Source: Nitrososphaerota archaeon (GTDB taxonomy: Archaea > Thermoproteota > Nitrososphaeria > Nitrososphaerales > Gagatemarchaeaceae). From it: a stretch of 36,900 bases of DNA. The DNA is taken from contig JAPCJK010000007.1 of assembly GCA_027886975.1 (NCBI GenBank), positions 1-36,900 on the forward strand, read 5' to 3'. Shown here piece by piece: positions 1 through 36,900 of this stretch. How positions within the stretch are numbered: position 1 is the first letter of the stretch; each line of letters opens with the position of its first letter. Made by a program: the position numbers and the translations under genes. Under the pieces are notes generated by a model that did no database searches, was not told where the DNA came from, and saw nothing but the letters and a program-made list of their open reading frames with translations.

Positions 1-114
1 CATCCCGACCCTCCGCTCGGTCATTCCACGTTCTCCTTTCACAGGCTCAACAATTACGTTGAAGGACCTGGTGGGAAGGGTTTCCTTATTCCCACACTTC
101 GGGCAATTAGGCAA
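1..114 (-). CDS. Partial CDS (runs off left edge): small zinc-ribbon protein, TTG start, begins MPNCPKCGNKETLPTRSFNVIVEPVKGERG
   Basis: Manual minus-strand translation from TTG at 114; CPxCG zinc knuckle at the N-terminus; TATA-like AAAACTTTAA upstream. Confidence 0.5.
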   Translation of the reverse strand, partial: MPNCPKCGNKETLPTRSFNVIVEPVKGERGMTERRVGM

Positions 115-189
115 TCGCGACTGCGGCGCCTGAGAACGTGTTAAAGTTTTGCCCGGATTACGTCGGAAACTGCGACGTCGCCCAGAGCT

Positions 190-474
190 TTACTGCTCTC
201 TGATCGATTCTAATTCGGACACTGCTGACCACAGGGTCACCCTCGCGAACGAGGGCATGTTAGGATCCTGAGCCACATCGTCGAGGAGACTGATGGCGTT
301 GGCAGCCCTGATGGGGACGCTCACCTTGGTGTCCTGCAGCATCATCACGGAGTCCTTGACAATCTTCCTGATGTTGCGTGGGGTGATGTTCGAGTCGGAG
401 ATCTGCTGGAGGCTCAATACAGCCTTTGCCAGCTTTGCATCGTTTTCCTGCTGCTTCTTTAGTTTGGTACTCAT
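190..474 (-). CDS. UPF0147 family protein
   Basis: ORF 190..495; internal Met (MSTKLKKQQEND) at 474 is the likely start. The pattern SDSNITPRNIRK..VPIRAANAISLLDDVAQDPNMPSFARVTLW is typical of the family. Confidence 0.85.
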   Translation of the reverse strand: MSTKLKKQQENDAKLAKAVLSLQQISDSNITPRNIRKIVKDSVMMLQDTKVSVPIRAANAISLLDDVAQDPNMPSFARVTLWSAVSELESIREQ

Positions 475-561
475 AGAAGGAACTCCGGTTGTCAAACGTG
501 GCTTCGATGCGGTGGGATTAAGTGCTTTTCGCCTCGTGCGGCTTATTATACGAGTGAGACG

Positions 562-906
562 GTGGGCGCCACATTGAGTGCTCCCAAGGACCGGATGAAG
601 CTGGCAGCCGAACTCGTGAGCAAGGGCGCGGCCTTGTTAGCGGAGCCGTGTCCCCTGGACGGCGGGATACAGGTCAGGTACCGGGGGAAGGTGTACTGCA
701 CTGTCCACGATGACCTGTCTTCGATTGCCAAGACTACCATGGTGTCCTTCGATACTGTCGTGGCTCAGTTGAGGGAGGTTCTCCTGACCAAGCTGAATGA
801 AGCTGCGACGAAGTTGGGAGCTGAGAAGGACGGCGCGAAGCAGGATGAACTCGTGTCCCTCATGACCAAGTATTTCGAGCTACTGCAGAAGCTCCCCCAG
901 AAGTAG
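562..906 (+). CDS. Sjogren's syndrome/scleroderma autoantigen 1 (p27)-like protein with incomplete zinc knuckle
   Basis: KLAAELVSKGAALLAEPCPLDGGIQVRYRGKVYCTV resembles the archaeal autoantigen-p27 domain, but the CPxCG pair is CPLDG. Confidence 0.6.
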   Translation: MGATLSAPKDRMKLAAELVSKGAALLAEPCPLDGGIQVRYRGKVYCTVHDDLSSIAKTTMVSFDTVVAQLREVLLTKLNEAATKLGAEKDGAKQDELVSLMTKYFELLQKLPQK

Positions 907-919
907 GCCGTGACATCCT

Positions 920-939
920 CCCACGACTAGCGTCGTGGG
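920..939. repeat. Perfect 8-bp stem, 4-nt loop hairpin of the IS605 right end
   Basis: CCCACGAC TAGC GTCGTGGG. Confidence 0.9.
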
Positions 940-1373
940 CTTCCTGCTTCCTTGACGAGGCTTGCCGGCCTATCTACCAGTAGTGGTCTCATCTCCACAG
1001 GCGTTAGTTCGGCTGCCTCCCAGCCTACCTTCCGCAGCGTGCCGAAGCTCCCGTGAAGGTCCCATCGATGGTCAGACCGCATTTGGGGCAATGAAAGACC
1101 CTGTCGAAGAAGTTGGTAAAACGCCCTATCGACCCTTCGAAGTACATCCTGGAGCACCTGGGATTGGACCTGAACATAGTCTGGAATGCCTTCCTTGAGC
1201 TCCGGAAGTTGATTCTGTTGCGTCCTATAATTGATAGAACGTCCCGATTTGTGGGCATGTTGTCTCTGTTCAAGGGCGGCGTTGTAAAGGCAGCAACAGA
1301 GTTGAAGCGTTAGGTCAAGCTTGGCTTCCTGCTCGTTGTTTGGATAGAATCTGTACTTGAAGGCTCTAATCAA
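927..1373 (-). pseudogene. tnpB: TnpB (OrfB) pseudogene: N-terminal ~95 aa joined by deletion/frameshift to the zinc ribbon
   Basis: Overlapping frames 927..1373 and 1025..1273 hold the two ends of TnpB; the central RuvC region is absent. Confidence 0.8.
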
Positions 1374-1396
1374 ATTCCTTTCTGTACAGCTTTCAT

Positions 1397-1972
1397 GTGC
1401 AACCCCGGATAAAAATCCAAACCAATTCAGACCAAAATTGTTTGGGGAGGTCTTTGAAAGTGTTAAATCGGAACCTCAGAGGTTTCAAGGTCGTGGTGCT
1501 GAGGCTGGGGCAGAAAGTGCCCGAGTTTTCTCTTCCGGATGCCGACAAGAAGGTGAGGTCTTTGGGCGAGTTCACCCGGCAGGGGACAGTGCTTCTCGCG
1601 TTCTTTCCGTTCGCCTTCTCCGGGACCTGTGACAAGGAGATGTGCACATTCAGAGATGGGTTCGGGACGCTGCAGGGCGCCGGGAGTCAGGTGGTGGGTG
1701 TCAGTGTGGACAGCTCCTATTCGCTCAAGGCCTTCGCACAGACGTACAACCTACAGTTTCCCCTGCTCAGCGACTTCAACAAGAAAGTCACCAAGCTCTA
1801 CGGCGTCCTCCAAGATCCTTGGGTGGGCCTCGGGTACAAAGGAGTAGCCAAGAGGGCGGTGATGGTCGTCGACAATAGGGGGATGCTGAAGTACAGGTGG
1901 GTCACAGACGTACCATCGGATGAGCCTCCCTATGGCGAGGTCGTGAAAGCAGCGCAGAAGCTGGCAGCCTGA
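1397..1972 (+). CDS. Peroxiredoxin (AhpC/TSA, BCP-like); true start probably near 1490
   Basis: LRLGQKVPEFSLPDADKKVRSLGEF...FFPFAFSGTCDKEMCTFRD: thioredoxin fold with peroxidatic Cys motif. Confidence 0.9.
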   Translation: MQPRIKIQTNSDQNCLGRSLKVLNRNLRGFKVVVLRLGQKVPEFSLPDADKKVRSLGEFTRQGTVLLAFFPFAFSGTCDKEMCTFRDGFGTLQGAGSQVVGVSVDSSYSLKAFAQTYNLQFPLLSDFNKKVTKLYGVLQDPWVGLGYKGVAKRAVMVVDNRGMLKYRWVTDVPSDEPPYGEVVKAAQKLAA

Positions 1973-2014
1973 GCTATGGGGTTTTTATACGGGTGAGAAC
2001 TTGTCTCATCTGTA

Positions 2015-2371
2015 TTGAGTCAGGGGACAGAGATCAAGCCGATAGTCCAACTTACGCCTAAGGCATCGGAGGAGCTGAAAGTATACCTCCAGAAGCAGGG
2101 AAAGCCAGGTGCTGCGCTGAGGATTTTCGTGACTGCAGGAGGATGCTCGGGTCTATCCTACGGGATGGTTGTAGACGACAAGTCGTCAGAAGATGATTTT
2201 GTGATTGATGTCGACGGCGCAAAGGTGGTGGTTGACAGGTCAACAGCCCCGTTCATTGCGGGGTCAACAGTCGACTACCGGTCAGAGAAGCTTATGGGCG
2301 GAGGCTTCGTAGTCGAAAACCCCAACGCGGTCTCCACATGCGGCTGCGGCGAATCGTTCAAGACTGCCTAG
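2015..2371 (+). CDS. HesB/IscA family iron-sulfur cluster assembly protein
   Basis: ALRIFVTAGGCSGLSYGMVVDD...CGCGESF: conserved Cys positions of A-type carriers. Confidence 0.9.
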   Translation: MSQGTEIKPIVQLTPKASEELKVYLQKQGKPGAALRIFVTAGGCSGLSYGMVVDDKSSEDDFVIDVDGAKVVVDRSTAPFIAGSTVDYRSEKLMGGGFVVENPNAVSTCGCGESFKTA

Positions 2372-2377
2372 TTTGGC

Positions 2378-2962
2378 TTAGGCCGGGTCGCTCCCGCCGA
2401 AAGGTGGGGTTGTAGATTCGACGCTTGTTGCTGTCACACTTGTACGATGTGAACGAAATCCACCAATCACTATGCCTGTGAAAGCGAGAAAAGCGACGGC
2501 GACGCCGCCGCGTAAGAACTGTACAGTGAACGAAGCAGACCACAAGAACCAATCCGTATTTGGGCCTGCGACGTTAAAGGAGTGATAAGCTATCAGCTCG
2601 TAAGCTATGAGGAACAGGTAGCCGACCCCGTATCCGGTGAGACCCCCTGCAAATGAGCTCGTCAGAAGGCGAACATGGTCTGAGAATGTCTGAATGGAAA
2701 TCCTCGATCCTATCTTGTAGAATATGAGGAAACAAATAACTGGATTGAATACAAAACCTATGATGGATTCGACCAGATTATACACCTCTATGAGGTTCGC
2801 TCCCCCATTCAGAAATGAACTTTGGAAGAATTGCTGAAAGTATATCGAAATACCAAATCCGAGACTATAGGTCGCTACGGTCAGCGCGAAAGCTACAATG
2901 AAAACTAGTTTGAAGCGACCTCCTCCTCGCTTGACGGGCTCAGTGAGGCCCTCCGATGACAA
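2378..2962 (-). CDS. Multi-pass membrane protein of unknown function
   Basis: Several hydrophobic segments; no recognisable family. Confidence 0.65.
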   Translation of the reverse strand: MSSEGLTEPVKRGGGRFKLVFIVAFALTVATYSLGFGISIYFQQFFQSSFLNGGANLIEVYNLVESIIGFVFNPVICFLIFYKIGSRISIQTFSDHVRLLTSSFAGGLTGYGVGYLFLIAYELIAYHSFNVAGPNTDWFLWSASFTVQFLRGGVAVAFLAFTGIVIGGFRSHRTSVTATSVESTTPPFGGSDPA

Positions 2963-3104
2963 CGCCGTCTTGGTTTACGTTTGACTGATAAGTGTGTAGC
3001 CTCGCCGTCGTCGACCTACGGTCAGTTCCGACGGAGCGCTGGTCTGATTCTGAATCGACCTCGTTCCCGTCGAGATTTTATAATCTCCAATGCCGTGCTG
3101 AATC

Positions 3105-3401
3105 ATGAATACCAAGAAACTGTATTCGGTGGCGATAGAAATCGGGAGTGTGGCTCTCTCAACTTATGGATTCGCCAGCGCTGCTTACTGGTACTGGGTG
3201 TTTCTCCAATCGCCTCCGGCCCAAGTCGTCAGCTCCAACACTCTTGTGCTTCAGGGCATCCCTATCTCGCACATCGTCACGAGTCTGTTCACGATAGCTC
3301 TGGGCGGCTTCATCCACACTACGCACAAGCTTTGGCCGGAGATACTCGAACTCCTCGAACGCGCCGGAAAGAAAGCCGAGTCTGAAGTCAAGCATGTGTG
3401 A
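3105..3401 (+). CDS. Small membrane protein (2 TM) of unknown function
   Basis: MNTKKLYSVAIEIGSVALSTYGFASAAYWYWVFL...; two hydrophobic segments. Confidence 0.6.
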   Translation: MNTKKLYSVAIEIGSVALSTYGFASAAYWYWVFLQSPPAQVVSSNTLVLQGIPISHIVTSLFTIALGGFIHTTHKLWPEILELLERAGKKAESEVKHV

Positions 3402-3613
3402 ATGAGCGATAGTGCGCGGCGCGTCGTGGTTTGTCGCATACTTGGTTCATCCACGAGGCAGGGCCGGAACCCCTTGCAGGCTGAGAGGCAGGACCTTGGT
3501 GCTTAAGAGTTTGCAATGACTTCAGAGTTGTGTCTCTAGAATTCTCGGGTTTGGTACATGCCCGAAATCCAAGAGAGAGGTTCGAAACACCATCCACCAA
3601 ACTGACTGTGCCT

Positions 3614-4417
3614 ATGGAAATTCGGGTGGAGGTGTACGAACGGGTGAAGTTGCTTCGCCAGAAGGGGTTAAGCTACTCGAAAATACGACAGGTGCTTTCA
3701 GAAAAGTATGGCTTTGCACCGTCGAAGTCGCTTATTTCAGAATGGTTACGTGGAATACATCACCCTCTCGGGAGTGCTAATCGTTTCGTCGCGGAACCGA
3801 TTCCAGAGCTAGCGTACGTAATCGGAGTCAAATTCGGAGACGGGTCAATTAATCGCAAGGGGTACAATCGACGAATCAGACTGCAATCGGTTGACCACGA
3901 ATTTGTGGTCGAGTTCGACCGTTGTGTATCTGTGATTTTGCGGAGCAAGAGACATGCACTCTGGTCAGACAACAAGAGACGAGAGATTCATGTGGAGGCA
4001 CGAAGTGTGTTACTCTTCAACTTCCTGAGACAATCTTTTGGTGATCTCCGAGGGTGGGTTGAGCATTGTCGCCAATGTGTTTCTGCTTTCTTGAGAGGTT
4101 TCTTCGACTCAGAAGGAAGCGTCAGCAAACAGGGTCGGTTGACTGCTTGGAACAATGATACTGCTCTCCTTGGTTATGTCAGGGGTTTGCTTTCCAAGTA
4201 TTTCGTAATCGAAACGACTGGTCCTCACCTGGGGAAGATTAAGGGGAGCAAAATCGAAAGGCGTGGGAGGAGCTACGTTCGGAATTCTGATTCTTATCAT
4301 ATTTACGTTAGAAGTAACTCCATTGAGAAATTCATCAAATACGTTGGGTTCACAATCGAGCGGAAAAGCAAGCGCCTTGAAGTCGCATCAAAGTCGAATT
4401 GCCTTCTGTGCAATTGA
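3614..4417 (+). CDS. Free-standing LAGLIDADG homing endonuclease with N-terminal HTH
   Basis: HTH-like KLLRQKGLSYSKIRQVLSEKYGFAPSKSLISEWLRG; two LAGLIDADG-type motifs, ELAYVIGVKFGDGSIN and VSAFLRGFFDSEGSVS. Likely start MEIRVEVYERVK at 3614 within ORF 3530..4417. Confidence 0.85.
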   Translation: MEIRVEVYERVKLLRQKGLSYSKIRQVLSEKYGFAPSKSLISEWLRGIHHPLGSANRFVAEPIPELAYVIGVKFGDGSINRKGYNRRIRLQSVDHEFVVEFDRCVSVILRSKRHALWSDNKRREIHVEARSVLLFNFLRQSFGDLRGWVEHCRQCVSAFLRGFFDSEGSVSKQGRLTAWNNDTALLGYVRGLLSKYFVIETTGPHLGKIKGSKIERRGRSYVRNSDSYHIYVRSNSIEKFIKYVGFTIERKSKRLEVASKSNCLLCN

Positions 4418-4505
4418 CAGGGTCTACCGCTGATTCGTTGAAATGGGTTTCGAAGGAAGCGCCGGGGGTAGGATTCGAACCCACGCGACCAGAAGGTCAC
4501 GGGCT

Positions 4506-4519
4506 GACTGGTCTTTGAT
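4506..4519 (-). other. Predicted tRNA intron 2 (14 nt), canonical 37/38 position
   Basis: Relaxed BHB: outer helix CGGGC/GCCCG, bulges TCA and AGA, central helix CTCG/CCAG with one mismatch, tiny inner TC-AAA-GA hairpin. Confidence 0.7.
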
Positions 4520-4525
4520 CTCGAG

Positions 4526-4555
4526 TTGCGGACCCGTTTCGTCGCCTGGCGGGTT
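4526..4555 (-). other. Predicted tRNA intron 1 (30 nt), between positions 31/32
   Basis: BHB: central helix GCGG/CCGC, 3-nt bulges GCA and AAC, intron helix ACCCG/CGGGT. Confidence 0.75.
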
Positions 4556-4695
4556 GCCCGCGCATTAACCACTCTGCCACCCCGGCTCAACTGAAGCCTG
4601 CCTCCGACCTCTATTTGTTCGATTTGGGTGAGGCTTTCTTCGCACGCGAGGAGCGCTCGACGATGTAGCTCCAAGTGACGAAGCAATCGACCAGC

Positions 4696-5475
4696 TCAGT
4701 GTCTTCCGAGTGTTCTTTCAAGGAACCACTTCGTGATATCCCAGGCTTCACCGGCTGCTTTTCTATCATAAACATTCTTCCTCGTGTCGTTGAAGAACCC
4801 GTGCTTCGTCCTCGGATATGTCTTCAACGTCAGGTCCTTTCCTCCTTCCAGCATCGCTCCCACGAAGGCGGGGACTTTTTTGTTGATTATTTCATCTTCG
4901 TTGGCATGGATGTCTAGAATCGGGACTGTAATCTTGGCCACGTCTTCGGTGATTGGAGGCTCGCCGTAGAAACTGATTGCGGACTTCAGGTGCGGGCTCC
5001 TGACGGCACATTTGAGGGAAAGGCCTCCCCCCATGCAGAACCCGAGTGTTGTCACCGCGTTGAACTTGGAGTGGGCCCGTTCGACTGCGGCCAATGCGTC
5101 GTCGAGCAGCTTGTCCCTGAATGCAGGGTCATAGAGAGTCGCCGCCACCTCCTTGATCTCCAGACTGACGTCCTTCTTGTTGAGCGCTTCCGCGACCTTC
5201 GCCTTATCCCGCCTCTCCTCCAATGAAAGCTCCCAGACACCCTCCATGGCCTTCCGAATGTTGTCAGGCGTCAGAATTCTTTCGTGGCCCCTGAACAGTT
5301 TGGGCGCGATGGCTGCAAACCCCAGTTTACCGACCCGTTTGCAGACGTCTTCGGTGTGCTCGACAAGGCCCCACACTTCATGAAAGACCATGACACATCC
5401 ATCTGCTCCCTTCGGCGTAACGGAGAACTCTGTCTTGGGCTGTTTTGCCACTGGTCTCCGGTTTCCAGAGCCCAC
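4696..5475 (-). CDS. Dienelactone hydrolase family protein
   Basis: MVFHEVWGL, TTLGFCMGGGLSL nucleophile elbow, DIHANEDEIINKK, TYPRTKHGFFNDTR. Confidence 0.9.
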   Translation of the reverse strand: MGSGNRRPVAKQPKTEFSVTPKGADGCVMVFHEVWGLVEHTEDVCKRVGKLGFAAIAPKLFRGHERILTPDNIRKAMEGVWELSLEERRDKAKVAEALNKKDVSLEIKEVAATLYDPAFRDKLLDDALAAVERAHSKFNAVTTLGFCMGGGLSLKCAVRSPHLKSAISFYGEPPITEDVAKITVPILDIHANEDEIINKKVPAFVGAMLEGGKDLTLKTYPRTKHGFFNDTRKNVYDRKAAGEAWDITKWFLERTLGRH

Positions 5476-5510
5476 GTTTAAATCGAATGCGGTCGGGTTC
5501 TCAAGACAGG

Positions 5511-5954
5511 ATGAAGGTCTCTCTGATCTGGACTAGTCCGAGGCCTGAGAAGACCATTGCGGTCGCGATGAGGAGGTGCTACAGCACCAAACCAATCGAG
5601 GAAATCGAATCGGAACTCGAACAGAAGGGAGCCGAGTACTGGAAGTATTTGCTGGGCAAAGCAATGCAGGACAAGTCGCTCGACGTACTCGAGCACTTCA
5701 CCATGACCCTGCTAGTCGAGGGAGCTGGGGAGACAGAGGTGGGCAATCTTGTGCGCGGCTTTCCGTATCTCCGCGCGACCCAGCTGAAGGACTCTGACTG
5801 GTTGCTTTCCCTGAACTCGAGGACTTTGGTCGAGCTCTGGAGGGACCCTCGCGGCAAGGGGTTCGCTCAGCTCGTTGTGTCAGAGCTCGACGGCGCGAAC
5901 GTTTGCCCGATCTTCAATGAGATGGCTTTCGGAGAGAGAATTCGTGCGAGTTAA
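5511..5954 (+). CDS. ThyX-family paralog with degenerate catalytic motif
   Basis: MKVSLIWTSPRPEKTIAVAMRRCYSTK...SLDVLEHFTMTLLVEG resembles the ThyX N-terminus; NLVRGFPYL sits where RHRxxSxxxxSxR is expected; later WLLSLNSRTLVELWRDPRGKGFAQLVVSEL resembles the ThyX C-terminal helices. Confidence 0.65.
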   Translation: MKVSLIWTSPRPEKTIAVAMRRCYSTKPIEEIESELEQKGAEYWKYLLGKAMQDKSLDVLEHFTMTLLVEGAGETEVGNLVRGFPYLRATQLKDSDWLLSLNSRTLVELWRDPRGKGFAQLVVSELDGANVCPIFNEMAFGERIRAS

Positions 5955-6474
5955 GCTCCTGTACAATACCGACCTGGACGCGCTCAAGCGAGTCCTTGCT
6001 CAGAAAGGCGTCGCGTTTGACCCCGAGGCCCTTATGGACCACGTAGTCTACATGTTCGAAATCGAAGATTGCAGCAGGGTGACGACCCATCAGCTTGTCC
6101 GCCACAGGGCTGTCTCGTACGATCAAGAATCACAGCGCTTCTCCGCTGCAACAAGGGAGGGAGTCGTGACCCCCGCCAGCATCCAAACCAACGAGGCTGC
6201 CTACAAGGCCTACGACGAAGCGCTCAAGACAGTCTACTCTGCCTACGAGAAAATGGTGGCTGCTGGCGTCCCCAAGGAAGATGCCAGGTACATCCTGCCC
6301 AGCGCCATCAAGACGAAGCTGGTCATGACCCTCAACGCAAGGAACCTGATGCACCTGGTCTGGCAGAGGACCGCCCTACAGGCCCAATGGGAAATCAGGG
6401 AACTCGCCTCGACACTCCATAGTCTTGCTCGCGAAGCAACCCCTGAGCTCTGGGCCAAAATCATCGAGAGATAG
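5944..6474 (+). CDS. thyX: FAD-dependent thymidylate synthase ThyX (N-terminally divergent)
   Basis: HQLVRHRAVSYDQESQRF ThyX motif; ARYILP, VMTLNARNLMHLVWQRTALQAQWEIRELA. GTG start at 5944 overlaps the upstream stop. Confidence 0.9.
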   Translation: MRVKLLYNTDLDALKRVLAQKGVAFDPEALMDHVVYMFEIEDCSRVTTHQLVRHRAVSYDQESQRFSAATREGVVTPASIQTNEAAYKAYDEALKTVYSAYEKMVAAGVPKEDARYILPSAIKTKLVMTLNARNLMHLVWQRTALQAQWEIRELASTLHSLAREATPELWAKIIER

Positions 6475-6477
6475 CGC

Positions 6478-7803
6478 TTGGTAAAGGCCTTCGGCACGGC
6501 CGGCGTCAGAGGAATCTTCAACCAGACCCAGACCCCGGAACAGGTCTACAGGTTCGCCGAAACAATAGTCTTCGCCTCGGGGAAGGGAATGTATGGTGTC
6601 GGGTGGGACGGTAGGAAGGCTTCGGCCCTGCTCGCGAAGACAGTGGCGTCGGCAGTCAGTACGATGGGGAGCGACGCCCAGTTGTTTGGCTTAGTCCCCA
6701 CCCCGGTGCTTGCTTTCGGAACCAGGTCCAGGTCGTGCGTCGTTGGTTTTTGCGTGACGGCCTCTCACAACCCGGCTGAGTTCTCCGGGGTCAAGGTCTT
6801 CAATCGCAATGGGATGGAGCTTCCCAAGCTCGACGAGGAGAGGATAGAGCGAGCGATGGCGGTGGATGTAATGAAACCCTCAGGCAGGTTCGGCCAGATC
6901 ATCACCGACGAAGGGGTAATCGAAGACTACGTTCAGGCCGTTGTTTCTCGTTATCAGCGAGTCTCTCAGCCTCTCCGCATAGCCGTAGACTGCGCCAGCG
7001 GGCCTGGAGGGTTGGTGACTCCCACGATACTAAAACTGCTTGGACACCACGTGGTCCCCGTCAACGCCCAGGTCTCATGGCGCTTCCCTGCGAGGCCCCC
7101 TGAGCCGACTGCGACGAACCTAGCGGACTTCACGAAGATGGTCCCGAGCCTCGGTGTCGACGTCGCCTTCGCCCACGACGGGGATGCCGACAGACTCGTG
7201 ATGGCCGACTCCTTCGGGAATATCGTCCCCGATTCTATCCTCACAATCCTTGCCCTGCGCGGCCTGGATGTTCATAGCGGGACTGCCGTCATATCCGAGA
7301 ACACCTCGACTGTGGTTGCGGAAGAAGCGGAACGTCTCGGCCTCAGAGTCCAGAGGAGCAGGGTGGGGAAGACCTTCGCAGTCATGGAAGCCGAGGGCGG
7401 GGTTTTCGCGGCGGAGCCCAGCAAGGTGGTCGACCCGAGGTGGGGCCCGTGGGAGGATGGAATCAATGCCTCGGCCCTCGTTTCAGGCCTCCTCTCAACG
7501 GAGCGAGGGATGCTCGGTGGTGTGATGCGGGAGGTTCAGTGGAGGTACAAGCAGACGAACCTGAGGGTATCAGTAAAGATGCAGGTTCTGGTGGAGAAGG
7601 CAAGGGAGTCTTTCAAGAAGCTCAAGATTTCCGAAGAGCGGACCCTTGACGGGCTAAAACTCGTGCTCGACGATGGGTCCTGGGTGATGTTCAGGCCTTC
7701 GGGGACGGAGCCGATTACGAGACTTTACTGCGAGTCGAAAGACCCACAGACGCTGGAGGCCTTGGTGCAGTTGGGCATCCAGTGCATCGAATCTTCTAAA
7801 TAG
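6478..7803 (+). CDS. Phosphohexomutase (phosphoglucosamine/phosphomannomutase family)
   Basis: FGTAGVRG, VTASHNPAEFSGVK, AHDGDADRLV, FRPSGTEPITRLY. Confidence 0.92.
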   Translation: MVKAFGTAGVRGIFNQTQTPEQVYRFAETIVFASGKGMYGVGWDGRKASALLAKTVASAVSTMGSDAQLFGLVPTPVLAFGTRSRSCVVGFCVTASHNPAEFSGVKVFNRNGMELPKLDEERIERAMAVDVMKPSGRFGQIITDEGVIEDYVQAVVSRYQRVSQPLRIAVDCASGPGGLVTPTILKLLGHHVVPVNAQVSWRFPARPPEPTATNLADFTKMVPSLGVDVAFAHDGDADRLVMADSFGNIVPDSILTILALRGLDVHSGTAVISENTSTVVAEEAERLGLRVQRSRVGKTFAVMEAEGGVFAAEPSKVVDPRWGPWEDGINASALVSGLLSTERGMLGGVMREVQWRYKQTNLRVSVKMQVLVEKARESFKKLKISEERTLDGLKLVLDDGSWVMFRPSGTEPITRLYCESKDPQTLEALVQLGIQCIESSK

Positions 7804-7824
7804 CGTAATCGGTTCTGGCGCTCC

Positions 7825-9297
7825 GTGTCCGAGTCAAAAGCCATCGCCAGGGTTCTGTCGTCGGGCTACATGCTGGATGCAAAAGCGTTCGAAATGATCA
7901 GCCAACTCCCTGACGGAGTAGATGCTGAGGGCCTGGTAGAGAAGCTTCTCGAGCAGAAGGCCGGCATTCTTGGGGAGGGAAAAGTAATCACCGAAGGGGA
8001 TGTAGCAAGGCTGATTCCCCAAGATCAGCCTGAGCAGCAGGAGACCCTGGTAGTCCATGACCCGGCGGAGCTCGAGGTAATCTCAGACCCCACCCAGGCA
8101 ATCGCCCCGGCACAGGGGGCCGAGGGGTTCGGCAGGCTCTTTCAAGACAGGTACGAAAGGCTCCTCTCAATCGTCAGAGAGAGACTCGACACCAAGAGCA
8201 GCACGTCTGTTTCTGCGACAAGGAACCTGGTTCCGGGGAAGAAAGTCAAGGTGGCCGGGCTCTTGTCCGACCGTTCGAGCAGGCGAGGCTTCGTCGAACT
8301 GAAGGTCGATGACCCGACGGGGACAATGAAGGTCGTATGCCAGGACAAGGTCGTAGAGAAGGCCGCCCTTGAGGCGCCGCTGGACAGCATGGTGGTGGTC
8401 GAGGTTTCGAAGGGAAGGTCTGGCCAACTGTTCACCGATTCAGTCATCCTACCCGACGTCCCCGGGCGGAAGGCCGTGGCCTCTTCCCACAGGGTCTACG
8501 CAATCTTGCTTTCTGACCTTCACATAGGCAGCAGGATGTTCCTGGCAGACGACTTCCACCGTTTCCTGCAATGGCTCAATGGGGGGCTCGGGGACAAGGA
8601 CGTGGTCAACAGGGTGAAGTATCTCGTCATAGCCGGAGACCTGGTGGACGGGGTCGGCGTGTACCCCGGACAGGAGTTCCAGCTGGCTGAGAGGGACCCC
8701 AAGAAACAGTACGAGATGGCGGCCGAACTGCTGAGGCAAGTGCCGGGGCATATCCAGATTGTAGTGTCGCCAGGGAACCACGATGCGGTCAGGCAGGCGC
8801 TGCCGCAGCCGGCGGTGTCGGTCGACATGGCGGAGGGGTTGTACTCCATGGAAAACTTGCGCTGGGTAGGCGACCCTGCATACATCAAACTGCATGGTGT
8901 GACGTTCCTCGTCTATCACGGCAAGAGCCTCGACGATGTGATTGCTACCACACCAAACCTGGCTTACGACAGGCCCACCGAGGCGATGAAACTGCTGCTG
9001 AGAGCGCGGCATCTGTCCCCGACTTATGGGAAGCGGACCGCACTTTCCCCGGAGATACGTGACTACATGGTTGTGGACCGGGTCCCGGACGTCTTCCATG
9101 TTGGCCATGTGCACACCTACGGCGAGCTCTCCTACCGGGGCACACTCCTCGTCAACTCTGGGACGTGGCAAGCCCAGACCAACTTCCAGTCCAACATGGG
9201 CCTGGAACCCACGCCGAGCATAGTCCCTGTCATTGACCTCTCCACGCTGAAGACCGTGAGGCGCAACTTCGGCGCGGCCGGATTTCCCGCTTCCTAG
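7825..9297 (+). CDS. polB: DNA polymerase II (PolD) small subunit DP1
   Basis: OB fold then calcineurin-like exonuclease motifs: LLSDLHIGSRMF, VIAGDLVDG, SPGNHDAVRQALPQP, FHVGHVHTYGE, NSGTWQAQT. Confidence 0.95.
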   Translation: MSESKAIARVLSSGYMLDAKAFEMISQLPDGVDAEGLVEKLLEQKAGILGEGKVITEGDVARLIPQDQPEQQETLVVHDPAELEVISDPTQAIAPAQGAEGFGRLFQDRYERLLSIVRERLDTKSSTSVSATRNLVPGKKVKVAGLLSDRSSRRGFVELKVDDPTGTMKVVCQDKVVEKAALEAPLDSMVVVEVSKGRSGQLFTDSVILPDVPGRKAVASSHRVYAILLSDLHIGSRMFLADDFHRFLQWLNGGLGDKDVVNRVKYLVIAGDLVDGVGVYPGQEFQLAERDPKKQYEMAAELLRQVPGHIQIVVSPGNHDAVRQALPQPAVSVDMAEGLYSMENLRWVGDPAYIKLHGVTFLVYHGKSLDDVIATTPNLAYDRPTEAMKLLLRARHLSPTYGKRTALSPEIRDYMVVDRVPDVFHVGHVHTYGELSYRGTLLVNSGTWQAQTNFQSNMGLEPTPSIVPVIDLSTLKTVRRNFGAAGFPAS

Positions 9298-10484
9298 TTC
9301 GCAGCGCCGAACGTAGTGTCTTCGGAAAACGTCTTCTCGAGCGCATCCTTCCCTATCAGGAGTTGAATCTTCTTGGTCCGCCCTCGCCTTCCCTTGCTTA
9401 CAACCGAGGCCTCGACAAGGCCCAGAAGGTCGAGGTCTCCTAGGATTCCGCTCATCCGTCTCTGAGTGAGGGTCTCGACGCCGATCTTCTTGCATAGGTT
9501 GCTGTAGGCTATGTAGAGCTCGCCCGTGTTTGTCCCCCCGTTGAACATCGAGACTGCGAGGAGGATGGCCTTGTTCTGGACTGGGAGGGAACGTATCGCC
9601 TCGTCCACCCTGTCGTGCTCCATCTTGTCAGAGGCCCTCCTGATGCAGGATTCGTCGATCTCGCTGAGGCCCTCTCTCTCTGCGACCTCTCCGGCGATCC
9701 TAAGCAGGTCGATGGCCCTCCTCGCGTCACCGTGCTCCGACCCGGCTATGGCCGCGCACATGTTGATCGCTGCTGATGAAGCGACCGAGGGCCTGAACGC
9801 CATCTTTGCCCGCTCGGTCAGGATTTCTCTAAGCTCGTCGACCGTATAGGGCGGGAACACGAGTTCTTCTTCGCTGAGACTGCTGAGCACCCGGGGGTCG
9901 AGGCCCTCCTTGAACTTCAGGTCGTTCGATATGCCGACGAGCGCCAAGAAACCCGGGGCGAGTCGCTCGCCTGAGCGGGTGAAGGCATAGAGGATGTCAT
10001 CACCGAAGAGTTTTACGAGGTAATCAATTTCATCGAGGACGAGAACCACCTTCTTCTTGTTGGATTTGATATTGTCTGAGATTCTGTCGACGACCTCTCC
10101 GATCGCCAGCCCAGTCAGAGGTATCTGCTTCTCCTTCCTCAGGTCAAGGAACTTCGCGAAGTCCGCGAGCGTCCTGTATTCACCGTCGGCCAGCCTGGTG
10201 TTGACGTACGCCAGGATTAGGTCGGAGGTATTGGCTTCGGCCTTCAGCTTTGACAGCACATAGTTGGTTACGGCCGTCTTTCCCGTCCCTGTCTTCCCGT
10301 AGAGAAGGAGGTTGGAAGGTTTGGAGCCGCGGAGTATCGGGGCAAGGACCTGAGCGATGGCCTTGGTCTGGGCGTCGCGGAAAGGGAGGGTCGCAGGCAC
10401 ATACTCGGGCCTCAGGGCCTCGCGGTTGACGAACAGGGGCCTCCCCTCCTTGGCCCTGCGGAAAATCTCGTCTATCCCGGACAA
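9294..10484 (-). CDS. cdc6: Orc1/Cdc6 replication initiator
   Basis: AAA+ Walker A LLLYGKTGTGKTAV, Walker B VVLVLDEIDYLV, sensor/lid GDARRAIDLLRIAGEVAE, C-terminal wHTH. Confidence 0.95.
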   Translation of the reverse strand: MSGIDEIFRRAKEGRPLFVNREALRPEYVPATLPFRDAQTKAIAQVLAPILRGSKPSNLLLYGKTGTGKTAVTNYVLSKLKAEANTSDLILAYVNTRLADGEYRTLADFAKFLDLRKEKQIPLTGLAIGEVVDRISDNIKSNKKKVVLVLDEIDYLVKLFGDDILYAFTRSGERLAPGFLALVGISNDLKFKEGLDPRVLSSLSEEELVFPPYTVDELREILTERAKMAFRPSVASSAAINMCAAIAGSEHGDARRAIDLLRIAGEVAEREGLSEIDESCIRRASDKMEHDRVDEAIRSLPVQNKAILLAVSMFNGGTNTGELYIAYSNLCKKIGVETLTQRRMSGILGDLDLLGLVEASVVSKGRRGRTKKIQLLIGKDALEKTFSEDTTFGAAN

Positions 10485-10490
10485 ACAAGA

Positions 10491-10508
10491 AACAGTGGAA
10501 ACATTGGT
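10491..10508 (+). promoter_or_regulatory. Mini-ORB-like element in the cdc6 upstream region
   Basis: aaCAGTGGAAACattggt contains the ORB core CAGTGGAAAC immediately upstream of cdc6. Confidence 0.5.
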
Positions 10509-10665
10509 CTAGATAAGGTGTTGCGGGGGATTGGGAGTTGGCCCCGCGGCAACCCTCCGATATCGTGAGGAGTTATGCGCCGTTGACTATGGATATCCAC
10601 GACGCCATGATACATTGTTGATGAAAAGGGGGAACTACTGATTCTGTCATGGCTGACAACCGCGC

Positions 10666-10797
10666 ATGAGCATCGACATCAAAATCCGCATAGGACTGTT
10701 GCTCGTCTCGATGGCCATCTCCGCGTTCGCGGCCTTGGCCACGACCCACGGCCTGTACGTTGGGTTCCTGGACGGCATCGGCGGTTCGGGCCACTAG
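10666..10797 (+). CDS. Microprotein (43 aa), hydrophobic, KIR...IGGSG family (paralog A)
   Basis: MSIDIKIRIGLLLVSMAISAFAALATTHGLYVGFLDGIGGSGH*; same pattern as the ORF at 14788..14910. Confidence 0.65.
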   Translation: MSIDIKIRIGLLLVSMAISAFAALATTHGLYVGFLDGIGGSGH

Positions 10798-10813
10798 ACT
10801 GGGTGGCCCTTTC

Positions 10814-11941
10814 CTATTTTTCGACCAGGGCCGCAGCTTTGGACAAGGCTGCTTCCATACTCCCGACGTCGAACCTCCAGCTGTCATGGTCGAACATGTG
10901 ATGCGGTATCGTGTAGAGATAGGCCTCGTTGGGTTTTATGAAACTCGTCTCGAGGTTCGAGTCCAACTCTCCCACTTCGTCGTTCAAGTAGCTGAATGTA
11001 GGTATCAAGTCATAGACCGGCACGTGTAATGTGGCGATGTAAGTGCCGTCTTTGAGCAGGTCTTCGGCCCACAGATATGGGATCTTGCTGACAGCCCGTT
11101 GGACCCTCGTGAATTCGCCCTGGCTCAGGTTCCTGAAGGTCAGCCTGGTCGTGTCGACCGAATGGATAGGCTTCTTCTCGATGTCCCTGGTCCACCTAAC
11201 AAAGAACGAAGGCACCATCTTTTCCTTCATCACGTGGGACCGGTAATGGTACTCGAGGGTCTTCCCGTGGACCTTCTGGTTTCGGGCGATGCCCACAGTG
11301 TGCTGCATGGCGTCTTTCTGGAGCTCTTTGATCAGAAGAAGGTCATAGTAGTCAGGTAGGGCTCCAGAGGCTTGCCGCTCGGCCTGCAAGGAAGTCCGGC
11401 CCTGGCTCGTAACCTTGTTCCATTCGACCTCCCATCTGCCTGAGCGGAAGTTGAAGAACCTTGGATTCATCGGCGGGTGCCTGCTTACGAGTGCCTCCTC
11501 CAGGGAGAACCCAGTCAGAATCTTGTTATCAACGAGGTGGGAAAGAAGAGTTCGGAATTCTTCCGTCGTCCCGACCGGGAGGCTGAATATGGCAAGGAAG
11601 CGCCCCTGTGGGAGGACCTTGGTGTAGTAGGTCAGGTATCCCACTCGGTTCATTGCGTCCAGCAGTTTGGTCGCCGAGCTGTAATAGGGCCCCGAAAAAT
11701 GCAGGGTTGCCCAGTGTTGGACTAGGCCGATCTTTCGGTGGTCAACCTCTGCGTGAAATTTGAACCCTAGTCTGGCCAGCCTCTTCTTGATTTGATACCT
11801 GACCGTTTCCTGATGTGCTCCGGTCAGGCGTGCAATCTGTGCGATGTTCCGCGGACCAACGGAACCGATGGCCGTGATTATTCGTGCCTCCAGGTCCGGG
11901 AACTCGGCTTTGAAAGACTGAACAGACTTGGTGCGAGCCAA
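10814..11941 (-). CDS. Two-HTH transcriptional regulator (Lrp/AsnC-like wHTH), paralog A
   Basis: PRNIAQIARLTGAHQETVRYQIKKRLARLGF HTH; overall layout shared with 14942..16117 and 16280..17407. Confidence 0.75.
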   Translation of the reverse strand: MARTKSVQSFKAEFPDLEARIITAIGSVGPRNIAQIARLTGAHQETVRYQIKKRLARLGFKFHAEVDHRKIGLVQHWATLHFSGPYYSSATKLLDAMNRVGYLTYYTKVLPQGRFLAIFSLPVGTTEEFRTLLSHLVDNKILTGFSLEEALVSRHPPMNPRFFNFRSGRWEVEWNKVTSQGRTSLQAERQASGALPDYYDLLLIKELQKDAMQHTVGIARNQKVHGKTLEYHYRSHVMKEKMVPSFFVRWTRDIEKKPIHSVDTTRLTFRNLSQGEFTRVQRAVSKIPYLWAEDLLKDGTYIATLHVPVYDLIPTFSYLNDEVGELDSNLETSFIKPNEAYLYTIPHHMFDHDSWRFDVGSMEAALSKAAALVEK

Positions 11942-12152
11942 GCCTTTCGGATGAGCAAAATCGAGTAATTAAGCATGCCATGTTTCGATTCCGGTGAAAC
12001 TTTGGCCTGGACAACAAAAATCAGAAGGGATCGCTGTTTTCTCAGACATTCATGGAAACTGCGTTGCATTCGACAGTGTTCTCTCGGATATTGAGAAACA
12101 GTCTGTTGATGGGACGGTATGCCTTAGTTAGTGTCAAAATTGGGAGAGCCGC

Positions 12153-13340
12153 CTACCCCGCTGGGGTGGACGGCTTGCTTATGCGATGTCTCGCTACCAC
12201 AATTGCTGCCCCTACGACGACGACAGCCAAGAGCACGAACGCGACTGTTGCTGCGTCCAAGCCGAAGAATCCTGCTTGGCTGCTTGGGAGTGCAATGCCA
12301 CCTGGGTTTGCTTGCTGGATTGCCGGAATCTGAGAGGGTAGGTAGTACTGGCCTGAACCCTGCGTGCCCGAATTCGTTGCTGCCAATGAAGGCATGCCGT
12401 TGGGCTGGCTTGCCACAGTCGCGGACGGTGCTCCGCCGACATAGGCTTGTTTGGAGTCGACGCCCATGGGCATCACCCAGTAGTTGGGTTGCTGGTAGTG
12501 GAGAGTCAGGCTGATGCTGCTCTGCGGAGGCAATAGGAGACCCGAGCCCGACAGTCCGACGTACGTAGGCTGCCAGTAGACGGTGACGTTGACCTTCTCG
12601 CCTCCAACGGTCGTTTGGATGATTTTCTGGCCCTCTGGTATTGGGATTGAGACCCACTTCCAGGCTGTGACTACGGTCGGGGCAGAAGGTAAGACGAGAT
12701 GGGCGACGCCGCTGCTGTCGGTCTGTGCACCCATGCGGATTGCCGAGTTCTGCCACCACCAGTAGTACTCGCCGACAACCGAAGCGTAGACGGAAGCGTC
12801 TGCCGCGGCTGTTCCATTGACGTAGGACACCTTGACGTTGACATCAGTGGTTGGGAGTGCCGAGACATTCTTCATTTCGATGTTGACTGTCTGTGAACCC
12901 GAGATGTTTGTGATGGCATAGCCGTATTCAGATGATTGAGGATAGCACGCGATGGGCATCATGGCTGACCCGTTGGACTTGATCGCGGGTGAGGCGCTGC
13001 CAGACCCCTGGGCTGCACCACCGGCCATCATTGGACATGGGTACTTCATGAGTGAGTTGAAGCTGGTTGAACTGACAGTGAACAGGTATCCACCTGACGG
13101 GAGCTCGAAGCCCGCCGCCGGGTAGGGCGTCTGATTCGACGCGATGAGGCTCCCGGTGAGGTTGTAGGCCGCGAACTGGAAGCCGTTTGACTGGCTGAAG
13201 GACGAAGTGGCGAAGACTTGGACGTTGTTGAAGGACACTTTTGCCGAAGCGGGCTGCGCCAGGAAGGCGGTCCCCGCAAGGAGGAGCGCCATGGAGAGGA
13301 GCAAAGCCCTGGATTTGGCTTTTATTTCGTTGGTTGACAT
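12153..13340 (-). CDS. Secreted surface protein with N-terminal signal and C-terminal TM anchor
   Basis: Signal ALLLSMALLLAGTAFLAQPASA; C-terminal AATVAFVLLAVVVVGAAIVVARHR. Confidence 0.75.
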   Translation of the reverse strand: MSTNEIKAKSRALLLSMALLLAGTAFLAQPASAKVSFNNVQVFATSSFSQSNGFQFAAYNLTGSLIASNQTPYPAAGFELPSGGYLFTVSSTSFNSLMKYPCPMMAGGAAQGSGSASPAIKSNGSAMMPIACYPQSSEYGYAITNISGSQTVNIEMKNVSALPTTDVNVKVSYVNGTAAADASVYASVVGEYYWWWQNSAIRMGAQTDSSGVAHLVLPSAPTVVTAWKWVSIPIPEGQKIIQTTVGGEKVNVTVYWQPTYVGLSGSGLLLPPQSSISLTLHYQQPNYWVMPMGVDSKQAYVGGAPSATVASQPNGMPSLAATNSGTQGSGQYYLPSQIPAIQQANPGGIALPSSQAGFFGLDAATVAFVLLAVVVVGAAIVVARHRISKPSTPAG

Positions 13341-13486
13341 CTTTCTCGGTGAGGGGTAGGTAGCACATGGGATAGTCCTATTGTGCAGAACGGGTGTTCG
13401 AAAGGCTAGAACGGTGGGTATTCTCTAGATGTGCACTATGTAGTATGTCGACCTGCTTCAATCGTCCCGCAAGCGATAACAAACCC

Positions 13487-14095
13487 ATGGACACTCGGAA
13501 CGGCATGGAGTTGCAGAAGGCAGTACACAAGCGTCGCATGGTCAGGCACTTCACAGGTGAACCTGTCCCTGCGGAGACTGTCAACAAGATCCTAGAATTG
13601 GCTCAGCACGCTCCGAGCGCCGGGTTCAGTCAAGGGAGCGCCTACGTGGTGGTTACTGATGCGGGGCTCAAGAAGAAGGTCGCAAAACTACAGGGAGAAG
13701 AGGATTATGGCGCGGCCGGTTTTCACAGGTGGATTTCCGAGGCGCCAATCGCCATCGTCGCTTGCGTGAGCGAAAAATTGTACCACGACAGATATAATGA
13801 ACCCGACAAGCTGAACGAGGAAGGCAAAGAAATCGAGTGGCCGACTCCCTACTGGTATTTCGACATAGGGGCGGGCTCCTTGCTCGTCCTTCTGGGTGCG
13901 GTTGACGCCGAGCTCGCAGCCGCGTTTACTGGAGTGTTCGACGTCCAGGGAATGAAGGATCTTCTAGGCATCCCGGCTCATTTCCATCCTGTCGGCGTCA
14001 TTTCGATTGGGCATGGGGCGGAGGATGTGAAGTCTCCTTCGCTTAAGCGTGGAAGACGCAAGTGGGCCGACGTTGTCCATTACCAGAAATGGTAA
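13487..14095 (+). CDS. Nitroreductase family protein
   Basis: MELQKAVHKRRMVRHFTGEPVPAETVNKILELAQHAPSAGFSQG: nitroreductase N-terminal signature; start at 13487. Confidence 0.9.
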   Translation: MDTRNGMELQKAVHKRRMVRHFTGEPVPAETVNKILELAQHAPSAGFSQGSAYVVVTDAGLKKKVAKLQGEEDYGAAGFHRWISEAPIAIVACVSEKLYHDRYNEPDKLNEEGKEIEWPTPYWYFDIGAGSLLVLLGAVDAELAAAFTGVFDVQGMKDLLGIPAHFHPVGVISIGHGAEDVKSPSLKRGRRKWADVVHYQKW

Positions 14096-14134
14096 GACAA
14101 CACGGCGAGGCCGTCTAGCATCGTCCCAGTTGTT

Positions 14135-14521
14135 CTAATTCGTTGCCAATGGCGGACATCCTAATTGGTAGTGGTGCATCAGGAGTCCTTCATAGGGCGG
14201 ACTCGGCCAGTTGCCAGCCCCGATTCCGAAAACCACGCAACTCAGGGATTCCGTCGCGGGGAGCCTCAGAAACGCGAGTTGGTCTGAGCCGTGTGTGGTT
14301 ATGGGAATCACAGGAACGAACAAGAAGACGAACAGAAACGCGGCCAGAATGACAATGGCTACAATGGTGTTTCGTCGTTTCATCCTGCTTGATCGTGCGA
14401 CCTGGCGTACTGAATCAGGGTTAGCCACTTTTTGCTCGCCTTCTCCCTCGGTCGCTTTGTCGCTTGCATGAATTATTTCTTCAGGTTCTTCTGGATTCTG
14501 GGTATTTTCTTCTTGAGTCAC
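14135..14521 (-). CDS. Single-TM small protein (TM-FVPVIP type)
   Basis: Charged N-terminus, one TM (NTIVAIVILAAFLFVFLFVPVIP), short C-terminal ectodomain. Confidence 0.55.
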   Translation of the reverse strand: MTQEENTQNPEEPEEIIHASDKATEGEGEQKVANPDSVRQVARSSRMKRRNTIVAIVILAAFLFVFLFVPVIPITTHGSDQLAFLRLPATESLSCVVFGIGAGNWPSPPYEGLLMHHYQLGCPPLATN

Positions 14522-14787
14522 AAGCCCACTTACATGAGAGGAGACTTCCTCCCGAGCAGAATGCCATCAGAAATCACATAGGCACCGAGCATGACCTTGG
14601 AGTCTGAATCTAGTTGTCAGATATCGAGAAGGGATGAAATTGTCAAGGTTCGTGGGGCTTGCCTCGCTATGGACTTGGGTAGCCAATAGGATTCCTGCGT
14701 CCGTCTTTAGAATTCGCATGGATTAGAGATGGCCTAATTGGGCACTTGCTTAACCTTATTTGCCGGCCGTTCGATACTGCAGGTATC

Positions 14788-14910
14788 ATGACCTTGGATG
14801 AGAAGATCAGATTCGGGATGGTCGCCTTGAGTGGCGCGAGCCTAGTGTTCGCATCGCTAGGGGTGCACGTCAACCCGCTGACAATTATCGGCGGGGCAGG
14901 AACGACTTAG
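14788..14910 (+). CDS. Microprotein (40 aa), hydrophobic, KIR...IGGAG family (paralog B)
   Basis: MTLDEKIRFGMVALSGASLVFASLGVHVNPLTIIGGAGTT*; aligns with 10666..10797. Confidence 0.65.
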   Translation: MTLDEKIRFGMVALSGASLVFASLGVHVNPLTIIGGAGTT

Positions 14911-14941
14911 GGGCAAGCTAGAGTCGGGGCATCACCCGGCT

Positions 14942-16117
14942 TCAGCTTGTCATCCCCTTTATCTCCAGCGCAAGTCTTTCGAACTTGCTTAACAGTTCCA
15001 TTTGGTCAAACTTCCATTTCTTGGCTTCTTGGTCGTAGAGGCTGGGTGAGATTGAAAACCTCAACGCGTTAGCTTGGTCCATGAAGTGCCAAGAAGCTTT
15101 CTGTCGAACTGGCGATGTGACATCCTTCACGAATGATAACGCTTCGGTCATCGTTTCCATCGGGAAGGCGATTTGGGCAAAATAGTTCTGGCCTCCAGCC
15201 TCGAACCAGACGAATGGTAATTGATTGACTTTCGTCATCAGCTCCATCCTCTCGGTCTCAGTCACGCCGCTTACCATCAACTCGAGCCACATGTACCTGT
15301 GTCTCCGGTGAAGTGCCCTCTCTAACTTCGGGTCGTATCGCGTCCCTGTCCAATTGACCATATACCCTTTGAGCAACCCATTTCCAATTATGTGCTTGCG
15401 ATAGTGCCAAGTCAAGGTCTTGTAATTCACTTGAATCTTATCTCCAATTTCAGTTAAGGAAGCGCTAGGATCTATCTGGAGTTGCTCGATTATCTTCAGG
15501 TCAGTCGAGTCGATCTTGGCTTTGGCAGAAGGAGAGTAGGCAAAAGAGCCAGGATCTAACTTGGGCTTCGACGCCCAGTCGTATTGCCAAGCGTCGTGCT
15601 CGAAGTCGTAAATTTCCGAATGCATTGGAACCACCCTTGCCCATTCGAAAGGAACTGCGTGGATTGAACTGAACACTCCTTTCTGCTTGAGAGTGTGCAT
15701 GAACCGAATCCAGTCACTCGAGTGCTCCTGAGGAACATTTGCGTGAATAGAGTACAGGTCCTCAGGAAGGGCCTTCATGAAGCTGGTAAGGTAACACAGT
15801 TCGTTCATCGCCATCAGTATTGCATCCCCATAGGGCCTGTAGTCCTCCGAAAATTCCGCGAATGCGATTACCCTCCTAAGACCCAACCTTTCGTGATTGG
15901 GGATTGCCGCCAAAGTGTAGCCTCTCTTCAGCAATCTTTCCTTGTACCAATATCTCGCCGTCTCCTTGTGAACTCCGAGTTCCCTTGCAATCTGAGTAAT
16001 CTGAGGCCCTTCCTTCGTAATCAGCTTGACAAGCTCAGCAATCTTGGAATTCGTGTCTTGGTTGTTGGGTGAACGTTCGGTCGGGCGTTCAGTTCTGGCG
16101 TTGGGCTCTAGAACCAT
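14942..16117 (-). CDS. Two-HTH transcriptional regulator, paralog B
   Basis: PQITQIARELGVHKETARYWYKERLLKRGY and second HTH STDLKIIEQLQIDPSASLTEIGDKIQVNYKTLTWHYRKH. Confidence 0.8.
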   Translation of the reverse strand: MVLEPNARTERPTERSPNNQDTNSKIAELVKLITKEGPQITQIARELGVHKETARYWYKERLLKRGYTLAAIPNHERLGLRRVIAFAEFSEDYRPYGDAILMAMNELCYLTSFMKALPEDLYSIHANVPQEHSSDWIRFMHTLKQKGVFSSIHAVPFEWARVVPMHSEIYDFEHDAWQYDWASKPKLDPGSFAYSPSAKAKIDSTDLKIIEQLQIDPSASLTEIGDKIQVNYKTLTWHYRKHIIGNGLLKGYMVNWTGTRYDPKLERALHRRHRYMWLELMVSGVTETERMELMTKVNQLPFVWFEAGGQNYFAQIAFPMETMTEALSFVKDVTSPVRQKASWHFMDQANALRFSISPSLYDQEAKKWKFDQMELLSKFERLALEIKGMTS

Positions 16118-16222
16118 CTGCTCTCCCCCGCCGATGTCAAACGACCGTTTATTATTCGAGATGGGTCGACTACCAAAGTCGAAGCAATTTACGTTATCGC
16201 TTGCCGTGCGCTGGCAAATTTA

Positions 16223-16264
16223 AATATTCCATAGATTCGTAAACACAAATTCCATGGAACCTTA
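16223..16264 (+). promoter_or_regulatory. Double-box promoter/operator, copy 1 (upstream of 16280..17407)
   Basis: AATATTCCATAGAT-N12-ATTCCATGGAACCTTA; matches copy 2 with identical spacing. Confidence 0.65.
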
Positions 16265-16279
16265 TGGAGTCTTCGGCGT

Positions 16280-17407
16280 TTGAAGCCTGACCTAAGAGAA
16301 AAACAGGCCAGACTAGCTACACTGATGCAGGAACGCGGGCCCAGGATCACGGAGATTGCAAGGAAGCTTGACGAGAGTCCGGAGACAGTCAGGTACTGGT
16401 TCAAGCACAACATTCTAGGCCGAAGAGGTGTTGCGTACCAAGCTGTTCTGAACTACGAGGGGCTGGGGTTCAAGAGAATTCATGCAGTCATAGACTTCGC
16501 CGACGACTACCTACCCCATGCCAAGGAAATCCTCATCTCGATGAACAGCCTCTGCTATCTGACAAATTACTTCCGGACCTTCCCGAGCGGCTACTACGTC
16601 ATCCTTCTGACGGTGCCCTCTCAGTTTGAGCGTCAGTATCGTCGGCTGCTCGCGGACATGCAGGAGGTTGGCATCTTCCGTCTTTTGCAGGTCGACGGGT
16701 TAGACTGGATTCGAGCATCACCAATGAAGACGAAGTATTTCGATTTCGGCACGGGGAAGTGGGATTTCGATTGGTCCAAGATTGTCAGCGAAAAGAAATC
16801 GGTTGCTCCCAAGTTGAATCCGAGAGGCCTCGTTCGGTTCGACCGTGAAGACCTTCTGATACTCCAGAAGCTCCAGGTGGACGCTACGAAATCGCTCGGT
16901 AAGATTTCGCGTGAGCTGAAAATACCCTATCCCCAAGTCTACAATCATTTTGGCCATATTACCGATGCAGGGCAGGTCCTTCTTTACAGGATTAATTGGC
17001 CAGCTACTGGACCGAGAAGCCAAGAAGACCTGAAGGCGTGGCAACAGCAGCACGCCCACATGGGGATACAGTTCATTGTAAGAAGTTCGACTGAGTCCGA
17101 ACAACGTGAGCTTATGACCAAGATGGACCGGTTGCCCTTCATCTGGAGCAACGGGGTGGGCGAAGGAATTTTCTACTCGGAATTCACTGTGCCGCTCGAG
17201 TATTACTCAGAAACATTCCAGTACCTCGCTCAAGCGCTTCTCGACTCGAGGGGAAGAACTGAGTACTTCATAGGCGATCAAATCAACGCCCTTTCGTTCA
17301 CCGTCCCAACACGTCTTTACGACAAGGAAACTGAAGCCTGGACGAACAACGCGGATGAGGCCCTTACGAAGTTCAAGAACCTCGTCTTGACGCTCAACGG
17401 CAGTTAG
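16280..17407 (+). CDS. Two-HTH transcriptional regulator, paralog C
   Basis: PRITEIARKLDESPETVRYWFKHNILGRRG; second HTH REDLLILQKLQVDATKSLGKISRELKIPYPQVYNHF; clearly homologous to 14942..16117. Confidence 0.8.
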   Translation: MKPDLREKQARLATLMQERGPRITEIARKLDESPETVRYWFKHNILGRRGVAYQAVLNYEGLGFKRIHAVIDFADDYLPHAKEILISMNSLCYLTNYFRTFPSGYYVILLTVPSQFERQYRRLLADMQEVGIFRLLQVDGLDWIRASPMKTKYFDFGTGKWDFDWSKIVSEKKSVAPKLNPRGLVRFDREDLLILQKLQVDATKSLGKISRELKIPYPQVYNHFGHITDAGQVLLYRINWPATGPRSQEDLKAWQQQHAHMGIQFIVRSSTESEQRELMTKMDRLPFIWSNGVGEGIFYSEFTVPLEYYSETFQYLAQALLDSRGRTEYFIGDQINALSFTVPTRLYDKETEAWTNNADEALTKFKNLVLTLNGS

Positions 17408-17731
17408 TCTTGAGCACTAACCGTTAATCGCTTGAGTCTCTCGAACGGGTTGTTGAAGGCCCTAAAGAGCGCTCCGAAGGTAAGATTTACCCTAGAATTA
17501 GTTAGTGCAAGTCCATGTGAATTCTCACTTTTGAGGGGGAAACGCAGGGCTATGAGCCCGGGGCTGGTCGGGCGCTAGGGGAAAGATCGGGCCAAGTGAG
17601 ATTCAGCATGAACCAGAGGGGCACTCCTCTGGAATTACCGTAACAAATTCTGTGGTGGTCACCGTCTGCCTCGATTCTTCTATTGTGAATCTTCTAAGTT
17701 TCGTGCGGAATTGCTAAATAGAATGCTGGTT

Positions 17732-17773
17732 AATATTCCATAGATATATGACTATAATATCCATGGAATCTTA
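17732..17773 (+). promoter_or_regulatory. Double-box promoter/operator, copy 2 (upstream of 17804..18367)
   Basis: AATATTCCATAGAT-N13-ATCCATGGAATCTTA. Confidence 0.65.
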
Positions 17774-17803
17774 GCGGTTGCTAGTTGCTTCTCCCCAGGG
17801 GGC

Positions 17804-18367
17804 ATGGAGATCGAGGGTGCAATCGCGGAAGTAGTTGCGGCTACGATTGAAGAGGCCGGAGCCAGGCTCAGAACGGCGCTGGCGCTCGGACCGGAGGTAA
17901 GTACAATCAGACTACTGCTCGATCCGACGAGCGCCCAATTCGCTCCCTGGTTGGAAGCTGCGAAGGCCGCGTCCCGGGAGGTCAGAGGGCAGATGGTCCA
18001 AGGACTCTTTGGGAGGTTATTCGCCAATGCCGGCTATGAAGTAGAACTCGGACAAGAGCTTGACGTTTTTGCTAGGGGCAGGCTCAGGTCATTGCTCGTC
18101 GAAGTGAAGTCGTCGTTGGATGGAGGAAGTTTCGGTTCGCAGAAAGGAATCACCCAGCTCGAAGGTTACTTGGTTGCGAGTGAGAGGAGAAGAGCCCAGA
18201 GATGGCTGGGTACGATGGGAATCAACAATCCCATAGAGCTGTCTGCCTCTCTTAGGGCATATATGAGGGGCGGAAATGTCGGTCTTGTTGAAGTCAGGTG
18301 GGTGGCGCCGGAGAATACACTGCCCCCGTACCTGTGGTCAGTACGTGAGGGTGACGCCACGGGATAA
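17804..18367 (+). CDS. Putative PD-(D/E)XK nuclease-fold protein
   Basis: LFGRLFANAGYEVELGQELDVFARGRLRSLLVEVKSS fits the D...(E)xK catalytic pattern. Confidence 0.55.
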   Translation: MEIEGAIAEVVAATIEEAGARLRTALALGPEVSTIRLLLDPTSAQFAPWLEAAKAASREVRGQMVQGLFGRLFANAGYEVELGQELDVFARGRLRSLLVEVKSSLDGGSFGSQKGITQLEGYLVASERRRAQRWLGTMGINNPIELSASLRAYMRGGNVGLVEVRWVAPENTLPPYLWSVREGDATG

Positions 18368-18784
18368 TTCGAAGAACTTGGCTGTCTCGTCCATTGCATC
18401 AGGGTCGTCAAAACCAACTGGGGCCGTTTTTCCTTTGTCTTGGGTTTCTTCAGGGGGAAAGAATCGGCTGTCTATTTGGTCGACATATGATTTGGCGTCG
18501 CGCGGGGCTAATCCTCTTCTGATCTTGTCTGCTCTGATTTTGATTGCGGATGCCAGCCTTTTCGTTTCGTCTTCGGTGAAAGAGATGGTCTCAGACTCGT
18601 TCTTCGGCAGCTCGACTCCCTCTTCTTCTGCGATGTGACGGACCCAGCCCCAATAGAGGTACGATAGTGAACGCCGATTGCCATTCTTTGCTTCAGCATA
18701 AATGGCCAAGGCGATTCTCCGTGCCATCCAATCATGTGGCGGTCGCTTATAACGCCCCCTGAGCGAAATTCGAACCTGAGTCAA
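18338..18784 (-). CDS. Hypothetical protein
   Basis: 148-aa ORF, basic N-terminus; tail overlaps the convergent nuclease-like gene. Confidence 0.5.
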   Translation of the reverse strand: MTQVRISLRGRYKRPPHDWMARRIALAIYAEAKNGNRRSLSYLYWGWVRHIAEEEGVELPKNESETISFTEDETKRLASAIKIRADKIRRGLAPRDAKSYVDQIDSRFFPPEETQDKGKTAPVGFDDPDAMDETAKFFELSRGVTLTY

Positions 18785-18808
18785 TTGAGAAGGCCGGAAG
18801 CGAGTTGG

Positions 18809-19579
18809 TTATCTCTTGAGAATCTTCACTATCTGTTTTAGCGTCCCTTCGAATTTGGGGGACTGTAGTAAATTTCCAATCACAAGTATGTCCGCACCGC
18901 CCTTCGCCACCTTAGCTGCTGTTTCAGCCGTTGTGATCCCACCCCCTACAATCAAGAGCCCGTCGTAGGCCTTTCTTACCGCGCGAATGGTCTCTCTGGG
19001 TATCGGTTCACCCGAGCCACTCCCAGCTTCCAAGTACAGAGTCCTCATTCCGAGATACTTCGCGGCCAGGGCGTAGATTACCGCGAGGTTGGGTTTTGAA
19101 GAAGGAAGACTGTTAACCTGGCCTATGAAGCTAGTAGCACTGTTGTTGCCGAAGACCAAGTAGGCCATTGGAATGCTCTCAATCCCACTCCTTTGGACCT
19201 CCACTGCCCCCAGGGCCTGAGCCCCTACAATGAAGTAGGTGTTGGTCGAGTTGAGGAGGCTGCTGAAGAGAATGGCGTCGGCAAAACGTGAAACGCCTGT
19301 GATGTTCCCAGGAAAGAGCACGACTGGAACTTGTGATTTGTGATTTTGATGTGACCCCTTGTGACCTCTTATTGCCTTAACCACCGCGTCGAGCCGAGTT
19401 TGGTTGGCCAGAGTCGACCCTCCGACCAGAATCAGAGAGGCTCCGGCGGCGATTGCCTTGCCAGCAGTCTCAGCCGCTTGTTTTGGAGAGAAGTCTTCCG
19501 GGTCTATCAGAGCTGCGACGATTGGGCCCTTCTTCGTTTCATGTAAGAGGCGTGTCTCTACTGGCCCAAGAGAGATCAA
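18809..19579 (-). CDS. Geranylgeranylglyceryl phosphate synthase family protein
   Basis: LIDPEDF, ILVGGS, LFPGNITGVSRFADAILFSSLLNSTNTYFI, YLEAGSGSGEPI, LIVGGGITTAETA, ADILVIGNLL. Confidence 0.93.
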   Translation of the reverse strand: MISLGPVETRLLHETKKGPIVAALIDPEDFSPKQAAETAGKAIAAGASLILVGGSTLANQTRLDAVVKAIRGHKGSHQNHKSQVPVVLFPGNITGVSRFADAILFSSLLNSTNTYFIVGAQALGAVEVQRSGIESIPMAYLVFGNNSATSFIGQVNSLPSSKPNLAVIYALAAKYLGMRTLYLEAGSGSGEPIPRETIRAVRKAYDGLLIVGGGITTAETAAKVAKGGADILVIGNLLQSPKFEGTLKQIVKILKR

Positions 19580-19580
19580 T

Positions 19581-19841
19581 TCAGGCCCCGGCTTTGGCGT
19601 AGTCGTCGACGAAGGTGTTGTACACGTCGATGTCGGCTCGCTTGAACGGGTACCTCAACTCTCTGCCTGCGTGAAGAGGACAGTTAGGGTTCCCACATGT
19701 GACCTTGAAGACGAAATCTTGTGATTCCTCATCCTGGTCTGATGTGATTCTTATGGTCGTCATACCACATCGGGGGCAGGCGAAGACCCTTGGCAGCGTC
19801 CGGTGGACAACTCGAAGAGTTTTCTTGCGTCTCCTACCCAT
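19581..19841 (-). CDS. Elf1-like transcription elongation factor (zinc ribbon)
   Basis: MGRRRKKTLRVVHRTLPRVFACPRCG...CGNPNCPLH. Confidence 0.85.
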   Translation of the reverse strand: MGRRRKKTLRVVHRTLPRVFACPRCGMTTIRITSDQDEESQDFVFKVTCGNPNCPLHAGRELRYPFKRADIDVYNTFVDDYAKAGA

Positions 19842-20033
19842 CTATCTCACCCGCTCGTCTGTTATTTCAGGTAGATAAGATAGCGTCTCATGCGCTCGCT
19901 GGGGCTCTTGCAGATTTTGAATCGTTGTGAGTCTGATTCCTTATTATTTTCATCAAAGTAGGGTAAGGTCGAGGTTTTTCGGAAAAGTGGGGTTAGGGAA
20001 TGTTAATACGTAATTGGCGGACAAGAAGGGGGC

Positions 20034-20411
20034 ATGAGCTTGCCCGAACGTCTAGTGAAAGAGTCTTCCCTTACATCGCGGCAGTTGGAGTCGTTGATAG
20101 GTTACATGCGCGTCGCTTCAGGAGAGATCAGGTTTCGAGACGCTGCTTCAATCGCTTCATCGGGCCGAACAAAGGGAGTTGAGAGGCCCTTGACTATAGG
20201 TTCCTACTATCGGACCCTGACCCAGGCCCGCACAAACATCAGAGAATCGCTTGTCACAGTCCTGATCGGCATGCAGCTGGGCGTCGTAAAGGCGGAGGAA
20301 GTCCGCAAATTGTTCGAGTTGGTCGGCGCCGGAGCCAGGGAACTCTCTGAAAATGATCAGGACCGCTTCATACAAGTCCTAGGAGTCCTTTTGGACCGTA
20401 TCATCCTGTGA
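20034..20411 (+). CDS. Hypothetical protein, soluble and helical
   Basis: 125-aa intact ORF with ordered helical content. Confidence 0.6.
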   Translation: MSLPERLVKESSLTSRQLESLIGYMRVASGEIRFRDAASIASSGRTKGVERPLTIGSYYRTLTQARTNIRESLVTVLIGMQLGVVKAEEVRKLFELVGAGARELSENDQDRFIQVLGVLLDRIIL

Positions 20412-20512
20412 CGAACATCACGCCCAAGCAGCAATCACGTCTCAGGGGAAGAGGGAAATCGCATGAGAGCGAACTGAGGCTCATCACGTGGGGTCACGCT
20501 TAAATCACAACA

Positions 20513-21232
20513 TTGAGTGATGTCACGCCGTTGGCCCTGCTGGACGACGCGACTACTATTGCGCTTCTCGTGACCTCGGCCTTCTTTGTCGCCCTCGCTA
20601 TCGGCCTCCTGGTCAGGTACCGACAGCTTTCGCAGAAGATCGCAGGCTCCTCCGACCTCGGCCATGACCTTTGGGACGCCCTTGAGCAGAGGATGAGAAA
20701 GCAGGACGAGCGGATACTCGACATGATGGGGAGGATGGAGGTCGTCCAGGCTCGAGTTATGGCTCCGCCCCCAGCCCCAGAGCCGATGGTCCAACCTTCG
20801 ACTCCGCCCGCAGCGCTTGCGAAGTCACAACCCGAGGAAGAACCAAGTGATGTCGAGAGGGAACCACGAACCATGCAACAGCCCGTGTCACAACCAAGGT
20901 CACAGGAGTCACGACCATCACAGCAGGAACTGGCCCCCGAGGCCCCACAGGCACCCCCCACCCCACAGCCGGAGCCCGCGCAGCAACATGAGACGCCACC
21001 GGGGGCAGACCTGATGCTCGATGAGACACAGCTGGCGACATTGAGACTGCTCGCCGAGGGCACGAAGAACACGCGTCAGCTTACTGACACACTCAAGAAG
21101 TCGCGCGAGCACACGGCGCGGCTGATGAAGGAGCTGTTCGACCTGGGCCTCGTCAGACGGAATGTCGCGACCAAACCGTTCGTATATCAGATCACTGATG
21201 AAGGGCGGCGCAAGCTGGAATCGAGCGGTTAG
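20513..21232 (+). CDS. Membrane-anchored wHTH protein with Pro/Gln-rich linker
   Basis: N-terminal TM (ALLVTSAFFVALAIGLLVRY), P/Q/E-rich linker, C-terminal MarR-like wHTH (LDETQLATLRLLAEGTKNTRQLTDTLKKSREHTARLMKELFDLGLV). Confidence 0.75.
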   Translation: MSDVTPLALLDDATTIALLVTSAFFVALAIGLLVRYRQLSQKIAGSSDLGHDLWDALEQRMRKQDERILDMMGRMEVVQARVMAPPPAPEPMVQPSTPPAALAKSQPEEEPSDVEREPRTMQQPVSQPRSQESRPSQQELAPEAPQAPPTPQPEPAQQHETPPGADLMLDETQLATLRLLAEGTKNTRQLTDTLKKSREHTARLMKELFDLGLVRRNVATKPFVYQITDEGRRKLESSG

Positions 21233-21293
21233 CGAATCTTTCGTTCGAAGTCAATCTGCCGAGCCATCGGTCAAGGGCCTGTTCGTGTAAGAA

Positions 21294-21629
21294 TCAACCT
21301 GACTCGAGAGTCGTCATAATATCGGAATGTATGATTCTGGGCTCGCCTATCTGAAAGCCTCTCGCTTCAAACCTCTTGAGGGCATCCTTCCATTCCTTGC
21401 TTGCCAGGTTTTTCTCTAGGCTGTGGTTACTTTGCCAGAGTGTTATGTAAGTAATCTCGTTCGAGATTACCCGGTTGCGAAGAAGATACATCCCAAGAAA
21501 ACCCTTTCCAATTCGGGTCTTCAAGAAAGGAACGGAGATTTCCTCAAGGGCCTTTGCGAACTTCTTGTCCTCGCCCTCTTTGACAACAATTGTCCAGAGC
21601 CTAGCTACCCTCATCGGCTGCCAAATCAA
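21294..21629 (-). CDS. Antibiotic-biosynthesis-monooxygenase-like dimeric alpha/beta barrel protein
   Basis: VARLWTIVVKEGEDKKFAKALEE...GFLGMYLLRNRVISNEITYITLWQSNHSLEKNLASKEW. Confidence 0.65.
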   Translation of the reverse strand: MIWQPMRVARLWTIVVKEGEDKKFAKALEEISVPFLKTRIGKGFLGMYLLRNRVISNEITYITLWQSNHSLEKNLASKEWKDALKRFEARGFQIGEPRIIHSDIMTTLESG

Positions 21630-21855
21630 TGCGAACGCCAGGGTGCTTTAAGGATTGGATTTCGTGTGATGACTCTCGGACTACCCTGACTAGGAGTTGC
21701 TGAGATACGAGCTTGTAGCAAGCAGCTTGCTCGTTGATTCGACTGGTCGGCCTGATTTTGACACAACGTTCTGATGGGGTTGGCTATCCCTTCGATGGCA
21801 GGACGAGCCACTCAAGCGAGGTAGTGAGGTGCAAAACATGACGGTGCCAGCAGGA

Positions 21856-22131
21856 TCACGCCGTCATACAGAAAGTGGGCGACCTGCTTGCGGATGTAAC
21901 CATCTTAAAGCCATTGCACGCACCGAATACCATACCGACATTGAAGTAGTGGAATGAGACAGACCCATAGAAATTGGGAACAAACGGGCCCTGGGGGCAG
22001 GGATTGCCGTAGCAAGGCACGTTTGCGGTTTCGGGGACGACTGGAATGAACAAGACGAAGAGAGTCGCACATTCAACGACTATTATGCTGAGAACCACGA
22101 CCAAGCCTAGACTCATTCTCGCGGCTTTCAC
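21856..22131 (-). CDS. Single-TM small protein with Cys-containing ectodomain (TM-FIPVVP type)
   Basis: One TM followed by FIPVVPETANVPCYGNPCPQG...GSVSFHYFNVGMVFGAC. Confidence 0.55.
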   Translation of the reverse strand: MKAARMSLGLVVVLSIIVVECATLFVLFIPVVPETANVPCYGNPCPQGPFVPNFYGSVSFHYFNVGMVFGACNGFKMVTSASRSPTFCMTA

Positions 22132-22336
22132 TTCTTGGATTGTACGTTATACGCCTGCTTTTTAGAACAACCTAGCAGTTTTGGTGGCGTTGGATGGATT
22201 CGGAATTGCATGTTCTGAGCGATTTTATTACGTCGTCAATACCTCAACCAAGTGGTTTCCTTAACCAATGATTGAATGGCGGCGCGGGGCATAAGCCGGA
22301 CTCGTCGCTGGAGGGACCTGGGGAATCATAACTGCT

Positions 22337-22678
22337 GTGGAAACAACTCTGGGTCTTTCGGCCACTGGGTTATTTGGACCGCTCATATTGATATTTGCAA
22401 TTCTCAGACTGGCCTGGGGTTTCGTACTGGGGCTTGTCTTCGCCGCTTTTGCTGATCGAATTATGCCAGCCAGATCCTATCGTACCAAAGGAGTTGTTTA
22501 CGGCCTGATTTTGGGATTCATTGAATTTGCTCTCAATCTCGCAAGTCTCGTGACTGGAATTGCAGATGTGGCTTTCAATCTGGTGGTAGGTCTCATCATT
22601 TCTCTTATCTTTGGATATGTTCTGGGATATTTTTACGAGGTGTTTGCGCAAAAAACAGCGTCTGCCGGCGTCGCATGA
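22337..22678 (+). CDS. Small multi-pass membrane protein
   Basis: Several hydrophobic segments with Gly-rich helices. Confidence 0.6.
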   Translation: METTLGLSATGLFGPLILIFAILRLAWGFVLGLVFAAFADRIMPARSYRTKGVVYGLILGFIEFALNLASLVTGIADVAFNLVVGLIISLIFGYVLGYFYEVFAQKTASAGVA

Positions 22679-22686
22679 GGAGCGCC

Positions 22687-23271
22687 TCACATAAATGCAC
22701 AATCGGCAAAGAAGTAGTTGCCAAAAGGAGTGTTGAGCGAAAGCGGAAAAGTGGGGAGTCCCGTAGACACGTCTCCCGGAAATGTGGCAAACTCTGCCCC
22801 TGCACAGACGAACAACCATGAAGCAGACCCGTAGGTGTACACATTGTGGCAACCGCCGACAGGGCCCGTACACGCACCTCCAAGGGGAATGAATGGGACG
22901 GCAACAATGCCAATCAAGAGAAGAAAGAGGGCTAGTCCGGAAAGGCTCGCTCTGTCGTATCGACTTCGTGCAATGAGGAAGACGGTCGGCGGAAGAGCGA
23001 AGAACAGGACGGCGATCCCGTCTGCCAGCAGGTAGTTGTCGGGAGAGACACCCGTGCGGTAGTAGAGGCCAGGCCAGACGAACCAGGCCAGGGCTACTTC
23101 CATGGTTCCCAACGCAAGCAGTTCGGCGCCACGACTCATCTTTCTTCGATTCATCAGGACGGCGAACGCAACTACGCTCACTGGGAGCGCGAAGAAGGCC
23201 ACAAGTCCCAGACTGACCAGGAGGAAGACTCCCAAGAGAACGGCAATTCCCGTCGCAAGGGGGACTCTCAT
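22687..23271 (-). CDS. Multi-pass membrane protein with C-terminal Cys-containing ectodomain
   Basis: Multiple hydrophobic segments, then PFIPLGGACTGPVGGCHNVYTYGSASWLFVCAGAEF. Confidence 0.6.
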   Translation of the reverse strand: MRVPLATGIAVLLGVFLLVSLGLVAFFALPVSVVAFAVLMNRRKMSRGAELLALGTMEVALAWFVWPGLYYRTGVSPDNYLLADGIAVLFFALPPTVFLIARSRYDRASLSGLALFLLLIGIVAVPFIPLGGACTGPVGGCHNVYTYGSASWLFVCAGAEFATFPGDVSTGLPTFPLSLNTPFGNYFFADCAFM

Positions 23272-23375
23272 CGAATCTCGAGATTGAAAGCGGATTATTA
23301 CTGCTTCCTCAACAATTTGTTCTAAACGAACGTCACGTCTTTCAGACCCTTAAGGTCCTCGTCGCTGGCAGCCGT

Positions 23376-23633
23376 CTAATCATACACTTCCTTCCTATGC
23401 TCGAAGCGGAGCAAGATGAGCCTGTCTCCGTGGACCGCGTAGATTAGCCTGTAAGGTGGGATTCGGACGGTCCACTCTCCCTTCAGACCGTACCGGAGCG
23501 GCTTCCCGAATTCTGGGTTTTCCGCGATCTTCTCTATCTGCTTCCGAAGCCTGTCCTTTACTGAATTGTCTTGGGTCTTCCTTACGTCGCGTTCGAACTT
23601 CTGCGTGTAGACTAATGCCTTGATTTCTACCAT
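23376..23633 (-). CDS. RelE/ParE-family toxin
   Basis: YTQKFERDVRKTQDNSVKDRLRKQIEKIAENPEFGKPLRYGLKGEWTVRIPPYRLIYAVHGDRLILLRFEHRKEVYD. Confidence 0.9.
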   Translation of the reverse strand: MVEIKALVYTQKFERDVRKTQDNSVKDRLRKQIEKIAENPEFGKPLRYGLKGEWTVRIPPYRLIYAVHGDRLILLRFEHRKEVYD

Positions 23634-23908
23634 TCTTTCAGCTCTTTGAAGAAGGCCTCCTTGGAGCGGACGCTGTACCTTCCCTCCTCAATGTCCTTCC
23701 AGGCCTCTTCAACGAGCCTGAGACTCTTCAAGTCTCCAGCAGACAGGCCGGATTCTATCTTCTTCAGCACTATGACGCCGTCCCGGGCTGCCACGGCAAG
23801 GACGCTGCCTTCTTTGATGTTGAACCTCCTCCGTATCTTCGTCGGTATCACCACCTGCCCTTTCGAACTAGCCCTTGTGAGCTCTATGTCATGTGCCTGC
23901 CTTTTCAC
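23627..23908 (-). CDS. AbrB-family antitoxin
   Basis: ELTRASSKGQVVIPTKIRRRFNIKEGSVLAVAARDGVIVLKKI; overlaps the toxin start. Confidence 0.9.
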   Translation of the reverse strand: MKRQAHDIELTRASSKGQVVIPTKIRRRFNIKEGSVLAVAARDGVIVLKKIESGLSAGDLKSLRLVEEAWKDIEEGRYSVRSKEAFFKELKEW

Positions 23909-23974
23909 ACAGGTAAGAAATTCTTACAGAGATAAAAGTGTTTGCCGCCCAAGAGTGCCTGGTGTCGAAGAGCG

Positions 23975-24271
23975 TCAGCTTTCTTCTCTGAGCGCATCGG
24001 TTTGCTTGAACGCTTCAACTCTGCTTAGCTTGCTCGTTCCTGCAAGGTCAAAAATCGATGGGACCTTAGTGAACGTCTCGTCGCGGAGGCCGGCTGTGTC
24101 GAGACCGGGGACCATCCCCTTGGTCTTCGCCAGCGAATGTATGGGGACATACTGGAGGATGCCGTGCTTTGCCATGACTACCATCTTGTCTCCCGACTTG
24201 ATGTTCACCTTCTGGCGGAGCTTCTCAGGTATGACTACCCGGTACTTCTTCGAAACTTTGACCGTCTCCAT
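23975..24271 (-). CDS. AbrB-like swapped-hairpin DNA-binding protein (no adjacent toxin of its own)
   Basis: METVKVSKKYRVVIPEKLRQKVNIKSGDKMVVMAKHGILQYVPI. Confidence 0.85.
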   Translation of the reverse strand: METVKVSKKYRVVIPEKLRQKVNIKSGDKMVVMAKHGILQYVPIHSLAKTKGMVPGLDTAGLRDETFTKVPSIFDLAGTSKLSRVEAFKQTDALREES

Positions 24272-24338
24272 CGTTCGTCTTATTGTATAACAGTGTGGTC
24301 TCGATATAAGGTCTGCCGGGGATGGGCTCGGCGGACAA

Positions 24339-24686
24339 CTAGAACCACTCGCTCATGGCCGTCGTCGTTCGTTTTTTAGCCTCCATCTCGTCGAGTTCTT
24401 CGAACCGCTGCCACCAGGGGCCTCGGACATAGAGAGCGTCGATGGCGTTGTCGTATCCTACCAGGGGCCACATTGAGCCCCAGGTCTCTCCCTTTGTTCC
24501 GGGCACCAAGGTCGCGATGAACAGTAGCATGCCGCTAAAGACGACCAGAGGGAAGAATGTCACAACCCCGAGGCCGATTCCTCCACCGAGAACAGAGAAC
24601 GGTACGAGGAAGACAGGAGCCAATAATGAAGCGATGAAGAGGATCACACCAGCCTGCGCGACGCGCTTTCGCAGATGGAGGACCAT
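24339..24686 (-). CDS. Two-TM membrane protein
   Basis: Two hydrophobic segments, charged C-terminus. Confidence 0.5.
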   Translation of the reverse strand: MVLHLRKRVAQAGVILFIASLLAPVFLVPFSVLGGGIGLGVVTFFPLVVFSGMLLFIATLVPGTKGETWGSMWPLVGYDNAIDALYVRGPWWQRFEELDEMEAKKRTTTAMSEWF

Positions 24687-24842
24687 GGACCGCAGGTCCT
24701 AATCCTGGTGGGAGGATAAACCCGTTTCGGTAGGATTGTTCTATCGCTCAACAGACGCTGATTGATCCAGCCCCGGTTCATTGCACTTGGTGTTCTGGGT
24801 GGTAGAGCTATACGTGTCAAGGCCCTGCGCTCAACCCCTGGA

Positions 24843-25745
24843 ATGGAGGCCTCTGGAAGGCGGACGAAGCGGAGATTGGTGGTTCTAATCATTTTGGCCG
24901 GGGTTGTGGTAGCGGTGGTGGGGTTGTTAGTAGTCCCCTCTCCATATCAGCTCAGCATCGCGGCGCCTGGAGCACTCACGTTGAGCGGCTCTCTGAACTC
25001 GACCTTGGTCATGCAGAACCAGACCGTAAGAGTGACCGTCACAGACAGGAACGGCCTTCCTCTGGTCAACGAGCTTCCTTTTTCAGGCGACTGGCGTGCC
25101 AAGAATCTCTCCATGGGGCCCTGCTCCTCAGTCCCGTTCGGGATAGCCGTATACTTCGGAAGGTACACCATGGGCAACATTTCTTCAGCAACTTCCGTAG
25201 AGATATATGCGCCCGGGGGCTACTTTTGTCCGCTCATGAGGGTCACCAACTCGTTCAGATTCGAGCCATTTCAGAGTATGGCCGAGTACGTCGACCTCAG
25301 AGGATACTGGACACAGGGCTTGACAACCCACCCTGGGGGTGGGGTCTCAGAGGGCGTGCTGCATCCGTTTCTGCCCGGAATCTACACGGTAACGGCCGGC
25401 GACGAATGGGGCCACATCCAGATAGCTTACTTCGAAGTCAGAGGGATAGGCCTCCAGGATTTCAGCCTCTGTTCTTCAAACTGCGGTTATCCGAGCCCCT
25501 ACCTCAGCGGCCTCATTTACTTCGATGCGGCGGCCCCAGTGAAAAGTCTCCAGCTTTTCGTCAATGGGACTGACCAAGGCGTTGACGTATGGAGCGGAAA
25601 CTACCTCACGCGCTTCGCAGAGTGGTACAAGGGCGGCTTCCAGAATCCTGCGGTGGTGAAGGGCGATGCCTACGCGCTTCGATTCGTGGCCATTTTCCAA
25701 GACAATTCGACGGCGACGGTCGCGACTACTGTGGTGGCGGGTTAG
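24843..25745 (+). CDS. Secreted/membrane-anchored protein with beta-rich ectodomain
   Basis: Start MEASGRRTKRRLVVLIILAGVVVAVVGLLVV; long extracytoplasmic beta-rich region. Confidence 0.65.
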   Translation: MEASGRRTKRRLVVLIILAGVVVAVVGLLVVPSPYQLSIAAPGALTLSGSLNSTLVMQNQTVRVTVTDRNGLPLVNELPFSGDWRAKNLSMGPCSSVPFGIAVYFGRYTMGNISSATSVEIYAPGGYFCPLMRVTNSFRFEPFQSMAEYVDLRGYWTQGLTTHPGGGVSEGVLHPFLPGIYTVTAGDEWGHIQIAYFEVRGIGLQDFSLCSSNCGYPSPYLSGLIYFDAAAPVKSLQLFVNGTDQGVDVWSGNYLTRFAEWYKGGFQNPAVVKGDAYALRFVAIFQDNSTATVATTVVAG

Positions 25746-25848
25746 TCCGCGGTGGTGAACACGTCGCTGGCACAGAGTGGAATGTGACCGGTTGTCGACA
25801 AACTTCGTCAAGATATACTGTAAGCCCTTTTGTGTGGACTGAAATACG

Positions 25849-26580
25849 ATGGGATCGCGCCCTTTCCTTCGGGAGATGGGCGTTCAAGCATTCGAGACCA
25901 CCGTGGTCTCATCCCGCCGCCTCACGGCCACAACCCATGACATCGAGGTAAAGAAACCGGCTGGGTTCTCCTTTCGCCCTGTGCAGTTCACCTTTCTTGG
26001 GCTGAAGACAGACAGAGGCCTGGATGTTCGACCGATGTCTCTAGCGAGTTCCCCCACTCGCCCGAACCTCGAATATGGGGTGCGTCTCTCTGAATCCGCG
26101 TTCAAACACGCCTTTGCCGCTCTACAACCCGGGGACAGCGTTGTGCTGCAAGGGCCCTTCGGCCATTTTGTCCTTGAAGAGAAGCGCCCTGCCGTACTGC
26201 TTGCTGGAGGGATAGGGATTACCCCTCTGAAGGGGATGGCAGAATATGCTTCGGATAAGGCCCTACCCATCCCTGTCAGGCTCCTCTACAGCAACTCGGA
26301 CGAAGAAGACATCGCATACCGCAGCGAGCTGGAGGAACTGGAAAGGCAAAATCCGCGCTTTCGCGTCATTCACACCCTTACAGGCAACCTCCTGAAAGGA
26401 TGGAAAGGTCTCGTGGGGCGGATCGGCAAGAGGCAGCTCAAAGAGGCGGCAAAGGGGCTCGACCGACCAGTCTACTACGCCTGCGGGAAACCAGGCATGG
26501 TCATGGCGATGATGGGATTGTTGTCAGAGGCCGCCATTCCCGAGGAAGATATCAGAGTCGAACTCTTCCGTGGTTACTAG
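25849..26580 (+). CDS. FAD/NAD(P)-binding oxidoreductase (ferredoxin reductase-like)
   Basis: RPMSLASSP, LQGPFGHFVL, AVLLAGGIGITPLKGM, VYYACGKPGMV. Confidence 0.9.
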   Translation: MGSRPFLREMGVQAFETTVVSSRRLTATTHDIEVKKPAGFSFRPVQFTFLGLKTDRGLDVRPMSLASSPTRPNLEYGVRLSESAFKHAFAALQPGDSVVLQGPFGHFVLEEKRPAVLLAGGIGITPLKGMAEYASDKALPIPVRLLYSNSDEEDIAYRSELEELERQNPRFRVIHTLTGNLLKGWKGLVGRIGKRQLKEAAKGLDRPVYYACGKPGMVMAMMGLLSEAAIPEEDIRVELFRGY

Positions 26581-26632
26581 GGTTTCTCTCGCAGGCTGCC
26601 CATATCAAACTAGTCTCGCGTCTGGAGGCCTC

Positions 26633-27391
26633 TCATGGGTTACTTAGCAAGCCGCCATAGACATCGAGTGTAGCGACACCCGCCGCCGACGGAGAATCAG
26701 CTTTGATTTCGGCAGCGTTGAGGAGGAAATCTACCTTGGGGATGTTCGTAGTCATTGTTTTGACTAATTTTCCGTCGATATAGAAGTCCACCTGCTGTCC
26801 GGGGACCACGATGACTATCTTGAATGTGTGAGGGGCGGTTGAATTCCAACTCACAAGGGCGAAACCCTTCACGCCGTTCGTTATCACGGCGACCTCCTGA
26901 ACGCCTCCTTTCATCTCGAATTCTATCGCGTTTGTTCCTCCCGGAGAGTTCTCAAGCACCATCGGCCAGATCGTATGGTACTTGTCGGTCGCTATGTGGT
27001 TGGCCACCGCGCTCCATGAAACGGAATTACCCGGAATGGTGGCGTTGAATGACTTGGAAGCGAGCGCGGCCTCGACGCCGCTATTTGCGTCCGTCTCCGT
27101 CAGGCGCAGGTAAGTCAATCCGTCTTTTCTCTCACCATAGGAAGCGAGCGCGGTCCCCCAGGTTCGCAACACAATCGAGGGGTAGCCCTGTCGGAGCGCG
27201 CTAATGGTGTCCAATTCGCCTTGAAGCGAGCTAATGTTTGCTTGGAGTCGCGATATTTGGGAGTTCAGCCTGGCGTTTTCCTGCTGGAGTTGGCTGCTTA
27301 CGGTATAGGTGTAGTACGCGATTCCTCCGACTGCTAGGATGACCACCAGTACCATTCCTAATACCCGGGATCTGGCGGCGGTGGTTGCCAA
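26633..27391 (-). CDS. TM-anchored coiled coil followed by lectin-like beta-sandwich domain
   Basis: N-terminal TM, QLQQENARLNSQISRLQANISSLQGELD coiled coil, then HTFKIVIVVPGQQVDFYIDGKLVKTMTTNIP. Confidence 0.6.
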   Translation of the reverse strand: MATTAARSRVLGMVLVVILAVGGIAYYTYTVSSQLQQENARLNSQISRLQANISSLQGELDTISALRQGYPSIVLRTWGTALASYGERKDGLTYLRLTETDANSGVEAALASKSFNATIPGNSVSWSAVANHIATDKYHTIWPMVLENSPGGTNAIEFEMKGGVQEVAVITNGVKGFALVSWNSTAPHTFKIVIVVPGQQVDFYIDGKLVKTMTTNIPKVDFLLNAAEIKADSPSAAGVATLDVYGGLLSNP

Positions 27392-27425
27392 GGCTCACAC
27401 TGTCACCTTGGGTTTTTGGCCGGTT

Positions 27426-27461
27426 ATACTAAAGGTATCTACCATACTAAAGGTATCTACC
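27426..27461. repeat. Two perfect tandem copies of an 18-bp unit (ATACTAAAGGTATCTACC)
   Basis: 27426..27443 and 27444..27461 identical; unit contains the inverted repeat ATAC-N5-GTAT. Confidence 0.95.
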
Positions 27462-27502
27462 AGTAACAGAATATACCTAACCCTGCAAGCAGGGTAGACC
27501 CT

Positions 27503-28147
27503 GTGTTTTCTCCGGTGCCACTGCTGCTAGCCGCGGCTTCAGTGGGAATCCTCCACATGTCCGCTCCCGACCATTGGGCGACATTGATCATACTGGGGCG
27601 CGTCTCAAAGTGGAATCGGACTCGTCTGATGGGGGTGGGCGTTATGACTGCCGTAGGGCATGTGGCCCTCTCTGTTTTGCTTGGATTCATCATTGTAGAA
27701 GTCGGGATTGCCGTCTCGCGGCAGGCATCCCTCTACATCACTGAGGGAACCGGGGTGATAATGGTCGTAGGTGGACTGATCTACGGAACGAAGGAGTTGA
27801 TGTCCAACAAGAGTGAAGATTGCGAACGGGAGGTCCTTGAGGGAGTCTCGAAGAGGGAGGGAAACATTGGAAGGCGTTTCCGTTATTTTGCAGTCCTAGG
27901 GGCTGCGCTTTCACCTGACCTGAGCATCCTGCCCATCTTCCTTCTGGCCGCGCCTATTGGTCTGGCTTTCGCGTTTGACACCGCCGTCGTGTTTGCGGTC
28001 GCCTCAGTCTTGGCTTTGCTAGTATTCCTGCTCCTTGGTTCGGCTGGTCTGGCCAAGGCCTTCGAAAGAATCCCGCCCAAGTACAACGACTCGTTGGTAG
28101 GGTTTGTGATTGCAGTCGTCGGTCTCTACATACTTCTCGCGGCTTGA
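27503..28147 (+). CDS. NiCoT/RcnA/UreH-like transition-metal transporter family protein
   Basis: GILHMSAPDHWATLIILGR resembles the HX4DH signature in TM helix 2; multi-pass; SPDLSILPIFLLAA. Confidence 0.65.
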   Translation: MFSPVPLLLAAASVGILHMSAPDHWATLIILGRVSKWNRTRLMGVGVMTAVGHVALSVLLGFIIVEVGIAVSRQASLYITEGTGVIMVVGGLIYGTKELMSNKSEDCEREVLEGVSKREGNIGRRFRYFAVLGAALSPDLSILPIFLLAAPIGLAFAFDTAVVFAVASVLALLVFLLLGSAGLAKAFERIPPKYNDSLVGFVIAVVGLYILLAA

Positions 28148-28235
28148 GGCCCTCATGCAGACTTTGAGAGAGAAACGTCTATAACGCTGCTCTCATCTCA
28201 TTTCTTCTAACTCCACAAAGATCTGTCTCTCCAAA

Positions 28236-29018
28236 ATGCCCCAGATTTCCCCTTCATCATCAGTCATGAAGTTCCTCTTAGGCAAGAAATACATTAGGGT
28301 CATTGGGAAGAAAATATTTAGGACGTACGAGGCCCTTCTCCCAGATGGTAATTACTTACTTATTTGGTCGGATTATGAGAATTCAATGAAAAGCTGGTGG
28401 AATGTAGAGGAAATCTATGTAGACCGAATCTACGAAAAGAAATTCAGTCCTCATCCTGGAGACATTATTCTAGATGTTGGGGCAAACATAGGAATCTTCA
28501 CACTGAAAGCCTCAAAGCAAGTAGGTGCTTTAGGCAAAGTGGTATCATTTGAACCAGCGCCTAACAACTACTCTGTATTAGATCACAACGTTAAGAGAAA
28601 TCATCTTACCAACGTGAAGACGTTCCCCTACGCAATTTCGGACAAAGAAGAAGGCTCGCGCCCTTTTCGTGTTTACTCTGATCACTTGAAGAACTCTTTC
28701 TTCGAGAGAGAGGATGGGGGAAAAATGACGAGTTGCGTGAGAGTAACTATTGCCACAATCGACAGCATGGTCGCAAGTTTGAATCTTGACCATGTGAATT
28801 TTATCAAGATTGATGTCGAGGGAGCAGACGCCGAAGTAATCCGCGGAGCCAAGAACACTTTGGATCACTTTCACCCTGCAATTGCGATGGAGTGTCACAA
28901 TTGGAGCCCAGGCTCATTGGGAATTGATGAGATACTGAAGAGTGCGGGATACGCCATAGACGTGAAAGAGTCAGGACCAGATCGTCGCATGGTCTATGCA
29001 ACAGAAGCACGAAAGTAG
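28236..29018 (+). CDS. FkbM-family methyltransferase
   Basis: GDIILDVGANIGIFTLKASKQVGALGKVVSFEPAPNNYSVLDHNV...FIKIDVEGADAEVIRGA. Confidence 0.92.
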   Translation: MPQISPSSSVMKFLLGKKYIRVIGKKIFRTYEALLPDGNYLLIWSDYENSMKSWWNVEEIYVDRIYEKKFSPHPGDIILDVGANIGIFTLKASKQVGALGKVVSFEPAPNNYSVLDHNVKRNHLTNVKTFPYAISDKEEGSRPFRVYSDHLKNSFFEREDGGKMTSCVRVTIATIDSMVASLNLDHVNFIKIDVEGADAEVIRGAKNTLDHFHPAIAMECHNWSPGSLGIDEILKSAGYAIDVKESGPDRRMVYATEARK

Positions 29019-29446
29019 AGTAGGCCGCTTTCTACGATAAACTCTTGTCCAAGTGGGATAGTCTGCGAGACAATCTGCGTAACCTTGGAGTTCTTCGGCG
29101 TAAAAAGTCCATTCATTCGTCAGACAGCATTAGGCTTGCGAAAACCAAAATACGGAGTGTTTGCGCTTTAACGACTTGCAACTTTGGGAAGGACAGTTTA
29201 CTTCGAAGGAGTTCTGCGATTCTAGGCTAAGCAAGTTAAGAAATGGGGGCAGTTCCGCTTCGCGCCGATAGACCAAAGGATTAACGAACCGAAAAATGAG
29301 AATTACGATCACTGCGACCGTCGCCAAGAACACCCAGCTTTGCCTCGTCTTTCCGAAGACGTAGACGCTGTTGTTGTAATCATACTCTCAAGGAATATGG
29401 TTCGTTGAAGAAACTGGCGGTCTCAGTCTGTGTCTGTAAAGTCGAC

Positions 29447-29845
29447 CTATCTTTCAGCTACCTGAGTCGGTTTGAGGTATACTCTTCGGTATACCCAGGA
29501 ATTCCCGAACCTCTCACGCTTGATGTACTGCTTGTCAGCTAGGCGGGCGAGGTAGGTAGAGATCGTGCTGAGCTTGACAGGCTGGCTGTACTTGTCCTCG
29601 AATTCGCGGGCGACGTCGGACGATGAGAAGTCTCCTGCTGCAAACGTGGTTTCCAAAAGCGTCTGCACCTTGCCGAAGAAGGTCCCTTCGTCGGGGGCGT
29701 GGGGCGTGTGCTCCAATGACTGGTCCATCATTTCAAGCGCGTCCATGGTCTTCATCAGATCGTTGCGGGACACAGGGCCTTCTACTATGTGGAAACTCTT
29801 GCGCCCGTGTTCGTCTTCCAGCTCGAACTTCACCCGCTTCAGCAA
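29447..29845 (-). CDS. wHTH-domain protein adjacent to the ORB cluster
   Basis: DFSSSDVAREFEDKYSQPVKLSTISTYLARLADKQYIKRERFGNSWVYR. Confidence 0.6.
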   Translation of the reverse strand: MLKRVKFELEDEHGRKSFHIVEGPVSRNDLMKTMDALEMMDQSLEHTPHAPDEGTFFGKVQTLLETTFAAGDFSSSDVAREFEDKYSQPVKLSTISTYLARLADKQYIKRERFGNSWVYRRVYLKPTQVAER

Positions 29846-30000
29846 GTCAACTACTGCCCGTGGGTCCTGAAGCCCCGATAAATCCCGTCATGGTGTGAAC
29901 TTGTGAACAAGCCAGTGAGTTTGTTTGACGTCGTATTGATAGCGTACAGACCGTTCACTAGGGTTCACTCGGTCTCCTTTCAGCAGGGGTGTATAGTGGC

Positions 30001-30023
30001 TCCAATGGAAACAAAGGGGTCGG
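30001..30023 (+). repeat. ORB-like element 1
   Basis: TCCAATGGAAACAAAGGGGTCGG. Confidence 0.75.
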
Positions 30024-30058
30024 AATCGGGTGTTTTGCTGCTTTTGGGGTCGGAGTAG

Positions 30059-30080
30059 TTCCAGTGGAAATAGTGGGGTC
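30059..30080 (+). repeat. ORB-like element 2
   Basis: TTCCAGTGGAAATAGTGGGGTC. Confidence 0.75.
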
Positions 30081-30133
30081 CCCCTTTGGGGCTAGGTGAG
30101 GTATCCGTTCACTGGTCTTCACAATCGAACCCC

Positions 30134-30153
30134 CACCCCAGGCCTTCCACTGC
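30134..30153 (-). repeat. ORB-like element 3 (inverted)
   Basis: Minus-strand reading GCAGTGGAAGGCCTGGGGTGG. Confidence 0.6.
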
Positions 30154-30366
30154 AGCCTGTTTCCCCTTTAGATCCCGCACACTGTGAGTGTTTCTCCAAC
30201 AATCCGTGACCCACCTTAGACCCCAAGGCATATCCAATCCAAACCGCCTACCGAGAACGGGCTTCTTTACTTACGTAAGACTAACTGTTGCCTAAGGGTT
30301 TCTTGGAGTGGAATAACAGGAAAGGCAGGGGTGGGGCCGTTGGGTTGAACTCTGGTCTCTTCAATT

Positions 30367-30696
30367 CTAACCGGATCCGCTTCCCTCCAGCTCAACGAGG
30401 ACCGACTCTCCTTCTCTTCTAACTGGATAGGTCCTGACCTGCAGAGGAGGTATCACTTCGAAGGACCCTGTCCGTACGTCGTACGTCCAACCATGCCAGG
30501 GACATGTGACATTGTAGCCCTCGAGCTCTCCCTCTCCCAGTGGGCCTCCCCGGTGCAGGCACGAGTTGTCGAGGGCGAAGAACTCGTCTTTGATTCTGAA
30601 GATGGCCAACATCAATCCTTCAACCCTGACGATTTTGCCCTTCCCATCTTCGATTTCTTTGGCGTCGGCAACTTTGACGATCCTGCTCAAAGGCAA
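30367..30696 (-). CDS. Rieske [2Fe-2S] ferredoxin-like protein
   Basis: CLHRGGPL...CPWHGWTYDVRTG. Confidence 0.93.
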   Translation of the reverse strand: MPLSRIVKVADAKEIEDGKGKIVRVEGLMLAIFRIKDEFFALDNSCLHRGGPLGEGELEGYNVTCPWHGWTYDVRTGSFEVIPPLQVRTYPVRREGESVLVELEGSGSG

Positions 30697-30699
30697 TCC

Positions 30700-31344
30700 T
30701 CAGGTTAGGGTATGCTTCCCGCTGACTTCGATTGGTTCTTGAGGCTCAGGATGGGTGTGCTTCTCCGACTCCAAGAGTAACCATTCTTCTAGGGCGTCGA
30801 CTTGCCTGCTCTCTGCCCCAATGGCGCCCAGCTCCTTCTTGATGAGCCGAACGGCTACCAGGATCACACGCTCTATGTGATCGACCTGGGTCTCTGTCGC
30901 ATGTCGCGGGTGGATTTCCATGACGTACTGCATATCTTCCTCGAGATGCTCTATCTGAGCTATGATGCTGGCTGTGGTATGCTCGACCTCGACCGTTAGG
31001 ACATTGTTGTAAACACCGAGCAACATCTCCAAGTCTGACTGGAAAGATTTCAGTCTGGAAGCGTAAATCTCCGCGACCTCCCGCGGCATGGCCTTCTTCT
31101 CTTCCATCGACGTTCGCACGTCTATGGCCAGGGTTATCAAGAACGTCGTCAGTGATCCTACGCCCAGCTTAGACTTCAACCTCTCCTTGGCGGTGACTTC
31201 TATCGGCTTCAACCTGTTCCGCTCATTCCGCTCAACTATCCGGTCGACTACAAGGTATGTCACAGGCAGAGTCACCAAGAGCCCTATCAGGGCCGCAATG
31301 ACGCTGAGCTCGACATCATCCAGAGTTATTGGCAACGGGACCAA
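30700..31344 (-). CDS. Membrane-anchored protein with helical cytoplasmic domain
   Basis: TM segment ELSVIAALIGLLVTLPVTYLVVDRIVERNERN; helical remainder. Confidence 0.55.
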   Translation of the reverse strand: MVPLPITLDDVELSVIAALIGLLVTLPVTYLVVDRIVERNERNRLKPIEVTAKERLKSKLGVGSLTTFLITLAIDVRTSMEEKKAMPREVAEIYASRLKSFQSDLEMLLGVYNNVLTVEVEHTTASIIAQIEHLEEDMQYVMEIHPRHATETQVDHIERVILVAVRLIKKELGAIGAESRQVDALEEWLLLESEKHTHPEPQEPIEVSGKHTLT

Positions 31345-31363
31345 GGGAGAGCTTCGGCTGTGA

Positions 31364-31972
31364 TTAACCTATGTCTGATTGGTCGCCACGACGTCGATGC
31401 AACCAGATGCCAACCACGCTGACGGACGCGCCCAGCATCAAAACAACCAGCCCTATTATCACACGGTCGAAGGCCAGAGGCAACGCGGACAGCGCCGCGA
31501 TGCCGATTCCTAGATAGACGACTCTTTCCCCCTTTCCCAGCCGGAACAATTCATCCCTGAGCTGCTCCCAGTAACGGATCGCGAGGAACACCATGATAGC
31601 GACACCAAAGCCGACCACGAAGATGACATATGTCAATTCAGAACGGTAGTCACCGAAAGTCAACAGGAGGCCAGTTTCGTCCCCTATCAGCCCAAGTCCC
31701 AAGCCGAAGATTACGGCGTAAGCCCTATCATGTTCGGGCCTGTTCGAAGCGATCCCCAGCCACCCTGCCACGACCAGCATCAAAAGCCCATACCAGAAAT
31801 GGTGGAAGTGAATCCCCGACGATTGGACGACGACACTTGGGTATATCGTGGCGAAGATTCTGGCAGCGGAGAAGCCAACGACGAAGAAGAACAACGCGAG
31901 GAAGGCCAAACCTTGGGCCGAGCTTTTCGCGACTCGAGGTTGAACCTTCGATGGTCTCTGGGAACTCATTTG
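31364..31972 (-). CDS. Multi-pass membrane protein
   Basis: Start MQMSSQRPSKVQPRVAKSS within ORF 31364..32272; GIHFHHFWYGLLML; multiple TMs. The longer ORF start is antisense to polC. Confidence 0.6.
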   Translation of the reverse strand, partial: QMSSQRPSKVQPRVAKSSAQGLAFLALFFFVVGFSAARIFATIYPSVVVQSSGIHFHHFWYGLLMLVVAGWLGIASNRPEHDRAYAVIFGLGLGLIGDETGLLLTFGDYRSELTYVIFVVGFGVAIMVFLAIRYWEQLRDELFRLGKGERVVYLGIGIAALSALPLAFDRVIIGLVVLMLGASVSVVGIWLHRRRGDQSDIG

Positions 31973-32011
31973 CATAGACCTTAATTCCCTCTTACGGAGC
32001 GACGCCTCCAA

Positions 32012-35000
32012 ATGTCTTTTTCCGCCGACCTCGCGTGGGACCGAGTCAAGACACTCGCCCCATTCCCGGCGCGGCTCGACCAATACTACCAGGACATACT
32101 TTCGCAATACGAAGCCGCACACAGGACCGCATCGCTCGCCAGGTCCAAGGGCCTCGACCCACGTGACGTCGTCGAGAGCAAGACGGTCTTCGACCTGGCA
32201 GACAGGGTAAACCAGATGCTCCGCCTCGACCAGTTCGAGGGCCTTGTCGGCAGGCTCCGCGAGCTCCTTCACACCACGTCGAAGGAACGAGCGGCGCTCA
32301 CGATCTCACAGGAGATAGCCCTGGGAAAATTCGGCGCCCTTGAGAGGCACGAGGCCCTGAGCTACGGGATCAGAGCTGGTCTCGCGGTGATGACCGACGG
32401 TGTGACCGTGGCCCCACTCGAAGGAATCTCTGGTGTTACGATAAAGCAGAACGACGACAACAGCGACTACGTCTCCGTCTCATACGCGGGCCCCATGCGC
32501 TCTGCCGGGGGCACAGAGGCCGCGTTCTCCCTGGTCATAGCAGACCTGACCGCCAAAAAGCTCGGCCTGAGCAACTACAGGGCCCGGCCGGAGGAGATCG
32601 ACAGGTTCGCCGAAGAGGTCAGAATCTACGAACGCGACGTCGGCAACTTCCAGTACAAGGTGACCGACGACGACATCAGGCGCGCCATCTCCAACCTCCC
32701 GGTGGAAATCGACGGCATCGAGACCGACCCCATTGAAGTCGTCGTTCACAGGAACCTGAAGCGGGTCTCCACCGACAGACTCAGGGGCGGCGCGCTCCGA
32801 GTATTGAACGACGGCGTCATCGGCCGGGCAAACAAACTTTCGAAGAAGCTGGCGAGCCTGAGCATATCGGGGTGGGAGTTCCTCGACCAGCTCAAGGGGG
32901 CCACCCAACAGACCACCAACGAGACGGAAAAGGCAGGGGCCCACTTCGAGGATGTCATCTCCGGGCGGGCAGTGCTCTCCATGCCAAGGAGCAAGGGCGG
33001 CTTCAGGCTGAGATACGGCAGGTCCATGAACACCGGTCTTTCGACGATAGGGATCCACCCGGCCGTTGCAAGCTTGCTCGACTACCCAGTGGTGACAGGC
33101 ACCCAGGTGAAAGTCGACATGCCGGGGAAGGCCGCCACCATCGCATTCGTGGACTCAATCGAAGGGCCCACAATACTAACCAAGGACGGGAGTCTGATGA
33201 GGATATCCACGGTCGCCGACGCAGAATCGATTCACGACCAACTCGATAAGATCGTAGACCTCGGGGACGTCCTAATCAGCTACGGTGACTTCCTCGAAAA
33301 CAACAAGGCCCTCCCGCCCTCGCCTTACGTACCCGAATGGTGGGTCCAAGACTTCGCCAAAGCGCTGGCAGGGACCCGCGGGGCCTCGGAGGTACTGGCC
33401 ATAGCCGGGGTCACCCACGAGAGGGCCTTACAGCTTGTAGCTTCTCCTGCCACAATACCATCAGCGGCCGAAGCCATCGCCATCTCTCAATCGCTTGGAA
33501 TCCCATTTCACCCATCGCATTCACCGAGGTTCGACCGGGTCAGCCCCAACGAAATCGCAGAGCTGAGGAAGAATTCGAGAATCGAGGGGACAGACGTCGT
33601 CGTAGACGTCAGGTCGAACCAGGCGCGATGGATCCTCAACGCATGCCTGATCGAACACAGAATTGAAGGAGACTCGGCTATAGTCATCGGTGACCCGGCC
33701 CTGGTCCTAAGGACCCTCCTGAGACTCAACGAGCCCGAGGTGGTCCTCCCTCCGGACGAACCTGATTACATCAGGAATCTGACTGGGATTCAACTAGGGC
33801 GCTTGAGCACCACGACAATAGGCGTCAGGGTCGGGAGGCCGGAGAAGGCCATGGTTAGACGTCTGAAACCTCCAGTCCACACGCTTTTCCCTGTGGGCCT
33901 GGCAGCTGGACCATCACGCGACGTCTTCGTCGCCTCGAAGGAGGGGAGCGTCGAGGTCGAGGTTGCCAACCTCTACTGTCCCGAATGCGAGAAGAGGCGC
34001 CTGGGCTCCAAGTGCGAAATCTGCGGCGCGGCTACGGTCCCGTACAAGTCCTGCCCCAGGTGTGGCACTACCACCCAGGAGGAGGCATGCCCCAATTGCA
34101 AAACCAAGACCACGCCGTTTTCCAAGATGGACTTCGACTTCGCCGCGAAGCTCAACGACATCAGGAAAAGGATCCCCCACAACCAGGCCAAGGCAGTCAA
34201 AGGGGTCCGAGGCCTGATGAGCGTCTCGAAGATGCCCGAACCACTCGAGAAGGGGGTCATCAGGAGCAGACACGACGTCTATGTCTACAAGGATGGGACG
34301 CTCAGGATAGACGCAACGAACGCACCCCTGACCCACTTTAGGCCTCGGGACGTCAAGGCTGACATACAAACGCTGATCCGTCTCGGATATTCTCAGGACA
34401 ACGAGGGCCTCCCTCTCCAGAGGGACGACCAGATACTCGAGCTGAAGCCCCAGGACATAATCGTCCCGGTCGACATCGCCGGAGACCTCGTCAGAATGGC
34501 ACAGTGGGTCGACGACGAACTTCAGAGCCTCTACGGCCTGAAGCCATTCTACAACGTCAATGGGCCTTCAGACCTGATGGGCAAGCTTGTCATCGGCCTC
34601 GCCCCTCACACCTCCGTTGGTGTCGCCGGCAGGCTCGTAGGTTTCTCAACCGCCCAGGTCTGTTTCGCCAACCCCTACTGGCACGCGGCGAAGAGGCGCG
34701 ACTGTGACGGGGACGGGGACTCGATACTCATGTTGGTGGACGCCCTGCTCAACTTCTCACTGGAGTACATACCGCACCAGATTGGGGGCCTGATGGACAC
34801 CCCGCTCTTGGTCCAGCCCATCCTTCTTCCATCGGAGGTGGACGAGCAGGCGCACAACTTCGACATCGCTTCCTTCTATCCTCTAGAGTTCTTCGAGAAG
34901 ACGCAAACCAATCCTGCCGCGGCTTCCCTCGCCGGCCTGATCGAGCGCATCGGGGACAGGCTGGAGGACGAGGACCAGTTCTACGGCTATGGGTTCACAC

Positions 35001-35476
35001 ATATGGCCAGCGCCCTGACCCTCAGGCGTTCTAGGGGTGCCTACTCGACCCTTCGCACCCTGAACGAAAAGATTTCGAAGCAGATCGAAGTGGCTTCGAA
35101 GATAAGTGCGGTGTCCACCAAGGAAGTGGTCGAATCCATCATCAGGACGCATTTGATCAGGGACATAATGGGGAACGCCAAGAAGTACGCGACCCAATCG
35201 TTCAAGTGCAAAAAGTGCGGATTGACCATGCGCAGGCCTCCCCTTGCATGGAAATGTCCCAATTGCATGGGAGACATCAGAGTGACTCTCACAAGGGCCT
35301 CAGTGGAAAAGTATCTCTACATCGCCCAAAGGCTCGCTCGAGATTATGACGTCGACCCCTACCTGAGGTCCAGGTTAGACATGCTCCAGAGGGAGCTTGA
35401 CCAACTCTTCCAGGGCCCGAGGAGGGCCGACCAGCTCGAACTGACTGACTTTCTGAAGCCGACCCTAGTTGAATGA
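32012..35476 (+). CDS. polC: DNA polymerase II (PolD) large subunit DP2
   Basis: NVNGPSDLMGKLVIGLAPHTSVGVAGRLVGFS, RRDCDGDGDSILMLVD active site, zinc fingers CPECEKRRLGSKCEICG...CPRCG...CPNC; no intein seen. Confidence 0.97.
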   Translation: MSFSADLAWDRVKTLAPFPARLDQYYQDILSQYEAAHRTASLARSKGLDPRDVVESKTVFDLADRVNQMLRLDQFEGLVGRLRELLHTTSKERAALTISQEIALGKFGALERHEALSYGIRAGLAVMTDGVTVAPLEGISGVTIKQNDDNSDYVSVSYAGPMRSAGGTEAAFSLVIADLTAKKLGLSNYRARPEEIDRFAEEVRIYERDVGNFQYKVTDDDIRRAISNLPVEIDGIETDPIEVVVHRNLKRVSTDRLRGGALRVLNDGVIGRANKLSKKLASLSISGWEFLDQLKGATQQTTNETEKAGAHFEDVISGRAVLSMPRSKGGFRLRYGRSMNTGLSTIGIHPAVASLLDYPVVTGTQVKVDMPGKAATIAFVDSIEGPTILTKDGSLMRISTVADAESIHDQLDKIVDLGDVLISYGDFLENNKALPPSPYVPEWWVQDFAKALAGTRGASEVLAIAGVTHERALQLVASPATIPSAAEAIAISQSLGIPFHPSHSPRFDRVSPNEIAELRKNSRIEGTDVVVDVRSNQARWILNACLIEHRIEGDSAIVIGDPALVLRTLLRLNEPEVVLPPDEPDYIRNLTGIQLGRLSTTTIGVRVGRPEKAMVRRLKPPVHTLFPVGLAAGPSRDVFVASKEGSVEVEVANLYCPECEKRRLGSKCEICGAATVPYKSCPRCGTTTQEEACPNCKTKTTPFSKMDFDFAAKLNDIRKRIPHNQAKAVKGVRGLMSVSKMPEPLEKGVIRSRHDVYVYKDGTLRIDATNAPLTHFRPRDVKADIQTLIRLGYSQDNEGLPLQRDDQILELKPQDIIVPVDIAGDLVRMAQWVDDELQSLYGLKPFYNVNGPSDLMGKLVIGLAPHTSVGVAGRLVGFSTAQVCFANPYWHAAKRRDCDGDGDSILMLVDALLNFSLEYIPHQIGGLMDTPLLVQPILLPSEVDEQAHNFDIASFYPLEFFEKTQTNPAAASLAGLIERIGDRLEDEDQFYGYGFTHMASALTLRRSRGAYSTLRTLNEKISKQIEVASKISAVSTKEVVESIIRTHLIRDIMGNAKKYATQSFKCKKCGLTMRRPPLAWKCPNCMGDIRVTLTRASVEKYLYIAQRLARDYDVDPYLRSRLDMLQRELDQLFQGPRRADQLELTDFLKPTLVE

Positions 35477-36754
35477 GTACGCCGGCGAGTCCTTGAACGA
35501 GTACTTGACCTTCTGGAACCCTTTCCTGAGCTCTCTGATTCTGCCGACCACTTCACGTTTCTTCTTTCCGCCCAGGGCCAGGTGAACGACCTCCGCAGTC
35601 TCTTTCATCTCTGTTTTGCCCATGCCCAGTCGGGTCAGCTCCGCTACCCCCAGCCTTATCCCCCCTGGGTTCGTGTAGTGCCTCCCTGCCTGCAGGTCCC
35701 CTGGAATCAGCTGCCTGTTGACTATGACGTTCTGACTCTCTAGGAGCTTCTCCATGACGCCACCGTCAGAGTATTTCATCACGTCCACTGCGACCTGATG
35801 CGACATCGTGTAGCCGTTCTTCTCCCCTAGGACCTTCTCCCCCAGGTCGGCCAGCCTTCCGGCGAACGCCTGGGCGTTGGCCACGACGTCCTTGGCATAT
35901 TTTCGTCCGAACTGGAGGAATTCCGCGAAGACCATTGCCTTGCCAGCCACGCTATGCAGATGGTGGTTGCTGGTGGTCCCGGGGAAGACTGCTTTTTTCA
36001 GAGGGTCAGCAAATTCGGTCCCGGCGACTATCGCACCTCCCTGGGGCCCGAACAGCGTCTTGTGAGTGCTGAAAGTCATCACCTGCGCACCTTCGCGAAG
36101 GGGGTCCTGGAACTGGCCGCCTGCGATCAGGCCAGCTACATGCGCCGCGTCGTAGCATACGACTCCGCCCTTGTCCCTTATTGTCTGCGCCAATTCCTTC
36201 ACCGGGTGCGGGAACAGGAACAGGCTGGCGCCGAACATGGCAAGCTTGACCGAATTCAACGCCGCAATTCTTTTCTTCGTCTCGTCGACATCTATGTTCA
36301 TCGAGTCCTTGTCGAAGGCCAGGTATTCCACGTTGAGCGAGTGGACCAGCCCCGCCGACCCCGAGAAATCCTTCTTCCCATGCGAGATGTGTCCTCCATT
36401 GGGGATGGAGAGTGCCAGCATCGTGTCTCCGGGACCGCTCAGGGCAGAATAGACTGCGAGGTTCGCCACAACTCCTGATATCGGTCTGACATCGATGAAA
36501 TCAGCTTTGAACAACTTCTTGCCCAGGGCTATGGCCTGGAGCTCGATCTGGTCGATGAACTTGCAGCCGGCGTACACCCTCTCCCCGGGCCATCCTTCGG
36601 CATAGCGGTGCCCAAGGTCGGAAGAAAGTACATCTCTGATGGGCTGCGATGTCACGTTCTCGCTGGCTATCATTGGGAGGCTTTCAGAAAACCATCTTTC
36701 ATGTGACCGAACTCTGGCGATTACAGACTTGAATTCAGAACCGTAGGAGGGCAT
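35465..36754 (-). CDS. glyA: Serine hydroxymethyltransferase
   Basis: SLPMIASENVTSQPIRDVLSSDLGHRYAEGWPGERVYAGC, DAAHVAGLIAGG, MTFSTHKTLFGPQGG. Confidence 0.96.
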   Translation of the reverse strand: MPSYGSEFKSVIARVRSHERWFSESLPMIASENVTSQPIRDVLSSDLGHRYAEGWPGERVYAGCKFIDQIELQAIALGKKLFKADFIDVRPISGVVANLAVYSALSGPGDTMLALSIPNGGHISHGKKDFSGSAGLVHSLNVEYLAFDKDSMNIDVDETKKRIAALNSVKLAMFGASLFLFPHPVKELAQTIRDKGGVVCYDAAHVAGLIAGGQFQDPLREGAQVMTFSTHKTLFGPQGGAIVAGTEFADPLKKAVFPGTTSNHHLHSVAGKAMVFAEFLQFGRKYAKDVVANAQAFAGRLADLGEKVLGEKNGYTMSHQVAVDVMKYSDGGVMEKLLESQNVIVNRQLIPGDLQAGRHYTNPGGIRLGVAELTRLGMGKTEMKETAEVVHLALGGKKKREVVGRIRELRKGFQKVKYSFKDSPAYSFN

Positions 36755-36900
36755 GAGAGATGACGAATCTCAACGATAATTATGCATTTGGAGGCCCGTG
36801 CATATCAAAGACAGGCCACCAGGCTCATCGAAAACTGATTCGTGTAATTCAGGGCGCTACGCTTAAGAACACTCAAGCGGGTCGAATTATCGAATGAGCG

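Follow-up and report, generated by a model that had tools for sequence, protein, structure and literature searches.

The window, that is the whole 36.9-kb stretch of DNA analysed here, derives from a Nitrososphaerales (thaumarchaeal) genome of 2.05 Mb. In this window, a 521-bp gap between a winged-helix gene (start 29845) and a Rieske gene (30367) houses three Origin Recognition Boxes (ORBs). These boxes are present in the sequence where the original prediction had placed them; it had listed the three correctly but had overlooked an ORB4-like element (30307-30336) and three pairs of TTCAC motifs. The relevant features are as follows (positions in the window, strand, description).

9294-10484, minus strand: cdc6/orc1 initiator gene, Orc1-1 type (Cdc6_C and lid domains)
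10493-10516, minus strand: cdc6 promoter element TTATCTAGACCAATGTTTCCACTG, TATA-like box plus mini-ORB
29447-29845, minus strand: gene for a small winged-helix protein (132 aa), ORB-linked; proposed binder of the TTCAC pairs
29893-30336, no strand: candidate oriC, conserved non-coding block (from identity, 22-origin alignment and skew turning points)
29893-29908, plus strand: pair A, GTGTGAACTTGTGAAC, tandem GTGAAC, equal to a TTCAC pair on the minus strand
29953-29968, plus strand: pair B, GTTCACTAGGGTTCAC, GTTCACN5TTCAC, conserved in the 22-origin alignment
30001-30021, plus strand: ORB1, TCCAATGGAAACAAAGGGGTC, exact ORB consensus, genome-unique together with ORB2
30060-30080, plus strand: ORB2, TCCAGTGGAAATAGTGGGGTC, exact ORB consensus, direct, 59 bp from ORB1
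30107-30122, plus strand: pair C, GTTCACTGGTCTTCAC, flanked by the G-strings of ORB2 and ORB3, which face each other
30134-30154, minus strand: ORB3, TGCAGTGGAAGGCCTGGGGTG, inverted, about 73 bp from ORB2, doubled G-string, 4 mismatches
30216-30279, plus strand: conserved block TTAGACCCCAAGGCATATCC, ACCGAGAACGGGCT, TTTACTTACGTAA between ORB3 and ORB4 (conserved alignment columns)
30263-30322, no strand: candidate duplex unwinding element, least stable 60-bp window of the origin
30307-30336, plus strand: ORB4-like element, AGTGGAATAACAGGAAAGGCAGGGGTGGGG, kept in nearly all of 22 family origins
32012-35476, plus strand: polC (DP2, DNA polymerase D large subunit; Pfam), about 3 kb from the ORBs in many families

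The intergenic region thus carries several boxes with a dyad and a G-string. ORB1 and ORB2 are exact matches to the consensus TCCARTGGAAAYNNNGGGGTC. At up to 3 mismatches, 0.07 sites were expected in the window and two were observed. Genome-wide, ORB1 and ORB2 are the sole sites within 2 mismatches; the five other matches carry 3 mismatches each, approximately the level of the reversed-pattern control. ORB3, with its 4 mismatches, is diverged and the weaker box, but it reaches 17.5 bits on the ORB matrix, a score attained by the three origin boxes only among the 3.0 million positions of a relative (G005), and its position is occupied by a near-perfect inverted ORB in relatives. Both orientations are therefore represented, ORB1 and ORB2 being direct and ORB3 inverted, and this disposition of two boxes one way and one the other, already noted in the original prediction, is the same in relatives. 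A common ORB motif, TCCA[CG]T[TG]GAAA[TC][GA]AAGGGGT, has been reported (PMC4164010). In the alignment of 22 family origins, the ORB4-like element takes the form AGTGGAAACA..GAAA..GGGG.GG; it is probably bound by Orc1.

Two further readings were discarded. The G-tract at 30043-30055, proposed earlier as an extra element, is only partly conserved and was rejected as an origin element. An rRNA/tRNA or other structured RNA was also ruled out, as the gap has no Rfam match.

Conservation of the block and separation from cdc6

Although non-coding, the block of about 440 bp (29893-30336) retains 66-76% identity over most of its length in several relatives. Across the 22 aligned origins, the near-invariant elements are pairs A, B and C, the ORBs, the 30216-30279 block and the ORB4-like element. 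The family of the window genome (labelled f1, placed by genome searches) shares the arrangement ORB1(+), 59 bp, ORB2(+), about 73 bp, ORB3(-), with the 59-bp spacing in most members, and other members of its order have the same origin neighbourhood. When 61 relatives were scanned with the ORB pattern at up to 2 mismatches, 44 gave matches, mostly as a pair or triple at one place, while reversed-pattern controls were near zero; in relatives, ORB matches recur about once per genome. Conservation in relatives had been proposed as a check of the origin, and boxes, spacing and non-coding block do recur in genus, family and order. The candidate unwinding element between ORB3 and ORB4 is not strongly AT-rich (about 58% A+T); in 10 of 18 family members the weakest duplex has a similar position, +200 to +203 from ORB2.

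Two observations concern the relatives themselves. One MAG, G029, holds two slightly different copies of the whole origin (G029:C84, G029:C187), probably from two strains. In the same-genus MAGs G001, G008, G011, G013, G017, G019, G021, G022 and G030, polC, the main cdc6 and the ORBs are absent together, as is the winged-helix gene where searched; some of these are about 88-91% complete and one is in 3 contigs. Their origin-proximal contigs may have been lost in binning, or their biology may be different.

The genome encodes an Orc1-1-type initiator, whose best solved relatives are Sulfolobus Cdc6-1 (2qby_A) and Aeropyrum 2v1u. An initiator gene adjoining an archaeal origin is usual, not universal, and here cdc6 is about 20 kb away, as the original prediction had remarked. 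In most related lineages, cdc6 is adjacent, its start some hundreds of bases away from the ORBs, and polC lies within several kb. Because the distance from cdc6 to the ORBs is about 300-400 bp in most of them, the separation is a derived state. In the subclade of the window genome it amounts to 1.9-2.6 kb (G020, G010, G015), 11.3 kb (G009) and 20 kb (window); in the more distant G004 it is likewise within 1.9-2.6 kb, and in G023 and G018 cdc6 and ORBs are on separate contigs. The gene order of the window equals that of a canonical genome with the origin-to-PcrB segment inverted, followed by insertions. Such an inversion would have brought the origin beside polC, itself an ancient origin neighbour.

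The promoter element of cdc6, TTATCTA(G)ACCARTGTTTCCACTG, consists of a TATA-like box followed by an ORB half. It is the fourth-best ORB match in the window, has travelled with cdc6, and precedes this gene in the readable f1 genomes whether ORBs are nearby or not; no exact count is given because the regex scan upstream of cdc6 overlooked some genomes. The mini-ORB is a likely autoregulatory site of cdc6. A diverged second Cdc6-like fragment, with 31% identity over the C-terminal part and cut by the contig start, was found in the window genome (G000:C116:10-411). The window also carries three paralogs of about 375-391 aa (10814-11941, 14942-16117 and 16280-17407), one with an AsnC-type HTH match. 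In G015, G010 and G020, the relative of the 10814 paralog separates cdc6 from the winged-helix/origin module; in other members of the subclade it adjoins one or the other.

TTCAC pairs and the winged-helix gene

In each TTCAC pair the half-sites are 8-10 bp apart, and the pairs are interleaved with the ORBs. The three pairs in the origin are all those of the window, and pairs are nearly origin-exclusive genome-wide: the form GTTCACN5TTCAC occurs three times in the genome, two of them at the origin. The sequence of pair A was recovered at every family origin found, once with a single mismatch, and has zero exact copies elsewhere in 61 genomes. G005 has 12 TTCAC pairs, 3 of which fall in the 370-bp origin (p 2e-9), no other 370-bp stretch holding more than one. 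In other families, the corresponding places, between and beside the ORBs, are occupied by TTAAC or mixed pairs, which gives an order-wide form TT(C/A)AC. We know of no description of this element, and it is not mentioned in the part of the origin literature that was searched.

The winged-helix gene adjoins the ORBs in 39 of 40 order-level loci obtained by profile search. In the exception, G037, the start of the contig truncates the locus, and the gene lies at the opposite end of the contig, about 2.5 kb off; G053, a member of the same family, likewise has a distance of about 2.5 kb. Among 30 further loci, ORBs lie upstream of the gene in 26 and pairs in 26, the remainder being contig-end cuts (G037, G104) and two Nitrosocaldus-like genomes. 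The gene is present in 229 of 251 genomes of the class, mostly in single copy, and its linkage to the ORBs persists in nearly all genomes checked, even where cdc6 has moved. AlphaFold gives a confident winged helix in the C-terminal half (pLDDT about 85-91) and a poor N-terminal half, mean pLDDT 70. Foldseek matches are generic winged-helix regulators and partition proteins (E 0.004 or worse), and a search of PDB sequences gave no convincing relative (best E 0.55). In G000, G023 and G015, the N-terminal half is strongly unlike that found in other members of the genus, yet the C-terminal halves are almost the same, which resembles an exchange of one half.

From its position and linkage, the winged-helix protein is the likeliest protein to bind the TTCAC pairs and a candidate second origin factor, a proposal to which we give an even chance. 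Evenly balanced, too, is our confidence that origins of the class Nitrososphaeria comprise two systems, Orc1 with its ORBs and a nearly universal winged-helix protein with TT(C/A)AC pairs, where the winged-helix gene, not cdc6, would stay origin-linked. Alternatively, with a probability somewhat below one half, the pairs are bound by Orc1, by the second Cdc6 paralog or by a general nucleoid protein, and nothing but a promoter embedded in the origin ties the winged-helix gene to it. That promoter does overlap pair A, which is enough alone to keep both together. However, pair B is found 129 bp and pair C 283 bp upstream, in the midst of the ORBs, where they would be superfluous for an autoregulatory promoter, and the linkage of the winged-helix gene is order-wide while that of cdc6 has been lost. 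A recognition-helix residue (L/M versus F/Y) covaries with TTCAC versus TTAAC; this is suggestive, but it was set aside as evidence because it is confounded by phylogeny and has an exception (G048, mixed).

Binding of the pairs by the winged-helix protein would have a parallel in Sulfolobus, where the ucm motif is a second origin motif with a binding protein, UBP (PMC12141716). Both systems share a second conserved motif between inverted ORBs and a small DNA-binding protein as second factor. The proteins differ: UBP is a saddle-shaped beta-hairpin protein, whereas the window protein is a predicted winged helix and is not of the UBP-like beta-hairpin type. UBP is not among the 50 fold matches listed for it, and homology was ruled out by fold description and search.

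Strand composition and assignment of the origin

Since the window genome is a MAG of 151 contigs, its full skew curve cannot be drawn; chromosome-wide skew was taken from relatives and its own skew from the window only. G005 is a complete genome of the same genus (1,504,237 bp) with ORBs at about 1,099,100. Its GC disparity has a single peak at 1,115,635, 16.5 kb from the ORBs, and a trough at 351,321, 747.8 kb from them, or 49.7% of the genome (half a chromosome). The MK disparity minimum is 7 kb from the ORBs, and the disparity ranges were matched by 0 of 2000 block shuffles. Cumulative G-C is maximal, not minimal, at this origin, and the leading strand is therefore C-rich here; the usual bacterial polarity is the opposite.

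In G023, where the ORBs are on contig C44 and cdc6 on C88, the MK minimum (416,999) falls inside the ORB cluster (416,955-417,107) and the GC maximum 1.3 kb off. The cdc6 contig has no skew turn, with the same sign throughout. G023 therefore shows that the skew vertex goes with the ORBs rather than with cdc6. For the window itself, raw GC disparity is maximal at 30,101, and MK disparity has its turning point at 30,119 (p 0.0008); this signal is marginal, as the detrended GC extreme is at 23 kb and the raw maximum and MK curve alone point to 30 kb. A skew analysis had been suggested with the original prediction, and in the window, G005 and G023 alike the inflection was at the ORBs or close to them. 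The skew of the two relatives is the strongest evidence for an origin over a mere cluster of binding sites.

Given unique ORBs, conserved geometry and block, and these skew turns, the gap very probably holds oriC, the probable single chromosomal origin of this genome, of the ORB/Orc1 type; conservation and skew thus bear out the candidate first put forward. Many archaea use several origins per chromosome, and a second diverged Cdc6-like gene is present in the window genome (the C116 fragment) and in relatives. We nevertheless consider it highly improbable that the site is one of several origins, or dormant, while most initiation takes place at another, such as one near the second Cdc6 paralog: the G005 disparity curve is a single V, its one strong ORB cluster is the orthologous one, and the second paralog seems to resemble non-initiator Orc proteins. 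Least probable of all, and a very slim chance, is that there is no active origin here and that Orc1 uses the boxes to regulate the winged-helix gene (and the Rieske gene). Pair A does lie directly upstream of the winged-helix gene's TATA-like box, and archaeal Orc1 paralogs can serve as transcription regulators (PMC9738581). Against this, strand composition turns at this site in the window and at its orthologues in G005 and G023, the initiator gene and polC adjoin the same boxes in most relatives, and several ORBs over 330 bp exceed the need of a promoter.

With Sulfolobus oriC1 and Pyrococcus oriC, the window origin shares the ORB consensus (TCCA-GAAA plus G-string), inverted boxes, an Orc1-1-type initiator and a single skew vertex (here in a relative); it differs in the initiator gene 20 kb off, the interleaved TTCAC pairs and a weak unwinding element. 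The closer systems are Nitrosopumilus maritimus, whose single origin was mapped experimentally (PMC4010727), and Nitrosocaldus, whose predicted origin was positioned ahead of ORB repeats and cdc on the model of N. maritimus (PMC5797428). Class, ORBs and the cdc6/winged-helix/PcrB/polC neighbourhood (in related genomes) are common to these and the window; there, in contrast, cdc6 is adjacent and pairs are partly TTAAC instead of TTCAC, and in Nitrosocaldus-like genomes the winged-helix gene is about 2.5 kb away.

We propose that the Orc1-1-type Cdc6, encoded 20 kb away, would bind ORB1, ORB2, the inverted ORB3 and probably ORB4, as suggested by the sites and the protein family, and would then load MCM. 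The likeliest place for the DNA to melt would be the weak stretch that separates ORB3 from ORB4, and forks would depart both ways, which the skew supports. Cdc6 probably also binds the mini-ORB at its own promoter, tuning its own expression. As a second layer, at even odds, the winged-helix protein would bind the three TTCAC pairs.

In the Thaumarchaeota, origin mapping has been done in one cultured species, and the literature covered offers no dissection of these origins. The rearranged lineages offer a natural experiment: after cdc6 moved, the block of about 440 bp, including 30216-30279, and the TTCAC pairs stayed at the skew vertex, while the TATA-plus-mini-ORB element left with cdc6. Owing to these differing fates, origin elements can be told apart from initiator-promoter elements without genetics. 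An archaeal origin thus need not adjoin its own initiator gene. As an ORB origin, the site is of a known kind; what is new is that it lies apart from cdc6 and has a second conserved system of sites and gene, with the winged-helix protein as a concrete candidate for a second factor at the origins of an archaeal group that ranks among the most abundant on Earth.

Elsewhere in the window, a 127-nt tRNA match by Rfam at 4460-4586 (minus strand), missed by ARAGORN, is probably an intron-containing tRNA.
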